The translations under genes and the position numbers were made by a program. Under the pieces are notes generated by a model. The model did not search any database. It saw only the letters and a list, made by a program, of their open reading frames with translations, and was not told where the DNA came from. Below, one piece after another: positions 1-64,000 of a stretch of DNA of 64,000 bases. Each line of letters starts with the position of its first letter. Position 1 is the first letter of the stretch. The stretch spans positions 1,984,001-2,048,000 of the forward strand of contig NZ_CP035130.1 in assembly GCF_004101785.1 (NCBI RefSeq), read 5' to 3'. The stretch is from Gudongella oleilytica. Lineage in GTDB: Bacteria > Bacillota > Clostridia > Tissierellales > Tissierellaceae.

Positions 1-961
1 TCAAAATTGAATCAATGACAAGCTTTACCGATTCCTCGCCCAGTCTTCCGGGATTGATCTCTATGGAGGTGATTGGAATGTTGCATCTTCTTGACAATAC
101 GCTGTTATTAAAGCTTGAAACGGCAACATCCTCAGGGATCCTCAAGCCGCTTTCAAGAAGAGCCGTCGCAGCGCCAAATGCCAGCACGTCGTCTGTTGCA
201 ATGATACCATCTATTCTGTTTACTGGATCAGATATCCTCTTGCCAAAGTTATAACCTGTCTCCTCATCAAATTTTCCTACGAGTATATGGTCGTCAGTGT
301 ACGGGATCCCGGATTCCTCGAGGGCTTTTCTGAAGCCCGTTATCCTCATTCTTGTAACTGTAAGCTCTTTGCCTCCGGATATCAATACAAGCCTTCTGAA
401 GCCCTTGCTTATCATATAGCTTGTCAGCTCATACGCAGCCATTATATTATCATTATCAGCATGGTTAAAGCTCATTTGTCCATTGTCCGGAGATCCTATG
501 ACTGAATAAGGGAAGTCTACGGAATCGAGATAAGCTATGGACTTGTCGTCCTTTCTGCTCGTCATAAGGAGAATCCCGTCTACCTTGGAGGCATTTATCA
601 TGGCTTTTATGGCGTTAACCTGCCCGTCCTCATCGCCATGATGCGACACCAGCAATATGTCGTATCCCATCTCTGACGAGGTTCTTATTATACCGCTCAG
701 TGCTTCTGGAAAGAAGGGATTTGACAATGCTTCCCCTGGTCCCTGGGGCATTACAAGGCCTATTGTGCTTGAGATGCTGCTTGCAAGGGATCTGGCAATC
801 GCATTTGGATGGTATCCCATTTTTTCCATGCATTTAATGACCCTTTCAGTTGTTTCTATGCTGATCCTCGGATTACCTGATACGACACGGGATACTGTGG
901 AGGGTGAAACACCCGCCATCCTTGCCACATCTCTAATGGTTATCCTCTTGATTTCTCTCAT
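1..961 (-). CDS. LacI-family transcriptional regulator, probable maltodextrin repressor (3' end cut by window)
   Basis: Reading the minus strand from the ATG at 961 gives MREIKRITIRDVARMAGVS, a typical LacI helix-turn-helix with the motif VSPSTVSRVVSG, followed by the hinge-helix region (HPNAIARSLAS) and a periplasmic-binding-protein-like effector domain (ISSTIGLVMP, then GIIATDDVLAFGA). No stop is reached before the window edge, so roughly 320 residues are present and only a short C-terminus is missing. A GGGAG ribosome site lies 8 nt before the ATG. It is the last gene after malK in a minus-strand maltodextrin operon, which together with two LacI-type operators at the malE and malQ starts suggests that it is the local maltose/maltodextrin repressor (MalR role). 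The family assignment is seen in the sequence; the ligand is inferred from context. Confidence 0.9.
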   Translation of the reverse strand, partial: MREIKRITIRDVARMAGVSPSTVSRVVSGNPRISIETTERVIKCMEKMGYHPNAIARSLASSISSTIGLVMPQGPGEALSNPFFPEALSGIIRTSSEMGYDILLVSHHGDEDGQVNAIKAMINASKVDGILLMTSRKDDKSIAYLDSVDFPYSVIGSPDNGQMSFNHADNDNIMAAYELTSYMISKGFRRLVLISGGKELTVTRMRITGFRKALEESGIPYTDDHILVGKFDEETGYNFGKRISDPVNRIDGIIATDDVLAFGAATALLESGLRIPEDVAVSSFNNSVLSRRCNIPITSIEINPGRLGEESVKLVIDSIL

Positions 962-978
962 GGCATCCACTCCCTAAA

Positions 979-2067
979 TCATGGATTGATACGAATTCCA
1001 GTCTCTGAATCGAAGAAGTGGATCGCACTTTTATCAAATCCGAAGCTGTGGCTTTCACCCTCTGTGAACTCATGATGACCAGGTACAGATATTACCAGAT
1101 CTGTTCCGTCCTCAAGTTTTGCAAATATGGTTTTTTCCTTTCCAAGCATCTCTATGACGTCGACCTTGGCATTGAAGATATCCTCATAGGTATCGTCACT
1201 GACGAATCTCTCCGGCCTTATTCCCATGGATATCCTCTTGCCTTCAAAAGCAGAAAGGCTTTCTCTGTCTTCCTCGAAAGGGGTAAGTTTGATTGTATTA
1301 TTATTGGATACAAACCTGCCGTTTTTGTATTCACCCTCCAGGATATTCATAGTCGGTGACCCGATAAACCTCGCCACGAAAATATTTACAGGCTTGTTGT
1401 AGAATTCATCAGGTGTTCCAACCTGTTGGACCTTGCCCTTGTCCAGCAATATGATCTTATTTGCCATTGTCATTGCCTCTGTCTGGTCATGGGTGACATA
1501 TATGGTCGTTGTTCCCAGCTGTTTGTGGATCCTGACAAGCTCAACTCTCATGTGTTCTCTCAGCTTTGCATCCAGATTTGAAAGCGGCTCATCCATAAGG
1601 AATACCTTGGGCTTTCTGACGATCGCCCTTCCCAAGGCAACCCTCTGTCTTTGTCCGCCGGATATGTCTGCGGGTTTGGCATAAAGGTTGTTTTCTATCT
1701 GAAGAAGCTCCGCTGCCTCCCTGACTCTCTCATCAATAAGCTTCCTGCTCTCCTTTCTCATGGCAAGGGAAAACGCCATGTTGTCATATACCGTCATATG
1801 CGGATAAAGCGCATATGACTGAAAAACCATAGCTATGTCCCTGTCCTTGGGTGGAACCGTGTTTACCCTTCTGTCGTCGAACATAAGGTCTCCCTCAGTG
1901 ATGGAGTTGAGTCCTGCGATCATCCTTAAAAGGGTGGTTTTTCCGCAGCCTGACGGACCCAGTATTACACAGAATTCCCTGTCATCTATTTCAAGGTCTA
2001 TGTTCCTGAGAGTAAACTCTTCTCTTCCCTCATATTTTTTCCCTATATTTTTTAGTATGACCTTCAT
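979..2067 (-). CDS. malK: Maltodextrin ABC transporter ATP-binding protein (MalK/MsmX type)
   Basis: This 362-residue protein is a CUT1-type sugar transporter ATPase that powers uptake from the cytoplasmic face. Visible motifs are Walker A (GPSGCGKTT, about residues 36-44), Q-loop (FQSYALYPHMTVYDN), ABC signature (SGGQRQRVALGRA), Walker B (VFLMDEPLSNLDAK) and switch His (VTHDQTEAM). The C-terminal 120 residues form the TOBE/OB regulatory domain typical of MalK, UgpC and MsmX. It lies 11 nt after malG and ends 17 nt before the LacI gene, so it is part of the same operon. In many Firmicutes one MsmX-type ATPase serves several sugar importers, so it may not be exclusive to maltodextrin. Confidence 0.93.
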   Translation of the reverse strand: MKVILKNIGKKYEGREEFTLRNIDLEIDDREFCVILGPSGCGKTTLLRMIAGLNSITEGDLMFDDRRVNTVPPKDRDIAMVFQSYALYPHMTVYDNMAFSLAMRKESRKLIDERVREAAELLQIENNLYAKPADISGGQRQRVALGRAIVRKPKVFLMDEPLSNLDAKLREHMRVELVRIHKQLGTTTIYVTHDQTEAMTMANKIILLDKGKVQQVGTPDEFYNKPVNIFVARFIGSPTMNILEGEYKNGRFVSNNNTIKLTPFEEDRESLSAFEGKRISMGIRPERFVSDDTYEDIFNAKVDVIEMLGKEKTIFAKLEDGTDLVISVPGHHEFTEGESHSFGFDKSAIHFFDSETGIRINP

Positions 2068-2078
2068 AAACTCTCCTC

Positions 2079-2960
2079 CTATCCTTTTACTGAGCCGCTG
2101 GTCAAGCCTGATACCAGCTGTTTCTGAAGCACAATGAACAATGAAACGATTGGAATTGCCGTCAGCAATCCTCCTGCAGCGAAGGCTGGCTGGTTCATCG
2201 TCCTGAAGTCACTGACCAGAGTGAATAATCCGGTGGCAAGGGTGTAGGATTGAGGATTTGTGAGCAAAACCTTTGCCATAAGGTAATCCATGAACGGACC
2301 TATGAACGACCAAAGAGCTATTATTGTTAGCATAGGCCTGGCTATAGGCATGATTATGAGTCTGTATACGTCAAAGTTTGAGCAGCCGTCGATCCTTGCA
2401 GCATCATCAAGCTCAGTGGAAACTGAATCGATATAGCCCTTAAGGATGAAGGTATTTGAGGCTATTCCCCCTCCGGTGTAGATCAATATAAGCATCATCT
2501 GTCTTGTAAACTGAGGTACGATTGCCGATGCTATGGAGTGCATAGTGAAGAAGGCTGTGATCCCTGCGAAGGTTGGGATGGTCTGTATCAGCATTATTGC
2601 CATAAGGGATGCCCTTCTCCCCTTGAATCTGTACCTTGAATATGCATAGCCTGTAAATGAGACCACAATGAGCGTCAGTACAGCTGTTGTTCCCGCAATA
2701 AAGAGCGTGTTCTTGACCCAGGTTAGAAAGAGTGTCTCAGTGAATAAATACTCAAAGTGCCTGGTGGAAAACTCGAAGTTGGTGTTTGCCATAATATACT
2801 GCTGCTGCTTGCCGTTGAAGGCTGATATGACCATTTGCAACAATGGCCAAATTATAGCCGCTGCCCATGCAGCGAGCACTGCATAGGTCATGCCGAGGCC
2901 GACTCTACCCAGAGGCGTCAGAGGAGGCTTGTCCGAGAGGTAAATTTTATCCTTTTTCAT
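2079..2960 (-). CDS. malG: Maltodextrin ABC transporter permease MalG
   Basis: A 293-residue integral membrane protein of the binding-protein-dependent permease family, with about six transmembrane segments. The cytoplasmic EAA loop that docks onto the ATPase is visible as LDDAARIDGCSNFDVYRLI followed by a proline (IMPIARP). The N-terminus has a short cytoplasmic segment before the first hydrophobic helix (LGMTYAVLAAWAAAIIWPLL). Its start codon overlaps the stop of malF by 4 nt (ATGA-type overlap), which is a sign of translational coupling. With MalF it forms the membrane channel of the maltodextrin importer. The family is clear; substrate specificity rests on the neighbouring malQ and glgP genes. 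Confidence 0.93.
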   Translation of the reverse strand: MKKDKIYLSDKPPLTPLGRVGLGMTYAVLAAWAAAIIWPLLQMVISAFNGKQQQYIMANTNFEFSTRHFEYLFTETLFLTWVKNTLFIAGTTAVLTLIVVSFTGYAYSRYRFKGRRASLMAIMLIQTIPTFAGITAFFTMHSIASAIVPQFTRQMMLILIYTGGGIASNTFILKGYIDSVSTELDDAARIDGCSNFDVYRLIIMPIARPMLTIIALWSFIGPFMDYLMAKVLLTNPQSYTLATGLFTLVSDFRTMNQPAFAAGGLLTAIPIVSLFIVLQKQLVSGLTSGSVKG

Positions 2961-5047
2961 AGTCTGCCCTCCTTAAAACCCTTAGAATTTCTGAATCCGA
3001 GGTAAGCGAAAACCATCAGCCCCAGGGATATGAAGATTGTAATGGCTGCACCAATGGCCTGATACTGATTCATTATAGCCAGCTTGTAGATATATGATAT
3101 CAACAGGTCTGACGAACCAGCCAGGTTTCCGTATCGTTGAGGATTAAAGGGACCTCCTTCGTTGAAAAGGAAGATCACACTGAAATTATTGAAGTTGAAG
3201 GTGTACTGGGTCACTAATAGGGGTGATATCTGGAATAGCACCAGTGGTACAGTGATCCTGATCATCCTGTCCCAGGCAGTGGCTCCGTCGATATCTGCTG
3301 CTTCGTACAGATCAGAGGGTATGGACTGGAGTACTCCGGTAGTCAACAGGAATACATAGGCACTTCCCAGCCATCCCTGTATAAGGATCAAGGCTGTTCT
3401 GGTAAGGAGAGTGTTGTTTTTTATCTCTATCCTGGTATTGAATATCCCTGCCAGTAGTTCAGTTATCGAGCCTCCCGGAGCTGTCATTATGCTGAAGTAC
3501 ATTATTGTTATGAACGCAGGAACTGCCCATGGAAGGATGTATATGGTACGGAAGAATCTCTTCCCTTTCACGCGTTCGTTGTTTACTAAAAGAGCCATAA
3601 AGAAGCCTATCAGTATGGACAGAGTGGTTGCTGCCAAGGTCCATATCAGTGTCCATACAAGTATCAGCCAGAATACGCTTCCCGCAAGCCCCTCTCCCAG
3701 AGCTATGAGTCTGTAGTTTTGTATACCTATCCAGCTGAATTTAGACTGATGCTGTGGATCCATGTTTGTAAAGGACAGAAGGAAGGTTGTAATAACAGGA
3801 ACGAGAACAATGAATAGTATTATGATCATTGCAGGCATAGAGGCTACGTATGGAAAACCTTCTTCAAACAATGACCTCTTGTTTTCAAACCATGACTTTG
3901 GTCTTATTCCCTTTATCTTTCCAGTTTCAACCCTGTATACGTCTGAGAAGGAAACATACAGCACAAGTGCTGCCAGAAGTAAAAGAAATATGGAAACGAT
4001 TCCTTCGATCATGAATATGAGGGATTTGTCTATCCTTGCACCGCCTTCTGCCAGGCTGATAAGACCAGCAATACCTTCACCCTGATAATTTCCATAGCCC
4101 AAGGCATAGGGTATAGCAATCAGGTATATGAATAATGAACCGAATATCATAACCGCCATTTTTCCAAGCTGGCCATTCAAGGCCTGTCCCAAACCTGGCA
4201 GCAATAGAGTAACGAAGGATATGAATGGCTTGGTTTTTTCAACCTCTACAGGAGTCACCTTTCTTAGATCTGCTATGTCGCTTTTTAGGATCTTCAGGCT
4301 CTGTTTGGTTGAATTCCTCAACTCGATATTCTTGCTCTTAAGCTGATCTGTTATACCCTTTGTTGGGATCTCAAGCTCCTTCAGTTTCACTGAGTTTCTG
4401 CTTCTCTGCTTAGCTTCCCGAACCAAATTGGCCTCAGCTTTCCTGGAGATGGTACCTTCCTTCCTCAACACTTTTATCCTTGCTATTTCTTCTTTAATTG
4501 TCTTTTTCTGAGAGGATTTGAAGGATTCATACTCGGATTTTTTTAATGCCTCCTCAGATGGATCAGCTGCTCTCTTTAGATTCTCCAATTCAATAAGCTC
4601 ATCCTTGATTTTTTTGATATTATCGAGGATCCCTGGCAGCTGTGTTCTTTCAAGTTCAGCCTTCCTGTAATTAAATTCAGCATCGTAGCTGATGTCCTTG
4701 TATTCCCTGTAAAAATCAGCTGCCCTTTCACTGGCAAGGAACCTCAGTTTAAGCTTTCTCTCATTTCTGTCCAGCTCGCCCGAAATGGTTCTTGAAAAGG
4801 AGTTCACTTCACTTTTCAACCGTTTTTTGAATTCCCTTTCGTTTCTGCTTAACTCCTTAAGCTGGATAATATATGGGTGCTTATCCCTTCCAGTTATAAG
4901 GTCTCTTCTCTTTTTCCTCAGGCCGGGCTTATCCACATCCTTGTTATCCAGCAGCTCGTCTATTTCTGCCAACTCAGCTAAGTATAGGTTTTTTCTCTTA
5001 TATTCCCTTCCTATCTCATCATACAGATATCTGTTGAACTTACCCAA
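2957..5047 (-). CDS. malF: Maltodextrin ABC transporter permease MalF with large N-terminal coiled-coil extension
   Basis: About 696 residues, more than twice the usual 290-430 of a Gram-positive MalF. The last ~300 residues are a standard CUT1 permease: a hydrophobic first helix (MPAMIIILFIVLVPVITTF) and the EAA loop YEAADIDGATAWDRMIRI. In front lie about 270 charged residues rich in Lys, Glu, Arg and Leu and predicted by eye to be coiled coil, then two or three extra membrane segments. The first of these carries the motif LLPGLGQALNGQLGK, resembling the PGLGQ motif of TM2/DUF5683-type small membrane proteins. A frame open to 5083 begins with TTG but overlaps the upstream gene. The TTG at 5047, 7-8 nt after GAGGGTGG and directly after the upstream stop, is the better start. 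The role of the extension is unknown. Confidence 0.85.
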   Translation of the reverse strand: MGKFNRYLYDEIGREYKRKNLYLAELAEIDELLDNKDVDKPGLRKKRRDLITGRDKHPYIIQLKELSRNEREFKKRLKSEVNSFSRTISGELDRNERKLKLRFLASERAADFYREYKDISYDAEFNYRKAELERTQLPGILDNIKKIKDELIELENLKRAADPSEEALKKSEYESFKSSQKKTIKEEIARIKVLRKEGTISRKAEANLVREAKQRSRNSVKLKELEIPTKGITDQLKSKNIELRNSTKQSLKILKSDIADLRKVTPVEVEKTKPFISFVTLLLPGLGQALNGQLGKMAVMIFGSLFIYLIAIPYALGYGNYQGEGIAGLISLAEGGARIDKSLIFMIEGIVSIFLLLLAALVLYVSFSDVYRVETGKIKGIRPKSWFENKRSLFEEGFPYVASMPAMIIILFIVLVPVITTFLLSFTNMDPQHQSKFSWIGIQNYRLIALGEGLAGSVFWLILVWTLIWTLAATTLSILIGFFMALLVNNERVKGKRFFRTIYILPWAVPAFITIMYFSIMTAPGGSITELLAGIFNTRIEIKNNTLLTRTALILIQGWLGSAYVFLLTTGVLQSIPSDLYEAADIDGATAWDRMIRITVPLVLFQISPLLVTQYTFNFNNFSVIFLFNEGGPFNPQRYGNLAGSSDLLISYIYKLAIMNQYQAIGAAITIFISLGLMVFAYLGFRNSKGFKEGRL

Positions 5048-5048
5048 A

Positions 5049-5507
5049 TCAATCACCACCCTCAGATGAATTGTAGGTACCAAGTAAAGCGATAGAATAT
5101 GTCTTCACAATTAGTATAATATAAAGAACTATTCCTATGTAATAAAATATTGAGTAAAAATCCCATTGGAGAAGGTGGTATATGAATCCTCCCAAGGAGA
5201 TGACCAGCCAAACATAGACCATTGCTCCAAATACCCTGGATTTCCCGATAGCAAAATATGCAGTTAGTGCTATTGAAACCGGAAATGCTGTTTTCAAAAA
5301 ATATTCAGCCATGTTGCTGACAAGATACTCCTGAAAATTGGACTCGGTTATTTGTTCGCCCATGTAGGTCTCCTGGAACCATTTATTGAACATTTCCACG
5401 TCCTTGACCTTCGCAGCGGCTTCAAGGGAGTTGAAAAGTATCAATAGAGCACAAATTCCAGCAATAATATAAAAGCCTCTCCGATCGAGGGCTCTCTTGT
5501 TTTCCAT
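5049..5507 (-). CDS. Small membrane protein of the maltodextrin operon, unknown function
   Basis: A 152-residue protein with four probable transmembrane segments (about residues 12-30, 72-92, 95-113 and 118-140) and a loop of about 40 residues between the first two that probably faces outside. I do not recognise the family. It sits between malE and malF, and its stop codon is nearly contiguous with the proposed malF start, so the two are probably translationally coupled. Its position suggests an accessory role in the importer, perhaps working with the unusual N-terminal extension of MalF. That is inference from location only. The protein has no visible enzymatic motif, and its cysteine content is low. 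Confidence 0.75.
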   Translation of the reverse strand: MENKRALDRRGFYIIAGICALLILFNSLEAAAKVKDVEMFNKWFQETYMGEQITESNFQEYLVSNMAEYFLKTAFPVSIALTAYFAIGKSRVFGAMVYVWLVISLGGFIYHLLQWDFYSIFYYIGIVLYIILIVKTYSIALLGTYNSSEGGD

Positions 5508-5531
5508 CTCTTCACATCCCTGGTTTAAAGT

Positions 5532-5561
5532 TTTGGGAATAGGGGTTTATCCCTATTCCCA
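5532..5561 (-). terminator. Strong hairpin between malE and the small membrane protein gene
   Basis: A 13-bp perfect stem (TTTGGGAATAGGG with its complement) lies directly after the malE stop codon and before the next gene of the same operon. There is no clear U-run. It more likely protects the 3' end of malE mRNA or partially attenuates transcription than fully terminates it. This would give more binding protein than permease, as known for malE in other bacteria. Confidence 0.7.
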
Positions 5562-5572
5562 AAGTTATTATC

Positions 5573-6898
5573 TTAGTAGTTTGCCATCATGGCGTCAAAG
5601 GATGCCTTCATAGCTGAATATGCATCTTCGACTGTTTGCGGATTATTTGCGGACCAGGAAAGTAGTCCGTTCTTCCAGGTATCCCAAACTGATCCCCATT
5701 CTGTGAACAACGGTCTTGCAGGAGCTGCCTCATAGGATTCAAGCACTGCTGAAATTACCTTTTTATCGGTTTCAGACAGGTCGGAATTCATATATTGGTC
5801 GACAGATACGTTTTCAAGGATTTTTCCTGTTGCCTTAAAGAAGTCTACCGCAAACTCCGGATTCACGATCTCTTCGATCATTGCCATTCCAAGAGCCATT
5901 TTATCTTCATCGCCTTCATTTCTTGAGTTTATTGCCAACCCCCATCCACCTTTCCAGTGAGCGAGAGGATAACCCTTTACAGTTATCTGGTTTATTGGGA
6001 TTACCTCAAGGTCAGCTCCATTACCAGCAAGTGCTGATAAGCTTCCTGTGGACCATGGACCTTCAATTCTTAATGCTGTCTGGCCGCCGGTTGAAAACTC
6101 AGTGTCCATATAGCCCCAGGCTGCTTCTGCGTCCCACATCGGGGTCCCATTAGTGTAGTGTTGTTTCCAATAATCATATAGAGCTGTAAAAACGGCCTTT
6201 TGCTGTTCGTTCAGTTCACTGAATTCCTTTGTGAAGTCGGAGAAAAGGTTGCCCTGTGCATCATGTCCGAGGAGTTCAATACCGCCCGCATTTGCAAAGG
6301 TTACTCCAAACCAGGCATCAAAGGCTGGAAGCAGCATATCAGTATATTCCAGCTCGGTCAATTCCACCGGACCTGATATGTCTATTCCTTTGGATGCAGC
6401 ATTAGCGGTATTTACGAAGGTTACAAGCGTCTCGATATTCATCGGGAACGCAAGATACTCGCCATCTACTCTTAGATTTCCTCCAAGACCTGCATCGTAA
6501 TCTGAAAAACCGCCAATATTTTCTGCCATCATCTTTACATCAAGTGGAGCAAGTGCCTCATTATTGGACAAGCCATATATCCTGTCTGCAGGAATTGCAA
6601 AAACATCAGCAACATCAGGATTTGTAACATCTGTAGCATCCAAAACTTCCAGGTGATCAAAGGAGCCTGTTTCGATAAGATTTATCGTCGCACCAGGATT
6701 CTTTTCCATTACTCTTGCTACTGCTGCTTCATAATATTCTCTCCAGCTTGACTCCACCTGTACAGATATGGTAGCAGTACTTCCTTCTACTGCAGGAGTC
6801 TCAGGACCTGGTTGTGCAGGCTCTGGTGCCTTTGGTGAACATGCTGTGATAGTCATTGCCAAAACCAGGATCAACGCCAATGTGAATCTTTTTTTCAT
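5573..6898 (-). CDS. malE: Maltodextrin-binding lipoprotein MalE
   Basis: An extracellular solute-binding protein of family 1, about 441 residues from the ATG at 6898. The start is set by GGGGGAAAG 4-5 nt upstream and by a lipoprotein signal peptide beginning MKKRFTLALILVLAM and ending in the lipobox ITAC. The longer open frame to 6985 has no such support. The mature protein starts with a Pro/Glu/Ala-rich linker and then shows the cluster-1 fold, with conserved stretches such as MNIETLVTFVNTA and RIEGPWSTGSL. It would be anchored outside the membrane and deliver maltodextrins to MalFG. It is the first gene after a LacI-type operator at 6920-6933. Confidence 0.93.
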   Translation of the reverse strand: MKKRFTLALILVLAMTITACSPKAPEPAQPGPETPAVEGSTATISVQVESSWREYYEAAVARVMEKNPGATINLIETGSFDHLEVLDATDVTNPDVADVFAIPADRIYGLSNNEALAPLDVKMMAENIGGFSDYDAGLGGNLRVDGEYLAFPMNIETLVTFVNTANAASKGIDISGPVELTELEYTDMLLPAFDAWFGVTFANAGGIELLGHDAQGNLFSDFTKEFSELNEQQKAVFTALYDYWKQHYTNGTPMWDAEAAWGYMDTEFSTGGQTALRIEGPWSTGSLSALAGNGADLEVIPINQITVKGYPLAHWKGGWGLAINSRNEGDEDKMALGMAMIEEIVNPEFAVDFFKATGKILENVSVDQYMNSDLSETDKKVISAVLESYEAAPARPLFTEWGSVWDTWKNGLLSWSANNPQTVEDAYSAMKASFDAMMANY

Positions 6899-6919
6899 TT
6901 TCTTTCCCCCTATTCTTTG

Positions 6920-6933
6920 TGCATACGGTTGCA
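6920..6933 (-). promoter_or_regulatory. LacI/MalR-type operator in front of malE
   Basis: TGCATACGGTTGCA is an imperfect 14-bp palindrome with a central CG (half sites TGCATA and TGCAAC), the layout recognised by LacI-family repressors. It lies 22 nt upstream of the malE ATG, between an AT-rich -10-like TATATT and the ribosome site, so bound repressor would block transcription. A closely similar site precedes malQ. Confidence 0.75.
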
Positions 6934-6992
6934 TGAAACAAAAAATATAATTTAACTGGGGATGATGTCCCCTTATTAAATCCATATTTCAT

Positions 6993-7013
6993 CCGAAGGG
7001 CATAGCCCTTCGG
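6993..7013 (-). terminator. Hairpin after glgP
   Basis: A perfect 9-bp stem CCGAAGGGC / GCCCTTCGG with a 3-nt loop starts 3 nt after the glgP stop codon. There is no U-run on the minus strand, so it may be a processing or stability hairpin, or a weak terminator, separating the malQ-glgP and malE transcripts. Confidence 0.6.
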
Positions 7014-7016
7014 AGT

Positions 7017-9380
7017 TTATATTTTTTCTATGCTCCATATTTCCCTTGAGTATTCCTCAATTGTCCTATCAGAACTAAATTTACCCGAATTTACCAAATT
7101 CAACCAGCATTTTCTAGCCCATTCAATGCTGTTCCTGTAATCTCTGTCGATTTTTTCCTGTGCAAGCCTGTATTCTTCAAAGTCCTTTAGCACATAGTAG
7201 TTATCTGGCCTGTGCCAGTCAGCTCCGTATAATAGTGAATTGTATATCTCTCTGTAAACTCCCGTGTCGTCTTTGAAGGTCCCATCGACCAGAGAGTCCA
7301 GGGCACGCTTCAGGTTTGGGTTGTTGTTATAGACTTCCTTGGGATCGTAGGTATCTCCAATAGCCTTTATATCCTCGACCCGCAGTCCAAAGATGTAGTT
7401 GTTCTCCTCACCTGCTTCCTCTACTATCTCTATGTTGGCACCATCATAGGTTCCAAGAGTAGGTGCACCATTCAGCATAAATTTCATGTTTCCTGTTCCT
7501 GATGCTTCTTTACCGGCAGTTGAGATCTGCTCGGATACATCTGCCGCAGGGAACAGCTTTTCAGCATAGGAAACCCTGTAATTCTGTACAAATACTACCT
7601 TTATCCTGTTGCTTACTACCGGATCGTTATTTACGAGCTCCTTGATATCATTAATAAGTCTTATTATCCCCTTTGCCCTGATGTAACCGGGTGCAGCTTT
7701 TGCACCAAATATAAAGGTCCTTGGATGGATATCAAGCTCAGGATCCTCCTTAATACGGAAGTAAAGATGTATAATGTGCAGTGCATTCAACAGCTGTCTC
7801 TTGTATTCATGAAGCCTTTTTATCTGAATATCGTAGATGGATCCCGGGTCAATATCAACCCCTTCAGTGTACTTGATATACTCTGCAAGCTGTGATTTCT
7901 TAAGCTGCTTGATCCCTCTGAACCTCTCGAGGATGGCTTCGTCCCATGCGAACCTCTCCAGCTCTTTTAGCTTTGCGAGATCTGTTATCCACTCATCTCC
8001 TCCCAGAAGCTCGCTTACAAGACTCGATAGTTCTGGATTTGACTGCAGAAGCCACCTTCTTTGTGTTATCCCATTGGTCTTGTTGTTGAATTTCCATGGA
8101 TACAGCCTGTACCAATCCCTCAGCTCCTGGTTTATCAACAGGTCTGTATGAAGCCTGGCTACGCCATTCACTGATTTGGAGCCATAGATTGAAAGCCATG
8201 CCATCCTGATATTTCCATTGTTGATTATCTCATACTTATGAAACTGATCATGTGTAATACCATAGCCTGCGAGCTCCTCAAGAAGCATGTAGTTTATTCG
8301 CTGGATTATCTCATATATCTGTGGAATGAGCTCTTCGTAGTACCTTACCGGCCACTGCTCCAGCGCCTCTGCCATAAGGGTATGGTTTGTATAACCGAAG
8401 ACGTTCTTAACAATCTTCCATGCGCTGTTCCATTCCATTCCCTCCAGCTTTGTCAATATCCTCATCAGCTCGGGAATGGCTACCGCAGGGTGAGTGTCGT
8501 TCAGCTGAATTGCGTGTTTGTCCGCAAAGCCTTCAATGCTGTTGTTTTCTTTCTTATATCTCCTTACTATGTCCTGTAATGAGGCTGAAACGAAGAAATA
8601 CTGCTGTTTTAGCCTTAGCTTTTTCCCCTCCTCATATGAGTCATTCGGGTAAAGCACCTTGGCAATATTTTCCGCATCGTTCTTGGCTTTGACAGCAAGA
8701 TCGTAATTCTGGTCGTTAAATGCCTTGAAATCAAATTCCTCAAGTGATTCAGCCTTCCATAGTCTAAGGGTGTTTATCATTTTGTGCCCATACCCGATCA
8801 CAGGGTAATCGTAGGGAACAGCCCTTATCTCGCTGCCTCTGAAGGCTACCAGAACTGTTTCCTTTACCTTTCTGATCCCCCAGGGATCGCCGAACTTTGT
8901 CCAGTTATCAGCTTCTTCAACCTGTTCCTTGTCCTTGATCTTTTGTTTGAACAATCCAAAATCATATCTAATGCCGTATCCGTCGAGAGGGTAGCCCAAG
9001 GTCGCTGCAGAATCCAGGAAACAGGCTGCAAGTCTTCCCAATCCTCCATTCCCAAGAGCGGGGTCCTCTTCAGACTCCTCGATTGAATCGTATTCTATTC
9101 CCATCTCGTCCAAAAGCTTCTCTACCTCTTCCTTGGCGCCCATGTTAATAAGGTTGTTGGTAAGAAACCTTCCCATAAGATACTCAGATGACAAATAAAA
9201 GGCCCGCCTCTTACCTGCAAGAGCATTCCTTGACTCAGTCCATAAGGGAAGTACATTTTCCATCAAAGCTTTTGATAATACTACATACTTTTCAGTGTCC
9301 AGCAGCTCCTCAAAGGATGAGCCGAAGGTTGTTTGAGAATATAGCTGGATCCTATTTTTAAGATTCTCGTGGTTGATCAT
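7017..9380 (-). CDS. glgP: Glycogen/maltodextrin phosphorylase
   Basis: Glucan phosphorylase of about 787 residues that releases glucose-1-phosphate from alpha-1,4-glucans in the cytoplasm. Family motifs are present throughout: ALGNGGLGRLAACFLDS near residue 115, QLNDTHPAVAIPE, the active-site region YDIQIKRLHEYKRQ, and the PLP-lysine motif EASGTGNMKFMLNGA near residue 650. The start chosen is the ATG at 9380 (MINHENLKNR), because AGGAGGTGTAAGG lies just upstream. The open frame to 9428 adds residues that belong to the end of malQ in another frame. The gene overlaps the 3' end of malQ by 23 nt, so the two are coupled. With MalQ it converts imported maltodextrins to glucose and glucose-1-phosphate. 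Confidence 0.96.
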   Translation of the reverse strand: MINHENLKNRIQLYSQTTFGSSFEELLDTEKYVVLSKALMENVLPLWTESRNALAGKRRAFYLSSEYLMGRFLTNNLINMGAKEEVEKLLDEMGIEYDSIEESEEDPALGNGGLGRLAACFLDSAATLGYPLDGYGIRYDFGLFKQKIKDKEQVEEADNWTKFGDPWGIRKVKETVLVAFRGSEIRAVPYDYPVIGYGHKMINTLRLWKAESLEEFDFKAFNDQNYDLAVKAKNDAENIAKVLYPNDSYEEGKKLRLKQQYFFVSASLQDIVRRYKKENNSIEGFADKHAIQLNDTHPAVAIPELMRILTKLEGMEWNSAWKIVKNVFGYTNHTLMAEALEQWPVRYYEELIPQIYEIIQRINYMLLEELAGYGITHDQFHKYEIINNGNIRMAWLSIYGSKSVNGVARLHTDLLINQELRDWYRLYPWKFNNKTNGITQRRWLLQSNPELSSLVSELLGGDEWITDLAKLKELERFAWDEAILERFRGIKQLKKSQLAEYIKYTEGVDIDPGSIYDIQIKRLHEYKRQLLNALHIIHLYFRIKEDPELDIHPRTFIFGAKAAPGYIRAKGIIRLINDIKELVNNDPVVSNRIKVVFVQNYRVSYAEKLFPAADVSEQISTAGKEASGTGNMKFMLNGAPTLGTYDGANIEIVEEAGEENNYIFGLRVEDIKAIGDTYDPKEVYNNNPNLKRALDSLVDGTFKDDTGVYREIYNSLLYGADWHRPDNYYVLKDFEEYRLAQEKIDRDYRNSIEWARKCWLNLVNSGKFSSDRTIEEYSREIWSIEKI

Positions 9381-10863
9381 CCTTACACCTCCTATATATC
9401 CAGGTAAGCCTGGATATCCTGTCTGCAAGCTTATCTGTAAGCTGCTCCTTCAATACCCTCCAGGTCCAGTTTTGACCCAGTGTTGCAGGCTCGTTCATTC
9501 TGCCTTCCTCACCAAGATCCAGAAAATCCTGCATCTGAGCTATGGCAAGATAGGCATTCGTACCCCAGGCACCTCTTATCAAACCCCAGTTGTAGCCCTC
9601 TTCATCGTCATCCAGCTTGAGGTACTGTATCGCATATTCCCTCGAATCCTTCGGCGCTGTCTCTATCCAGTCCCTGACGGTCCTGTTGTCGTGTGTTCCC
9701 GTATAAACAATGCAATTTCTGTCATGATTGTGCGGAAGGTAGTCATTGTCTCCTTCAGGATCAAAGGCAAACTGCAGTATTTTCATGCCCGGAAAGCCAG
9801 TAGCCTTAATAAGCTCAACTACTTCTTCAGTCTGAAACCCCAGATCCTCTGCTATTATATCTACATCTCCAAATACCTGGGCAATTTTATTGAAAAGCTT
9901 CATTCCAGGTCCCTTGGTCCACTTCCCGTTTACCGCATCCTCCGCACCATAGGGAACTTCCCAGAAGGACTCAAATCCTCTGAAATGGTCAATCCTGATG
10001 GTGTCGTACAGCAGGATGCTCTGCTTTATCCTTTTGATCCAAAAGTCGTAGCCTGATTCCTCCAATGCACTCCAGTCGTATATGGGATTTCCCCAAAGCT
10101 GGCCCTTTGCTGTAAAGTAATCCGGCGGGACTCCCGCTACAGTTTTTGGCTTGAGATCCTCATCGAGCTTGAAGTATTTGGGGTTTGCCCAAAGATCGGA
10201 GCTGTCCTCTGAAACGTAGATAGGGAGGTCGCCTATGATCTTTATCCCTTTATCATTTGCGTAAAGCTTTAGCTTCAGCCACTGCTTCAGGAAAAAGTAC
10301 TGGGTGAATATCCAGAAATCGATCCTGTCTGATTCTCTTTTTTCAAATTCCTGGACCTCAGGGCTGCCGATGTGCTTCAAATCCTCATCCCATTCAGACC
10401 AGGCTTTTCCCCCCTGGCTGTCCTTAATAGCCATGAAAACAGAAAACTCCCTGAGCCACCAGCTATGATCATCGTAGAATTCGGCCAGGGTATTCCCAAG
10501 GGCTTTCTTGCTTTTTTCAAATGCCAGCCTGAGAAGTCTGTATTTCTCTTTATATATATGACTGTAATCCACTCTGCTGTCTTCTGCAAAGCCTGCAGAG
10601 TCAATGTCGGACTTCTCAAGGAAGCCTATCTCCACCAGCTCGTCCAGGTCTATAAAGTATGGATTCCCTGCAAATGCCGAAAAGCTTTGATAGGGTGAAT
10701 CCCCAAAACCTGTCGGTCCCAAAGGAAGTATCTGCCAGTAGCTCTGAGCTGACCTTTCGAGAAAGTCGACAAAACCATAGGCTTCCTTTCCAAAATCTCC
10801 AATACCATATTTCCCGGGAAGTGATGAAATCCCCATTAAGATACCACTTTCTCGCTTCTTCAC
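9358..10863 (-). CDS. malQ: 4-alpha-glucanotransferase (amylomaltase)
   Basis: GH77 amylomaltase of about 501 residues that transfers glucan chains between maltodextrins so that phosphorylase can use them. The N-terminus SGILMGISSLPGKYGIGDFG is the family signature. Catalytic-region motifs are DTIRIDHFRGF (Asp nucleophile), IIAEDLGF (acid/base Glu) and YTGTHDNRT. The best start is the GTG at 10863: it is preceded by AAGGAAG with 7-nt spacing and keeps the LacI-type operator at 10902-10915 outside the gene, whereas the longer frame to 10926 would place the operator inside it. The gene overlaps glgP downstream and follows the rhodanese gene after about 108 nt containing the operator. Confidence 0.95.
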   Translation of the reverse strand: MKKRESGILMGISSLPGKYGIGDFGKEAYGFVDFLERSAQSYWQILPLGPTGFGDSPYQSFSAFAGNPYFIDLDELVEIGFLEKSDIDSAGFAEDSRVDYSHIYKEKYRLLRLAFEKSKKALGNTLAEFYDDHSWWLREFSVFMAIKDSQGGKAWSEWDEDLKHIGSPEVQEFEKRESDRIDFWIFTQYFFLKQWLKLKLYANDKGIKIIGDLPIYVSEDSSDLWANPKYFKLDEDLKPKTVAGVPPDYFTAKGQLWGNPIYDWSALEESGYDFWIKRIKQSILLYDTIRIDHFRGFESFWEVPYGAEDAVNGKWTKGPGMKLFNKIAQVFGDVDIIAEDLGFQTEEVVELIKATGFPGMKILQFAFDPEGDNDYLPHNHDRNCIVYTGTHDNRTVRDWIETAPKDSREYAIQYLKLDDDEEGYNWGLIRGAWGTNAYLAIAQMQDFLDLGEEGRMNEPATLGQNWTWRVLKEQLTDKLADRISRLTWIYRRCKDDQPRES

Positions 10864-10901
10864 ATATCCACTTCCTTTGCCTTGGGTTCGCTGCACATTT
10901 G

Positions 10902-10915
10902 TGCAACCGGTTGAA
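10902..10915 (-). promoter_or_regulatory. LacI/MalR-type operator in front of malQ
   Basis: TGCAACCGGTTGAA contains the perfect 10-bp palindrome CAACCGGTTG and shares half site TGCAAC and the central CG with the malE operator at 6920-6933. It lies 39 nt upstream of the proposed malQ GTG. Two matching sites in front of two maltodextrin transcription units, beside a LacI gene, support a local regulon. Confidence 0.78.
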
Positions 10916-10971
10916 CATACTTTCATGATACCCCAGATGAGTTATCATGAAAACATAAATATTATCCTTGA

Positions 10972-11802
10972 TCACATTCCTGTTGCTACTTCATTTTCGG
11001 GATAGGTTATCCAATCACTCCAGCCTCCTACATAAAGCTTTGGCTTAAGTCCTATCTCTTCCATAAACAATACATTCACAGTACCGGTTATACCGGATCC
11101 ACAATGGACTATCAGCTGATCATACCCCTTCAAGGGTTTGAAATGATCCATAAGCTCATCTAAGTCCGGAACTCTTTCACCCTCAGTCAAATCAGTCCAT
11201 GGGTAATTAACTGCTCCCGGGATATGACCTGCTACCTTATCTATGGGCTCAACCTCTCCCCTGAATCGTTCAGCTGTTCTCGAATCTATGACAGCTGATT
11301 TTGGATCCTTAAGTGCCTCTCTGACTTCCTCTATGGAAACCTCTATGCTTGGGTTCATTTTTACTGTTAGTTTTTCTCCCGGATTTGGATAAGCTATTGT
11401 CTTGGATACAGGATATCCCTTTTCGATCCATTTTTTGATCCCGCCGCCAAGTAATCTCACATCCTCTTTGCCGATCAGCTTAAGCATCCACCAAAGCCTT
11501 GAGGCATTAGATAAATCACCGTCATCATATACTATCACACTTGATTTGTCGTCCACTCCAAGCTTGTTGATATTCATCACAAACTCGTCCATGTCAGGAA
11601 GAGGGTGTCTGCCTCCATGCTTCTTTACCTCGCCCGTTAGAATATCCTCAACTGAAACATAGACAGCTCCTTCTATATGACCTTCTTTATATGCATCAGA
11701 GCCATAGCTTGGATTTCCAAGCTCTGATCTGGCGTCAAGCACTAATACTCCCTCTTTATCAAGATTTTCAACAAGCCATTCTGCGGATACGATGCTTTTC
11801 AT
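10972..11802 (-). CDS. Rhodanese-type sulfurtransferase (thiosulfate / 3-mercaptopyruvate)
   Basis: A 276-residue protein with two tandem rhodanese domains, the first (about 1-125) inactive and the second (about 150-276) carrying the catalytic loop HCGSGITG with the persulfide cysteine. The CGSG loop resembles 3-mercaptopyruvate sulfurtransferases (CGSGVT) more than classical thiosulfate enzymes (CRKGVT), so the mercaptopyruvate activity is slightly favoured. The N-terminal CH2A-like element is seen as LVLDARSELGNPSYGSDAYKEGHIEGA, split here by motif only. An AGGAG site precedes the ATG at 11802. It follows the TPM gene and precedes malQ, and is probably not functionally part of the maltodextrin system. 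Confidence 0.9.
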   Translation of the reverse strand: MKSIVSAEWLVENLDKEGVLVLDARSELGNPSYGSDAYKEGHIEGAVYVSVEDILTGEVKKHGGRHPLPDMDEFVMNINKLGVDDKSSVIVYDDGDLSNASRLWWMLKLIGKEDVRLLGGGIKKWIEKGYPVSKTIAYPNPGEKLTVKMNPSIEVSIEEVREALKDPKSAVIDSRTAERFRGEVEPIDKVAGHIPGAVNYPWTDLTEGERVPDLDELMDHFKPLKGYDQLIVHCGSGITGTVNVLFMEEIGLKPKLYVGGWSDWITYPENEVATGM

Positions 11803-11825
11803 TATATTCTCCTTCCATACTGTCG

Positions 11826-12647
11826 TTAAAATTTTCTTCCCCCTCCGCCATGCATCCTGCCGCTGGAGGACCTGTGAACCGTGCTTCTGCCGGAGGATGA
11901 GCCTCTTGAGCCAGGCGGGGGTGTTCGTGGTATTATCCTGGAGGTAACAGAGGTATCTACCAGCCTGTCACCTTTGTCGGCAAGATTCACAATACTGTTA
12001 TTCCTGTAAGAAAATGGATTTGGAGGATTCTTCATCCTGTACCCCGATTTGACCGACCCGTAGAAGCCTCCTCCGATACCAAGGGACGCCAGGAGGCTAA
12101 GTGCAGCCTCTATGGGAGTAAGTTTATTTTCCTCACTGCCTTCCTCCACTGTGTGTTGGTCGGAAGGTATTCCCGCCAGGAGATACTCCTCGGTCTTTCT
12201 CAGGAATCCGGATGCTGCTCCATAATAGTCCCCATCAAATAAGTCTGATTCCACGGCATCCAGTATTCTATCTATCCTCTCATCCGTCAAATACACTATT
12301 CCTTTCCCTGAGGTAGATATATATGCTTCCCTGTTGTCCATATCGATCAGAAACAGTATCCCGGAATAATCGTTGCCTCTCCCATATCCCTGATAATCGA
12401 AGTAATCATCAGCGTATTCTCTCGAGTTTTTGCCTTGAGAATCATTTGTTGTGACTATCACTATATCCATATCGTACTGATCTGAAAGACCTGCTGCTGA
12501 CTCCTCAAGAATGGATTCCTCAGACGACGAGAACAGCATTGCGTCATCCACTACAAGCAAATCGACTTCTGCGGCAACTGATAAGCTTGAAAAAAATACA
12601 AGGGCAACAAGCAGGAATGGTATGAATAATCTTCTATTTGCTACCAT
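11826..12647 (-). CDS. TPM-domain secreted/membrane protein (YgcG/YdjH type)
   Basis: 273 residues: a signal peptide (FIPFLLVALVFFSSLSVAA), a TPM domain (about residues 28-160; FSSSEESILEE, then YSGILFLIDMDNREAYIST and TSGKG), a membrane segment near residues 183-200 (AALSLLASLGIGGGFYGS), and a cytoplasmic tail rich in Ser, Arg and Gly that ends GGGGRKF. The TPM fold was first linked to photosystem II repair in plants but is widespread in bacteria with poorly known roles. Its start overlaps the stop of the zinc-ribbon gene by 7 nt. The order SPFH, zinc ribbon, TPM matches the B. subtilis ydjI/ydjG/ydjH set, where these proteins act together in a membrane-stress complex. Confidence 0.85.
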   Translation of the reverse strand: MVANRRLFIPFLLVALVFFSSLSVAAEVDLLVVDDAMLFSSSEESILEESAAGLSDQYDMDIVIVTTNDSQGKNSREYADDYFDYQGYGRGNDYSGILFLIDMDNREAYISTSGKGIVYLTDERIDRILDAVESDLFDGDYYGAASGFLRKTEEYLLAGIPSDQHTVEEGSEENKLTPIEAALSLLASLGIGGGFYGSVKSGYRMKNPPNPFSYRNNSIVNLADKGDRLVDTSVTSRIIPRTPPPGSRGSSSGRSTVHRSSSGRMHGGGGRKF

Positions 12648-13675
12648 AGGAACATACCTCCTATTGCAAGGGCGCTGAATACTATTGCTGCAATCAAGCC
12701 TGCAGTTGAGAAAACCTTGCCCTCGCTAAGCGGCAGGTCTCCGAATGATTTCCCCGACTGTCCGTTTACAGCAAAAACGTATGTTTTCCCCTTATATCCG
12801 TAGGTCAGTATCCATGCAGGCAGAAGTGAGAAATGCCAATTTTTAAGATTAAGCTCCATCTCCTTCTTCTGGGGAATAACCTGTTGATAACCTGCCGTGA
12901 TTTCGCTGAGCATATAGCCAAAATACTTTTGAAGGTCCTGCTTTACCATAGGCTCGACATCTTCCCTTGGAACATTATATTGCTCTGCATAAAAGCCGGA
13001 AAGATATCCCATTGAGAATGGTATGGCACCGTCCTCGTCATATGGTCCTATCCCATTTAAAAGCCTTGCATCGATCTTATCAAAGCCCGATGCCCCTGCG
13101 TTATTTATCTCAAGGTTCCCTTTTCGCACTATCTCATATTTCTTCGTCTCAGTGTATTCTGTGTTTCCATTTCTCCAGACTCTCGTTTCCCTTCCCTCGC
13201 CTACGAAATCAAGCCGTGCATTTGCCTCTACCCTCCAGTGGGGAAGGTATACTCCGGTTATCTTTTCAAGCTGTGATTGGCTGGTAAAGTCTTTTGGAAC
13301 ATACTTTTTCCTTCCAGCCCATTGCATAAACAGCTCCTGAGCTCTGTCCCTGCTGATTTTGAAGGGTATGATCTTCCTTGGCTTGAACTCTCCCTCCAGC
13401 TTCCCTGACAGAATAACAGGATTATGGCAATAGTAACAGAAGGTAGCAGAGGTAGTATCATCGGTGACAAGATCGGCTCCGCAGCTGTTGCAATGGTAAT
13501 TTACAAGGTGTTCCTTCTCATGGGCAGGGATATCTCCCGCTTCATCGATATAGCCCTTGTTCAGCTGCTCTTCGGTGAACTCACTGAGGCAATATTCACA
13601 TTTGAATTTCCCATAATCCGGATTGAAGTGGATACCTGCACCACAATTCAGACACTTAAAACTTGTGGTTGTCAT
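12641..13675 (-). CDS. Zinc-ribbon membrane-anchored protein (YdjG type)
   Basis: 344 residues with two N-terminal zinc ribbons: CLNCGAGIHF with CEYC around residues 8-29, and CNSCGADLV with CYYC around residues 61-80. A central domain of about 230 residues follows (HWRVEANARLDFVGEGRET) and a single C-terminal membrane helix (STAGLIAAIVFSALAIGGMFLW). This architecture is found in Firmicutes proteins annotated as TFIIB-type zinc ribbon proteins, including B. subtilis YdjG. It is flanked 16 nt upstream by the SPFH gene and overlaps the TPM gene downstream, so the three probably act as one complex. No catalytic residues are evident. Confidence 0.83.
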   Translation of the reverse strand: MTTTSFKCLNCGAGIHFNPDYGKFKCEYCLSEFTEEQLNKGYIDEAGDIPAHEKEHLVNYHCNSCGADLVTDDTTSATFCYYCHNPVILSGKLEGEFKPRKIIPFKISRDRAQELFMQWAGRKKYVPKDFTSQSQLEKITGVYLPHWRVEANARLDFVGEGRETRVWRNGNTEYTETKKYEIVRKGNLEINNAGASGFDKIDARLLNGIGPYDEDGAIPFSMGYLSGFYAEQYNVPREDVEPMVKQDLQKYFGYMLSEITAGYQQVIPQKKEMELNLKNWHFSLLPAWILTYGYKGKTYVFAVNGQSGKSFGDLPLSEGKVFSTAGLIAAIVFSALAIGGMFLW

Positions 13676-13691
13676 TTTCTACCTCCAGCAG

Positions 13692-14891
13692 CTAAAATTT
13701 GTTGCCGCACTCCGGACAGAATTTTGGCGTTGCACCTTCCGGGATATACCCACAGTTTGTGCAGGCTTTTTTCTCAGGCCCTTTGGATCCACATTCTGAA
13801 CAGAACTTTCCGCTGTTCTTGGCTCCGCATTCTGTACAGAACCACTCGTTTGCCTTTTTGGGCTGCGCCTGCTCGTTTTTCTGAGCCTGATCCTCCATCT
13901 GCTTTTGATTAGATTGACTTGCAGCTCCAATAAATGAGCCAGCACCCTGCATCCCTACACCCATGCCAAGGAATGCTCCCATAGCACCTCCTTCATTGGA
14001 GCCGGCAGCCTCCAAGCCCCTTGCAACAGAGCCCTGTACATAGCCCTCCCTAACTGATGGGTCTCCCAGCATAGCTCCCTTGTTTCTCATGTTTATGAGT
14101 TCCTTGGACTCGTCGTCGTAGGAGATGCTTGCTATACCTACAGACTGGATCTCCATCCCCCTGTTCTTTTTCCACTCATCATCAAGAATCTGGGACATAT
14201 ATGAGCTTAGCTCCCTGCCTTTTGAGGGAACGTGGGATATCCTTATCCCGTCAACGGACATCTGGTTCATGGCAGCCTGAAGGGCCTCCAGAAATTCTGA
14301 AAGGTATTGCTCGTTTATATCCTGGATCTCCACCCTGTCCTCGTTCTTGGGAATAGCTTCCATAAAGAACAAGAGAGGATCTGTTATCTTTATTGAGTAG
14401 GTTCCGTGAGTCCTCAAGAATAACTCCGAATTATAGAAGTCATCAAAATAGTTCAAGGGGTTGGGAGTTCCAAATTTTATGCCCTTTATCTCCTGCAGGT
14501 TGATGTAGAAGACCTTTTGCTTTGATGGAGTAACTCCACCGAATTTTATTCTCTGGAATGACTCAATAAGCGCTTCCTTAAACGTTCCGTTAAACAATGA
14601 AGGCACTGAGGAGTCGTCTACCTTGTAGTATCCTTCCTCTGCGGTGTAATCCACTACCTTTCCACCATCCACGAGCATCATGAATTGGTTTGGATAGACG
14701 TGTATCATGGAACCGTTCGATACTACATCTTCGGTTCCCTTTCTGTTTGAGCCTCTCCTGTCATCCTTTCTGACAGTGACTCCCTTTGTGAAAACAGTGT
14801 TATCACTCATATCATCAGGCTCAATTACCTCAAGCCACTGATCGGCCAAAGATCCTCCTATGGCACTTCCGATTGCTTTGATCAATCCCAT
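13692..14891 (-). CDS. SPFH-domain protein with C-terminal zinc ribbons (YdjI type)
   Basis: About 399 residues. The N-terminal ~280 are an SPFH/band-7 domain of the type once called virion core protein (MGLIKAIGSAIGGSLADQW, then VYPNQFMMLVDGGKV). A Gly/Ala-rich linker (GGAMGAFLGMGVGMQGAG) and a Gln/Lys segment follow, then three short zinc ribbons (CTECGAKNSGKFCSECG, CTNCG, CPECG). The start is the ATG at 14891, preceded by GAGGAGGG at 5-6 nt. In B. subtilis the relative YdjI partners with the PspA homologue YdjF; no PspA gene is adjacent here. It is the first gene of the SPFH/zinc-ribbon/TPM operon. Confidence 0.88.
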   Translation of the reverse strand: MGLIKAIGSAIGGSLADQWLEVIEPDDMSDNTVFTKGVTVRKDDRRGSNRKGTEDVVSNGSMIHVYPNQFMMLVDGGKVVDYTAEEGYYKVDDSSVPSLFNGTFKEALIESFQRIKFGGVTPSKQKVFYINLQEIKGIKFGTPNPLNYFDDFYNSELFLRTHGTYSIKITDPLLFFMEAIPKNEDRVEIQDINEQYLSEFLEALQAAMNQMSVDGIRISHVPSKGRELSSYMSQILDDEWKKNRGMEIQSVGIASISYDDESKELINMRNKGAMLGDPSVREGYVQGSVARGLEAAGSNEGGAMGAFLGMGVGMQGAGSFIGAASQSNQKQMEDQAQKNEQAQPKKANEWFCTECGAKNSGKFCSECGSKGPEKKACTNCGYIPEGATPKFCPECGNKF

Positions 14892-14994
14892 GATAGCCCT
14901 CCTCATATATTTATTAATATTTCCTTTGATCCCACGGTATAACTATACCCCAACACAACTGTGAATTTCAAATAATTATGTGGTCAACATTTTT

Positions 14995-15023
14995 GAAGGT
15001 GCAGCCCTTGGAGCTGCACCTTC
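14995..15023 (-). terminator. Hairpin after the baeRF-type gene
   Basis: An 11-bp stem (GAAGGTGCAGC with GCTGCACCTTC) and 7-nt loop begin about 12 nt after the stop of the gene ending at 15036. The minus-strand tail is CAAAAAT rather than a U-run, so termination strength is uncertain. Confidence 0.5.
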
Positions 15024-15035
15024 CGTTTTGTCTCT

Positions 15036-16184
15036 TCAGTATCTCAGAATTGCTGCTGCAGGTTTAAGGACCGGCATCCTCTCCTTATCCAGAACGTATA
15101 CCTTGCCGCCATTTTCCATTGCAGCTATCAAGGCACGATCGAGGATCTCCATATGCTTTTCGCCTTCTCTGTTGTCGACTATTATTTCTCCTGTGTCATT
15201 GTCCAGAAATCCCCACTGCTGTACACCGTCAGCTACAAACAGCCTTTCTACTCTTCCATGCAATGCCATTTTGGTTATCTCTGCGGCATCGCAGCTTGAC
15301 AGCTTGGAATCAGTGCCCTTAAGGGTGTTGAATTTTTCAATTTCTCTTTCCAGCGTGCTTTCAACCTTGGGTACAACTATCTCCATTGCCTTGTCATGTA
15401 TATCCCGGAGAGAGGCTCCTACGGGACTTCCCTTTATCGACTCCTCCATGAGATGAGGATAAGTGTTCACTTCTTTATACATAGGATAAATGTAGTCGAC
15501 GGAGTAAACCAGAAGAGGAGCTCCCGAATCCTTCAATACTCTCGATACTTCTTTATCTATAGTTCTCAAATGCTTTGATATCTCATTCTTCTCCGTCTGG
15601 CTCATTTCATTGTAGCCGTGAAGGAATGAAGTGGCACCACCTGCTGCTCCCTTAGGACTTGTCGCTTCCTGACGCAGCTCGTTTGCCGGGATGTAGTTTT
15701 CAACAAGCTCATCTATCTCAGGTACATCGACCCTTTCAATATCATAGGCACCTGCTTTGTATAGCTTTATTTCTGACTGGCTTAGGGCAAGAACATTGAA
15801 CCTGGTATCTGATGACAGGTATTTAATGAGTGGTCGCAGGTAGTATTTGTTGGACACACTCAGGGTTTCCTCTGATGTAATTGGCAGTCTGAAATGTTTA
15901 AATGAGCTTTCAGAGATAAAAAGTGCCAGAGTCTTGTCCTGTTTTTGCCAAAACAAAGCGTCATCCAAAAGCAAAGTACAGGGTTTCAAGAGTTCAGCTG
16001 CTTCTCTTACCCCATAGCCCATGGAGATAAGTTTTTCCTCTGCTTCCTTTAATATATTCTTCAGCTGTATCCTGCTTTGCGCAGCTTCACTCCCATACCT
16101 CCATGTGGGCATGTAAATTGAGACAAGTCCCTTATGATCTTCCTCCATCATTTGCTTCAATAAGTCAAAGCTGATTTTTTCCAT
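15036..16184 (-). CDS. baeRF-type protein (release-factor-like fold), unknown role
   Basis: About 382 residues. The sequence has the pattern of the bacterial archaeo-eukaryotic release factor (baeRF) families: an N-terminal segment LVSIYMPTW, a middle domain with LALSQSEIKLYKAG and a C-terminal eL30/pelota-like domain (ALHGRVERLFVADG, then LDRALIAAMENGGKVYVLD). baeRF proteins are thought to act on ribosomes or in stress responses, but no biochemical role is settled. The start is the ATG at 16184, 7 nt after AGGAG; a TTG two codons earlier is less well placed. It is followed by the SPFH operon after a hairpin. Confidence 0.75.
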   Translation of the reverse strand: MEKISFDLLKQMMEEDHKGLVSIYMPTWRYGSEAAQSRIQLKNILKEAEEKLISMGYGVREAAELLKPCTLLLDDALFWQKQDKTLALFISESSFKHFRLPITSEETLSVSNKYYLRPLIKYLSSDTRFNVLALSQSEIKLYKAGAYDIERVDVPEIDELVENYIPANELRQEATSPKGAAGGATSFLHGYNEMSQTEKNEISKHLRTIDKEVSRVLKDSGAPLLVYSVDYIYPMYKEVNTYPHLMEESIKGSPVGASLRDIHDKAMEIVVPKVESTLEREIEKFNTLKGTDSKLSSCDAAEITKMALHGRVERLFVADGVQQWGFLDNDTGEIIVDNREGEKHMEILDRALIAAMENGGKVYVLDKERMPVLKPAAAILRY

Positions 16185-16322
16185 AGTCAATCTCCTTTCA
16201 ATACATTGATTCCCGTCGATCCCTTGTGTTGAATTTCAGCTAAACTATTGTTCAATATACTTTTACCACTCTTGTAGAGAATAAAACATGAGAGGTACCC
16301 CGTCGGGATTGGTATGTTTTGA

Positions 16323-16373
16323 TTGAAAGCAAGTCGAGATTATGCTAAAATAAAAAACAAACCCCTATGGGGT
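16323..16373 (+). promoter_or_regulatory. Promoter plus CsoR/CstR-like operator of the MerT-like selenoprotein gene
   Basis: TTGAAA (16323-16328), a 17-nt spacer and TAAAAT (16346-16351) form a good sigma-A promoter. The perfect palindrome ACCCCTATGGGGT at 16361-16373 covers the expected transcription start. Its C-run/G-run layout is that of CsoR-family operators (copper, nickel or persulfide sensors). An imperfect second copy, TACCCCGTCGGGA, lies at 16296-16308. Confidence 0.7.
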
Positions 16374-16387
16374 ATGGGAGGTGTGTT

Positions 16388-16693
16388 ATGAAAGAAAAGC
16401 TTTTTGGCGTAGGATCAATATTTTCTGCTATGGCAGCATCCATGTGCTGAAGCGGAGGCCTTATTTTGGCATCCCTGGGTCTGGGATCTGCAGGCAGTGC
16501 TTATTTTTCCAATCTCACACAATATAAGCCGATATTTGTTCTGATTACAGGTATTCTGTTATATAAAGGCTATTCCATTATTGAAAAAAAGAATGCAAGC
16601 AAGGGCACTAAGATATTTTTCTGGATCAGCGCAGCAATATCCATCCTTGCATTGTACTATCCGACAATATTGAGCTTAATAAACGCTTCTTAG
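16388..16693 (+). CDS. MerT-like membrane protein with a Cys-selenocysteine pair (UGA at 16448-16450)
   Basis: Read with UGA as selenocysteine, the frame gives 101 residues starting MKEKLFGVGSIFSAM, with residues 20-21 being Cys-Sec (TGC TGA) followed by SGGLILASLGLGSAG. This matches the first membrane helix of MerT mercury transporters, where a Cys-Cys pair is followed by a small-residue stretch and LGLG. The remainder, YKPIFVLITGILLYKGYSI plus a last helix near residues 76-97, also fits a MerT-like three-helix protein. GGGAGGTGTGTT precedes the ATG. Without recoding only a 20-residue peptide or an unsupported TTG-initiated fragment would result. A hairpin with an apical GGUCU loop lies 18-41 nt after the UGA. 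A CsoR-type operator suggests metal or persulfide control. No mercuric reductase is adjacent, so the substrate is open. Confidence 0.82.
16469..16491 (+). promoter_or_regulatory. SECIS-like hairpin of the MerT-like gene
   Basis: Lower stem GCA/UGC, a 2-nt bulge, upper stem UCCC/GGGA (16472-16475 with 16483-16486) and a 7-nt loop UGGGUCU. The apical GGUCU is the same as in the E. coli fdhF SECIS loop, where the G and U are needed for SelB binding. The loop starts 26 nt after the UGA, within the bacterial range. Confidence 0.75.
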
Positions 16694-16731
16694 GAGGCGC
16701 TTATTTTATTTAATTGCTGATACGCTTCAAG

Positions 16732-16784
16732 TACCCTTTACAGACAGCTGAAGTATTTATTGCTCCAGCTTTCTGTAAAGGGTA
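16732..16784 (-). terminator. Long hairpin spanning the stop codon of the sigma-54 regulator
   Basis: TACCCTTTACAGA (16732-16744) pairs perfectly with 16772-16784, and AGCTG (16746-16750) pairs with 16766-16770. One arm encodes the last residues of the regulator. No U-run follows on the minus strand. It probably acts as a transcript end or as a barrier to readthrough from the MerT-like gene on the opposite strand. Confidence 0.6.
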
Positions 16785-18490
16785 GCAATGCTAATGCCAA
16801 GCTGTTTTGCCAGCTCCTTTTTTGCTTCGACTGAATCGCCCGTCACCTGAAGTCTCGATTGTATCAGGTCTCTCTCATATGCCTTTGTAAGCTCCGAAAG
16901 CATCCTGGTATCAACATTTTGTGATGCTGTCATCTTTCTTGAAAGGTATTCCTCATTGACTCTGGACTCATTTGAGAATATTACACAATATTCTATTAGA
17001 TTCTTAAGCTCTCTTATATTTCCGGGAAAACTGTATTTCAGGAGTAAACGCTCAGCACCGGGAGTAAAGCCGTAAATCGGCTTCTGGTAAAGTCTGCTGA
17101 AATGCTCCAAAAAATCCCTGGCCAGTATTAGAACATCGTAGCCTCTATCCCGCAGCGGTGGAATGAACAGAGGTACAATATTAAGCCTGTAGAACAGGTC
17201 CTCTCTGAAATAACCATCTCTTGTCATTTTGGCAAGATCCTTGTGTGTTGCCGATATTATCCTCGGATTTACCTTTATGCCCATGTGGCCCCCTACCCGT
17301 ATTATCTCCTTTTGTTCGAGAGCTCTTAGAAGCTTCACCTGCATCCCAAGTGGAAGCTCACCTATTTCATCCAGAAACAGAGTACCATCTTTTGCAACCT
17401 CAAAAATGCCCAGTTTGCCCGATGAGCTGGCACCGGTGAATGAACCTTTTTCGTAGCCAAAGAACTCGCTTTCCATAAGGTTTTCCGGGATCGCACCGCA
17501 GTTTACAGGCTGGAAGGTCTGCTCGCTCCTGTTGCCTGCAAAATGTATTGCTCTTGCGAAGATCTCCTTCCCGGTTCCAGTTTCTCCAAAAATAAGCACT
17601 GACGCATCGCTTCCGGCAACCTGGATAGCTTGCCTCCTGGCGGTTTTTATTGCTTCACTCTCTCCAAGTATATCCTCGAATGTTACTATCTCGTTTCCCT
17701 TCCTGGACTTGAGAACAGACTGCTTCATTTTCCCAAAGTCGCTGAGTACCAATACATATCCACCCCTGCCTCCATCTGAGATTATCGGATTGCTCTGGAT
17801 TATGTACTCTTCACCACGTATATTTACAGGACCAAGCTCCCCGGAAAAACCCTTGGAGCTTAGCTTGTCCAGTACCGACTCGGGAAGGATCTCTCTTATA
17901 AGGTATTTTCTGCCCTGTTCCAGATCCATCCTTTCTGATAAATATGCATTGACTGATGCCACTCTCATTGCTTCATCTATGATCAATATGCCCTCTGTTA
18001 TGGAGTTTATAAGAGTCTCAAGCTCATTCGACCTGTATTCCAGCTGTTTGCCATAGTCCTTCTCCTTCAGCATTGTATTTATGATCCCTTTGAGCTGATC
18101 CTCAAGCCTCTCATAGCCATCTCTGTTGTTTAGAAGGTTATCCCGCGATTTCTCGTCAAATGCACATAGCCCCAATACTCCGATGATATCGCCCTCGTAG
18201 CTTATGGGGAGACATATCTCGACGAGTTCGCTGCAATCATCCTTGCTCTCGCAATCGCCGCATATGCAGTGAAGCCTTGGATTCTCTATAAAGTACTGTT
18301 CGCCTGTATTAATACACTTATGAAAGGCAGAATTGCTGGGTGCTTGTCTTCCGATCGCCTCACTGTGCCTTCCTGTCCCAACCACTCTTTCAAGGCTTTC
18401 ATCTACGATGGTGATATCTACATTTGTCACTGCATGAAGTGCTTCAATTATGTGCTGCAGTTCGCCCTTTATATTATTGAGCATGCTCAT
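16757..18490 (-). CDS. Sigma-54-dependent activator with Cys-rich sensor and PAS domain, probable regulator of the cysteine desulfidase gene
   Basis: 577 residues. The N-terminal ~130 form a GAF-like sensor with six cysteines, at about 59, 75, 77, 80, 86 and 93 (HCICGDCESKDDC), which could hold an Fe-S cluster or sense a thiol. A PAS domain follows (about 155-245). The AAA+ domain (about 270-505) has Walker A GETGTGKE, the sigma-54 contact loop GSFTGA (usual form GAFTGA, here with Ser), and Walker B TLFLDEIGELP. A Fis-type helix-turn-helix closes the protein (LAKQLGISIATLYRKLEQ). It is divergent from a gene with a consensus -24/-12 promoter, so it almost certainly activates that gene. The signal, perhaps cysteine, is inferred. 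Confidence 0.9.
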   Translation of the reverse strand: MSMLNNIKGELQHIIEALHAVTNVDITIVDESLERVVGTGRHSEAIGRQAPSNSAFHKCINTGEQYFIENPRLHCICGDCESKDDCSELVEICLPISYEGDIIGVLGLCAFDEKSRDNLLNNRDGYERLEDQLKGIINTMLKEKDYGKQLEYRSNELETLINSITEGILIIDEAMRVASVNAYLSERMDLEQGRKYLIREILPESVLDKLSSKGFSGELGPVNIRGEEYIIQSNPIISDGGRGGYVLVLSDFGKMKQSVLKSRKGNEIVTFEDILGESEAIKTARRQAIQVAGSDASVLIFGETGTGKEIFARAIHFAGNRSEQTFQPVNCGAIPENLMESEFFGYEKGSFTGASSSGKLGIFEVAKDGTLFLDEIGELPLGMQVKLLRALEQKEIIRVGGHMGIKVNPRIISATHKDLAKMTRDGYFREDLFYRLNIVPLFIPPLRDRGYDVLILARDFLEHFSRLYQKPIYGFTPGAERLLLKYSFPGNIRELKNLIEYCVIFSNESRVNEEYLSRKMTASQNVDTRMLSELTKAYERDLIQSRLQVTGDSVEAKKELAKQLGISIATLYRKLEQ

Positions 18491-18532
18491 GGAGTTAACT
18501 CCTTTCTCAAATCAGATAATTGCTTCTCATAT

Positions 18533-18609
18533 TTGATAAGTCAATTTAACAGCTTTTTTAGGGTTATGCTTCGTTCTCTCAGCAATAGATTATCATTATT
18601 GATAAATCA
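18533..18609 (+). promoter_or_regulatory. Candidate enhancer sites for the sigma-54 activator
   Basis: Two direct copies of TTGATAARTCA lie at 18533-18543 and 18599-18609, 66 nt apart (about six helical turns), upstream of the -24/-12 promoter in the divergent intergenic region. The second is part of an imperfect palindrome, GATTATCA and TGATAAATC (18587-18608). Their position, about 95-165 nt before the expected start site, suits upstream activator sites. Confidence 0.5.
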
Positions 18610-18675
18610 GTGCAATTATTTTTCAGACATAAGTCGGAAATTGAGTAAAATAAGCCATTATCAGTAAAAGATATC

Positions 18676-18691
18676 CTGGCACGGGAATTGC
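18676..18691 (+). promoter_or_regulatory. Sigma-54 (-24/-12) promoter of the cysteine desulfidase gene
   Basis: CTGGCACGGGAATTGC fits the consensus TGGCAC-N5-TTGC exactly, with GG and GC at the required spacing. Transcription would start near 18703, giving a very short leader before the ribosome site and the ATG at 18717. Confidence 0.9.
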
Positions 18692-18716
18692 ATTACTATT
18701 TGATGGAGGTGGAGAT

Positions 18717-20006
18717 ATGACAAATTCTAACGTATTGATCGATATATTAAAGGACCAGGTCAAGCCTGCACTTGGCTGTACGGAGCCTGGAGCTGTTGCT
18801 TTTTGCGCAGCAAGAGCAGCCGAACTGCTGGCATGCCCGGTTGAAAAAATGGAACTGGTGGTAAACAATAATATTTTGAAAAATGGAATGAGTGTGGGAA
18901 TACCGGGCACTATCGAGAGAGGTCTTGACTTCGCAGCCGCTCTTGGCATCTTCTGCGGCAACCCCGATTACGGGCTTGAGGTCCTAAAGACTATTGATGG
19001 ACCCTGCATATCAAAATCCCGGGAAATGGTCGATGCCGGAAGAATAAAGGTGATCCTTGACAAGGAACTTACCAGTCTTTACATAAAGGCCACAGCATGG
19101 GGTGAAGGAAACATATCTGAAGTTGAAATCAAGGATACCCATACAAATATAGTTCTTGAGAGACTGAATGGTCATATCACATATCAGAAGGATCAATCAT
19201 TTGCTGAGGATCAGCGGCCAAATCCTAAAACAGAGGACATTAGATTCAGGATAAAGGAATTTACTATCGGGCAGCTTATTGACTTTGCCAATGAATGCCC
19301 TATAGAGGACCTGTCCTTTATCAACGATGGGATCGAGATGAATCTTTCACTGGCAAAAGTGGGAATCAATGAGGATATCGGGCTCGGAATGGGCAAGCAC
19401 TTCAAGGCTCAGATAACCGACGCCTTTTCCAAGGCAAAGGCATATACGGTATCGGCATCAGAGGCAAGAATGACTGGATATCCACTGCCTGTAATGAGCA
19501 GCGCCGGATCAGGAAACCATGGCCTGGTTGCAATAATACCCATCTCTGTACTTGGGCTGGAATCAGGCGTTGAAAAAGACCTGATAATTCGATCAGTAGC
19601 ACTTAGTCACCTTGTAACAATCTATGTAAAGGTACACCTTGGAGTGCTTACTCCAGTGTGTGGATGCGGCGTAGCTGCAGGGGTAGGCTGTGCATCCGGT
19701 ATTGCAAATTTAAAATCCGGGACAGTTGAACAAATTGAGGCTTCAATAAATAATATGATTGCGGGAGTTTCTGGAATGTTTTGCGACGGTGCAAAGATAG
19801 GCTGTGCTTATAAGCTTGCCATATCTGTCGATGCTGCAAAAGATGCATCCTTAATGGCTCTGTCAGGCATCCGGATACCCTCCGACAATGGGATCCTGGG
19901 AAATACTCCCGAAGAATCCATAAGAAATCTTGCGCATGTTTCAACCAAGGGCATGAGCAACACCGACGAAGCTATATTGGATGTAATGATCGAGAAATGC
20001 GTATAA
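18717..20006 (+). CDS. cyuA: L-cysteine desulfidase (CyuA/UPF0597 family, 4Fe-4S)
   Basis: 429 residues of the UPF0597/serine-dehydratase-alpha-like family, which degrades L-cysteine to pyruvate, ammonia and sulfide using an oxygen-sensitive Fe-S cluster. Conserved cysteine motifs are visible: LGCTEPGAVAFC near residue 20, and CGCGVAAGVGCASG and MFCDGAKIGCAYK in the C-terminal half. The central SSAGSGNHGLVAIIPI is also family-typical. The ATG at 18717 follows GGAGGTGGAGAT. It is transcribed alone from a sigma-54 promoter and ends at a hairpin terminator at 20013. The divergent activator suggests induction by cysteine or a related signal. Serine deaminase activity cannot be excluded from sequence alone. 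Confidence 0.88.
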   Translation: MTNSNVLIDILKDQVKPALGCTEPGAVAFCAARAAELLACPVEKMELVVNNNILKNGMSVGIPGTIERGLDFAAALGIFCGNPDYGLEVLKTIDGPCISKSREMVDAGRIKVILDKELTSLYIKATAWGEGNISEVEIKDTHTNIVLERLNGHITYQKDQSFAEDQRPNPKTEDIRFRIKEFTIGQLIDFANECPIEDLSFINDGIEMNLSLAKVGINEDIGLGMGKHFKAQITDAFSKAKAYTVSASEARMTGYPLPVMSSAGSGNHGLVAIIPISVLGLESGVEKDLIIRSVALSHLVTIYVKVHLGVLTPVCGCGVAAGVGCASGIANLKSGTVEQIEASINNMIAGVSGMFCDGAKIGCAYKLAISVDAAKDASLMALSGIRIPSDNGILGNTPEESIRNLAHVSTKGMSNTDEAILDVMIEKCV

Positions 20007-20012
20007 AAATCG

Positions 20013-20034
20013 ATGGGAGCCAAATGGCTCCCAT
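20013..20034 (+). terminator. Terminator between convergent cyuA and the alkyltransferase gene
   Basis: A 9-bp stem ATGGGAGCC / GGCTCCCAT with loop AAAT follows the cyuA stop by 6 nt and is followed by the T-rich TATTAGTTTTG. Confidence 0.75.
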
Positions 20035-20051
20035 TATTAGTTTTGTATGCG

Positions 20052-20525
20052 TTATTCGATATTGCCTGCCTGCTCAAGCTTCAACAATTTTCCCTTGATA
20101 TCAAGACCGCCGCCGAATCCTACCAACCCACCGTTGGTTCCTATGACTCTATGTCAAGGAACGATAATAGATATCGGATTATGATGGTTTGCGCCACCTA
20201 CTGCCCTCATTGCCTTTGGCTTGCCTATTTGGATCGCAATGTCCTTGTAGCTTCTGGTCTCGCCGTAGGGTATTGTCTTAAGTGCTTCCCATACGATTTT
20301 TCTAAAATCTGTTCCCTCCATAAGTAAAGGAAGCTGAAACTCCCTCCTGTCTCCATTAAGGTACTCCTCAATTTGTGCAATGCAGGTTTCAATAAGTTCA
20401 GTTTTCTTATTCTCATAGCCCTTCGGATTTAATCTTCCAAAATAAAGTCCATTAATAAAGCCTGATTTTTCAGTTACAGTCAATGCTCCTATCAGTGTGT
20501 CAAAGCTATAAAAACTATCCTTCAC
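20052..20525 (-). CDS. O6-alkylguanine-DNA alkyltransferase (Ogt/MGMT type) with selenocysteine at the catalytic position (UGA at 20154-20156)
   Basis: With UGA read as selenocysteine the frame gives 157 residues. Residue 124 (TGA) falls exactly on the alkyl-accepting cysteine of the PCHRV motif: the sequence reads NPISIIVP-U-HRVIGTNGG. Downstream, GGLVGFGGGLDIKGKLLKLEQ is the conserved C-terminus with the active-site Glu. Upstream are the arginine-finger helix (MRAVGGANHHNP) and PYGETRSYKDIA. The GTG at 20525 follows AGGAGG by 7 nt. A hairpin whose 5-nt loop GGUGG begins 22 nt after the UGA is a credible SECIS. The enzyme repairs O6-alkylguanine by irreversible transfer of the alkyl group to its active residue. 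A recent nonsense mutation is the alternative, but 33 intact conserved residues after the UGA argue against it. Confidence 0.85.
20122..20138 (-). promoter_or_regulatory. SECIS-like hairpin of the alkyltransferase gene
   Basis: On the mRNA ACCAAC (20138-20133) pairs with GUUGGU (20127-20122) around a 5-nt loop GGUGG. The loop starts 22 nt after the UGA and has the G/U at its 5' side expected for bacterial SelB binding. The hairpin lies inside the coding region, as usual in bacteria. Confidence 0.75.
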
Positions 20526-20536
20526 TATAAAACCTC

Positions 20537-21304
20537 CTAATTCCTCATTTGCTTATACCTTTCAATGTTCTCATCACTTAAAAACTCATATGCCTCGTTT
20601 ATCTCCTGGAACCTTCTTGTTGCGTCAGGAGAATGATTTATATCAGGATGGTATTCCTTCGCCTTCTTTCTATAGGCTAGCTTTACCTGGTATTTGTCTG
20701 TGTCCGTCCCGACTCCAAGGGTAGAGCATGCTTTTTCATATCTTGATCTGAACTCTGTCATCGGGTTGGAATAGGGCTGCTGCCTGTAGTACCCACCCTG
20801 TTGCTGGCTCTGCTGCTGATAGCTTTGCCATTGTCTGAACCTTTCTTCCCATTCCCTTTGCTGCTGCTGTTGCCTTTCTGCTCTCTCCCTGCTTATCCTC
20901 TCCTCCTCCATTCGCTGATACTTATGTCCGTATTCGGAGAAACTCTTGTATTGACCCTTGCCATCCATCAGGTAGCTGCCAAGGTCGAACAGATATTCCG
21001 TGACTATGTATTTCAGATATTTCAAAAAGGATATGAATTTATAACCCAGAATTGGGAATACAACAAAAAAAACTATCGCCATCAGGGTTACAGGATTTAA
21101 AAGCAATAAAAGACCGGCGGGAGTCGACAAAAGGAGTATCAACAGACATCCACCCATCCCGATAAGTGCGGCAACTGCACTTGCTATTCCAGCAACAAGG
21201 CTTACTGCCGCTCCTGCTATCCAGATGAACAAGTCGAAGATCGCTGACAAAAATTGACCGAAGGCATATATTACCTTCCCTGTTATTTTCTTGATTATTC
21301 TCAT
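20537..21304 (-). CDS. Membrane-associated J-domain protein
   Basis: 255 residues. The N-terminal ~110 hold two or three hydrophobic segments (VIYAFGQFLSAIFDLFIWIA; LLLLLNPVTLMAIVFFVV). A Gln/Arg-rich charged segment follows (ERAERQQQQQREWEERF) and then a C-terminal J domain (about residues 190-255) with the HPD motif in KEYHPDINHSPDATRRFQEIN. The J domain would stimulate an Hsp70 (DnaK) at the membrane. It lacks the Gly/Phe and zinc-finger parts of DnaJ, so it is a specialised co-chaperone. The ATG at 21304 follows GGAGAAATTAA. It ends 12 nt before the alkyltransferase gene, so the two may be cotranscribed. Confidence 0.85.
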   Translation of the reverse strand: MRIIKKITGKVIYAFGQFLSAIFDLFIWIAGAAVSLVAGIASAVAALIGMGGCLLILLLSTPAGLLLLLNPVTLMAIVFFVVFPILGYKFISFLKYLKYIVTEYLFDLGSYLMDGKGQYKSFSEYGHKYQRMEEERISRERAERQQQQQREWEERFRQWQSYQQQSQQQGGYYRQQPYSNPMTEFRSRYEKACSTLGVGTDTDKYQVKLAYRKKAKEYHPDINHSPDATRRFQEINEAYEFLSDENIERYKQMRN

Positions 21305-21439
21305 TTAATTTCTCCATTCATAAAAATAAGCCGAAGCCTGATTCCATTGTATTTTGTTTTATAGAGTGTGTCAATGAATGGCTTGTTTATGGATGCTCCC
21401 TGTGGTTTATTTTTTACTCTTTGGTCCATGATGATTAAT

Positions 21440-21465
21440 AAAAAAGATTGCTGGTCAGGCAATCT
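21440..21465 (-). terminator. Terminator after the 97-residue protein gene
   Basis: A 7-bp stem AGATTGC / GCAATCT with a 7-nt loop is followed on the minus strand by TTTTTT. It lies about 20 nt after the stop at 21486. Confidence 0.8.
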
Positions 21466-21485
21466 AATGATTTTAATTTAATATG

Positions 21486-21779
21486 CTATTGATATCTGAT
21501 CCTTATTTTATGGTCCTCCTTAAGCTCATGTGCAAGCATTCTGGCCTGCTCCTTATCGTCAACAGTGCCCAGGTATGTACCAATGGAGGTTAGAATATCG
21601 ATTTCAATCGAATTCTCCCATTCCAAAAAGGATACCTCGAAAATTGAATCCCATGGCAGATACACAGAACCCTCCTTTAGAGGATCAATAGGAATGATGT
21701 TTATCCCTGGCTCGTCAAGGCTCAGGCGACAGCTTATTGTTTTAAAAAATCCTGTTTTTAAGTGGACCGGGTAATCCAT
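21486..21779 (-). CDS. Conserved hypothetical protein, 97 residues
   Basis: A small soluble protein beginning MDYPVHLKTGFFKTISC and containing VYLPWDSIFEVSFLEWENSIEI, which suggests a mostly beta fold. I do not recognise the family. It has no signal peptide or membrane segment. The ATG at 21779 is well supported by GGAGGTGTAACAC, and a good intrinsic terminator follows, so it is a genuine single-gene transcription unit. The opposite-strand gene at 21930 is divergent; both could share the intergenic region for control. Confidence 0.65.
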   Translation of the reverse strand: MDYPVHLKTGFFKTISCRLSLDEPGINIIPIDPLKEGSVYLPWDSIFEVSFLEWENSIEIDILTSIGTYLGTVDDKEQARMLAHELKEDHKIRIRYQ

Positions 21780-21929
21780 GTGTTACACCTCCAACTCAAT
21801 ATTACCCCATTAATACTTACTTCCCCGCAGTGCCTCCATTAGTCAGTGACAAAATGTGGCAACTTTTATGACAAATTTTATAGAAATGATTAAATCTCTT
21901 TGGTATACTATGTATAGGAGGTGTAGGCT

Positions 21930-23459
21930 ATGGATTTTAACGAAAAGCTTGATTTTCTTATGAAGCTAACCAATACAAGCAATAGTATGCTGGCAAGACA
22001 CATAGCCATGGACCCTTCTTTCGTCAGCAGGCTTAGATCAGGTACAAGGAAGCCCTCAAAAAATGAAGATTATATAGAGCCAATATCAAGGTTTCTTTCA
22101 AAGAGGTGTACAGAGGATTACCAGAGAGACGGCTTGTTTGATGCATTAGGCGTCAACCAAAGGCAGGTATCAACTGACTCCGCAAGCATATCAGGATTGA
22201 TGATATCATGGCTCCAAAACAGGGAATCTGCAGCAGATGATCATATAGTATCTCTTATTAAGAACATAGATGAATTCAGCTTCAAGAAGCCGCAGACCCA
22301 GAATACAGAGACTGCGGGACTTCCACTTGAGAGGATAGATTCGGGGACCTATGTGGGCATAGAAGGAAAAAGGCAATGTGTGCTGGCATTCCTTTCAGCA
22401 GTAATACAATCACCATCACCCCAGACGCTTCTTCTTTACAGCAACGAGGATCTGGAATGGTTAGCGGGAGATCCTGCCTTTACTGCTAAATGGGCAGCCT
22501 TGTTCTTTGAGGTATTGAAGAGGGAAAATAACGTAAAGATCGTGCACACAGTAAGCAGATCTCTTGACGAGATGCTCGCCGCCATAAAGGAGTGGCTGCC
22601 GTTCTACATGACTGGCCGGATAGAGCCTATGTACTATCCAAAGACAATGGATGGGGTCTTCAGGAGAACTATGTTCATCGCTCCGGAAACCTGTGCCTTG
22701 ATATCCAACTCGGTGGGCAGTACTTCAAGCAGCTCAGTCAACAATTACTTCACTGATCAGACTGCAATTAAAGCGTACGAGGTTGAATTCGCTGATTTTT
22801 TAAGGCAGTGCAGGCCTTTAATGAAGATATTCAATCCAATATCTTCAGCTGAGCACCTGGAGTCAATGGTAGAGTTCGAAAACGAAGACGGCGACATAAT
22901 GATAAGGTCCAGGATCCTGTCATCATTCACCTTTCCGCAATTCCTGCTTGAGAGGATCCTGAAGGAACCGAACCATCCTGACAAGGCATCAATGATCACT
23001 TTCCACAGGATAAGACTGAATAGGCTGATCCAAAGCCTTGCAACCAGCAGGATAACAGAAATAGTTGCACTTCCGGCTATTGAGGATATAAAGGAAAAAA
23101 GAATCCCCATAGGATTCTCGACAATGTTTTCCGAGAGGGAGATACCTTATGACCAGTACACAATGAAGGCACATCTTGAAAATATCGTATCTCTATTAAA
23201 GCATCACGAGAATTACAATGTAGCGCTGCTTGACAGTTCAGATGATGACCTATCTATATATATCAAGGAGAATGTTGGACTCTTCGTTCTAAAATACAGC
23301 ATCCCATCCATAGCCTTTGCAATCAATGAGCAGGGAATGACTTCAGCCTTCTGGAACTACCTGAAACTCAAGATGAAGCAGGTGACCCCCGATAAATCAG
23401 GCAAGGAAAATACTATAAAAGCAATCAACGACTACATCAAAAGAATGGGCATCCAATAG
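21930..23459 (+). CDS. HTH regulator-like protein with large uncharacterised C-terminal domain
   Basis: 509 residues. Residues about 1-60 look like an XRE-type helix-turn-helix (LARHIAMDPSFVSRLRSGTRKPSKN). The remaining ~440 residues match no family I can name. They contain a segment LFDALGVNQRQVSTDSASI, a putative ligand or protein-interaction region (TLLLYSNEDLEWLAGDP) and no obvious transmembrane helices. AGGAGGTGTAGGCT precedes the ATG, and a TATACT-like -10 lies just upstream. Large XRE proteins of this kind are recurrent in Clostridia. The gene stands alone between a divergent small protein and a convergent CBS gene, so the target is unknown. Confidence 0.7.
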   Translation: MDFNEKLDFLMKLTNTSNSMLARHIAMDPSFVSRLRSGTRKPSKNEDYIEPISRFLSKRCTEDYQRDGLFDALGVNQRQVSTDSASISGLMISWLQNRESAADDHIVSLIKNIDEFSFKKPQTQNTETAGLPLERIDSGTYVGIEGKRQCVLAFLSAVIQSPSPQTLLLYSNEDLEWLAGDPAFTAKWAALFFEVLKRENNVKIVHTVSRSLDEMLAAIKEWLPFYMTGRIEPMYYPKTMDGVFRRTMFIAPETCALISNSVGSTSSSSVNNYFTDQTAIKAYEVEFADFLRQCRPLMKIFNPISSAEHLESMVEFENEDGDIMIRSRILSSFTFPQFLLERILKEPNHPDKASMITFHRIRLNRLIQSLATSRITEIVALPAIEDIKEKRIPIGFSTMFSEREIPYDQYTMKAHLENIVSLLKHHENYNVALLDSSDDDLSIYIKENVGLFVLKYSIPSIAFAINEQGMTSAFWNYLKLKMKQVTPDKSGKENTIKAINDYIKRMGIQ

Positions 23460-23479
23460 GATGCCCATCACAGACCAAG

Positions 23480-23965
23480 TTATAACTCTTTTTTCAAATT
23501 GTCATCAACATTTCCAGGAGGGAAAAGATAGTTTAGAATATCCCTTCTGGAAACGATACCTACCAACTGGCCGGTTTTATCGATTACCGGAAGCCGCTTG
23601 ATCTTGTTTTGAACAAGCAATGTAGCCGCCTCCTCTGCAGAAGCCTCAGGGGAAATCGTGACGAGCTTCTTGCTCATTACATCCTGAACCAACTGCCCCA
23701 TGGACCTTTTTAGCTCCTCCATGAATTTCTTTGGTGTATCGAGATAAATTAATCCTCCCAATATCTCCAATACTGCGGGACCCTGGATCCTTGACTCCCT
23801 TCTGATCAAATCACCCTCGGTTACTATACCAACAAGCTTGCCCTCATCATCCATTACAGGCAATCCGCTGATATTATGGTTGAATAAGAGGCTTGCACAG
23901 GTATCCACTGTATCAGTTGATTTAACCGTTATCACATCTTTTGCCATTATATCCTTAACCAGCAT
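23480..23965 (-). CDS. CBS-domain pair protein
   Basis: 161 residues made of two CBS motifs (VKDIMAKDVITVKSTDTVDTC near the start and VQDVMSKKLVTISPEASAEE near residue 95), each ending in the usual GIVT/GIVSRRDIL strand. Such stand-alone CBS pairs bind adenine nucleotides or other nucleosides as energy sensors. A short insertion between the two repeats (LEILGGLIYLDTPKKFMEELK) is typical of this subgroup. No partner enzyme is fused. It is convergent with the XRE-like gene and separated from the thioredoxin-like gene by a terminator. Confidence 0.88.
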   Translation of the reverse strand: MLVKDIMAKDVITVKSTDTVDTCASLLFNHNISGLPVMDDEGKLVGIVTEGDLIRRESRIQGPAVLEILGGLIYLDTPKKFMEELKRSMGQLVQDVMSKKLVTISPEASAEEAATLLVQNKIKRLPVIDKTGQLVGIVSRRDILNYLFPPGNVDDNLKKEL

Positions 23966-24030
23966 ATCCAGTCCCCCTTCTTGAGATGTTTGTTTTGGTC
24001 ACAGTATAGATACCCAACAGTACTTCCTCA

Positions 24031-24060
24031 AAAACAAATAGACTCCAAATGGAGCCTATT
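24031..24060 (-). terminator. Terminator overlapping the end of the thioredoxin-like gene
   Basis: Arms AATAG-N-CTCCA and TGGAG-N-CTATT (24037-24060) form an 11-position stem with one mismatch, followed on the minus strand by TGTTTTTG. One arm covers the stop codon region of the gene ending at 24056. Confidence 0.7.
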
Positions 24061-24379
24061 GGAACATGATGCTGAAAAGTCTTTCCAAGCCTAAAAAATC
24101 AATAAATCTGCTTTCCCTGTGTATCTCTCTTCCCTCATCGAAAATTATGATAGTAGGTATACTGAATATAAGGCTTTGACCTGCCAGCTTCTTACTATCA
24201 TCAACATCTATCCTGCCAATATCTATCGGGTGATCCTTTAGCAGCTGGATCAGCTTTGGAAATACTGAATGGCAAACATTGCAGCCCTTAGAGCTGAAGT
24301 ATAATATGAATCTCCCCCTGGCTGAAAACTCATCCAGCTCGATTTGATCCTTTATCCAAAATATCCTGTTATCTTCCAT
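24056..24379 (-). CDS. Thioredoxin-like protein
   Basis: 107 residues with a thioredoxin fold and active site GCNVCHSVFPKL (Cys-Asn-Val-Cys instead of Cys-Gly-Pro-Cys) near residues 33-37. The conserved cis-Pro is in SIPTIIIFDEG. The unusual active-site dipeptide suggests a thiol-disulfide activity different from canonical thioredoxin. The ATG at 24379 is preceded by AGGAG within the second unit of a perfect 20-bp tandem duplication. It follows the nicotinamidase-like gene closely and is probably cotranscribed with it. Confidence 0.87.
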   Translation of the reverse strand: MEDNRIFWIKDQIELDEFSARGRFILYFSSKGCNVCHSVFPKLIQLLKDHPIDIGRIDVDDSKKLAGQSLIFSIPTIIIFDEGREIHRESRFIDFLGLERLFSIMFQ

Positions 24380-24380
24380 A

Positions 24381-24420
24381 TATATATCTCCTATCCGTCA
24401 TATATATCTCCTATCCGTCA
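24381..24420. repeat. Perfect 20-bp tandem duplication carrying a ribosome binding site
   Basis: TATATATCTCCTATCCGTCA occurs at 24381-24400 and again at 24401-24420. On the minus strand each copy supplies GGATAGGAG, so the thioredoxin-like gene has a duplicated ribosome site and the upstream gene a duplicated stop (TGA). It looks like a recent replication-slippage event. Confidence 0.9.
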
Positions 24421-24972
24421 TACGAGTTTTACACCAAGCTCCTTCAGCTCTTCCAATGTTTTATTATGGTTTTCCTTATCTACATACCCCAAGCCATCAG
24501 CGAGAAGCTCGACCTCGTGTCCATTCTTTAGAAGCTCCAAAACCGTCTCCCTAACACAGAATTCGGTAGCTATCCCTGCCACCACAACATTCTTAGTCAA
24601 GACTTCACTTATCCGCTTACCGTCTTCCCTTACTGCGTAGAATGCTGAATACTCCTCTAAATCGTCATCCATTCCCTTCCTGAACACGTTGCCTTCGTTT
24701 GGCCTTTGCCAGGGTAATGATACAGATCTGTCAAAATCATCATGAAGCATTGCACCTTCATCACCCTGAACGCAGTGGACAGGCCAGGTACCCCCATTTA
24801 TTACAAAGCTTTTATTATCGGGTGAATGCCAGTCTATGGAGTACAATGGAATTACATTATTAGAGTTTATATACCTTACTATTCTTCTTACTGCATCCTC
24901 TGACTTTTCACACGCAAGACTGCCGTAGATAAAGTCAAACTGGCAATCCACAACTATCATGCTTTTATCCAT
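24418..24972 (-). CDS. Nicotinamidase/isochorismatase-family hydrolase
   Basis: About 184 residues from the ATG at 24972, chosen because GAGGGA lies just upstream and MDKSMIVVDCQFDF is the normal family start. The catalytic Asp is in VVDCQFDF and the nucleophilic Cys in VVAGIATEFCVRETV; metal-binding residues are in YSIDWHSP. TWPVHCVQGDEGA is typical of nicotinamidases (PncA), which convert nicotinamide to nicotinate for NAD salvage. Substrate assignment is likely but not certain. Its stop lies in the 20-bp duplication upstream of the thioredoxin-like gene. Confidence 0.85.
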   Translation of the reverse strand: MDKSMIVVDCQFDFIYGSLACEKSEDAVRRIVRYINSNNVIPLYSIDWHSPDNKSFVINGGTWPVHCVQGDEGAMLHDDFDRSVSLPWQRPNEGNVFRKGMDDDLEEYSAFYAVREDGKRISEVLTKNVVVAGIATEFCVRETVLELLKNGHEVELLADGLGYVDKENHNKTLEELKELGVKLV

Positions 24973-25024
24973 AACTATCTCCCTCTTTGAAAAAACAGCT
25001 GCAGTTAAGCAGCTGTCCATAGTT

Positions 25025-25510
25025 TTAGTATGTTTCTCTTTTCCCGAACTCGGCGTCCTCGACCCATTCCTCTGCTATACGGAGGTGTTGGACCAGGTTG
25101 TCGAAAATCGTAAAATGATATTCTTCCTGCCTGATAAGATAATCGAATAGTGCTTTATCCTTCTCATTTGATGCTTCATCCTTCATCTTATGGTAAAGCT
25201 CAATACTTTCCTTTTCCTTTTCAAGAGCCATTCTGTAGGCATCTATCTGCTCAGGCATCCCCTTAAGCTCAGTCTTGAAGTCCTCAGCAGATTTGAATAC
25301 GTTGTTGAACTCAGTGATTGCATTTTCTTCGGACAAATCGTATCCCACGGCTTTGGCATAGTTTCTTACCAATGCCTCATGCTTTTCCTCATCCTTGGCG
25401 AGCATTTTAAAAACCTTTTCAAGCGCTGTACCCTTGTTTTTCTCTGCCTGCTCCAGATAATACTTTTGACCGTCGATTTCCATTTGAATCGCAAATTCCA
25501 CGTTATTCAT
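25025..25510 (-). CDS. Ferritin-like / rubrerythrin-type diiron protein
   Basis: 161 residues, all helical, with diiron ligands spread as in rubrerythrin-type ferritin-like domains: EIDGQKYY, DEEKHEALV, EKEKESIELY and RQEEYHFTIFD. There is no C-terminal rubredoxin domain. Such proteins scavenge peroxide or handle iron in anaerobes. It lies 52 nt before the nicotinamidase-like gene on the same strand and behind the flavin oxidoreductase gene, with which it may share a redox-stress role. Confidence 0.87.
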   Translation of the reverse strand: MNNVEFAIQMEIDGQKYYLEQAEKNKGTALEKVFKMLAKDEEKHEALVRNYAKAVGYDLSEENAITEFNNVFKSAEDFKTELKGMPEQIDAYRMALEKEKESIELYHKMKDEASNEKDKALFDYLIRQEEYHFTIFDNLVQHLRIAEEWVEDAEFGKRETY

Positions 25511-25593
25511 CTTTCAGCCTCCTTGGTATGGTTTGATACATCATACATTACCCTTTATGTATACCCTGTCTTTGCAAGGGTAACACCTCTTTT

Positions 25594-26661
25594 TCAGATT
25601 TGTCTTGCTGCCTGGATCTGTCTTGGGCATTCTCTTCCATCTGTCCACCATTTACAGGGCTTACATTCAAGACAATATAGTATTTTATCATTGTTTCTCA
25701 TGTGCTTGACAAAGTTGTAATCGGCAAGCTGTGCTCTTCCAAGAGCCACAAAGTCAAGAAGCTCATTATTGAGCAAATACCCTATTTGATTTTCATCCTT
25801 TATCATATTGACTCCGATTACAGGTATGCCAACATTTTCTTTGATTTTGACTCCACCATATACTATCCAGTTACACGGGAAATCCTCCGGAAGCTCATCA
25901 ACAGAGCGAGTCCCGTCAAAGCCAGTTGAAACATGGAGATAATCGAATCCCAATTTCTCAAAAAACCTTGCTCTTTCTATGGATTCCTCCAGGTTGTCAT
26001 CGTTTGATCCCACTCTTATTCCTATTACGAAATCATCTCCGCAAGCTTCTCTTACATCTTCATAGATTTCAGCTGCCAGTCTGTTTCGGTTTTCAAATGT
26101 TCCCCCGTATTGATCAGTTCTCTTATTGACCTTCGAATTGAAAAACTGGGTCAACAGGTAACCGTGGGCTCCATGTATCTCAACCCCGTCAAATCCGGCT
26201 TCCCTGGCTCTTATTGCTGCCTCCCTGAACTGGCTTATGACTCTTTTTATCTCTTCATAAGTCATTTCTCTTCCCTTCATCCTGCCGTCATCATAGTCGG
26301 AAGATGTAAAGGGCTCCTTTGCAACATCACTCTTGGCCTTCATCCCGGCATGATGAAGTTGTATGAATACCTTGCTGCCTGCCTCATGCACAGCACCTGA
26401 AATTCTTGATAGTCCATCTATAAAGCTGTCATCCCAAATTCCCAGCTGTCTGGAGTCTAGTCTCCCCTCAGGGCTTATGCAGGTTGCCTCGACTATTATC
26501 AAGCCTATTCCATTCTGTGCGATCCTTGAGTAATGTGCAACATTCCTGTCAGATACCATCCCACTTTCATCAGCAAATCCAAAGGCTACCATTGGAGGCA
26601 ACGCTAAGCCGTTTTCTATTTTTATCTTCCTTATGTACCTGGGTTCAAATATTCCTGCCAT
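25594..26661 (-). CDS. NADH:flavin oxidoreductase / old yellow enzyme family
   Basis: 355 residues, a TIM-barrel FMN enzyme. Family motifs are LPPMVAFGFADE, IQLHHAGMKAK, and the active-site strand GVEIHGAHGYLLTQFFNSK with the substrate-binding His pair. VALGRAQLADYNFVKHMRN marks the phosphate-binding end. The C-terminus carries CLECKPC followed by a fourth Cys eight residues later, a tight cluster reminiscent of, but shorter than, the 4Fe-4S loop of 2-enoate reductases. The NAD-binding domain of those long enzymes is missing. It likely reduces an activated alkene. Confidence 0.87.
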   Translation of the reverse strand: MAGIFEPRYIRKIKIENGLALPPMVAFGFADESGMVSDRNVAHYSRIAQNGIGLIIVEATCISPEGRLDSRQLGIWDDSFIDGLSRISGAVHEAGSKVFIQLHHAGMKAKSDVAKEPFTSSDYDDGRMKGREMTYEEIKRVISQFREAAIRAREAGFDGVEIHGAHGYLLTQFFNSKVNKRTDQYGGTFENRNRLAAEIYEDVREACGDDFVIGIRVGSNDDNLEESIERARFFEKLGFDYLHVSTGFDGTRSVDELPEDFPCNWIVYGGVKIKENVGIPVIGVNMIKDENQIGYLLNNELLDFVALGRAQLADYNFVKHMRNNDKILYCLECKPCKWWTDGRECPRQIQAARQI

Positions 26662-26828
26662 TATATCAACCTTTCTACAGAATTTTTCAGCAATATCCTA
26701 TAGTTCTATTTTACGGGTACCAGGGATCAAAGTAAAGTGTTAATGGAGGGGTTGTTAATTTCTTGTTTTTCTGTTATCATATCTTATCGAAATTCGGTAA
26801 TTAGTGCTTCGACAAGGGGGTACAAAAC

Positions 26829-27674
26829 ATGAAGCTTAATATCAAAAAATTTCTGATTATCAATGTTGGACTGGCTATAATGACAGCGGGACTCTATTTC
26901 TTCCTTATGCCATCCAACCTGGCAGTTGGAGGTGCTACTGGACTTGCTATGGTCCTGAGCTACCTTATACCGTCGATCCCCATGGGGGTTATCCTGGCTG
27001 TCATAAATATAATTCTATTCATAACTGCATTCCTTGTACTTGGCAAGGAATTTGGGGGTCTTACTGTCTACTCCAGCCTGGCTTTATCAGGTATGATAGC
27101 ACTGCTTGAGCTGGTGGTTCCAATGACTCATCCTTTCACAGACGACCTTTTTATTAACCTTATTTTCGGGATACTTATTTCAGGCGTGGGAATGGGAATA
27201 GTTTTCAATCAGAATGCATCCACTGGCGGAACTGACATTGTTGCAAAAATAATAAACAAATACCTTCATCTGGACATAGGAAAATCACTTCTGGCTGCAG
27301 ATTTTCTAATAACGCTTTTTGCCGGACTCGTATTTGGAGCCAGACTGGGAATGTATGCCCTGCTTGGAATAGTAATAAACTCCTTTGTTATAGATAAGAT
27401 GATTGCAGGCTTTAACGTGAAAATCAATATGATAATCATTTCAGACCACATAGATGAGATAAATGAATTTATTCTCGTTGACGTTTTCAGGGGAACCACC
27501 ATCTATCATGCCACGGGCGGCTATTCCAAGGAGGATAAGAGGATAATCAATACCATCGTATCCAGGAGTGAATATATCAGGATAAGAAACTTCATAAAGT
27601 CCATAGACGAAAAGGCATTTGTAGCTGTCTCATATATAACCGAGGTCGAGGGAGAGGGTTTCACGTTTGAATAG
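26829..27674 (+). CDS. YitT-family membrane protein
   Basis: 281 residues: five or six membrane helices in the first ~190 residues (LIINVGLAIMTAGLYFFLMP; VILAVINIILFITAFLVLG) with the family motif NQNASTGGTDIVAKI, followed by a soluble C-terminal DUF2179 domain (FRGTTIYHATGGYSKEDKRI, then ITEVEGEGF). YitT proteins are widespread in Firmicutes, some have several copies per genome, and their substrate is unknown. The ATG at 26829 follows AAGGGGG. It is 12 nt upstream of truA and probably cotranscribed with it. Confidence 0.9.
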   Translation: MKLNIKKFLIINVGLAIMTAGLYFFLMPSNLAVGGATGLAMVLSYLIPSIPMGVILAVINIILFITAFLVLGKEFGGLTVYSSLALSGMIALLELVVPMTHPFTDDLFINLIFGILISGVGMGIVFNQNASTGGTDIVAKIINKYLHLDIGKSLLAADFLITLFAGLVFGARLGMYALLGIVINSFVIDKMIAGFNVKINMIIISDHIDEINEFILVDVFRGTTIYHATGGYSKEDKRIINTIVSRSEYIRIRNFIKSIDEKAFVAVSYITEVEGEGFTFE

Positions 27675-27686
27675 GAGTGTTGGATT

Positions 27687-28424
27687 ATGAGAAACTTAAG
27701 ACTTAAGATTCAATATGATGGAAGCAGATACCTGGGATGGCAGAGGCTTGGAAACTCAGATATGACCATCCAGGGCAAGCTCGAGGACGTAGTATGCAGA
27801 ATGACAGGTGAGGATATTTCGATAGTCGGCTCAGGAAGAACAGATGCAGGTGTTCATGCAAGAGGACAGGTTGCTAATTTTATAACCTCATCCACTATGA
27901 CTTTGGGGGAGATGAAGTCGTACATGAACCACTATCTTCCAAAGGACATCGTGATTTGGGATGTCTCGGAAGCCCCTGAGCGGTTCCATTCAAGATACAA
28001 TGTAAAGGGTAAAAAGTACTCCTACTATTTATGGACAGGAGAGGTGCAGCCGCCCTTTGTAAGAAAGTATTCCTGGCATTTTGAGGAAATACTTGATCTG
28101 GGAAAAATAAAGGAAGCATCCGCTATTCTAATGGGTACCCATGATTTCATCGGCTTCAGCTCCCTTAAAAAGACTAAAAAATCAACAGTTCGAAGACTGG
28201 ATTCAATCGAGCTCGGAATGGATGGAGATATGCTGGTACTGAGCTTTATTGGAGATGGCTTCCTTCACAACATGGTTCGAATATTGACAGGCACGCTAAT
28301 AGAAATTGGAACCAGGAAGATGACACTGGAAAGAATCGAGGAGATCTTCAGATCAGGCATCCGATCCGAGGCAGGAATAACAGTGCCTCCTCATGGTCTT
28401 TTCCTCGAAGAGGTCTACTATTAG
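27687..28424 (+). CDS. truA: tRNA pseudouridine(38-40) synthase
   Basis: 245 residues, standard length for TruA, which modifies U38-U40 in the tRNA anticodon arm. The catalytic Asp is in GSGRTDAGVHARGQVANF. YDGSRYLGWQRL at the N-terminus and FLHNMVRILTGTLIEIG near residue 190 are family signatures. It follows the YitT gene by 12 nt. Its TAG stop overlaps, on the opposite strand, the stop codon of a decayed acetyltransferase gene. Confidence 0.95.
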   Translation: MRNLRLKIQYDGSRYLGWQRLGNSDMTIQGKLEDVVCRMTGEDISIVGSGRTDAGVHARGQVANFITSSTMTLGEMKSYMNHYLPKDIVIWDVSEAPERFHSRYNVKGKKYSYYLWTGEVQPPFVRKYSWHFEEILDLGKIKEASAILMGTHDFIGFSSLKKTKKSTVRRLDSIELGMDGDMLVLSFIGDGFLHNMVRILTGTLIEIGTRKMTLERIEEIFRSGIRSEAGITVPPHGLFLEEVYY

Positions 28425-28658
28425 AGCTTCATTGCCCATTTCTCCTCAGTAAGATCCCTGCCCCATATGTTATAGGGTATTTCTTCTTCCATGGAGAATC
28501 CCAGACTTCTATATAAGCCCCTGGCTTCGTTTAATATGCTGACGGTCCATAGGATTATTTCCTCATAGCCAGCATTCCTTGCAAACTGTACGGCCTTTTC
28601 TGCCAGAAGCCTTCCATTCCAAGTCCTCTGCTATGTATTCTCTTATATTAATTTCCAA
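28421..28658 (-). pseudogene. GNAT acetyltransferase remnant with internal deletion
   Basis: A TTG at 28658 with GGAGG nine nt upstream starts EINIREYIAEDLE, a typical GNAT N-terminus. After about 14 codons the reading continues, one frame off, into the C-terminal half of a GNAT protein: GRLLAEKAVQFARNAGYEE, then LWTVSILNEARGLYRSLGF and WGRDLTEEKWAMKL with a normal stop at 28421-28423. About half or more of the usual ~160 residues is missing, and the frames differ, so no functional product is expected. Both ends are well preserved. The junction is near 28600-28620. Confidence 0.8.
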
Positions 28659-28748
28659 GATTATTCGCCTCCAAAAAAGATTTAGGGATGTGATCGAATT
28701 AATTCTACCACATCCCTTTAAATCGTCAAAATACTGTTTATTAATGCT

Positions 28749-29351
28749 TTATTTTTTTGCCATTGCTCCAATAGGGAGTATCTCTTTGCCATACACCTCG
28801 TTTATTACCTGAGCCAGGCCGGTATATATAGCTGAAAATCCGCAGAATATACCTTCATAGCCCGCTATGTTTATAAGTGAATGATTTCCTGTAAAGTCAC
28901 CTATGGCAAGAAGCATAAACAGGATAGTAAGTGAGCCGAAAACTATCTGAAGTGCCCTGCTTATCCTCAATGTTCCTATAAACATGACAAAGGTGAAAAG
29001 TCCCCACATAAACAGAAATGCTCCCAAAGCCTTTCCATCAGGTGCAGCGGCCAGGCCCAGGACCGGCATGGTCTTTATTGTGACGAACGCCAGCCAGAAC
29101 ATACCATATGAGGTAAAGGCAGTTGCCGCAAAGGTGTTGTTTTTCTTCCACTCCATTATTCCTGCAATTATCTGTGCAATACCGCCGTAGAAGATCCCCA
29201 TTCCAAGTATCATGGCACTCATGGGAATAAGTCCTGCATTGCTGATATTAAGTAAAACTGTAGTAAGTCCGAAGCCAAGAAGTCCCAGCGGTGCTGGATT
29301 TGCTGCCGTATCCTTTATGGATACCACCGTTCGATTATTGCTGTTTTGCAT
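28749..29351 (-). CDS. Acetate uptake transporter (GPR1/FUN34/YaaH, SatP family)
   Basis: 200 residues with six membrane helices and the family signature [18 protein letters not shown] near residue 17. Further conserved elements are [18 protein letters not shown] and [17 protein letters not shown]. Members move acetate or succinate across the membrane with protons. The gene stands alone on the minus strand with GGGGGAGAAT-like sequence before the ATG at 29351. It would let the cell take up or exchange acetate. Confidence 0.92.
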
Positions 29352-29463
29352 ATTCTCCCCCTAAATATTGTTATATTTCTGTCATATGATACAGCCTTTA
29401 TTATACAGACATTCAATATGCAAAGCAACAAGTATTTATATGATTTTTCTGATCGTATCGGGA

Positions 29464-30276
29464 TCAGATAAACAGGTCTATTTCCTTTCTCTCCTTATAC
29501 CTTTCCTCCAGCTCCTCCTTATGCCAAATGAAGCTTTTGTCAGTAAATACCTTGGCAGATACCGGGCAAACCCTTACACAGGCACAGCATTTTATACACG
29601 GACCAGGTATTCTTGATACGTCCGTAAAATCGATCGATCCCATAGGACATGAGCTGGCACATAGTTTGCAGTCTATACAATTCTCCAGAGTTTCTGGCTT
29701 GATCTTCCGAAAATCAACATACTCTCCATCCTCACTTATCGGTCTGTAATAAGGCCTGTAGGGATAATTTCCCGGAATTGTTAAATTCGTTTCCGGATTT
29801 GAGGCCGAAAGACTTCTTCCTATTGTCTCACCAAAACCATGGAGTCTCGCAATATCATCCTCGTCTGGTCTCCCCTTTGCAAGTACCTCTGAAAAGGAGT
29901 GCTGTCCCACGACTGCGGCAGCAGCTATTGTAATGAAGCCTCGCTCTTCAACAAGATCGCATAGTTCAATCAGTGCATCGTCATAGTGCCTGTTTCCATA
30001 GGTAACAACACATATGCATTTTGCACCGTTTCCCTCGATTGTGTTTAAATATGGCAATAGCAGATTTGGAAGTCTTCCTGCATAAACGGGCATCCCTAAG
30101 ATCACAATATCCTCTTTCGTAAATGTAAGAGCTCTCCTTCTTCCTGAGGGAAGTGTTATGTCGACCCATATAAAATCAATCCCTTTGCTGGCCACTGCCC
30201 TGATGCCGCTCATTATTGCTCCAGATGCTCTATCCGTATTTCCTGTAGGACTAAAAGCCACTATATGATGGCTCAT
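29464..30276 (-). CDS. EFR1-family flavodoxin/ferredoxin protein
   Basis: 270 residues: an N-terminal flavodoxin-like domain (FSPTGNTDRASGAIM, the FMN phosphate loop) and a C-terminal pair of 4Fe-4S motifs (CIDCKLCASSCPMG and CIKCCACVRVCPVS). Such EFR1 proteins are proposed electron-transfer modules in anaerobes; their partners are generally unknown. Its start overlaps the stop of the AI-2E-family gene by 4 nt, so the two are translationally coupled, but a functional link is not obvious. Confidence 0.88.
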   Translation of the reverse strand: MSHHIVAFSPTGNTDRASGAIMSGIRAVASKGIDFIWVDITLPSGRRRALTFTKEDIVILGMPVYAGRLPNLLLPYLNTIEGNGAKCICVVTYGNRHYDDALIELCDLVEERGFITIAAAAVVGQHSFSEVLAKGRPDEDDIARLHGFGETIGRSLSASNPETNLTIPGNYPYRPYYRPISEDGEYVDFRKIKPETLENCIDCKLCASSCPMGSIDFTDVSRIPGPCIKCCACVRVCPVSAKVFTDKSFIWHKEELEERYKERKEIDLFI

Positions 30277-31349
30277 ATGCTTGCCTCTTTCTTGACTTCC
30301 TCCGTGAGGTTTGATCTGAATTTCATCGCTTTAGCACCTATTGCCTTCAGTATTCCGGATAAAGGTACTCCAATTATCATTCCAGGTATCCCCATCATGC
30401 TGCCAAAGAAGAGAACCGAGAATATGACCGTCAGAGGATGGAGTCCAACTGAATGAGACATTATCTGTGGTGAAATCAGGCTTGATTCTATCTGTTGGAT
30501 AACTATTATCAGTATCACTACCCACAACGCCATCAGTGGTTTTTCCAAAAGAGCCAGTACCACTGGCAGTATTCCTCCAAGCCATGGTCCAAAGTATGGG
30601 ATTATATTTGTAAGACCTGCTATAAAGCCAATTGTCGGGGAGTATGGAACGCCAATGATCCTGCAGCCAATCCCGGTAAGCACACCGACAAATATGGCCA
30701 CTGTAATTTGTCCCTTCAGGAATCCTCCCAGTACCTTGTCTACATCCTTCCCGAGCTCCGATATTCCATTTCTGAGAGTAGCAGGGAAAGCACTCATGAT
30801 CCCGTTGGCCAGCTTATCCTTATCCTTCAGATAATAAAAGGCTACCAGTGGAGTCATCACTATATCAAGCAAGGTTCCAGTTGAACTGGCCAACGAATTG
30901 AGTATCCCTCCCATTGCAGTTCTAAGGTAGTTTGAAATATTTGCAATTTCTTTTTCTATATTTAAAAACTCCTGGATTGGTTCCGGTATGAACGGAATTT
31001 CTCCGGCTCTGAGGCCTTCGATGAAATCTTTCAGAAATTCAAATATCCTGGGTATGTCGCTGATGAAAACCGACATGTCCCTTGTCAGTCTTGGGATAAA
31101 TGTTGCGAATACTATGGCAATAATGCCGGCTATGGCTGCGAATATTAGAAGTATTGCCCAAATTCTCTTAAGACCTTTCTTTTCCAGCAGCTTCACGAGA
31201 GGATCCAGCAGATATGCTGCTACCAATGCATATATAAATGGATTTATCATGCTCCCCAGAGGCTTTTTAACGAGGAAAAAAACAATTATTACAATTATAA
31301 AGGCAGTCAAGTCAAACCAAGCTGCTTTATTTAACTTTGGAAGCTTCAT
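30273..31349 (-). CDS. AI-2E-family transporter
   Basis: 358 residues with about seven to eight membrane segments and the family C-terminal block (GFIAGLTNIIPYFGPWLGGI, then SHSVGLHPLTVIFSVLFFG). Families of this fold export small molecules such as the quorum signal AI-2, or act as Na+/H+ antiporters; the substrate cannot be read from sequence. There is an amphipathic region around residues 75-160. It is the first gene of a two-gene unit with the flavodoxin/ferredoxin gene. Confidence 0.9.
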   Translation of the reverse strand: MKLPKLNKAAWFDLTAFIIVIIVFFLVKKPLGSMINPFIYALVAAYLLDPLVKLLEKKGLKRIWAILLIFAAIAGIIAIVFATFIPRLTRDMSVFISDIPRIFEFLKDFIEGLRAGEIPFIPEPIQEFLNIEKEIANISNYLRTAMGGILNSLASSTGTLLDIVMTPLVAFYYLKDKDKLANGIMSAFPATLRNGISELGKDVDKVLGGFLKGQITVAIFVGVLTGIGCRIIGVPYSPTIGFIAGLTNIIPYFGPWLGGILPVVLALLEKPLMALWVVILIIVIQQIESSLISPQIMSHSVGLHPLTVIFSVLFFGSMMGIPGMIIGVPLSGILKAIGAKAMKFRSNLTEEVKKEASI

Positions 31350-31378
31350 TCAGTTCTACACCAACTTTCATTAAAATC

Positions 31379-31402
31379 AGAGGCAGGAATAATCCTGCCT
31401 CT
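31379..31402 (-). terminator. Terminator after the YbjQ-family gene
   Basis: A perfect 10-bp stem AGAGGCAGGA / TCCTGCCTCT with a 4-nt loop overlaps the stop of the gene ending at 31401 and is followed on the minus strand by GATTTTAATG. Confidence 0.75.
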
Positions 31403-31712
31403 ATTTGAATTTTACAGCTGTTCCGTAGGCAATTACTTCAGCCGCACTTTGCATTATTGCAGAGGATGCGTATCTTATGTTTACTACAGCATCTGCCCCC
31501 AGCTCCTCTGCCTCTTCTACCATCCTCTTGGTGGCAAGAGCCCTTGCATCATTCATCATTTCGTTGTATGCCTTCAGCTCACCGCCGACGAGAGTTTTGA
31601 AGCCTTGTGTTATGTCTTTCCCGATATTCTTGCTCTGTATTGTTCCACCTTTTACAAGACCCAGCATCTCAAATTCCCTTCCGGTAATATAATCAGTATT
31701 TACTAAGATCAT
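31401..31712 (-). CDS. YbjQ-family protein
   Basis: 103 residues of the YbjQ/UPF0145 family: MILVNTDYITGREFEMLGLVKGGTI, split here as MILVNTDYITG and LGLVKGGTIQSKN, then GADAVVNIRYASSAIMQ near the C-terminus. Members form pentamers; the name heavy-metal-binding is common but function is unproven. I chose the ATG at 31712 rather than 31724 because GGAGTGGAGAGG lies before it. It overlaps the end of the small membrane protein gene, and the two are probably cotranslated. Confidence 0.85.
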   Translation of the reverse strand: MILVNTDYITGREFEMLGLVKGGTIQSKNIGKDITQGFKTLVGGELKAYNEMMNDARALATKRMVEEAEELGADAVVNIRYASSAIMQSAAEVIAYGTAVKFK

Positions 31713-31926
31713 CTTCCTCTCCACTCCTTATCTCCTTTATTCTCTCATATAGCACATAAATGCTCACACCCATAAAGCAAAGCGGTATTGCGACGGCAAA
31801 AAACCTGAATATTGGAGGCATGGGTTCCCTGGACAGATAAAATACGCAAAAGAATAGATAGATCAAAATCAGTATGGTAATTATGATTGGAGCTATAAGC
31901 TTTTTCCATTTCACAGGCGTCACCAC
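31693..31926 (-). CDS. Small membrane protein paired with YbjQ
   Basis: 77 residues with two membrane helices (about residues 10-30, PIIITILILIYLFFCVFYL, and 38-60, FRFFAVAIPLCFMGVSIYVL) and a charged C-terminus (RIKEIRSGEEDDLSKY). AGGAGGTGGTGACGCC-like sequence precedes the start. The 20-nt overlap with the YbjQ gene suggests a functional pair. I do not recognise a named family. Confidence 0.7.
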   Translation of the reverse strand: MVTPVKWKKLIAPIIITILILIYLFFCVFYLSREPMPPIFRFFAVAIPLCFMGVSIYVLYERIKEIRSGEEDDLSKY

Positions 31927-31994
31927 CTCCTAATGATAATTTAGCACGTAGAGCTTTCAATGGCAAGGTTTAGCTCATTGCTATCCAAAAACTC

Positions 31995-32023
31995 TTGCAA
32001 AGGAAAGTACATTTTGCTATTAT
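31995..32023 (+). promoter_or_regulatory. Promoter of the tRNA-Ala gene
   Basis: TTGCAA, a 17-nt spacer and TATTAT form a near-consensus sigma-A promoter 13 nt before the tRNA 5' end. Confidence 0.8.
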
Positions 32024-32035
32024 ATGAATATGTCT

Positions 32036-32111
<76 letters not shown>

Positions 32112-32116
32112 AACCT

Positions 32117-32152
32117 GTCACTTCATTCATAAGCATAATGAAGTGACTTTTT
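32117..32152 (+). terminator. Terminator after tRNA-Ala
   Basis: A perfect 11-bp stem GTCACTTCATT / AATGAAGTGAC with a 9-nt loop is followed by TTTTT. Confidence 0.9.
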
Positions 32153-32192
32153 CATGCAAAAGGAATGAATGTATATATGGAGTTGAGATGAT

Positions 32193-33305
32193 ATGAAGAA
32201 AAAAGTAATATTGGGTATGAGCGGAGGCGTGGATTCTTCGGTTTCAGCAGTGCTGTTGAAGGAAGCCGGTTATGACTTGATCGGACTGTTCATGAAGAAC
32301 TGGGATGAGAAGGATGAAAACGGAGTCTGCACATCGGCTGAGGACGCAGAGGATGCTAAAAGAGTTGCAGCTGAGCTTGGCTTTCCATGCTATACAATAA
32401 ATTTCGAAAAGGAATACTGGGAGAGAGTCTTCAGCTACTTCCTTAGCGAGTATAAGAAGGGGAGGACTCCAAACCCTGACGTTATGTGCAATCAGGAGAT
32501 CAAGTTCAATGCTTTTCTCGATTATGCCCTAAAGCTTGATGCTGACTTCATAGCCATGGGCCACTATGCCCAGGTTGAGAATAGAAACGGGGAGTTCGTG
32601 CTCCTTAGAGGCAAGGATCAGAGCAAGGACCAAAGCTACTTCCTATCGAGGATAACTCAAAAGGCCTTGTCTAAAACCTTGTTCCCTATCGGTCACCTTG
32701 AGAAGAAAAGAGTCAGGGAGATTGCAGAGGAGTATAAGCTCTATACAGCGAAGAAGAAGGATTCAACAGGCATATGCTTTATTGGCGAGAGAGATTTTGA
32801 CGAGTTTCTTGACAAGTACCTTTTGTCTGAAGAGGGCGATATTATAGATGTGGATGGCGGAAGGATAGGAAGACACTCTGGACTCATTCACTACACTCTT
32901 GGCCAAAGGAAAGGCATAGGCATAGGCGGAGTGGGTACTGGTGAGCCTTGGTTTGTGGTAGGAAAAAGCCTCAAAAACAATCAGCTCTTTGTTGCCCAAG
33001 GCGAAAACCACCCTGCTTTGTTCTCAATTTCCCTTCAGGGTGAGGATCCTGTTTGGATATCCGGGAAGGCTCCGGAGCTTCCGATGAAATGTACCGCAAA
33101 GTTCAGATACCGTCAGGCTGATATACCCGTAACGGTTTCAGAGATTGAAGACGGTGCTCTTAATATAAGATTTGACCAACCTGTGAAGGCTGTTACGCCT
33201 GGCCAGGCTGCTGTACTATATGACGGAGAGGTATGTCTGGGAAGCTCAATAATAAGGTCCGCAGAGCCTCTTAATAAGGTATACAGCCAAATCAATATAG
33301 ATTGA
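32193..33305 (+). CDS. mnmA: tRNA-specific 2-thiouridylase
   Basis: 370 residues, the usual length for MnmA, which thiolates U34 of Lys, Glu and Gln tRNAs. The PP-loop is [12 protein letters not shown] at the N-terminus. The two catalytic cysteines are in [12 protein letters not shown] (about residue 103) and [10 protein letters not shown] (about residue 200). [14 protein letters not shown] near residue 233 is also conserved. GGAGTTGAGATGAT precedes the ATG. It lies after the tRNA-Ala terminator and ends at a hairpin shared with the convergent endonuclease IV gene. Confidence 0.96.
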
Positions 33306-33327
33306 AAGACTGCCGCCGGCAGTCTTT
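33305..33327. terminator. Bidirectional terminator between mnmA and nfo
   Basis: A perfect 10-bp stem AAAGACTGCC / GGCAGTCTTT with 3-nt loop GCC starts at the mnmA stop codon. It touches the nfo stop from the other strand and has A/T-rich flanks on both sides. Confidence 0.75.
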
Positions 33328-34156
33328 ACTTATATAGCGATTTTAAAAGCTCTATCTCCTTTTTATAACCCTCTGTATCATTGGGTGTCTCCAGGACAAA
33401 GGGAAGGTCTCGAAGACTGGGGTGGTTTATGAGCCTCTCGAATGTATCAAGTCCCAGGGTTCCCTCCCCTATTTTTGCATGTCTGTCCTTGCCGCTTCCT
33501 ATTTCGTTTATACTGTCATTTATATGAACAGCCCTTAGCCACTTAAGGCCTATTATCCTATCGAACTCCTCCAATACTCCATCAAGGTCGTTTACTATAT
33601 CATAGCCTGCATCGCTTATATGACAGCTGTCTATGCAAATTCCTATCCTATCCTTTTGCTCGACACCGTCAAGTATCCTTTTTAGCTCTTCGAAGCTCCT
33701 TCCAAGCTCAGTCCCCTTGCCTGCCATTGCCTCCAATAAAACTATTGTTTTCTGATCCTTCCACATGACCTTATCAAGCAGTCCGATCACAAGCCTTATT
33801 CCCTCATCGACTCCCTGTCCAACATGGCTTCCGGGGTGAAGATTATAAAAAGTCCCAGGCATAAGCTCAAGTCGTTGAAGATCATCCCTCATTACCTCCT
33901 CTGCAAACTGCCTGACTTTTTCATCCTTGGAAGCAGGATTGAGAGTGTATGGTGCGTGTGCAAGAGCCCCGCTTATATTGTTCTCCTCCATTAGCTTACT
34001 AAGCCGCAGGACATCCTCCGGATCCATCTCCTTAGCCTTGCTTCCTCTGGGATTCCTCGTGAAAAACTGGAAATAATTCGCTCCTATTGACAAAGCCTCA
34101 ATACCCATTGCTTCAAAGCCTTTTGATACCGATAAATGACAGCCTATTTTAAACAT
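33326..34156 (-). CDS. nfo: Endonuclease IV (AP endonuclease)
   Basis: 276 residues with the TIM-barrel and trinuclear zinc ligands of endonuclease IV. Visible are [10 protein letters not shown] at the start, [52 protein letters not shown] and [10 protein letters not shown]. It incises DNA at abasic sites during base excision repair. It is a single gene, convergent with mnmA. Confidence 0.95.
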
Positions 34157-34233
34157 TTTAGCCTCCTCGAAATAAATATTAAGCCGTTTATACCCATGTT
34201 TTAAATAACAAAAATTAAATCATTGTTGATTAA

Positions 34234-34262
34234 TTGACAATATAGCTTTATTATTGTAATAA
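34234..34262 (+). promoter_or_regulatory. Promoter of the amidohydrolase gene
   Basis: TTGACA (34234-34239), a 17-nt spacer and TAATAA form a strong sigma-A promoter about 100 nt before the start codon. Confidence 0.75.
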
Positions 34263-34274
34263 AGCATCTTGCTA

Positions 34275-34307
34275 ATTGAAGCTAATATTCACAATAATAG
34301 CTTCAAT
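34275..34307 (+). repeat. Inverted repeat in the amidohydrolase leader
   Basis: ATTGAAGCTA (34275-34284) and TAGCTTCAAT (34298-34307) form a perfect 10-bp inverted repeat with a 13-nt spacer, starting just after the expected transcription start. It could be an operator or a leader hairpin. Confidence 0.6.
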
Positions 34308-34363
34308 TGTACTGAGTGGGGTATATGCGCTAAGATGGGAAAATAATATTGGGAGATGATTGA

Positions 34364-35962
34364 TTGAAGACTTTAATCAAAAATGCAAAGATTTTTGCAG
34401 AAAAAGGACATTTTGTAGAAGCTCTGCTGATAGAAGACGGCTTGATAAAAAAAGCCGGCAGTAATGCTGAACTGGCAGGTGAATCCGCGGATACGGTCCT
34501 CGATATGGAAAGAAGAACCATACTTCCGGGTCTAAATGACAGCCATCTTCATATTACTATGAAGGGTGCAGCCATGAACTCCTGTGATCTTATACCTGCA
34601 AAATCCATAGACGATATAATAAGACTTGGTCGAGAGTTTCTGGCTAAAGATCCTGATATGAAAGCAATGCCGGGTAGGGGTTGGAATCAGGACTATTTCG
34701 CAACAGGTGAAAAAAGGATGATAAACAGATTCGATCTCGACCAGATATCCACAGAGATCCCTATAGTATTTGAGAGGACTTGCGGTCATGTCGGAGTTGG
34801 AAATACCAAGGCTCTTGAAATATTGGGGGTTGACGAGAATACAAAAGTAGATGGTGGAGAAATAGAAATCGGCGAAGACGGCAAGCCTAATGGTATATTC
34901 AATGAAAATGCAGTTCAGCTGATTAGAAAAGCTATCCCAGAGAAGGATATGGCCACCAGGGAAAAGGAATTCCTTATGTCGATGGATTATTCAGTCAGTC
35001 AGGGTTTGACCTCAGTTCAATCCTGCGACGTACTGGGAAAGGATTTCAAAGAGGTATTCAAGCTTCTTCACGACCTCTACAATGAGGGAAAACTTAAGTT
35101 CAGATACAGGCATCAGTATAATTTCCAGGATATCGAGGACTTTAAGGAGTATTTGAAATCGGAGCATATAACAGGCAAATACGATGAGATGTTCTTCTCG
35201 AAGGGTGCCCTAAAGCTATTCAAGGATGGTTCTCTTGGTGCCAGAACAGCTTATATGAAGAAGGAATATGCAGATGCTCCCGGGACCTTTGGAGTTGAGG
35301 CGCTAAGTGATGATCAGCTTCAGGCATTGGTTGATCTTGCTGTTGAGAACGACATAACAGTAGTCACTCATGCCATAGGGGATGCTGCAGTTGAAAGCGT
35401 CATGAAAGCTTATGAGAACACAATGCCTGACGGTAAAAATCCTCTGCGTCATGGAATAGTCCACAACCAGATTACGAGCATGGTGCAGCTTGAAAGACAG
35501 ACCAGACTTCAGATTCCGGTAATGTATCAGCCAATATTCCTTGATTATGACAACAGGATAATTGAGGACAGAGTTGGTTCGGAGCTTGCAAAGACATCCT
35601 ATGCATTCAATACTCTTTATAAGATGGGAGCACCGGTTAGCCTTGGAACAGATTCACCGGTCGAGGACTGCAATCCATTCCAAAACATCTACTGTGCAGT
35701 CAACAGAAAAGGACTTGACGGTCATCCAGATGGGGGCTATTATCCTGAGGAGGCTATGGATCTTGAGGATGCGATCGACGCGTATACTGCAGGAAGTGCT
35801 TTCAATGAATTCAAGGAGGATGTCAAAGGGAAGCTGTTACCAGGATTTGTTGCTGACCTTATCGTTCTTGACAGGGATATCTTCTCCATCGATCCAATGG
35901 ATATAAAGAATGTCAAGGTAGAAAAGACAATGGTAAATGGTAAATTCGTTTACGAAAGATAA
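34364..35962 (+). CDS. Amidohydrolase-family protein (YtcJ type)
   Basis: 532 residues of the metal-dependent amidohydrolase superfamily, YtcJ-like subgroup. The metal-binding strand is PGLNDSHLHI near residue 65, with further ligands in VTHAIGDAAVE and GTDSPVEDCNPF. FKDGSLGARTAYM is characteristic of this subgroup. The start is a TTG at 34364, eight nt after GGGAG; the next ATG would be far inside the conserved N-terminus. It stands alone between its own promoter and a strong terminator. The substrate is unknown (amide or cyclic amide). Confidence 0.88.
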   Translation: MKTLIKNAKIFAEKGHFVEALLIEDGLIKKAGSNAELAGESADTVLDMERRTILPGLNDSHLHITMKGAAMNSCDLIPAKSIDDIIRLGREFLAKDPDMKAMPGRGWNQDYFATGEKRMINRFDLDQISTEIPIVFERTCGHVGVGNTKALEILGVDENTKVDGGEIEIGEDGKPNGIFNENAVQLIRKAIPEKDMATREKEFLMSMDYSVSQGLTSVQSCDVLGKDFKEVFKLLHDLYNEGKLKFRYRHQYNFQDIEDFKEYLKSEHITGKYDEMFFSKGALKLFKDGSLGARTAYMKKEYADAPGTFGVEALSDDQLQALVDLAVENDITVVTHAIGDAAVESVMKAYENTMPDGKNPLRHGIVHNQITSMVQLERQTRLQIPVMYQPIFLDYDNRIIEDRVGSELAKTSYAFNTLYKMGAPVSLGTDSPVEDCNPFQNIYCAVNRKGLDGHPDGGYYPEEAMDLEDAIDAYTAGSAFNEFKEDVKGKLLPGFVADLIVLDRDIFSIDPMDIKNVKVEKTMVNGKFVYER

Positions 35963-35968
35963 AGACTT

Positions 35969-36006
35969 GAAGCTGTCAGGAATATTTCCTGACAGCTTCT
36001 TTTTTT
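35969..36006. terminator. Strong bidirectional terminator
   Basis: A perfect 14-bp stem GAAGCTGTCAGGAA with its complement and a 3-nt loop is followed by TTTTTTT on the plus strand. It also lies just after the stop of the aminotransferase gene on the minus strand. Confidence 0.93.
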
Positions 36007-36011
36007 ACTTC

Positions 36012-37133
36012 TTAAAGCTTATTCCCATAGTCTGCCAGCATCTCAAGGCCTTTTATTAGGACCTCCCTCGAAGCAGCATAGCCTATTCTGAAGCTTTTCT
36101 CATATTCAAAGCAATCTCCCGGAGTTACAAGGGTCTTTGAATGCTCCATAAGTCCGATACAAAAATCATAGGAGTTTATATCAAAATCGTAGTAGACAAG
36201 AGCGGTCGTGCCTGCCTTCGGCTTCACGAAGGAAAATCTTGGATGCTCTTTTATCCAATTATCCAGTATTTCGAGATTCTCCTTTATTATCCCCAGGTTT
36301 CTCTCCAGAAGCTTATCCTTGTTCCCAAGGGCATGGGCTGCAATTATTTCATCCAGCATCCCGCAGCTTATAATGCTATAATCTCTGTGAGATTCCAGCT
36401 TCTTCATAAGCTCGATATTCTTGGTAGCTATCCAGCCAAGCCTGAGGCCTGCAAGTGAGAATACCTTTGACATGCTTGATGTGCCTACCCCCTTCTCATA
36501 AAGGTCTGCTATGGAGCTTTGGTAGCTTCCATCCTGATTAAGGCCTCTGTAAACCTCGTCACAGAGAACATAGGTATCGTGTTTTCTCGCAAGCTCCACT
36601 ATCTCCTTCATCAGCTCCTCCGGGATGATAGCACCTGTAGGATTGTTTGGATTATTTAGAGCTATAAGCTTTGTATTGTCGTCTACAACCCTCTTTAAGA
36701 GCTCCATATCGGGGAGATAATTTTTTTCCTTTTCCAGGTAAACTACAGTGACATCAGCTCCAATCGACTCCGGTATGGAATATAACTGCTGATAGGTCGG
36801 TATTATGGATACCACCTTGTCACCCCTATCGACTATGGCCTGAAGGATAAGGTTGTTTGCGCCTATCCCTCCATTTGTAGTAAGTATATCATCAGAGGTA
36901 AGGTTCTTGTATAAGCTGCTTATTGCGTTTTTTAGATCAGGATTACCGGTTATATACCCATAGGTGAGCTTCTTCTCTGAGAGTTCCTTGAAAAAATCTG
37001 CCTCAGGAGTTCCTGTAAGCTGGAGAAGCTCCTTTAAGGATATCGAATCAACACAGGTCTCAGCTATGTTATTAATCGCATCCATCTCATACTCATTCAT
37101 CCACTGCTCCACCTTAAACGGCTTAAGCTTCAT
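36012..37133 (-). CDS. PLP-dependent aminotransferase (class I/II)
   Basis: 373 residues of fold type I. The PLP-binding lysine is in SSMSKVFSLAGLRLGW near residue 222. Substrate/cofactor residues are in TNGGIGANNLILQ, NNPNNPTGAIIPEEL and CDEVYRGL. The N-terminus (WMNEYEMDAINNIAETCVDS) resembles a small subgroup that includes amino acid C-C or arginine-modifying aminotransferases, so the substrate is uncertain. It is followed on the minus strand by a strong shared terminator and preceded by the papain-like gene after 32 nt. Confidence 0.88.
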   Translation of the reverse strand: MKLKPFKVEQWMNEYEMDAINNIAETCVDSISLKELLQLTGTPEADFFKELSEKKLTYGYITGNPDLKNAISSLYKNLTSDDILTTNGGIGANNLILQAIVDRGDKVVSIIPTYQQLYSIPESIGADVTVVYLEKEKNYLPDMELLKRVVDDNTKLIALNNPNNPTGAIIPEELMKEIVELARKHDTYVLCDEVYRGLNQDGSYQSSIADLYEKGVGTSSMSKVFSLAGLRLGWIATKNIELMKKLESHRDYSIISCGMLDEIIAAHALGNKDKLLERNLGIIKENLEILDNWIKEHPRFSFVKPKAGTTALVYYDFDINSYDFCIGLMEHSKTLVTPGDCFEYEKSFRIGYAASREVLIKGLEMLADYGNKL

Positions 37134-37165
37134 TTAAATCAATCCTTTCATTAAAGTTCATGTTA

Positions 37166-37774
37166 TTATTTCGACTTTGGCTTGTCAAATTCGAAGGCTA
37201 TTGCCCCTCTTAAGAGAGCTTTGTCCCTAATCCATTCCTCATATGAGTAGATCCTTCGTCTACCCCAGTTGGATGCAATGAGATCGAAGCCTTCCTTTTT
37301 CCTGATAATGCCGGTAACTGTTATCCAATGGTTTCTGAATTCCCTGTTTGAAGAGTTCCAGGTTAATAACAGGACTGGTCTGTCCAATTCGAGCATCCTG
37401 ATAATGAAGTCGCTTCCTTCGTCTACATCCCAAATCCAGCTTTCCATATAGAAGCCCAATCTGATACCTCTTGCGTACGCATATCTCTGAATCCCCCGCC
37501 TCATCTTGGTGAGGGTGGGTATCCCATAAACTCTGGGCTTTATGAAAGGGTATAACTCCTTCATCAGCCCTACAAAATCCCCTCTTGTAGTTCCCTGGTA
37601 CAATGCTGACAGCTCTTTTCTCGTCCTTGAGAGGTACATAATAAGATTTGCAGCTGCTGTTACTCCACATGATCTGTCAGCCCAAAACTGATTTTTGATC
37701 TTAAATGCTTTAAGCCAGCTTTGCTGACCTCCATAGGAGCCTTCGACATTGAAAAGCTTCTCTTTCAGGAGCAT
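37166..37774 (-). CDS. Papain-like (C39-type) cysteine peptidase-like protein
   Basis: About 202 residues from the ATG at 37774, chosen for GGAGGGG six nt upstream. The pattern of a papain/C39 fold is visible: Cys36 in WADRSCGVTAAANLIMYL, His in NREFRNHWITVTG, and Asn/Trp in LIASNWGRRR. There is no signal peptide or membrane segment, so it is probably cytoplasmic. Members of this type are often called hypothetical. It lies 32 nt upstream of the aminotransferase gene on the same strand. Confidence 0.75.
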   Translation of the reverse strand: MLLKEKLFNVEGSYGGQQSWLKAFKIKNQFWADRSCGVTAAANLIMYLSRTRKELSALYQGTTRGDFVGLMKELYPFIKPRVYGIPTLTKMRRGIQRYAYARGIRLGFYMESWIWDVDEGSDFIIRMLELDRPVLLLTWNSSNREFRNHWITVTGIIRKKEGFDLIASNWGRRRIYSYEEWIRDKALLRGAIAFEFDKPKSK

Positions 37775-37930
37775 AGTCTTCCCCTCCATTTCAGGTGTGT
37801 TTACATTATACCAGATTTACTGGATCTGTGAAGATTATAGCCCTGTGATCATAACTTCCAGCGCTTGTTGAAAATGGGCATAACATGGGTAAAATAGCTC
37901 TATAGCTACGAATGGGAGGGGTTGATCGAT

Positions 37931-38872
37931 TTGAATGCTTCGTTGGGTGCAGTTGCAGTAATAGGGGGGGCCAACCTTGATATTGTTGGCTCGCCCTCGA
38001 AAATACTTATTAGAGGAGATTCGAATATTGGAAGTGTAAAGCTGTCGCCAGGAGGTGTTGGAAGGAATATTGCAGAAAATACTGCATTGCTGGGCATCCC
38101 AACAAGGCTTTTCTCTATCGTAGGAAATGACAGCTTTGGGGATTACCTGCTTACGGAGGCAAAAAAATCCGGCATTGATGTGGACTTTGTAAAAAGAGTT
38201 TCCAGCCCCACAGGTATTTATCTGGCTATACTTGATGAAAACAAGGATATGGATCTTGCAATCAATGCGATGGAGATCATGGTGGAGCTTGACTGGGAGT
38301 ATATCAGCAACAATAAAGCCTCGATCGAGAAAAGCGAAATAATCGTCCTTGACGCAAACCTAAAAAAGGATGTACTTGAAAAAGCAACAAATGAGTTTCG
38401 CCACAAAAAACTTTTTCTTGATACGGTCTCCACAGCCAAGGCTGAGTCTGCAGCATCTATTATTGGAAGCTTTCATACCATAAAACCAAATAAGATAGAA
38501 GCTGAGACATTAACCGGGATTAGGATCCACAGCAGGGATGATCTATTAAAAGCAGCAAACATCTTCCATGACAGAGGGGTTTTAAATGTTTGTATAACCC
38601 TGGGCAAGGATGGGGTTTTCTATAGTGCAAAGGATGGGGAGCATGGTGGGTACCGCTCCACTGAGTTCGTTCCTCTGAATGCCACCGGAGCCGGCGATGC
38701 ATTCCAGGCCGGGCTTATTTACGGAGAATTAAACGGGTTTCCACTGAAGGACTCAATAAGATATGCAATGGGCGCAGCAATAGTAGCTATGAGCTCTGAG
38801 GATACCATAAACAAGGAAATGAGTATAGATAAAATCGCCATAATTTCAAGAAGATTGGAGGAAATAAAGTGA
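37931..38872 (+). CDS. psuK: PfkB-family carbohydrate kinase, probable pseudouridine kinase
   Basis: About 313 residues of the ribokinase/PfkB family. The sequence has the first signature ([11 protein letters not shown]), a glycine-rich [15 protein letters not shown] and the catalytic signature [18 protein letters not shown] near the C-terminus with the base Asp. It is translationally coupled to psuG (GTGA overlap), which strongly indicates phosphorylation of pseudouridine to its 5'-phosphate. The start is probably the TTG at 37931, nine nt after GGAGG; a TTG three codons earlier is too close to the ribosome site. Confidence 0.88.
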
Positions 38873-39771
38873 ACAGATATCTTGATCTAAGTGAAGAAGT
38901 AAGAAAGGCAATTGAAGATAAAAAGCCGATCGTCGCCCTGGAATCGACGATCATTTCTCATGGGATGCCTTACCCCCAAAATGTCGAAACTGCATTGAAG
39001 GTCGAGGAAATAATAAGGGAGCATGGGGCTGTCCCGGCTACTATTGGGATAATAGGAGGAAGACTTAAGGCTGGACTTACATCTGAAGAAATTGACTACA
39101 TGGGAAGAGCTAAAAATATCGCCAAGGTCTCAAGAAGAGATATTCCTTACCTTGTAGCCCACAAAAGAGATGGAGCCACTACTGTTGCCTCCACAATGAT
39201 AATCGCTTCTATGGCAGGCATAAGGGTTTTTGCCACAGGAGGTGTAGGCGGAGTACACAGGGGAGCCGAGAAAACAATGGATATATCGGCTGACCTCGAA
39301 GAGCTTGCTATGACTGAAGTGGCAGTTGTATGTGCAGGTGCCAAGTCCATACTTGATCTGGGACTCACTCTTGAGTACCTAGAGACAAAGGGAGTACCGG
39401 TATTGGGTTATCAGACAGAGGAGCTACCAGCGTTCTATACAAGAAAAAGCGGCTTTGCCGTGGATTATAAGGCTGATACCCCTGAAGAGATAGCGGACAT
39501 CCTTAGGACTAAGTGGGATCTGGGTCTCAAGGGTGGAGCGTTGATCGCAAATCCGATCCCGGAGGAGTACTCAATGGATGCTGACCTTATCGCAAGAGTA
39601 ATTGAGGATGCTGTCAAGGAAGCAGAAGCATTGGGAATAAAGGGAAAGGATACTACCCCATTCCTTCTTGCAAAAATCAAGGAAATTACCGGTGGAGAAT
39701 CCCTTGAATCAAACATACAGCTGGTATATAACAATGCCAGGTTAGCTGCGAAGATTGCAGTGTCTCTCTAA
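38869..39771 (+). CDS. psuG: Pseudouridine-5'-phosphate glycosidase
   Basis: 300 residues, the usual length for PsuG, which cleaves pseudouridine 5'-phosphate to uracil and ribose 5-phosphate. Conserved blocks are [64 protein letters not shown] and [11 protein letters not shown]. It starts with GTG at 38869, overlapping the kinase stop, with GGAGGAAATAAA upstream. With PsuK it forms a pseudouridine salvage pathway. A hairpin terminator follows. Confidence 0.95.
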
Positions 39772-39788
39772 AATCCCCGGATTAGCAA

Positions 39789-39815
39789 GGACTGTGTAGT
39801 TACTCTACACAGTCC
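39789..39815. terminator. Terminator after psuG
   Basis: An 11-bp perfect stem GGACTGTGTAG / CTACACAGTCC with a 5-nt loop lies between psuG (+) and the P-II gene (-). The flanks are A/T-rich but without a long U-run. Confidence 0.7.
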
Positions 39816-39821
39816 GATAAT

Positions 39822-40241
39822 TTACTCATATAGTCCGTATGTCTTAATAGCCTTCTGAACAAAGATTATTCCGTTGCCTGGTTTATCCATCTCCAGTCTT
39901 TCATTTATAGCCTGGATAATCCCATTTACTAATTCGTTCTTTGCGATTATCATTACGATTTCCTTTTCAGGTTCAATATCAATGGCGAAAACTCTTCTGG
40001 TTTCGTGGATTCCGGCGCCTCTTGCATTTATTATGGTTCCGCCCTTTGCACCGGCAGCAGTTGCCGCGTCTACAACGTCTTCCGCTCTTCCCTTGTCAAC
40101 TATAGCATTTATCACCTGGTACATATACTCACCCTCTCCATCTTCATCCTCTGCGATACAATCCAGTGAAGCTGCTCCCGAAACCTTGCACAACTGGGTC
40201 ATATAGGCTACACCATGATTTGGCTTCCAAGATAACCTCAC
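39822..40241 (-). pseudogene. P-II-type regulator missing the start of its first domain (frameshifted against DUF1538)
   Basis: The reading frame carries one complete P-II domain (INAIVDKGRAEDVVDAATA, TIINARGAGIHE, DIEPEKEIVMII, GIIFVQKAIKTYGLYE), preceded by a segment KPNHGVAYMTQL that fits the end of a first P-II domain. The rest of that first domain is absent. The apparent GTG start at 40241 has no good ribosome site and lies inside the DUF1538 frame. DUF1538 genes are normally followed by a two-domain P-II protein, so I infer an out-of-frame deletion that removed the P-II start. The intact second domain might still be made if initiation occurs internally. Confidence 0.65.
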
Positions 40242-41016
40242 CTGAGATCGTCAGGAGTCTCTCTAAAATAGTATCCGAACTACCGTGGCTGACTAACTCA
40301 TCAGATGCTTCTGCTATACCTCCGCTTGAAAAGATACTCATCACCATTACGGCCAATATAGCTCCGACCGAAGATATACCGACGAGACCAAAGCTGTCAG
40401 CTTCAGAGGATCTGCTATCCTTCCTAAGGGCTGATATTCCCAGTGCAAGGGCTAATATGAATGGCACCGTCATGGCTCCGGTAGTCGCACCAGATGAGTC
40501 GAAAGATATTGCTAACAGTTCCTGAGGAGCGAGTAGCCCTCCAACCAGGACCAGCCCATATAATATGAAGAATATAAGCTTAAGAGATATATTATATACT
40601 ATCCTAATGAACCCAAGAGTCAGCATAACTGCGATCCCTATGGAGACCATAACAACCAATTGCAGCTTTGGAAGCATTCCACCTGTAGCTAAATCCACCT
40701 GGCCTGCCAGAATATGGAGATCAGGCTCTGCAATGGAGATCAAAAATCCAAGGATAAGCCCGTATATCGTCAGTACCAGGAGGCTATTCCGCTTTACTAT
40801 TGCACCACCTATATACCTTCCTATGGGGCTTACTCCAAGATCCACTCCGAATAAAAACAATGTGAGTCCTACAATAACAAGTAAAGCTCCGGTTAAAAAT
40901 GAACCCAGCTGCTTTCCGACAAGTTGTGTTATTGTGAAATTCAGCAACAAAACTATACCTACTATTGGCAATACTGCCATGATAACTTCTTTTAGTTTAT
41001 TTTTTAATACCTGCAA
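40144..41016 (-). CDS. DUF1538 membrane protein, 3' end altered by deletion
   Basis: About 290 residues from the TTG at 41016 (GGGAGGTG seven nt upstream). The first ~250 are a DUF1538 membrane domain with about seven helices (MAVLPIVGIVLLLNFTITQL; LGVSPIGRYIGGAIV; SFDSSGATTGAMTVPFILAL). After LLTISGEVILEA the frame runs into sequence that in another frame encodes P-II and ends with unrelated residues (DPVVQGFGSSFTGLYRRG). DUF1538 proteins usually come as two domains or two adjacent genes, so a second domain appears to have been lost together with the start of the P-II gene. Function is unknown, possibly transport controlled by P-II. Confidence 0.75.
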   Translation of the reverse strand: MQVLKNKLKEVIMAVLPIVGIVLLLNFTITQLVGKQLGSFLTGALLVIVGLTLFLFGVDLGVSPIGRYIGGAIVKRNSLLVLTIYGLILGFLISIAEPDLHILAGQVDLATGGMLPKLQLVVMVSIGIAVMLTLGFIRIVYNISLKLIFFILYGLVLVGGLLAPQELLAISFDSSGATTGAMTVPFILALALGISALRKDSRSSEADSFGLVGISSVGAILAVMVMSIFSSGGIAEASDELVSHGSSDTILERLLTISGEVILEAKSWCSLYDPVVQGFGSSFTGLYRRG

Positions 41017-41073
41017 GTGTTCACCTCCCTCGTAAGTCCATACCCTATACAATATGACTTCTAATCAAATATT

Positions 41074-41204
41074 TGAGGAAATTGCATATTTATATTACTC
41101 ATTACTTGCTATCTACATATAGTATGGCGCAAACAATAAAAACACTATATATAGTTATGGTTTGTCAGTTTTAGCTTAAAATTTTCAATTATGCAATTTC
41201 CTCA
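41074..41204. repeat. 131-bp element bounded by 15-bp perfect inverted repeats
   Basis: TGAGGAAATTGCATA at 41074-41088 is repeated as its exact complement at 41190-41204. The interior is AT-rich without an ORF. The layout resembles a MITE-like element or a pair of regulator sites in the pdh upstream region. No convincing target-site duplication is visible. Confidence 0.7.
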
Positions 41205-41295
41205 TTTATTAAATAGAACAGTGTTTTCTGGTCAAAGCGGGTAAATTTTTGAAATTATGTTTATTATATACGTTTTTGGTAATATATAACTAAGA

Positions 41296-41310
41296 TGATA
41301 ATAATTATCA
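41296..41310. promoter_or_regulatory. Perfect Fur box in front of the pdh operon
   Basis: TGATAATAATTATCA is an exact match to the 7-1-7 Fur consensus TGATAATNATTATCA of Bacillus (distinct from the PerR and Zur boxes). It lies 25 nt upstream of the GTG start of pdhA, just before the ribosome site, where binding would block transcription. Confidence 0.75.
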
Positions 41311-41335
41311 ATTAATATATAAGGAGGTATGCTTC

Positions 41336-42418
41336 GTGAAATTCGAAGAACATAATCCGTTAGATAATAAGATTTACCAGGTACTTGATCCTGACGGCAA
41401 GGTAGTTCTAAAGGACGACATTCCTGAATTGTCAGCTGATCAGCTAAAATCAATGTACCAGACCATGCTATACTCGAGGACGATCGACGAGAAAGCGTTG
41501 TCCTATCAAAGGCAAGGCCGGATGCTCACCTACGCTCCAAATATTGGCCAGGAGGCCGCTCAGGTTGGCAGTTCTTTTGCTCTTGAAAAAAAGGACTGGC
41601 TTGTCCCTGCCTTCAGGGAACTGGGTGCATGGCTCACAAGAGGAGTCAGTCTCAAAAATATTTATACCTACTGGTATGGCGATGAATGGGGAAGTCATAC
41701 TCCTGAGGATGTAAGGGTGCTTCCGGTGTCAGTACCAATAGCTTCCCAGCTTCAGCATGCAACAGGTATAGGGATGTCTATTAACATCAAGGGTGAAAAA
41801 GATGTTGTGCTTACCTATGTGGGAGACGGAGGCACATCCCATGGAGATTTCCATGAGGCTTTGAACTTTGCTGCAGTGTTTAAGGCTCCGGTGGTTTTCG
41901 TCATACAAAACAACCAGTACGCAATATCGACAAGAAGAGTTATCCAAACCATGAGTGGAAATCTGGCTCAGAAGGCTGTTTCCTATGGTATGCCAGGTAT
42001 TTTTGTGGATGGAAACGATATATTTGCAATGTACAATGCCACAAAAGCTGCTGTTGAAAGAGCCAGAAATGGAGAGGGTCCAACCCTTATAGAGGCCTAT
42101 ACCTACAGACTTGCTGCCCACACGACCTCCGACGACCCTACAAAGTACAGGGACGACAAAGAGGTTGAAGAGTGGCGTCTCAAGGATCCTGTAAAGAGAT
42201 TCGGCAATTATCTTAAGGATAATGCAATAATCGATGAGGACTGGGAGAAGAATACTTTGTCGAGGCTTGAGGAGGAGGTCATGGCAACCTTCGAGGATAT
42301 TGAAAAGAACTCAAGCTATGAATTGGAGGATATATTCAAATACCACTTCGAAAAGATGCCATTACAGCTTCAGGAGCAGCTTGATGAATACAGGGCATAT
42401 CTTAAGGGAGGTAAATAA
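41336..42418 (+). CDS. pdhA: Pyruvate (2-oxoacid) dehydrogenase E1 alpha subunit
   Basis: 360 residues. The thiamine-diphosphate motif is GDGGTSHGDFHEALNFAAVF followed by FVIQNNQYAIST. The phosphorylation-loop region is YTYRLAAHTTSDDPTKYRDD. It starts with GTG at 41336, after AAGGAGG. With E1 beta it decarboxylates pyruvate or a branched 2-oxoacid and transfers the acyl group to the lipoyl E2. It is the first gene of a four-gene operon and starts 2 nt before the next gene ends its ribosome site. Pyruvate is the likeliest substrate by length and sequence, but branched-chain acids are possible. Confidence 0.93.
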   Translation: MKFEEHNPLDNKIYQVLDPDGKVVLKDDIPELSADQLKSMYQTMLYSRTIDEKALSYQRQGRMLTYAPNIGQEAAQVGSSFALEKKDWLVPAFRELGAWLTRGVSLKNIYTYWYGDEWGSHTPEDVRVLPVSVPIASQLQHATGIGMSINIKGEKDVVLTYVGDGGTSHGDFHEALNFAAVFKAPVVFVIQNNQYAISTRRVIQTMSGNLAQKAVSYGMPGIFVDGNDIFAMYNATKAAVERARNGEGPTLIEAYTYRLAAHTTSDDPTKYRDDKEVEEWRLKDPVKRFGNYLKDNAIIDEDWEKNTLSRLEEEVMATFEDIEKNSSYELEDIFKYHFEKMPLQLQEQLDEYRAYLKGGK

Positions 42419-42420
42419 GG

Positions 42421-43401
42421 ATGGCTAATACACTTAGTATAGTTCAGGCAGTAAACCAGGCTTTGATGAATGAAATGGCTCTGGATGACAGAGTAGTAGT
42501 ATACGGCGAGGACGTCGGCGTTGAGGGAGGAGTTTTCAGAGCGACTGTGGATCTCCAGAAAACCTATGGCAAAGAAAGAGTATTCGACACTCCCCTTGCG
42601 GAGTCGGCAATAGTAGGCACTGCAGTGGGTATGGCAATAAATGGTCTTAAGCCTGTTGTGGAAATGCAGTTTTCAGGCTTCTCATACCCCGCCTTCAACC
42701 AGATCATAAGCCACGTTGCAAGAATGAGAAACAGATCAAGAGGTAAATACCACCTGCCTATGGTCATAAGAGCTCCTTATGGCGGAGGAATAAGAGCATT
42801 GGAGCACCATTCAGAAAGTACTGAAGCTTTATATGCTCAAATCCCGGGACTTAAGGTAGTAATCCCTTCAACACCCTACGATGCCAAGGGTCTCCTGATA
42901 GCAGCAATAAGGGATCCTGATCCGGTGCTTTTCTGGGAGCCCAAGAGAATATACAGAGCTTTCAAGCAGGATATACCCGAGGAAGCATATGAGATCCCCA
43001 TTGGCAAGGCCAAGGTCGTTAAAGAGGGTACTGACATAACTATAGTGGCTTGGGGAGCGATGGTAAGGGATGTGCAGAAAGCCGTGGATATAGTTGAAAA
43101 AAAGGATATATCAGCAGAGATCATAGATTTAAGAACTATTGCGCCAATGGACAGGGAGAGCTTCGTGGAATCAGTTAAAAAGACCGGAAGGATACTGGTA
43201 GTGCACGAGGCGCCTAAAACCTTAGGTGTAGGTGCTGAGATAATATCTGTAGTCAACGAGAAGGCATTTCTCCATCTTGAGGCTCCGCCTACAAGACTGA
43301 CAGGTTTTGATACGACCTTCCCACTTCCAAGAGGCGAGCATCACTATATACCTACACCTGAGAGAATCGCAAAGACCATAGAAGAAATCGTTAAGTATTA
43401 G
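42421..43401 (+). CDS. pdhB: Pyruvate (2-oxoacid) dehydrogenase E1 beta subunit
   Basis: 326 residues of the transketolase-type E1 beta family: GEDVGVEGGVFRATVDL near residue 30, TPLAESAIVGTAVGMAI, PAFNQIISHVARMRNRS and MVIRAPYGGGI. The conserved His for cofactor/substrate lies in LEHHSESTEALY. The gene begins 2 nt after the pdhA stop with AAGGGAGGTAA before the ATG and is followed 12 nt later by pdhC, so expression is tightly coupled. Confidence 0.94.
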   Translation: MANTLSIVQAVNQALMNEMALDDRVVVYGEDVGVEGGVFRATVDLQKTYGKERVFDTPLAESAIVGTAVGMAINGLKPVVEMQFSGFSYPAFNQIISHVARMRNRSRGKYHLPMVIRAPYGGGIRALEHHSESTEALYAQIPGLKVVIPSTPYDAKGLLIAAIRDPDPVLFWEPKRIYRAFKQDIPEEAYEIPIGKAKVVKEGTDITIVAWGAMVRDVQKAVDIVEKKDISAEIIDLRTIAPMDRESFVESVKKTGRILVVHEAPKTLGVGAEIISVVNEKAFLHLEAPPTRLTGFDTTFPLPRGEHHYIPTPERIAKTIEEIVKY

Positions 43402-43413
43402 GAGGTGCAGGAT

Positions 43414-44706
43414 ATGAAATTCGAATTTAAATTCCCAGATATAGGAGAAGGAATACACGAGGGTGTAATAACTAAATGGCTTGTGGAGGAGGGCTCTAAA
43501 ATAAAAGAGGGCGATTCTGTAGCTGAAGTCGAAACTGACAAGGTTACCACTGAAATACCCTCTCCAAGGACAGGCACTGTGCTCCAGCTGCTGGCAAAAA
43601 AGGGTGATACGATAAATGTGGGGCAGGTATTTGTAACTATAGATACTGATGCTGCCGGTGAGGAAGCAGTTTCCAATGGGGCACCCGAGGTAGTTGAGGA
43701 AGAGACTGCAGGAGTTGTAGGCGAGGTAATTGCCTCATCTGAGGTAATACCGTCAAGCACCGAAGGATTTGAGAAAAAAACTGAAGCGACATCAACTGAA
43801 AAAGTACTTGCTACTCCTGTTGCCAGAGCCTTGGCGAAGGATCTTCGAGTTGATATCAACAAGATAAAGGGAACCGGACCTAACGGCAGAGTCATGAAGG
43901 AGGATATCTACAACGCCTCCCAAAAAGAATCTGACAGAGTGCCTGAAGCGAAGACAAAGCCTGAGGAAAATATAATATCAAAGGCTGTACAGTCTGCCCC
44001 AGGTGAAAGGGTCGAAAGAATACCGTTGACAAGGATCAGGAAAACAATATCTGAAAAGATGACTCAATCGAGGTTTACAATACCTCATACCACTGCAATG
44101 GATGAGGTGGATATTTCAAAGCTGTATGATCTTAGAAAGAGGTATAAGGACTCCCTGAAGGACGAGGGTGTAAACCTGACTTATATGCCTTTCATTATTA
44201 AGGCTGCGATCGCAGCACTAAAGGAGCTTCCTGAATTCAATGCAAGCCTTGACATGGAAAAGGATGAGCTGATCCTTAAAAAATACTATGACATTGGAAT
44301 CGCTGCAGATACTGATAGAGGTCTTATGGTCCCTGTTATAAGGGAGGCTGACAGACTTTCTATCGTTCAGTTGGCCAAGGCTGTTGAGGATGTCAGCACA
44401 AGGGCAAAGAACAATACGATCGAGCTGGCTGAGCTTAAGGGCAGTACCTTTACAATAACTAACTACGGCTCTATTGGAGGTTACTTTGGCATACCGATCA
44501 TCAACTACCCTGAGTCCGGAGTGCTTGGTTTAGGAAGAGTAACTAAAAAGCCTATCGTGAGGGATGATGAGATAGTTGTCGCACATGTGCTGCCTTTGTC
44601 ACTTTCCTACGATCACAGAATAATCGATGGAGCTAGCGGAGCGAGGTTCCTGAATATAGTCAAGGAGCTTTTATCTGAGCCGGAGCTGCTGCTCCTTAAG
44701 TCATAG
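43414..44706 (+). CDS. pdhC: Dihydrolipoamide acyltransferase E2
   Basis: About 430 residues from the ATG at 43414 (AGGAGGTGCAGGAT upstream). One lipoyl domain sits at the N-terminus with the lipoylated lysine in ETDKVTTEIPSP near residue 43. An acidic linker follows, then a peripheral-subunit-binding domain (ATPVARALAKDLRVDINKI, then GRVMKEDI) and the catalytic domain with SYDHRIIDGA (HxxxDG) near the end. E2 forms the core of the dehydrogenase complex. The single lipoyl domain is usual in Gram-positive bacteria. Confidence 0.95.
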   Translation: MKFEFKFPDIGEGIHEGVITKWLVEEGSKIKEGDSVAEVETDKVTTEIPSPRTGTVLQLLAKKGDTINVGQVFVTIDTDAAGEEAVSNGAPEVVEEETAGVVGEVIASSEVIPSSTEGFEKKTEATSTEKVLATPVARALAKDLRVDINKIKGTGPNGRVMKEDIYNASQKESDRVPEAKTKPEENIISKAVQSAPGERVERIPLTRIRKTISEKMTQSRFTIPHTTAMDEVDISKLYDLRKRYKDSLKDEGVNLTYMPFIIKAAIAALKELPEFNASLDMEKDELILKKYYDIGIAADTDRGLMVPVIREADRLSIVQLAKAVEDVSTRAKNNTIELAELKGSTFTITNYGSIGGYFGIPIINYPESGVLGLGRVTKKPIVRDDEIVVAHVLPLSLSYDHRIIDGASGARFLNIVKELLSEPELLLLKS

Positions 44707-44722
44707 ATTGGGGCTGATTTTA

Positions 44723-46102
44723 ATGGAAAAATATGATATTGCCATATTAGGCGGCGGTCCTGGAGGGTATGTCTCTGCAATTAAGGCTGCACAGATGGGA
44801 GCAAAGGTATTGCTGGTGGAAAGAGAAAGATTAGGTGGTTTGTGCCTTAACTGGGGTTGTATACCTACAAAGACTCTCCTCATATCTGCAAGGCATTACA
44901 GAGATCTGCTAAGGAGCAATGATTTCGGAATTTCAGGAGTCGATCTTTCCAATGCCAGGGTCGACTGGAAGCTCCTGATGGAAAGAAAAAGCAAGGTAGT
45001 AGATAAGCTGGTTTCAGGAATAGAGCTTCTGGTTAAAAAAAATAAGATCACCTTTATTAATGGTGAAGGAATGGTCCTTGATAACCACTCGATGGAGATA
45101 AACGGTGAAAAAATAAGCTTTGAAAACTTGATAATCGCAACAGGCGCATTGAGCAATGTCCCGGAAATTCCTGGCCTCTCAAAATCAATGGAGGATGGTC
45201 ATGCACTGGACAGCAGAGGTATCTTAAGCCTGCAGGAGATGCCTGAGGCGGTAACGATTCTTGGCGGAAACGTATACGCTGTTGAATTTGCTACGATATT
45301 CAATGCAATTGGAACCAAGGTGACTTTGATCCACAAGAATAAGTCGATTCTTCCGGGAGCTGACCATGAGCTTTCACAGCTGTTGGAAAGACAGCTTAAA
45401 AAAGACGGCGTTAAAATACTTGGTGAAAGTGATATCAGCAGAGTTGAAGGTCCTAAGGTCACTGTAAACAGGAAGGACAGGGAAGAGACGATAGTAGGTG
45501 ACAAGCTTATTGTATTCATGGGTATCCAACCCAATCTAAAAGGATTGGAAGCACTGGATCTAAAGATGAATGAAAGAGGCTTTATAAAAACAGATCCTAA
45601 GCTTAGAACAAGTATTGACAATATATATGCAGTCGGAGATGTAAATGGTACTCTTCCACTTGCTCATGTTGCATCTGCAGAGGGTATAGTTGCTGCCGAA
45701 ACGATAATGGGTGTGGAAAGCAGGATGAACTACAATATAATACCAAGAGTTGTCTACTCCTTCCCTGAGCTTGCCAGTGTTGGTATAACCGAAGAGGAAG
45801 CCAAGGATAAGGGTCTGGACTACAGTGTAGGAAAGTTCCCGCTTATGGCAAACGGGATGGCTATTGCAGAGGGTGAGACTAACGGCTTTGTCAAGATAAT
45901 CTCCGACAACAAATACGGTGAGGTCATCGGAGTCCACATGGCAGCAGCCACAGCATCAGATATGATTTCCAAAGCAGCAGCTGTTATGCAGCTTGAGGGT
46001 ACCGTTTATGACATAGCAAAGACCATACACCCTCATCCTACCTTTGCTGAAGCACTTATGGAAGCAGCCTTTGCAGTGATCGACAAACCTATACACGTAT
46101 AG
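44723..46102 (+). CDS. pdhD: Dihydrolipoamide dehydrogenase E3
   Basis: About 459 residues. FAD-binding GGGPGGYVSAIKAA, redox-active disulfide GGLCLNWGCIPTK, NAD-binding ILGGNVYAVEFA (Gly-Gly-Asn in place of the more common Gly-Gly-Gly), and the C-terminal His-Glu pair in IHPHPTFAEALMEA are all present. It lacks a lipoyl domain. The ATG at 44723 is chosen over a TTG at 44708. It re-oxidises the dihydrolipoyl groups of E2 and passes electrons to NAD. A hairpin terminator closes the operon. Confidence 0.95.
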   Translation: MEKYDIAILGGGPGGYVSAIKAAQMGAKVLLVERERLGGLCLNWGCIPTKTLLISARHYRDLLRSNDFGISGVDLSNARVDWKLLMERKSKVVDKLVSGIELLVKKNKITFINGEGMVLDNHSMEINGEKISFENLIIATGALSNVPEIPGLSKSMEDGHALDSRGILSLQEMPEAVTILGGNVYAVEFATIFNAIGTKVTLIHKNKSILPGADHELSQLLERQLKKDGVKILGESDISRVEGPKVTVNRKDREETIVGDKLIVFMGIQPNLKGLEALDLKMNERGFIKTDPKLRTSIDNIYAVGDVNGTLPLAHVASAEGIVAAETIMGVESRMNYNIIPRVVYSFPELASVGITEEEAKDKGLDYSVGKFPLMANGMAIAEGETNGFVKIISDNKYGEVIGVHMAAATASDMISKAAAVMQLEGTVYDIAKTIHPHPTFAEALMEAAFAVIDKPIHV

Positions 46103-46119
46103 AATACCTTACAAAAACC

Positions 46120-46147
46120 GATCCAGGGATATTGTTATCCCTGGATC
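46120..46147. terminator. Terminator after the pdh operon
   Basis: A perfect 12-bp stem GATCCAGGGATA with its complement and loop TTGT is followed by ATTACTTTT on the plus strand. It lies between the convergent pdhD and rsgA-like genes. Confidence 0.85.
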
Positions 46148-46154
46148 ATTACTT

Positions 46155-46904
46155 TTACTTACCATTCTTCTTAAAAGTCTTCTGCATCTTGCCAAAGCTT
46201 CGTTCCTTTGCCTTCCTTTGCTGTAAAAGGTTTTTGCTTTCCTTCGCTGCAGCAAATTCAGCTTCTTTTTTTAGCTTCAGGTAGCTGTTCCATCTATCCC
46301 TGGAAAGGTCGCCGGACTTAATTGCTTTTTGTACAGCGCAGCCCGGTTCTCCTAAGTGCTTGCAGTCTTTGAATCTGCATTCCACGGATAGCATTTCGAT
46401 ATCACTGAAGGCTGCACCAAGGCCTTCTGATACATCCCATAGCTCAAGCTCCCTCATCCCCGGCGTATCAATTATCATAGTTCCATCCTCAAAGATCAAA
46501 AGCTGTCTATGGGTGGTTGTGTGTCTTCCCTTGCTGTCATCTTCCCGCATCTCTTTCACCTTCATCAGTTCTTTTCCGGAAAGCGTATTTACTAGCGACG
46601 ACTTTCCAACACCAGATGAACCCAGTAGGACCAGGGTGGATCTGGGTTTAAATATTCTCTTATAGAATGTACTCCCCTTCAGATGAGCCAGCTTCTCCCC
46701 ATCAAGCCCAATGATCTTATATTTCTCCCTGCGAATCTCACTTACCCTGGCAATTGCCTTTTCTTCGCTTAATGCCTCATCGCTATCTGATTGTCTGGCA
46801 AAAAATCTCTCAAATCCGATATTTCCCAAATATTTATTATCTATTGTTTCCTCCCGTTCAGTATCAGTATAATCCCTCAAGTCGTTAAATTTATGACCTG
46901 TCAT
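46155..46904 (-). CDS. RsgA-type GTPase lacking its central region (in-frame internal deletion)
   Basis: The product has about 249 residues where RsgA normally has about 300-370. The N-terminal OB-fold start is present (NIGFERFFARQ; ARVSEIRREKYKIIGLDGEK), then LKGSTFYKR runs directly into FKPRSTLVLLGSSGVGKSS. Present are G1 (GSSGVGKSS), G2 (GRHTTTHRQ), G3 (DTPGMRE) and the C-terminal zinc-binding CRFKDCKHLGEPGC. In this circularly permuted GTPase the missing part contains the guanine-specifying G4 and G5 motifs and most of the OB fold. It is unlikely to work normally in 30S maturation unless another rsgA exists. The ATG at 46904 follows AAAGGGGA. Confidence 0.8.
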   Translation of the reverse strand: MTGHKFNDLRDYTDTEREETIDNKYLGNIGFERFFARQSDSDEALSEEKAIARVSEIRREKYKIIGLDGEKLAHLKGSTFYKRIFKPRSTLVLLGSSGVGKSSLVNTLSGKELMKVKEMREDDSKGRHTTTHRQLLIFEDGTMIIDTPGMRELELWDVSEGLGAAFSDIEMLSVECRFKDCKHLGEPGCAVQKAIKSGDLSRDRWNSYLKLKKEAEFAAAKESKNLLQQRKAKERSFGKMQKTFKKNGK

Positions 46905-46981
46905 ACGGCATTCCCCTTTATTATGTCTCAGGGCACAAAAATACCGCAAAACCTATCCTGATAAAAGGTGTTTGCGGACAC

Positions 46982-47007
46982 AAAAAACACGACCCTTCAG
47001 CCGTGTT
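46982..47007 (-). terminator. Intrinsic terminator of a vanished gene
   Basis: AACACG / CGTGTT stem (46986-46991 with 47002-47007) followed on the minus strand by TTTTTT. It directly follows the tiny remnant at 47012-47087 and precedes the rsgA-like gene. Confidence 0.75.
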
Positions 47008-47011
47008 GTGT

Positions 47012-47087
47012 TTACAGCATATCAAAGAAAGGTTGGATTTGCACCCTATTGAATTACTTCCTCCAATGCTGTTACAATCTCTCTCAT
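47012..47087 (-). pseudogene. Tiny gene remnant with ribosome site and terminator intact
   Basis: An ATG at 47087, ten nt after AGGGG, begins MREIVTALEEVIQ and stops at a TAG. A second frame contributes RVQIQPFFDML and a TAA at 47012, followed at once by a good terminator. This looks like the first ~12 and last ~12 codons of a gene whose middle was deleted. The parent family cannot be identified from so little. The 46905-47305 gap otherwise holds only AT-rich sequence and the promoter region of murE. A leader-peptide gene is an alternative. Confidence 0.4.
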
Positions 47088-47305
47088 AATTGAGCAGCCC
47101 CTTTCTCCAGCATATTATTACAAAGCCTTTATATGATCTTATTTTTATTATGTCAATTACTTAAATTTCTGAAAAATAGTATATATTCCATATAATTCCT
47201 TATAGATTCACTATTTATGTAACAATCACAGTTTCATCACAATTATAATGTAGAATATAACAAGGCTATTTTGGGGTATATGCACATTAAATGGAGGTGT
47301 TTAGT

Positions 47306-48775
47306 ATGAAGCTGCAAAATTTGATTAAAGGTTGCAACCAATCATTGCCAGATTCTTTCTCTCAAATTGAAATAGAAGGTATCTGTCATGACTCCAGAAA
47401 TTGCGGTAAAAATTATTTGTTTGTGGCAATAGAGGGATCAAAAAATGACGGCCATGAATTTATTGATGCAGCTATCGATAAAGGTGCGATAGCTGTTATA
47501 CACCAAAAATCGCTCAAAAACAATCATAACAATTTACCCTTTATCAAAGTTGAAGATACCAGAAGAGCCCTATCTGCGATTTCAAACACTTTCTATGGAA
47601 ATCCGTCTTCAAAATTGAGAGTCATTGGAGTAACGGGTACTAACGGAAAGACGAGCACTACATATTTTTTAAAGGATATACTCGAGAAAACCGGTAGGAA
47701 ATCGGGTGTAATTGGGACTCTTGGAGCTAAATTTATGGATCTGAGCATAGATTTGCATAATACAACTCCTGAATCGCTTGAGCTTCAGTTTATACTTAGA
47801 AAAATGGCTGATATGGGTGCCGAGTATGTAGTTATGGAGGTTTCCTCACATGGTATAGATATGGGTAGAGTCGATGATATAGAATTCAGGGGAGGCATAT
47901 TTACCAACCTGACTCAGGATCATCTGGATTATCATATTACAATGGAAGATTACTATAAAGTAAAAAAGAGATTTCTTGATAAACCGATGACATATAAAAT
48001 AATCAACCTTGAAGGTGGATATGGGCAAAGGATGTATTCAGAAATCAATAAAACTTCCTCCAAAATGATTGGCTTTGGAAGAGCCAATGGAGAAGTCATA
48101 ATTAGCAATATAAAACATAAAAATGGTTTAATCGAATTTAAGCTTTCATTTGATCAGAAGGAGTTTTCCTTTCAGACAGGCCTTATAGGGGATTTTAATA
48201 TTTATAATCTTACCGGCGCAATATTAGCTGGAATAGAGGAAGGTGTGGATATTTTAGAAATTGAGAAAGCAGTAAAATCGCTAAAAGGAGTTCCGGGCAG
48301 AATGGAGAAGGTGCCAGTCGATTCAAATTATAGTATTGTAATCGATTACGCACATACACCTGACGGCCTTGAGAATGTTCTTACGGCCTTGAAAGAAGGT
48401 TGTGAAGGTAGATTAATCACACTGTTTGGGTGTGGTGGCGACAGAGATAAAGGCAAAAGACCTATAATGGGAAAAATTGCCGGCCAGTTAAGCGATTACT
48501 GTATAGTTACCTCTGATAATCCCAGATGGGAGGATCCGGATTCAATAATTGACGACATTATTCCTGGAATCGATTCAACAGACGTCGAATACATTAGGAT
48601 CACAAACAGAAAGGATGCAATACAAAATGGAATCGATATGTTGATGGAAAATGATATTTTTCTTATTGCAGGTAAGGGACATGAAATCTGGCAGTCAATA
48701 AAGGGTGTCGACTACCCCTTTGATGAAAAAAAGATAGTATTAGATTATTTGGGAAAAGAGATACCAGACCATTAG
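47306..48775 (+). CDS. murE: UDP-N-acetylmuramyl-tripeptide synthetase (MurE family)
   Basis: About 489 residues from the ATG at 47306 (GGAGGTGTTTAGT upstream). The Mur-ligase ATP loop is GVTGTNGKTSTTYFL, and NTTPESLELQ, EVSSHGIDMGRV, TNLTQDHLDYH and IDYAHTPDGLENVL are family motifs. The amino-acid-selecting motif is DNPRWEDP; DNPR is the form seen in meso-diaminopimelate-adding enzymes. It is not in a division/cell-wall cluster and is visibly more A/T-rich than its neighbours, so it may be an extra or acquired copy. Its terminator overlaps its last codons. Confidence 0.9.
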   Translation: MKLQNLIKGCNQSLPDSFSQIEIEGICHDSRNCGKNYLFVAIEGSKNDGHEFIDAAIDKGAIAVIHQKSLKNNHNNLPFIKVEDTRRALSAISNTFYGNPSSKLRVIGVTGTNGKTSTTYFLKDILEKTGRKSGVIGTLGAKFMDLSIDLHNTTPESLELQFILRKMADMGAEYVVMEVSSHGIDMGRVDDIEFRGGIFTNLTQDHLDYHITMEDYYKVKKRFLDKPMTYKIINLEGGYGQRMYSEINKTSSKMIGFGRANGEVIISNIKHKNGLIEFKLSFDQKEFSFQTGLIGDFNIYNLTGAILAGIEEGVDILEIEKAVKSLKGVPGRMEKVPVDSNYSIVIDYAHTPDGLENVLTALKEGCEGRLITLFGCGGDRDKGKRPIMGKIAGQLSDYCIVTSDNPRWEDPDSIIDDIIPGIDSTDVEYIRITNRKDAIQNGIDMLMENDIFLIAGKGHEIWQSIKGVDYPFDEKKIVLDYLGKEIPDH

Positions 48776-48795
48776 ACCTGGTATCTCGCTTTTTG
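48758..48795 (+). terminator. Terminator overlapping the end of murE
   Basis: GAGATACCAG / CTGGTATCTC (48758-48767 with 48778-48787) followed by GCTTTTTGTTT. The 5' arm encodes the last residues of MurE. Confidence 0.85.
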
Positions 48796-48796
48796 T

Positions 48797-49372
48797 TTAT
48801 TTTGTGCCATATCTGAATGCAAATCCCTTTGATTGAGAATTCCCTCCAAACATATTTGATCCGCCTGTATTTCTTGCTTCGGACCTTTCAAATGCCTTCA
48901 GGTGACTTTCTGAAGCTCTCATAAGATTCTCAAATACTCTCCTTACGTCGTCTGGCAGTTCCTCTTCAAGAAAGCTTTTGTACATTTCAATATTTTTGAT
49001 TTCTGCTTCAACGCCAACAGAGAATATCTCTTCCAAAGAATCCGGGATTACGGTTCTTTCTTTCGCATCGTTTGACGGAATCTCATAGTCATATTCTTCA
49101 AACAACGGTAGCAAAGCTGATATATGTCTCCCTTCCGCCCTTATTACGTTAGAAAAAGGCCTGATCAAACCATATTCTTCAATTATGATCTCATATTCTG
49201 CCTGAGCTAAAAACTCATCTTCAATTGCATACTGCAGCATCTCCTCAAGGGTGTATTCCTGGTCAGCTTCTGCTCCAGCAGCACCAAAATCAGCCGGGCT
49301 TGCATGTGAGATACTAATACCGCTTATAGCAATTATTAAGGCTAATCCCGAAGAAAACAACATTTTTCTCAT
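48797..49372 (-). CDS. Exported DUF2202 ferritin-like protein
   Basis: About 191 residues from the ATG at 49372 (AAGGAG nine nt upstream). A signal peptide (FSSGLALIIAISGISISHA) is followed by a helical ferritin-like domain with DEFLAQAEYEIIIEEYG, RAEGRHISALL, GVEAEIKNIEMYKSFLEE and MRASESHLKAFE, the Glu/His ligands of a diiron site. The C-terminus is Gly/Asn/Ser-rich. DUF2202 proteins are exported and of unknown function; iron or oxidative stress roles are plausible. Confidence 0.88.
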   Translation of the reverse strand: MRKMLFSSGLALIIAISGISISHASPADFGAAGAEADQEYTLEEMLQYAIEDEFLAQAEYEIIIEEYGLIRPFSNVIRAEGRHISALLPLFEEYDYEIPSNDAKERTVIPDSLEEIFSVGVEAEIKNIEMYKSFLEEELPDDVRRVFENLMRASESHLKAFERSEARNTGGSNMFGGNSQSKGFAFRYGTK

Positions 49373-49461
49373 ATATAACATCTCCTTTTCTTGTTCTATA
49401 ATTTAATTGTAGTATGGAGTTGTGTTAGATATATGATTAATATGTTTTGAACTTAAGTTAT

Positions 49462-49598
49462 TTAGTTATCAGACGTTTCCTTAAGGAATAAGACCTGAGA
49501 GTAAATGAAAAAACCAATACCTATCCATATTAGCCCGAATGCTAAAGGTATGCTGATACCCCTATTACTATCCCCTGAATATATTCTTTTCTATCCAT
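49462..49598 (-). pseudogene. Membrane-protein remnant with internal deletion
   Basis: An ATG at 49598 with AGAAGG nine nt upstream begins MDRKEYIQG. In a different frame the same stretch continues into a membrane helix and C-terminus, ISIPLAFGLIWIGIGFFIY then SQVLFLKETSDN, with TAA at 49462. This fits the first ~10 and last ~35 codons of a small membrane protein joined out of frame. The parent family is not identifiable. Confidence 0.45.
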
Positions 49599-49681
49599 TA
49601 CGCGAAACCTTCTCTCATTATGATATTTATGATTATACAATAAAAACTATAGAGTAAAAGATAAATTTCGTGAAGCTAAAC

Positions 49682-49714
49682 AAAAAAACACCCCTGGTCT
49701 AAGTAAACCAGGGG
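49682..49714 (-). terminator. Terminator after the DUF1801 gene
   Basis: CCCCTGGT / ACCAGGGG (49691-49698 with 49707-49714) with an 8-nt loop, followed on the minus strand by TGTTTTTTTG. Confidence 0.9.
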
Positions 49715-49727
49715 CTTGTGATATAAA

Positions 49728-50192
49728 TTACCTTTTTACTGATTTGACAGAGGCCTCATAAAGTTCAATATACTTCTTTGGTGTCAGCTTGGCTGATAAC
49801 ATTCCTATCAAATCCACCGGAACCTTTTTTGGATTTTTGAACCTTATACAGCTTTTCCCCATATCAAGCTTGGTTGTTGCAGCCTTGTCATACTCTTTCA
49901 TAAACCATCTTAAAAGCTCATCATCCATGTAAATGCCCATATGATAGACTGCAATGTGATTTTTCTGGGAGGCAATTGCCATAAACGGAAGAGGATCCTT
50001 GGGATTTACGTGGTATCCTGAAGGATAAATCGAGTGAGGTACATAATATGTTATCATCCCGTGTTCAGTGGTCTCTTCAAAGCCTTCAGGAAGATTATCC
50101 TTCACGGCATTCCTGATTTCTTTGATTATCTCTTTTCTATCCTCAGGCAGTGATTCAATATACTCTTCTGGTGAGGCTGCATGGACCATCAT
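49728..50192 (-). CDS. DUF1801 / YdhG-like protein
   Basis: 154 residues: SPEEYIESLPEDRKEII at the N-terminus, GMITYYVPHSIYPSGYH, AIASQKNHIAVYHMGIY and KSCIRFKNPKKVPVDLIG are typical of the DUF1801 fold found in B. subtilis YdhG-like proteins (related to frataxin-like YdhG/Fra). Its role is not established; iron handling has been proposed for relatives. It begins 3 nt after the VOC-protein stop, so the two are cotranscribed. Confidence 0.85.
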   Translation of the reverse strand: MMVHAASPEEYIESLPEDRKEIIKEIRNAVKDNLPEGFEETTEHGMITYYVPHSIYPSGYHVNPKDPLPFMAIASQKNHIAVYHMGIYMDDELLRWFMKEYDKAATTKLDMGKSCIRFKNPKKVPVDLIGMLSAKLTPKKYIELYEASVKSVKR

Positions 50193-50195
50193 CGT

Positions 50196-50609
50196 CTATT
50201 CCCCATGACTTAACTGCCAGCATACTCCAAACCTGTCTACTATGCTTGCATATGCCTTGCTCCAGAAGGTTTCCTGAAGCTCCATTTCAACCTTTCCGCC
50301 TTCCTTCAGCTCTTCATAGAGTCTTTTTATCTCATCCATGTCCTTATCCACAACTATCATCGACATATTGTTTCCCACTATAAACTCCATTCCAGGCCAA
50401 ATATCCGAAAACATCAGTCTCATGCCTTTAATGTCAAGAAAGGTATGCACTATGCGATCCTTTGCCTCCTCGGGTATTGGATACGCAGGATCTGAAGGTC
50501 CTTCGCCAAAGGTCATTATTTGTTGAGGATCAGCCCTGAAAACACTTCTGTAGTATTCAACTGCTTCCTTGCAATTACCGTCAAAATTAAGGTAAACACT
50601 TACAGACAT
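50196..50609 (-). CDS. VOC-superfamily protein (PhnB-like)
   Basis: 137 residues, a single glyoxalase/bleomycin-resistance-type domain of the PhnB/3-demethylubiquinone-like subgroup: VYLNFDGNCKEAVEYYRSVF at the N-terminus and WSKAYASIVDRFGVCWQL at the end. Usual metal-binding residues are partly absent, as is common in this subgroup, so catalytic function is uncertain. GGAGTGATAGA precedes the ATG. It is coupled to the DUF1801 gene. Confidence 0.87.
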   Translation of the reverse strand: MSVSVYLNFDGNCKEAVEYYRSVFRADPQQIMTFGEGPSDPAYPIPEEAKDRIVHTFLDIKGMRLMFSDIWPGMEFIVGNNMSMIVVDKDMDEIKRLYEELKEGGKVEMELQETFWSKAYASIVDRFGVCWQLSHGE

Positions 50610-50698
50610 TCTATCACTCCTTTAAATCTACTCGTATGTTGTTTAATACCCAAAATAAATAGAGGTAATTCTATATTTCAGCCAAGAAAATACACTCC

Positions 50699-51601
50699 CT
50701 AAATGGAAGTGTAAATCGAATTTTTCTTTTCTTTTGACCTGTACATTATGTAATCCACCTTAGATATGAGAGTATCGAGATCCTCAGTGGAGTTGTGGTC
50801 ATAGTAGGTTATGCCGGCACTGGAGGAAAGCTTTATTACTACGTCTCCTTTTTGAACCTCGATCTTAGCAATATTCTTTCTTATTCTCTCTGCAATATCG
50901 ATTGCTGAATCAAAATCAGTATCTGGGAGGCATATAAGAAATTCATCCCCTCCAAATCTTCCAAGAATATCGTAGGCTCTTAGGCTTTCTTTTATCGATC
51001 TTGCAAATGCCTTCAGTACCTGATCTCCTGTAATGTGCCCATAGGTGTCGTTTATTTCCTTGAAGGAATCGATATCCAATAGTATCAGGGAAAGAGGCTT
51101 GAATTCTCTTTTCGAGCGTTCCATTTCCTGGCCGAGTCTGTCTATGAGGGCTCTTCTGTTAAGCACTCCTGTCAGGTAATCTATATATGCAAGATCTTTG
51201 AGCTTATCATTTGCCTCCTTAAGTTTCCTCTCCAGTTTTTTTGATTCAGTGACATCTCTTATAATTATCGCCGTCCATGTTTCGTTGTTTTCATCGTTAA
51301 ATAACGAGGAAGTGATTTGTCCAATAAATTTGCTGCCGTCTTTTCTTATAAAAGTAAGTTCACCAGTGACAAACCCTTTCTCCAACCTTTCCCTGAGCAT
51401 TCGTTCCAAATTTGTATCCTCAGGATCTATAATCCCCGATCTGCCCTCTTTTTGAAAGTCCTCATCCGTTCTCTGAAACATCTCCCAAGCAGCATTATTT
51501 GCATGATGGATCCTGCCGTCCGGAGTGGTCAGAAGGATGGCATCCTTTGTATTGTCAAATATGAATCTATAATATTCTTCTTTGATATAGCAGGTCATCA
51601 A
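50699..51601 (-). CDS. Diguanylate cyclase with PAS sensor
   Basis: 300 residues. A PAS domain at about 5-125 (FIFDNTKDAILLTTPDGRIHH, split here at the motif) is followed by a GGDEF domain (about 135-297) with the intact active site RFGGDEFLICLP. The inhibitory RxxD site is not clearly present upstream (SLRAYDIL instead). There are no membrane helices or second signalling domain. It probably makes cyclic di-GMP in response to an intracellular signal. It is an isolated gene on the minus strand. Confidence 0.92.
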   Translation of the reverse strand: MMTCYIKEEYYRFIFDNTKDAILLTTPDGRIHHANNAAWEMFQRTDEDFQKEGRSGIIDPEDTNLERMLRERLEKGFVTGELTFIRKDGSKFIGQITSSLFNDENNETWTAIIIRDVTESKKLERKLKEANDKLKDLAYIDYLTGVLNRRALIDRLGQEMERSKREFKPLSLILLDIDSFKEINDTYGHITGDQVLKAFARSIKESLRAYDILGRFGGDEFLICLPDTDFDSAIDIAERIRKNIAKIEVQKGDVVIKLSSSAGITYYDHNSTEDLDTLISKVDYIMYRSKEKKNSIYTSI

Positions 51602-51736
51602 GATCCGCTCCCATACTGATGTTTATTATATACTACCATCGTATCTTCACTTTATAAAATGATAGCGCCAAATAATTTTATGCCTGTCATGACTTATGTC
51701 CAAAGAAACCGTAGGTGTCCATTCCTCCGGTTTAAT

Positions 51737-52831
51737 CTATATAATATCAAGTCTTTTACTTATGTTCATTATAAAATCCTGTATGTTGGTCACAATTGTC
51801 TTTACTGTCAGGCTGCCTCTGTCGCGAAGCTTGTTGACTGCGAACTCTGAAATGTCAACGCTGTAGAAATATAACGGTCTTATGGTCCCATCCTCCATCA
51901 TTCTATAGGTAGGAGTCATGTTGCCTGTTGCTATAGAGTGCAGCATGGATGCCATACATATTACTGTGGTGGACTTTCTTATTTGATCCCGCATGGCGTT
52001 TTGTCCCTCGTATACATCTCTGTATACCTCCGGTAGAGGTCCATCGTCTCTTATAGATCCTGTAAGTACGAAAGGAACATCGTTCTTTACGCATTCAAAC
52101 ATTATTCCATTGTCGATTCCTTCATTCTCCACAAAGCTTTTGATGCTGCCGTGAAGCCTGACAGCATTTATTGTATCTATATGGTTATAGTGACCATTGG
52201 GCATTGATCTTTGGGTCCGTATATCCTGTCCCAGGGCTGTTCCTATAAAGGCTGCCTCAAGATCATGCGTGGCTAAAGCATTCCCTGCGAGAATAGAGTC
52301 GACGTAGCCGCCCTTAACAAGCTTTGAAAAGGCTTCCCTGGAATCTGAGTCAAAGGCACAGGCAGGTCCAAGCACCCAGGTTACGTGCCCATTGTCCCTT
52401 TCATATTTAAGGAGCTCAGCAAGAAAATTATAATCCATCGAGTAAGCTGTCTCCCTGGTCCTTCCTTGTCTGAATACGAAGGAATCCAGCTCATCCTCGG
52501 TCTCTTCAACGAATGCATTGGTATATACAAAAATACCTTCAATTGCATCCTCGGTTCTACCCACGAAGACGAGGTCACCCTTTTTTAGCTTTCTTGCTTC
52601 CTTGATTACTACCTTATCGTCTTCATATACTGCAACGCAATCCATCCTGCTTTCCTCAGCAAGCTTCCACTGACCATTTACTTTAAAGTATTCAGGAAAA
52701 ATCGTCGTCGAATGGTAGTTCTTAGGTGCTACTGTATCCTTGGGAGAAGGCACAAGCTTAGCATCCGGGGCATTCACAAATCCTGGCAGTGAGAAATCCG
52801 GCGATATGTACTTTGGCATTTTGAAGCTCAT
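51737..52831 (-). CDS. TIGR00300/LOR-SDH-domain-like protein without the N-terminal ACT-like part
   Basis: About 364 residues from the ATG at 52831 (GGAGGTTTTAGT upstream). The conserved body of the TIGR00300 family is visible: GNALATHDLEAAFIGTALG, ECVKNDVPFVLTGSIRDDG, MASMLHSIATGNMTPTY and a C-terminal SVDISEFAVNKLRDRGS. The first ~100 residues (PDFSLPGFVNAPDAKLVPS) differ from the ACT-like LOR/SDH start of longer relatives. The same body occurs at the C-terminus of cyanobacterial arginine dihydrolase/ornithine cyclodeaminase proteins, so a role in ornithine or lysine metabolism is possible but unproven. Confidence 0.82.
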   Translation of the reverse strand: MSFKMPKYISPDFSLPGFVNAPDAKLVPSPKDTVAPKNYHSTTIFPEYFKVNGQWKLAEESRMDCVAVYEDDKVVIKEARKLKKGDLVFVGRTEDAIEGIFVYTNAFVEETEDELDSFVFRQGRTRETAYSMDYNFLAELLKYERDNGHVTWVLGPACAFDSDSREAFSKLVKGGYVDSILAGNALATHDLEAAFIGTALGQDIRTQRSMPNGHYNHIDTINAVRLHGSIKSFVENEGIDNGIMFECVKNDVPFVLTGSIRDDGPLPEVYRDVYEGQNAMRDQIRKSTTVICMASMLHSIATGNMTPTYRMMEDGTIRPLYFYSVDISEFAVNKLRDRGSLTVKTIVTNIQDFIMNISKRLDII

Positions 52832-52942
52832 ACTAAAACCTCCTCCGAATGTGAAAGGCTGCAGTATCAAACTACAGCCTTGCATTATAATTATAGTCAA
52901 TTATATTACATTGGAATTCCCACCGCAAGTACCTTGAAGTCA

Positions 52943-53159
52943 TTAAAAACCCTCATTTGTATTGAAGGTGTCCCAGCTGTCGAGATTACCTGTTTCATAG
53001 CCCTTTGAAAACCAATATGACCTTTGTTCCGATGTTCCATGTGTAAAACTGTCCGGGACCACATAGCCTCTTGCAGCCTACTGAAGCTCCTCTCCTGACT
53101 CCTCCGGAGCTCCTCCTGTCAGATACGTTCGAGCTTTGCCTTCTCCCCTGCCATTTCAT
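52943..53159 (-). pseudogene. YpfJ/KPN_02809-type zinc metallopeptidase remnant with large internal deletion
   Basis: The ATG at 53159, seven nt after AGGAGG, starts MKWQGRRQSSNVSDRR, the characteristic N-terminus of this metallopeptidase family. Within about 60 nt, in another frame, comes its C-terminus: [19 protein letters not shown] followed by [16 protein letters not shown] and a TAA at 52943. An in-frame TAG lies upstream of that part. The ~200 residues between, including the zinc site (HExxH), are gone from a protein that is normally near 290 residues. The remnant lies between the TIGR00300 gene and the M20 peptidase gene. Confidence 0.88.
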
Positions 53160-53228
53160 CGAAATTCCTCCTCATGATCATCCTGTCCTGATAAAGAAAT
53201 TATACCCATTCACCGGAATTTACATCCT

Positions 53229-53257
53229 AAAAAGGCGGACACTCTGTGCCCGCCCAT
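53229..53257 (-). terminator. Terminator after the M20 peptidase gene
   Basis: A GGCGG-N-CAC / GTG-N-CCGCC hairpin with loop AGA lies 3-30 nt after the stop at 53261 and is followed on the minus strand by TTTTTAGG. Confidence 0.85.
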
Positions 53258-53260
53258 TCT

Positions 53261-54376
53261 CTATATTGCAGCCAACCCCTTAAACATTTCAACTGCTACC
53301 TCTATATTTTCATCTGGAAAGTCGAACTCATATGTGTGGACTGCCGGATAGGTTTCTCCATTTCCTATCCAGAAAATAGTGCCCTTTGTCTCCTTTGTGT
53401 ACCATCCATAATCCTCGGAGCCTCTATGTCCTTTTTCCATCTCAATCAGCTTAAATCCCTTATCAAGTGCAACCTTTCTTACCTTGACATTACTTTCCGG
53501 ATGGTTAGCTGTAACTGGGAAGATATCGTTGTACTCGAAGCTTACCTTAAGCTTATCCTTTTCAGCTTCTCTTATAGCAAGTTTTTCCATATTGTCCTGA
53601 AGCTTGTCAAGCTCATCCTCAAACTCAGCTCTTATTGTCATCAACAGCTCGCCTTCACTGGCAGCTATCCCAAATGCACGCTCACCTATGTTAACCTGCA
53701 CTACCGTACATAAGACCAGACCTCTGTTGCTATCAGCAGAAGTCCACTCAGGAATTGAATTTATTATTTTGGCGATAGCATACGAAGGATTTATGCCAAG
53801 CTCAGGTTGGCTGGCGTGAGTCGGTTTCCCAACCATTTTAATAGTCATCCCTCTTGATGCAAAATTACTCGTCCCTTCAATTACATTTACAGATCGAAGT
53901 GGAGTGCCGCTTGTATTATGAAAAGCAAATATTTCCTCTATGTTGTTCTCCTTAATGAATACCTTGGCCTGGAATGCACCATCCCCTGTTTCCTCAGCAT
54001 GCTGGAACAGGAAGTAGATATTTTTGTCAGCACCCTCCTGATCTATCTCAAGCGCAAATGCCGCAAGTGAGGCTGAGTGTCCGTCGTGACCACATTTATG
54101 CGACACTCCGGGATTCTTTGATCCATATGGGAGCTCTATGCCCTCATCCATAGGGATAGCATCGAAATCTGCTCTGTAGGCGATGTTTGGCTTATCTTCT
54201 CCAGCATGGTAGATTGCATAGAACCATAGTCCTCTGTCTACTATCTCAAGGCTTGTATGCTCCTTCAGAAAATCCATAAGTCTCTTTTTTGTCCAGACTT
54301 CATAATTCGATGGCTCAGGATTTTGATGCAGCTCGTGTCTTAGCTTGATCGCCAATTCCAGGTTTTCTTTTTTCAT
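53261..54376 (-). CDS. M20-family metallopeptidase / amidohydrolase
   Basis: About 371 residues. Zinc-binding and catalytic motifs are RADFDAIPM, SHKCGHDGHSASLAAF, and FQHAEETGDGAF. The M20 dimerisation domain begins near SRGMTIKMVGKPTHASQPE. The family covers aminoacylases, N-acetyl-diaminopimelate deacetylase and IAA-amino-acid hydrolases; the exact substrate is open. The start is probably the ATG at 54376 (AGGGGAG upstream, MKKENLELAIK). An ATG at 54397 is possible. It is followed by a strong terminator. Confidence 0.9.
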   Translation of the reverse strand: MKKENLELAIKLRHELHQNPEPSNYEVWTKKRLMDFLKEHTSLEIVDRGLWFYAIYHAGEDKPNIAYRADFDAIPMDEGIELPYGSKNPGVSHKCGHDGHSASLAAFALEIDQEGADKNIYFLFQHAEETGDGAFQAKVFIKENNIEEIFAFHNTSGTPLRSVNVIEGTSNFASRGMTIKMVGKPTHASQPELGINPSYAIAKIINSIPEWTSADSNRGLVLCTVVQVNIGERAFGIAASEGELLMTIRAEFEDELDKLQDNMEKLAIREAEKDKLKVSFEYNDIFPVTANHPESNVKVRKVALDKGFKLIEMEKGHRGSEDYGWYTKETKGTIFWIGNGETYPAVHTYEFDFPDENIEVAVEMFKGLAAI

Positions 54377-54452
54377 ACAATATATCTCCCCTTCCATGTA
54401 TTTACCTCTCATTATATTATAGTGCATCGCTAAAGCATATGACAGAGTAAAA

Positions 54453-54962
54453 TTACCTTTTCACATATTCTTCATTCAAGATTGAAAAAATCATCTGGTC
54501 CCTGTATCTTCCGCTATAATCCTTGTAGCTTTGCCTCAGGGTCCCTTCATGGACCATGCCGAGCTTTTTGTAAAGATGGACCGCTCTATCGTTGTCTGTA
54601 AAAACATCAAGCCAAAATCTGTTTGCTTTCACTACTTCAAATGAATATTTAATAAGTGCAGATATGAGCTCTGAGCCTGCTCCCTTGCATTTTGTTTCTA
54701 TTACTATTCTCCTTAGTTCAAAGGAGTCATATGGTATTTTATAGCTGCATAGGATGAATGCAGCATTCTCACTGGATCCTCTATCCTGCACAATAAAAAG
54801 TATGTTTTCAGTTGAATCAATATTACTCTTATGCTCTTCATAAGTGTTTTGAAAGACAAAATCTCTGTTCTCCTCAGCTCTCTCAAGTCTCATTACATAC
54901 TCCAAATCATCTTCTCCTGCTTCTTTGACGATAAACCTCTGTGTTTCAAACTTCATCCCCAT
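54453..54962 (-). CDS. GNAT-family N-acetyltransferase (RimJ/RimL-like)
   Basis: About 169 residues of the GNAT fold: FIVKEAGEDDLEYVMRLER at the N-terminus, the acetyl-CoA loop IETKCKGAGSELISALI, and the C-terminal strand FWLDVFTDNDRAVHLYKKLG with MVHEGTLRQ. It resembles ribosomal-protein or small-molecule acetyltransferases; the substrate is unknown. ATG codons at 54962 and 54956 both follow GGGAGG; the first is preferred by spacing. It lies 48 nt after the DUF6530 gene on the same strand. Confidence 0.88.
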   Translation of the reverse strand: MGMKFETQRFIVKEAGEDDLEYVMRLERAEENRDFVFQNTYEEHKSNIDSTENILFIVQDRGSSENAAFILCSYKIPYDSFELRRIVIETKCKGAGSELISALIKYSFEVVKANRFWLDVFTDNDRAVHLYKKLGMVHEGTLRQSYKDYSGRYRDQMIFSILNEEYVKR

Positions 54963-55010
54963 GGCAGCCTCCCAAATCATAAGCTTTTCCTATCTCCAAT
55001 AAGTATTATA

Positions 55011-55490
55011 TCAATATCCCAGCTCCTTCAACAGCCTTGATAACACGGCCATTCTTTCTCCAATAAGCTCTCCGTCCTTTGTCAACGCGTCACGAAGGAT
55101 TTTTAGATCTTCATCTATGTGCTCGTTTTCTGTACACACCTCTATAGTCATCGCATCTCCCTGGAGTCCAATTCTGTCCAGTATTGGATTCTTCTCGTCA
55201 TATAGCTTCTCAAATCTATAGGCTTCCCTGAAGTGGAGCTCCGATCTGCAAATCAGGATTGCCAGATCGAGAGCTCTGTGAAGAGGAAGCTCCTCGGATT
55301 GCCTTGACCATTTTTCTCCCGTATATCTCCACACTTTGGCAGATACGTCAACCTTGCCTCTGTCGTTCCACTGTGCAAGCCCGATCGATAGGCCCTGGGC
55401 ATCTGTCTTATAAGCATATCTTCCGTCTACATTCCCGTAATTCTCAACAACCACTACTGGCTTGTGTTTTAATGTGGTAGGTATCTTCAT
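55011..55490 (-). CDS. DUF6530-type protein
   Basis: About 159 residues: MKIPTTLKHKPVVVVENYG, then AQWNDRGKVDVSAKVWR and EELPLHRALDLAILICRSEL, a conserved Firmicutes protein of unknown function that I recognise as DUF6530. It has no membrane segment. A 14-bp perfect inverted repeat lies 26 nt before the start, so expression may be controlled by a dimeric repressor. It precedes a GNAT gene. Confidence 0.75.
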   Translation of the reverse strand: MKIPTTLKHKPVVVVENYGNVDGRYAYKTDAQGLSIGLAQWNDRGKVDVSAKVWRYTGEKWSRQSEELPLHRALDLAILICRSELHFREAYRFEKLYDEKNPILDRIGLQGDAMTIEVCTENEHIDEDLKILRDALTKDGELIGERMAVLSRLLKELGY

Positions 55491-55515
55491 TTTGACACAC
55501 ATCCTTTTTACTAAT

Positions 55516-55547
55516 TTAGTATATTACTAATTATAGTAATATACTAA
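55516..55547. promoter_or_regulatory. Perfect 14-bp inverted repeat upstream of the DUF6530 gene
   Basis: TTAGTATATTACTA (55516-55529) and its exact complement (55534-55547) flank the 4-nt spacer ATTA. The 32-bp palindrome is AT-rich, has no U-run and lies at the promoter position. It resembles the operators of MarR- or TetR-type repressors more than a terminator. Confidence 0.65.
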
Positions 55548-55574
55548 TATTTATTTATCATTATGTCAAATTAA

Positions 55575-55595
55575 AAGCGATGGATCTCTCCATCG
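55575..55595 (-). terminator. Terminator after the ferredoxin-reductase-like gene
   Basis: GCGATGGA / TCCATCGC with a short loop, followed on the minus strand by TTTTAATTTG, about 55 nt after the stop at 55647. Confidence 0.85.
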
Positions 55596-55646
55596 CCTGA
55601 GTAAATTTGATATGAACCACATTATGATTAATTCATTTTACAGTCT

Positions 55647-56348
55647 TTATTCGTATCCCATGAATACATCCGTAATTATATTGGTCTTTTCGATTCCTTC
55701 CTTGGTAAGCTTTTCGGTTATAAATGCATTCATTCCGGGAGTTCCGGAGATTAGGTAAGCAGATTCATTTCCGTTATTCTTCGTGTATTCCTCTATCTTC
55801 TGAACAAAAATATTCCTGTCTGAAATCAGGATGACTTCAAGACCATTGACTGCTTCTCCAGCCTTCCTCAAATCTTCCTCGTAAGCAAACTGACCTCTGT
55901 CGTCAGAGTACAGAACAGTTACTCCAGCCGGTGATACTCCCTCTGATTCCATTTGCTTTACCAGTGCACGAATCGGGGTTACTCCTATTCCTCCTGCCAT
56001 AATACAGGCTTTTTTGTTGTAATCAGGTATCTTAAATTTGCCGTTTATACCTTCTACTGTCATTACCTCTCCTTGCTTCATGGTTAAAAGCTGCTGCTTG
56101 AAGTCCGTGGATTCAGGTGTTATCCTTGTTGAGAACATCATGATCCCTTCGTCGATTATCGAAGCGATACTAAATATCCTGAAGCCTTTGTCCTCCTCCA
56201 CTTGTCTGTCCCGATACCTGAATATTCCGTGCTGACCTGGGATCCAGGTTAAATCTCCGGGTATCTTAAATACGAATGAAAAAATCTCAGATGTCTCTTG
56301 GATCATCCTTTCCAGAATGATCTCCGTTCTTATTTTACCATCAGCCAT
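55647..56348 (-). CDS. Ferredoxin/flavodoxin-NAD(P)H reductase-like oxidoreductase
   Basis: About 233 residues from the ATG at 56348 (AAGGAGGG upstream). An FAD-binding beta-barrel (TWIPGQHGIFRYRD; RIFSIAS, the FAD motif RxxSxAS) is followed by a NAD(P)-binding domain (CIMAGGIGVTPIRALVKQM, then YLISGTPGMNAFITEKL). There is no 2Fe-2S domain. It transfers electrons between NAD(P)H and a partner. A fragment of a fumarate-reductase-like flavoprotein lies directly upstream on the same strand, so the partner may have been that flavoprotein. Confidence 0.9.
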   Translation of the reverse strand: MADGKIRTEIILERMIQETSEIFSFVFKIPGDLTWIPGQHGIFRYRDRQVEEDKGFRIFSIASIIDEGIMMFSTRITPESTDFKQQLLTMKQGEVMTVEGINGKFKIPDYNKKACIMAGGIGVTPIRALVKQMESEGVSPAGVTVLYSDDRGQFAYEEDLRKAGEAVNGLEVILISDRNIFVQKIEEYTKNNGNESAYLISGTPGMNAFITEKLTKEGIEKTNIITDVFMGYE

Positions 56349-56470
56349 TTTTATCCCTCCTTCATGCCATATATATTCTACTAAATACTTCCAAATAAAC
56401 CCTTCAAGCTTAATTATTGACTTCTGAAAGCATATCATATTCAACAGAATGATTTATATTGACTATTCCG

Positions 56471-56641
56471 TTAAGCATTTATATAGTCATTTAACTCCAT
56501 ATCAAGCCCCTCAAGTCATTCCACAGCTGGCAGTGCATTATCTGCGAGTATGCTTATGAGCTCAGCATCTCCCTGCATATCCCCTACGAAATATGTTTGG
56601 AGCTTATATAACGTAGGACTGTCAAACAGTTGGGTTTTGCC
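56471..56641 (-). pseudogene. Fragment of a fumarate-reductase-like flavoprotein
   Basis: The minus strand reads QLFDSPTLYKLQTYFVGDM and QGDAELISILADNALPAVE, then TGA, then LEGLDMELND. This matches the region after the FAD-binding start of fumarate/urocanate-reductase-like flavoproteins, where the TGA position is Trp (AVEWLEGL). A second stop and no start codon confirm decay. Only about 50 of the ~500 residues remain. It lies between the beta-propeller gene and the reductase gene. Confidence 0.7.
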
Positions 56642-56676
56642 TTATGCAATGAATTATTAGTATCCAACCTTGGTAC

Positions 56677-58893
56677 CTATTTGATTTCTTTAAAATCATC
56701 CATATCAAAAGCTCGGATATTATCGTCAATTATATAGTATAGTCTATCACCGATGTAAACCAGCCGTTTTGCATAGGAGCCATACAGACCTTCACTGGAG
56801 ATCAGCTCCAGGACCTTGATGCTGCCGGTTGGTCTGACCTCGATAACTGCAGCTCCGTTGAAGCTTGTCTTTACATACTTATCAGTTATATCACTTAAGG
56901 ATACGTCAAAGGCTACCATATCGTCGTTCAGGTTTAGCATCAAAGCCTTATGATTGTCGAGGACATCAGCATAGCTCCCCGGTCCTCCCAAGACAAGAGT
57001 TGTCATCTCCTTTGGTCTGCCTTCATCTGATACGTCAAAGAGCGACAGCTTTATACCATTCTGCATGCCGGTATTTTCATCGACGTCTCTACCTATTCCC
57101 AGTAACACTTTATCTGTGACAGGATGCAGATAGCTTGAAAATCCAGGGACCTTAAGTTCACCGGTGACTCTTGGTTTTGACGGATTTGAAAGATCCAGTA
57201 CGAACAGAGGATCTACCTGCTTGAAGGTAACAATATATCCGTAGTCTCCCATAAACCTGGTCGAAAAAATCCTTTCACCAGGTGCAAGATTTTCTACAGC
57301 ACCAAGAGGATTTAAATCCTCATCCAGTATATAGACTGCGTTGACACTTTCCCTCTGCCAATTAGTCGTAGCTATCCGGAGATTTCCCTCGTATTCATCC
57401 ATGGAGAATTGGTTAAGGATCGTTCCCTCAACAAGCCCTCCACCTGCGAACCCTATTTTTGTACCATCAACATTGAATTTGGCAATATTTGTGATTGAAC
57501 CCCATATAGTGTGATAGTCCTGACCGGCTACGTAAAGAGCGTTTCTACTCATGTATATCAAATTTCCTGTCCCAAGAAATGCTTCAATATTAGCAGGCTG
57601 AGATGGTTTTTCCACATCCACTGCTGCGATAGTCAGGTAGTTGCTTGCTGCCCTCCTGGGGAAATACATGACCTTGTCTATTGCAAGCTCTTTCAGGTCA
57701 TCACTAATGGCTGAATCTTTAAATACGGGTGTTATGGGTTCCTCCATAGGTCCATAGCTGTAAAGGTACTTATTTACTACAAGATATAGCGTATCGTCCT
57801 TCTTTCTGCTTGAAAGGAGGCTTCCTTCAACCTCGAGCTCTCTATCAAGCGAGAGCTTGCCCTGTGTTGAAACCGAGTATATCCCAGCATAGACGAACCC
57901 TTCATATTGATCGTAATAAGGCATTATCATTCTCTCTTCAGGGACATCAGGGACCGGTCTTATCCAGTTTCCAAAGCGCCCCTTCTCACCAAGTACAATA
58001 AGCTTCCCATCATGGATATACAGCTCTGTAAACTGAGTAAACTGACCCGTCTGATCGTCTACCTTTACTGTTATCTCATCTGTTAAGAACGGCTTCCCAT
58101 TATTAGCATCATAGACTCTTACGGACTTTCCCGCAGCGACATAGATGAACTTCCCGTCAGTCTTGACAACGTCGGCCTCATTTACGCCCTCAACCTGCTC
58201 ATTGGTTTGAGAGTAGTCACCAGCCTCGCTTGGTGCGGCTTCCCCACCAGTCACAGCATCCTGTGAGGGCATAGGAATTATATCCAGCCTTTCTTTCTCA
58301 GTAAATGAAAGGTCCATTGCCTTTATCTGAGCCAGCAGTTCGGCCTCAGTAGCTGGCTTTAAAGCCTGACCTATCCTTGTTCTTATTTCAGACAGCATCT
58401 CATTATTTATAGTAATATCACCACTGCCTATGGTGATCGCTTTCTCCCTGTAGCCTACCTGCAAGCCAAGTATATCCTCAGATATCAACCTTAATGGTAC
58501 CATCGTCCTGTTTTCAATAATCAAGGCTTCAGTATCATAAGTGACTGTCCTTGGATCCTTACCCTGTTCAAGTATCCTGTAATGGTTTTTCCCAATTGGG
58601 AAGTAATAGCTCTTTCCACTGTAGGTTATGATCGCTTCTCTTTTGACATCATCATAGTCGACCGCTGCTCCAAAATGCTCACTGACAGCTCTCAGTGGAA
58701 CGAGTGTCCTGTCTTTGTGGATCATAGGAACGACATTAGGATTATCCGGATCAAGAGCCTTCATTCTGCCTTCTGTTAAAATCAGAGGGCTGCCTATATG
58801 CAGAGCGATGGCATCGTCCAGACCTTGTGCAAATGCTGGAGCTGAGGATAGCAGCATAGCTGTTACAGCTATAAAAGTTATAAGCCTTCTCAT
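56677..58893 (-). CDS. Secreted beta-propeller protein with copper-amine-oxidase N-like domain
   Basis: About 738 residues from the ATG at 58893 (GGAGGGG upstream). A signal peptide (MRRLITFIAVTAMLLSSA) is followed by a copper-amine-oxidase N-terminal-like (stalk) domain at about 35-150 (HKDRTLVPLRAVSEHFGAA; RTMVPLRLISEDILGL). After a linker, a large beta-propeller domain (PF09826 type) fills about 220-738 (EGVNEADVVKTDGKFIYVA, FMGDYGYIVTFKQVDPLFVL). It is exported and likely acts at the cell surface; the ligand is unknown. It has no catalytic motif. Confidence 0.88.
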   Translation of the reverse strand: MRRLITFIAVTAMLLSSAPAFAQGLDDAIALHIGSPLILTEGRMKALDPDNPNVVPMIHKDRTLVPLRAVSEHFGAAVDYDDVKREAIITYSGKSYYFPIGKNHYRILEQGKDPRTVTYDTEALIIENRTMVPLRLISEDILGLQVGYREKAITIGSGDITINNEMLSEIRTRIGQALKPATEAELLAQIKAMDLSFTEKERLDIIPMPSQDAVTGGEAAPSEAGDYSQTNEQVEGVNEADVVKTDGKFIYVAAGKSVRVYDANNGKPFLTDEITVKVDDQTGQFTQFTELYIHDGKLIVLGEKGRFGNWIRPVPDVPEERMIMPYYDQYEGFVYAGIYSVSTQGKLSLDRELEVEGSLLSSRKKDDTLYLVVNKYLYSYGPMEEPITPVFKDSAISDDLKELAIDKVMYFPRRAASNYLTIAAVDVEKPSQPANIEAFLGTGNLIYMSRNALYVAGQDYHTIWGSITNIAKFNVDGTKIGFAGGGLVEGTILNQFSMDEYEGNLRIATTNWQRESVNAVYILDEDLNPLGAVENLAPGERIFSTRFMGDYGYIVTFKQVDPLFVLDLSNPSKPRVTGELKVPGFSSYLHPVTDKVLLGIGRDVDENTGMQNGIKLSLFDVSDEGRPKEMTTLVLGGPGSYADVLDNHKALMLNLNDDMVAFDVSLSDITDKYVKTSFNGAAVIEVRPTGSIKVLELISSEGLYGSYAKRLVYIGDRLYYIIDDNIRAFDMDDFKEIK

Positions 58894-58985
58894 TTTATTC
58901 CCCTCCAAAAAATATAACCTATGCTTCCTGACAAGGTAATTATACCCTGTTGACGCGCCAATGTGATTACTATATGGTTACAGTT

Positions 58986-60020
58986 TTAAAGGACTCCAGG
59001 TTCAAGTATTGAAAATGCTGACTGAATACAGTCTATCTCTGCCAACGCGCCATATGGCAGCACTATCATTGGGGAGGTATGCCCAAAGCTCAGGTTATAA
59101 AGCACGGGAAGGCTTTCGAGGGAGTATTCCTTCAAGGCTTTTTTTATTACATCCTTATATTCGTCGTAGTACTTGTTGTGATAGGGCTTACCGAAAATCA
59201 TTCCATTTATCCTCTCAAGTATGCCCTGAGCTCCGTAGTTCCTGAGAGCATAAAGCAGGTTTTCAGGATTTGGCATGTCCTCAGATGTCTCCAGGAACAG
59301 TATTGCGCTGTTAAATGTGTCCAAATCAGGCCAAATCTCAGTTCCCTTAGCCATTTCAAGCACCTCAACGCAGCCCCCGAAGAGTCTGCCCTCTACTGTT
59401 CCTTCACCCTGAAGAAGTTCATAACCGTTATTAGGGAGCATCTTTCTTTTTATATCCCTGTTCCCTTCCTCCCAGGGAAGTCGTTCACTGGTCCAAAGCT
59501 CAGTGGGCTGGATCCTTCCTATTACATCGTTATCGAAAAGGCATTTTTTGATCCAATCCACTGTATATTGGTGCATTTCAACATTCTCAGCCATTTCAGC
59601 AAGTATCGATGGCCCATAGAATGATGATATCCCCGCCTTATGACAGATCAGGTGTGTGATCGTAGTATCAGAGTATCCAATGAATACCTTGGGGTTTTCC
59701 CTAATCAATTCATAGTCGATATATGGCAGCATCCTTATACTGTCATCTCCGCCTATACAGGAAAAAACCCCTCTTATTTCCGGATCCTTAAATGCATCCA
59801 TCAAATCTTTGGCTCTTTCTTCGGGATGATTATATACGTACCCGCTTCCTTTGAGAGTTGTGCTCATTTCAACAACTTTTAATCCAAATATGTCCTCCAG
59901 TCTCTTTTTCCCCAGAAGGTATCTCCAGTTAATTTCAGGATCGCCTGCTCCTCCCCATGAGAGGCTGACTGAAGCAACTGTATCCCCAGGCTTTAATCCT
60001 TCAGGATTGATCAATTTCAT
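58986..60020 (-). CDS. S66-family LD-carboxypeptidase-like protein
   Basis: About 344 residues from the ATG at 60020 (AAGGAG nine nt upstream). The N-terminal LKPGDTVASVSLSWGGAGD and SCIGGDDSIRMLPYID are typical of the S66 MccF/LdcA fold. The catalytic Ser is in FIGYSDTTITHL, and the C-terminal His region is NLSFGHTSPMIVLPYG. Members cut L,D bonds in murein peptides or inactivate microcin C. Which applies here is open. It follows pdxA-like by 19 nt. Confidence 0.88.
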   Translation of the reverse strand: MKLINPEGLKPGDTVASVSLSWGGAGDPEINWRYLLGKKRLEDIFGLKVVEMSTTLKGSGYVYNHPEERAKDLMDAFKDPEIRGVFSCIGGDDSIRMLPYIDYELIRENPKVFIGYSDTTITHLICHKAGISSFYGPSILAEMAENVEMHQYTVDWIKKCLFDNDVIGRIQPTELWTSERLPWEEGNRDIKRKMLPNNGYELLQGEGTVEGRLFGGCVEVLEMAKGTEIWPDLDTFNSAILFLETSEDMPNPENLLYALRNYGAQGILERINGMIFGKPYHNKYYDEYKDVIKKALKEYSLESLPVLYNLSFGHTSPMIVLPYGALAEIDCIQSAFSILEPGVL

Positions 60021-60039
60021 ATGGTCTCGCTCCTTTTTG

Positions 60040-61029
60040 TCAGTAATATCTACTGTAGTCAGCCGCCAGCCTGATCGCCTCATACATGCTTGTTCCACTT
60101 GCTATACCCATGCCAGCGATATCATAGGCAGTGCCATGATCCACAGATGTCCTTAAAAAGGGAAGTCCATTGGTTATGGATACAGTCTTCTCAAAGTCAT
60201 GCATCTTTGCAGCTATGTGACCCTGATCATGGTACAAGGAGATCACGCCGTCATATTTCCCCTGAAGAGCAAAGTAGAACACTGAATCAGCGGGCACTGG
60301 GCCTTCAACCTTATACCCTGCTCGCCTTGCCCTGTTGACTCCTGGCTCTATGTGCTCCATTTCTTCTTCACCGAACATTCCATGCTCTCCTCCATGGGGG
60401 TTAAGAGCTGCAACTGCGATGACTGGATCCTCTACACCAAGCCTTACGAGTGCTTTATGGGATCTTACCACAGTTTCAAATACCTTATCGCTAGAAACAA
60501 AATCACAGGCCTTTCTTAGTGAAACATGCCTTGATAGGAAAAATATCCTCAGGGAATCAACCTGGAACATGGTCAAAGGATCCTCAACGCCTGTTAAGCC
60601 TTGAAGCATTTCAGTGTGACCAATGTATGGAACTCCTGCAAGCTTAAGGGCTTCTTTATTTACTGGTGCAGTAGCCACAGCCTTTATTCTGCCATCCATA
60701 GCCAAAGACACTGCCCTCTCAACATATTGATAAGCCGCTCTGCCACATTTTTCACTTATCCTTCCTCGCACAAGGTCTTTAAGATCGATATTGCCAAGGT
60801 CCAGAACATTGACTGACTTATCCTCATATTCAAGGTCGAAGCTGTCAGAAACTATGTTGAGGGTCAGTTCCAGGCCGCATATTTTGATCGCTTCCTTCAT
60901 GACCTCATAGCTTCCAATTATCACAGGCTTGCAAATATCAAACATCTCAGTCATAGTGAGTGCCTTTGCTATAACCTCCGGTCCGACTCCGGCTGGATCC
61001 CCCATGGTTATTCCAATAAATGGCTTCAT
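60040..61029 (-). CDS. PdxA-family 4-hydroxythreonine-4-phosphate dehydrogenase
   Basis: 329 residues: GITMGDPAGVGPEVIAKAL at the N-terminus, a metal-binding IGHTEMLQGLTG, AVAALNPHGGEHGMFGEEE, GVISLYHDQGHIAAKMHDF and SVDHGTAYDIAGMG. The family oxidises phosphorylated hydroxy acids. Besides vitamin B6 synthesis, PdxA2-type members act in D-threonate/D-erythronate breakdown. No other pyridoxine or sugar-acid genes are near, so the pathway is open. It is the first gene of a pair with the S66 gene. Confidence 0.9.
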   Translation of the reverse strand: MKPFIGITMGDPAGVGPEVIAKALTMTEMFDICKPVIIGSYEVMKEAIKICGLELTLNIVSDSFDLEYEDKSVNVLDLGNIDLKDLVRGRISEKCGRAAYQYVERAVSLAMDGRIKAVATAPVNKEALKLAGVPYIGHTEMLQGLTGVEDPLTMFQVDSLRIFFLSRHVSLRKACDFVSSDKVFETVVRSHKALVRLGVEDPVIAVAALNPHGGEHGMFGEEEMEHIEPGVNRARRAGYKVEGPVPADSVFYFALQGKYDGVISLYHDQGHIAAKMHDFEKTVSITNGLPFLRTSVDHGTAYDIAGMGIASGTSMYEAIRLAADYSRYY

Positions 61030-61218
61030 ATAAATCCCTCCTGGTTACCCTATGTTATCTGCGATACTTCAAAATAATAATTTAGTATAATATCAGTATA
61101 GACCATAACCGAGCTCTAATCTATATCCAAGACAAATCAAGGTTTATTATTATGGTCAACCTGTATTAGAAGGGTATAAATTTGTTGTCTAATATATTTT
61201 ATTGATATGGAGGTTGCC

Positions 61219-62160
61219 ATGGATCCGAATAAATCCAAAGCCATACTTGAGAGCCTGAAACTTGCAATAAAAGGAAAGGATGATGTGCTTGAGAATGTTG
61301 TGATAGCACTTCTTGCCAGAGGGCACCTTTTGATCGAGGATGTTCCGGGAGTAGGCAAAACCACTCTGGTCAAGGCACTCGCCAAGAGTATGGACCTAAG
61401 CTATAAGAGGGTACAGTTTACCCCGGACCTTATGCCTTCCGATATCATAGGCATCAATGTTTACGACAAGCCCTCAGGGCAATTCGTTTTCAGAAGAGGA
61501 CCGATTTTTCATCAAATCTTTCTGGCTGATGAAATAAACAGAACTTCACCCAAGACTCAGTCAAGCCTGCTTCAAGCAATGGAGGAAGGCGAAGTTACCA
61601 CTGAGGATGAGCATTATGTTCTTGATAAGCCTTTTATGGTCCTGGCTACCCAAAATCCCATGGAGTACCAAGGGACCTATCCTTTGCCTGAGGCTCAGCT
61701 GGATAGATTCCTTATGAGGCTTTCATTAGGCTACCCGGATAAAATGAATGAGATTGAAATACTCAAAAACCATTCTGCAATAAAGTCTATGGAGTTGATT
61801 AAGCCTGTAATTGACGGGTTGGAGCTTATCAAGCTGCAAGACCAGGTCGATAAGGTTAGAGTCCATGAGGATATCTATAAGTATATCGTAAATATTGCCG
61901 CAGCCACGAGGGTTTACGAGGATATACGCCTGGGTGCAAGCCCGAGAGCCTCCATCGATCTGTTGAGAGCTTCAAGGGCCAAAGCCTTTATTTCAAACAG
62001 GGAGTACGTCATTCCGGATGATGTCAAGTCAATGTCCATTCCCGTACTTTCCCACAGGATCTCAATAACCGGAGAAGCGAGGATTGAACGAAAGAAGATC
62101 GAGGACATATTAAGAGGAGTTCTGAACAGGGTCACTGTTCCGGTGATATCCAATGAATAA
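61219..62160 (+). CDS. MoxR-family AAA+ ATPase
   Basis: About 313 residues from the ATG at 61219 (GGAGG five nt upstream). Walker A GVPGVGKTTLVKALA near residue 43, Walker B IFLADEINRTSPKTQSSLL, sensor 1 LATQNPMEYQGTYPLPEAQ and a C-terminal lid are visible. MoxR ATPases work with DUF58 and von Willebrand-type proteins in maturation of metalloenzymes or envelope stress. The stop overlaps the start of the DUF58 gene by 8 nt. Confidence 0.94.
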   Translation: MDPNKSKAILESLKLAIKGKDDVLENVVIALLARGHLLIEDVPGVGKTTLVKALAKSMDLSYKRVQFTPDLMPSDIIGINVYDKPSGQFVFRRGPIFHQIFLADEINRTSPKTQSSLLQAMEEGEVTTEDEHYVLDKPFMVLATQNPMEYQGTYPLPEAQLDRFLMRLSLGYPDKMNEIEILKNHSAIKSMELIKPVIDGLELIKLQDQVDKVRVHEDIYKYIVNIAAATRVYEDIRLGASPRASIDLLRASRAKAFISNREYVIPDDVKSMSIPVLSHRISITGEARIERKKIEDILRGVLNRVTVPVISNE

Positions 62161-63358
62161 CAGATTCAGGCTGCTGTTGCCGGCTGGAATGATTTTGATA
62201 ATTTTTGCGCTGATTGTTGGAGGAAGGATCCCTTACTTCCTATTGTATTTCTATGCCCTTTTTCTTGTTCTGCCTCTGTTATTCGGATATATATCACTTA
62301 GCAGGATATCTGGCACCATTGCTATACCTTGCAAGGAATTTAAAAAGGGCGATAGGATTACTTTGGAATACTCTGTCAAAAACAGGTCTCCCCTGTCAAT
62401 GCCGAGTCTTATTGTAATAAATAATACTTCTAAGGCCATCACCGGAAGGGACACCCAGCCAATAGAGATATCACTTAAGGGCGGTGCAATTCATACCGTT
62501 AGAGAGCATATTACAGCCAATAAGAGGGGATACTATACTACAGGTGAAATAACCCTTATATCCACAGATGCCTTTGGATTATATTCCCTGAGACGCCAAA
62601 TAGAAAGCTCAGCTGAGCTTTTGATATACCCTGATCCCAAGAAGCTTTCAATCTTCAGGATATCTGCCAGCCGTGAGGCTGGTGATTTAATAATAAACAA
62701 TCTAAGCTTCAGAGATTTCGGCAGGATAAATTTTTTAAGAGAATTCAGGGATGGGGATAGCTTAAAGGCAATTCACTGGAGGCAATCTGCAGCCAAGGAT
62801 TCAATGATAGTAAAGGAGTTCGAAAAAAGAGGGGACGCCAATGCCGTCATATTTATTGATAACAGCAGAGAGGTACTGTCAAAGGATGTAGATCGGAGAC
62901 TCGAGGATCTTGAGGTTGATATCGCCCTGGGAATAATCGGTCATTGTCTCGAGCATGGGGTAAAGGTATCTCTCATCCATCAGGAGGGAAGTGTCATAAA
63001 CAGAGCTGAAGGGTCTCAAATTAGTGACATGAAACCTTTTCTGAAGATCCTTGCAAAGCTTTCCGCAAACGGTGCTCACGGTATTAAGGATCAGCTGGAG
63101 GCAGAGTCCAGTCTTCTCTCCAGGGGGTCCAATATAGTTATAATTACCCCGATGGTAGACCCTGGTTTAGGAAGATTGGTGCTTGATCTGGCAGTACAAG
63201 GTCTGAATCCGATAGTTATTGGAGTATCTGATTATCGTAATAATATCGGCCTCATTGACGGGTCCGTCGAAAGCAGACTGAAGCACGAGTATATACCTGT
63301 AATACTGCTTGATTACTCCTCTGATTTTGAAAAAACTCTGGAGGAAGCCTATGGATAA
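62153..63358 (+). CDS. DUF58-domain membrane protein
   Basis: 401 residues. Two N-terminal membrane helices (LLLPAGMILIIFALIVGG; PYFLLYFYALFLVLPLL) precede a beta-rich domain and the DUF58 signature (DFGRINFLREFRDGDSLKAIHW). A von Willebrand-like segment follows (NAVIFIDNSREVLSKD). It acts with the MoxR ATPase. Overlaps of 8 nt on both sides point to a tightly coupled operon with the downstream membrane gene. Confidence 0.92.
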   Translation: MNNRFRLLLPAGMILIIFALIVGGRIPYFLLYFYALFLVLPLLFGYISLSRISGTIAIPCKEFKKGDRITLEYSVKNRSPLSMPSLIVINNTSKAITGRDTQPIEISLKGGAIHTVREHITANKRGYYTTGEITLISTDAFGLYSLRRQIESSAELLIYPDPKKLSIFRISASREAGDLIINNLSFRDFGRINFLREFRDGDSLKAIHWRQSAAKDSMIVKEFEKRGDANAVIFIDNSREVLSKDVDRRLEDLEVDIALGIIGHCLEHGVKVSLIHQEGSVINRAEGSQISDMKPFLKILAKLSANGAHGIKDQLEAESSLLSRGSNIVIITPMVDPGLGRLVLDLAVQGLNPIVIGVSDYRNNIGLIDGSVESRLKHEYIPVILLDYSSDFEKTLEEAYG

Positions 63359-64000
63359 AACATCAGATCGCATCCAGAGATCAATAAATTGGACTCTATA
63401 TTTTTCAATTGTGTTTGTACTTTCTCATATGCTGGGAATTGGTATTACCCTTACAAAGGGTATTCTCCATGAGCTGGTGGTTGTAGCATCTGCAGCAATA
63501 ATTGCTAAATATATTCTATATAATCCTATTTCACTTTACTTTGCTTCTGTGGCAACAGTATTTGGATCGCTTATAGCAAACAGATACTTCAACGATGCTC
63601 TGATTGGATTATATTCCTGGCTGATTGGACTTTCTGACAATATTATCAATAACATTATGGGCAGGGAGAATATCCTGACAGATTATCAGTTGCCTTTCAT
63701 ATTTATACTGGCATTTATGATATCAATGCTCACTGCGTCAGTAGTTTTTAAGGGTAAAAGCATTCTTATATTGCTTCCACACAATCTTTTTGCTTACATC
63801 ATGTATTGGTACAGCTTCAGAAACGAAGCGCTGTGGCTTTTAGCTGCATTTCTGGTTCTTTTTTTAATGCTTTTAAGCAACAGAGCCTTTATGCCCGGAA
63901 AAAGAGAATCGTTTCAAAATCCCAATAGCTCCGCTGAAGGCCAGCTATTAAGGTTCAGAACGGGAGCTAAATACTCTGTATTGATCGTAGTGATTGCACT
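63351..64000 (+). CDS. Membrane protein, probable transglutaminase-like (TgpA type) N-terminal part, cut by window end
   Basis: The ATG at 63351 overlaps the DUF58 stop by 8 nt. The visible ~216 residues start MDKTSDRIQRSINWTLYFS and hold five or six hydrophobic segments (LYFSIVFVLSHMLGIGITL, LPFIFILAFMISMLTASVVF, LWLLAAFLVLFLMLLS) before the window ends. MoxR-DUF58 pairs are typically followed by a multi-pass protein with a transglutaminase domain, which would lie beyond the edge. The assignment rests on position and topology. Confidence 0.7.
   Translation, partial: MDKTSDRIQRSINWTLYFSIVFVLSHMLGIGITLTKGILHELVVVASAAIIAKYILYNPISLYFASVATVFGSLIANRYFNDALIGLYSWLIGLSDNIINNIMGRENILTDYQLPFIFILAFMISMLTASVVFKGKSILILLPHNLFAYIMYWYSFRNEALWLLAAFLVLFLMLLSNRAFMPGKRESFQNPNSSAEGQLLRFRTGAKYSVLIVVIA

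Follow-up and report, generated by a model that had tools for sequence, protein, structure and literature searches.

The window (the whole 64,000-nt stretch of Gudongella oleilytica DNA analysed here) carries on its minus strand a gene of the MGMT/Ogt family whose frame runs through a TGA and which, judging by its sequence, can be regarded almost with certainty as a genuine selenoprotein gene (Table 1). The single in-frame TGA lies within IIVP-U-HRVIGTNGGLVGFGGGLDIKG, and the plus-strand frame at the same place, 20052-20525, is unrelated.

Table 1. Features of the locus and its surroundings (positions within the window).
Feature	Position	Strand	Remarks
Predicted Sec-containing MGMT/Ogt gene	20052..20525	-	GTG start 20525, TAA stop 20052-20054, 157 residues
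In-frame TGA, predicted Sec codon	20154..20156	-	Residue 124, alkyl-acceptor position of P-U-H-R-V
Putative ribosome-binding site AGGAGG	20533..20538	-	Read in the sequence; 7 nt before GTG, overlaps the stop of the dnaJ-domain gene
SECIS-like hairpin	20122..20138	-	Stem ACCAAC (20138-20133) / GUUGGU (20127-20122), loop GGUGG (20132-20128)
Intrinsic-terminator-like hairpin	20013..20034	-	Just after the TAA; match called on the + strand too
dnaJ-domain gene (255 aa)	20537..21304	-	Pfam DnaJ, E 3.9e-17; directly upstream of the Sec MGMT gene
Promoter-like site TTGACA-17-TACAAT	21346..21374	-	Upstream of the dnaJ-ogt pair; weak, a consensus match alone
509-aa ORF	21930-23459	+	No Pfam match
SDH_alpha-type protein	18717-20006	+	
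Sigma-54 activator	16757-18490	-	

The preliminary description of this DNA had placed the TGA where the alkyl-accepting Cys of the PCHRV motif belongs, and this is confirmed by the frame, by domain matches across the TGA and by alignments, with the gene on the minus strand. Both domains of the MGMT/Ogt family (COG0350) are present above their gathering scores: the DNA_binding_1 match (PF01035, E 7.9e-34) runs across the TGA, and the Methyltransf_1N match (PF02870, E 1.5e-5) lies upstream of it. The protein also scores 113.9 bits against the NCBIfam ogt model TIGR00589, whose cut-off is 46.4. In the comparison with Cys homologues that the description had proposed, the TGA stands opposite Cys in an 18-row alignment and, in a solved OGT, opposite the Cys of PCHRV. 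The acceptor motif thus reads P-U-H-R-V, which departs from the family motif on a strict Cys reading and agrees with it if Sec is admitted; we admit it because published lists file Sec forms in this family and because engineered Sec works at this position. As is usual for bacterial selenoproteins, the UGA is aligned with Cys in homologues and the frame is conserved beyond it. A strict PUHRV pattern found a single match in the window, against an average of 0.00 in 100 shuffles. Elsewhere in the window, five TGA-joined frames fall for the most part between the large ORFs or beyond them, and the remaining four are without a Pfam match at E 0.001.

An AlphaFold model of the protein, with Cys placed at residue 124, has a mean pLDDT of 93.8 and superimposes on the solved OGT (VIA-align Z 23.7, 151 residues aligned, 1.7 A); against human MGMT chains, Z is about 19-20. 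Residues N116, H125, E151, R107 and Y93 of the window protein, which correspond to human N137, H146, E172, R128 and Y114, are invariant across the 18 alignment rows. In the human protein, R128 is the finger Arg and Y114 the Tyr of the active site. Its active-site residues also include N137, H146 and E172, as given in the available part of the source (PMC4150793).

The dnaJ-domain gene and the Sec MGMT gene are likely to share a transcript, and a dnaJ-domain neighbour, directly upstream and on the same strand, is also found at the loci of three congeners (L057, L082 and L090). The N-terminus of the DnaJ-domain protein is hydrophobic, and its middle part is rich in Gln. Promoter-like sites are no commoner in the region than chance would give (4, versus 5.1 in shuffles), and terminator-like sites number 5, versus 1.5 in shuffles. 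Among the surrounding genes, the 509-aa ORF has a 49% identical relative near the Sec MGMT of L082, and the gene for the SDH_alpha-type protein adjoins that of the sigma-54 activator; relatives of these two also lie beside Sec MGMT in L057 and L090. A scan of viral contigs with the strict PUHRV pattern gave 0 matches, and therefore no phage link was found for Sec MGMT.

Selenocysteine machinery and the hairpin downstream of the UGA

By its gene content, the organism should be able to make selenocysteine. The genome, a single contig of 2,356,157 bases, has selA (620.7 bits), selB (384.6 bits) and selD (395 bits), each over its family cut-off, as well as a tRNA-Sec gene (selC) at 71.4 bits, for a cut-off of 47; all four are clustered at C1:1393240-1398456. 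Absence of these genes had been named beforehand as a finding that would speak against a selenoprotein, and all four are there. The cut-offs make this a meaningful test, since loose matches are also common in control genomes: among 14 of these, selB, tRNA-Sec and selD each gave loose matches in 14/14 and selA in 4/14, while matches above cut-off were found in 2 (selB), 5 (tRNA-Sec), 1 (selA) and 2 (selD). A second place in the genome of the window narrowly exceeds the tRNA-Sec cut-off, at 50.7 bits, and was taken as another tRNA. The selD gene (L018:1501-2427, minus strand) has an in-frame TGA of its own, in SG-U-AAKIG, and its product is probably a selenoprotein itself.

The preliminary description had a stem-loop with loop GGUGG starting 22 nt after the UGA; the hairpin is indeed present, with nt 22 marking the start of the loop and not of the stem, whose six contiguous pairs join nt 16-21 and 27-32. 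It lies just downstream of the codon and a G opens its apical loop, as expected of a bacterial SECIS element; following SECIS work, our scan set limits on where the loop starts and how large it is, and asked for a G at one of its first two bases. For the window gene, a hairpin at least as stable arises in 4.3% of 1000 synonymous recodings (p 0.043; 2% of 60 in a smaller run), and an unconstrained fold of 76 nt including the UGA prefers other pairing, in which the hairpin is absent; support from this single sequence is modest for these two reasons. The position of the hairpin is kept in the four members of the genus. Between congeners, both bases have changed in three of the six pairs, namely the innermost (C-G/A-U), the second (A-U/G-C) and the outermost (A-U/G-C). 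The hairpins of L082 and L090 do not close the innermost pair and have a 7-nt loop.

As a group difference, SECIS-like hairpins are clearly stronger in Sec than in Cys MGMT genes. Their z-scores against synonymous controls are lower in 71 Sec than in 40 Cys genes (Mann-Whitney p 3e-6, kinship ignored), and within a sample of one order, centred on Desulfobacteraceae, they are lower in 32 Sec than in 42 Cys genes (p 9e-6, kinship again ignored). Gene by gene, a hairpin p of 0.05 or less is reached by 14/71 Sec and 4/40 Cys genes, and by 5/32 Sec and 5/42 Cys genes within the order sample. In this sample, the best hairpin has its loop 18-25 nt after the codon and GG within the first three loop bases in 28/32 Sec genes versus 5/42 Cys genes (Fisher p 3e-11, kinship ignored). 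The hairpin of L096 (Gemmatimonadales) is no better than chance (p 0.65), and this gene was kept among the Sec genes.

Distribution of the Sec form and its exchange with Cys

The strict pattern, [IVM]PUHRV[IVM]...G...G[FY], was run on 84,980 species, each represented by one genome, and matched in 70 contigs; being strict, it misses many. Their labels span Bacillota, Fusobacteriota, Nitrospirota, Nitrospinota, Desulfobacterota, Planctomycetota, Chloroflexota and others. In 69/70 of these contigs, the match to an HMM made solely from Cys rows extends across the TGA, with a weakest E of 1e-20. One match, L093 (Flavobacteriaceae), has a broken frame with 8 codons before the stop and selB below cut-off, and was dropped from the Sec counts. 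The 40 genomes tried for selB comprise 37 that hold full-frame contigs (out of 69 such contigs), the L093 genome, G000 (the genome of the window) and G101; 35 of them are over the cut-off. Besides L093, the misses are L052, L054, L060 and L105, MAGs that have full MGMT frames and yet selB below cut-off; incomplete assembly or false calls are possible reasons.

Two orders were sampled more densely. Around L056, a Desulfobacteraceae MAG, 67/80 genomes have an MGMT match and 36/80 have TGA at the acceptor, each codon having been checked; around Propionigenium maris (L081), there is a match in 51/60 and a TGA in 2/60, both at the acceptor. Two flagged genes were set aside: L165 (G250:C158), for which the search indicated a TGA, has TGT at the acceptor and was counted as Cys, and L126 (G053:C26), with one TGA and four TAA, gave no acceptor-codon row and was not counted. 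L190 and L199 are Sec MGMT frames whose motifs, P-U-P-R-V and A-U-H-R-V, are unusual. A short version of the Sec gene, with the motif EVPUHRVV, is carried by 18/69 contigs, labelled Desulfobacterales, Deltaproteobacteria, Proteobacteria and similar; the single one scanned (L056:3088-3402) has 105 residues and consists of the DNA-binding domain alone, a size resembling that of ATL proteins. Taken together, these sequence searches suggest that Sec-MGMT is commoner than published lists show.

Sec forms do not constitute one clade, and the sequences indicate that Sec and Cys were exchanged more than once. A tree was built from 167 rows (81 Sec, 86 Cys), remaining from 205 after removal of rows over 85% identical within each state. 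Parsimony requires no fewer than 15 Sec/Cys changes, compared with a mean of 56 for shuffled labels; with 110 columns and 78/164 inner branches open, the resolution of this tree is poor, so that the figure is what parsimony counts on an uncertain topology. Taken by themselves, the starred branches require 3 changes, and the grouping of all Sec rows is rejected by the AU test (p 1e-10, quick tree). The Cys rows come from relatives of the window and from the order samples around L056 and Propionigenium, and the Sec rows largely from the motif pattern, so that neither set is a fair sample of MGMT; as the rows are uneven and the tree is unrooted, gains and losses of Sec are not separable. The Sec clade of four to which the window belongs (SH-aLRT 90) sits among Cys relatives, and the tree unites its 10 short EVPUHRVV rows in a starred group. 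In the Cys gene L233 (G234:C549), which is sister to the Sec gene L201 (SH-aLRT 91), the SECIS-like hairpin is strong (p 0.01); this gene looks like a recent Sec-to-Cys change, but its hairpin could be due to chance, as 5/42 Cys genes reach p 0.05.

Sec-MGMT is therefore not a rarity, being found in several phyla and in nearly half of the genomes of one order sample, and having been repeatedly exchanged with Cys.

Active site, proposed reaction and competing readings

We infer insertion of Sec, transfer of the alkyl group to Se and a single turnover, and the product of the window gene is, on the strength of its sequence, very probably a single-turnover O6-alkylguanine-DNA alkyltransferase with selenocysteine as the acceptor. 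The mechanism is most likely the ordinary alkyltransferase reaction carried out with a selenolate. SelB and Sec-tRNA-Sec would decode the UGA (20156-20154), helped by the downstream hairpin; the protein would flip O6-alkylguanine out of the DNA, and the selenolate would then attack the alkyl carbon, yielding guanine and a spent, Se-alkylated protein.

Engineered human MGMT supports this scheme by analogy. In the available part of the source, the U145 form gives an E. coli ada ogt double mutant protection against MNNG, and the N137A substitution inactivates the C145 but not the U145 protein (PMC4150793). The pKa of Sec is given as 5.2-5.5 (PMC4150793; PMC13188914, both seen in part). The advantage of Sec is likely to be a selenolate that needs no help from Asn137; the preliminary description had suggested that Sec may gain rate or allow de-alkylation. 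The Asn equivalent to Asn137 is nonetheless found in 103/103 distinct Sec rows, as in 99/99 distinct Cys rows, and the motif patterns did not require it. The equivalents of His146 and Arg128 are present in 102/103 and 101/103 distinct Sec rows, respectively, so that these 103 rows give no sign of a remodelled active site at the Asn, His and Arg positions. The Tyr114 equivalent is found at the fixed distance in 83/103 Sec rows; the other 20, nearly all from the short class, have a Tyr one residue later. A Glu at the fixed distance of +27 is found in 55/103 Sec versus 83/99 Cys rows, while a loose, length-tolerant Glu motif, which is a weak test, matches 103/105 Sec and 100/100 Cys rows (L142 and L143 repeat L074 and L091 and bring the Sec rows to 105 when counted twice). 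Retention of the Asn in Sec rows is not predicted by the pKa argument alone: this residue may serve in some other way, it may be maintained by sufficiently frequent reversion to Cys, or even a selenolate may still gain from it.

Several other readings of the gene can be weighed against a one-shot selenoprotein, and a pseudogene, a sequencing error, Trp decoding and a regulatory stop are all rejected for the window gene on the evidence that follows. The first accepts Sec and questions the suicide reaction: the Se-alkyl group could be removed with turnover, or the selenol could serve in redox sensing. Sec is mostly found in redox enzymes with many turnovers, whereas an alkyltransferase would use it a single time, and a costly residue consumed with each lesion is odd; the repeated exchange with Cys shows Sec to be at least tolerated repeatedly. 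Against this stand the absence of a CxxU or UxxC partner at the site, the retention of Asn, His and Arg at the site of alkyl transfer, and the nature of the sole other gene in the likely transcript, which codes for a DnaJ-domain protein; for the engineered U145 protein, the available part of the report speaks of survival and not of turnover (PMC4150793). We consider this reading very unlikely. A more specific version, in which Sec-MGMT would be a turnover enzyme of selenium-rich anaerobes with an alkylated selenolate acceptor that can be restored, and not a suicide protein, appears slightly less likely again. The question raised is why Sec should be spent in a one-shot reaction, and the close natural Sec/Cys pair formed by L201 and L233 is well suited to asking what Sec buys.

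The UGA could also act as a switch, selenium limitation leading to a 123-residue fragment with a function as regulator or blocker. Such a fragment is likely to arise during Sec decoding in any case, as a by-product; here, the stop would fall inside the DNA-binding domain and before the last helix (141-154), so that the fragment probably folds poorly, and no regulatory gene is seen in the likely transcript. A regulatory stop is for these reasons highly improbable.

Still less credible is a nonsense mutation of a Cys MGMT, now a pseudogene, or a sequencing error. TGC and TGT are one base away from TGA, and decayed MGMT frames exist (L093 and the G053 row mentioned above, with its several stops). 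In addition, the genome of the window encodes a full Cys-type Ada with Ada_Zn_binding, HTH and both MGMT domains (L121:1986-3005, that is, about G000:C1 93985-95004), so that genes for Cys and Sec acceptors coexist and the Sec MGMT gene could be dispensable. At least 141 of the 150 genomes searched among the relatives, that of the window included, have an MGMT. On the other side, the acceptor codon is TGA in 4/4 searched genomes of the genus (G000-G003), in four more of the same order (G078, G101, G121 and G127) and in several tens of genomes elsewhere. In the three congeners (G001-G003, 93-97% complete), one MGMT apiece is among the matches listed, in the TGA form. Beyond the TGA, the window and each congener have 19-22/28 residues in common, and 11-16 of the codons for these differ synonymously; identity despite synonymous codon change points to selection on this part as protein. 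Decay of the frame downstream of the TGA in close relatives, which the preliminary description had named as decisive against a Sec codon, is thus absent, the frame being under purifying selection in the congeners. The hairpin and the sel genes likewise argue against a dead gene.

ATL proteins have Trp or another non-nucleophile at the acceptor position, are made of a single domain, bind lesions and do not repair them. Their DNA-binding domain is folded like that of the window protein (Z about 11, 82 residues aligned). A reading of UGA as Trp, giving P-W-H-R-V and such a protein, finds some backing in a weak sequence match to a solved ATL (E 7.6e-7), but it can be dismissed almost entirely, since TGA is an ordinary stop that ends 13/46 window ORFs of at least 200 aa, tRNA-Sec and SelB are encoded in the genome, the 40 other MGMT rows from relatives, Ada of the window genome included, all have TGC or TGT here in a scan that allowed TGG, and the window protein, unlike ATL chains, which align from residue 70 on, has the N-terminal domain in addition to a Sec codon.

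Relation to known Sec- and Cys-type alkyltransferases

The preliminary description had surmised that Sec members might already appear in selenoproteome surveys, and they do. A table of the 2008 GOS survey lists a Sec 'Methylated-DNA-protein-cysteine methyltransferase', seemingly on the basis of one Sec sequence (PMC2398784), and reviews of 2022 and 2026 have a Sec-MGMT row (PMC9312934, PMC13188914), which in the table of the latter seemingly stands under 'Predicted with high confidence' (PMC13188914). Going by the table descriptions in the available parts of these sources, the surveyed Sec-MGMT (example ABB14497.1) belongs to the same family, PF01035 / COG0350, and its Sec is predicted; the position of Sec, its breadth and its lineage are not stated in those rows. 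The window gene is therefore not of a new kind, and its family is an already listed selenoprotein family. What the present sequences would add is the breadth of the Sec form, its repeated exchange with Cys, a short single-domain Sec class, and the conservation of an Asn that is dispensable in engineered Sec-MGMT. The prevalence and exchange data go beyond the table rows of the surveys, as far as these are available, and we do not claim them as unpublished. In the accessible parts of the literature searched, no purified natural Sec-MGMT was found, natural forms being present in selenoproteome lists and in an algal survey only. The Sec-containing MDP named in the algal survey is eukaryotic, in contrast to the gene described here (PMC7539508, seen in part).

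Engineered human MGMT (hAGT) with Sec at Cys145 resembles the window gene in having Sec at the homologous acceptor, and protects in vivo; from what is available of that report, it is artificial and decoded from UAG, whereas the window gene is natural and would be decoded from UGA with a SECIS-like hairpin (PMC4150793). Fold and active-site motif are also common to the window protein and to the Cys-type proteins OGT (4wxc/4wx9), E. coli Ada (1sfe) and human MGMT (1eh6). Cys-type Ogt and Ada have a Cys acceptor where the window gene has a Sec codon, and the window protein is 44-45% identical to the OGT chains 4wxc/4wx9.
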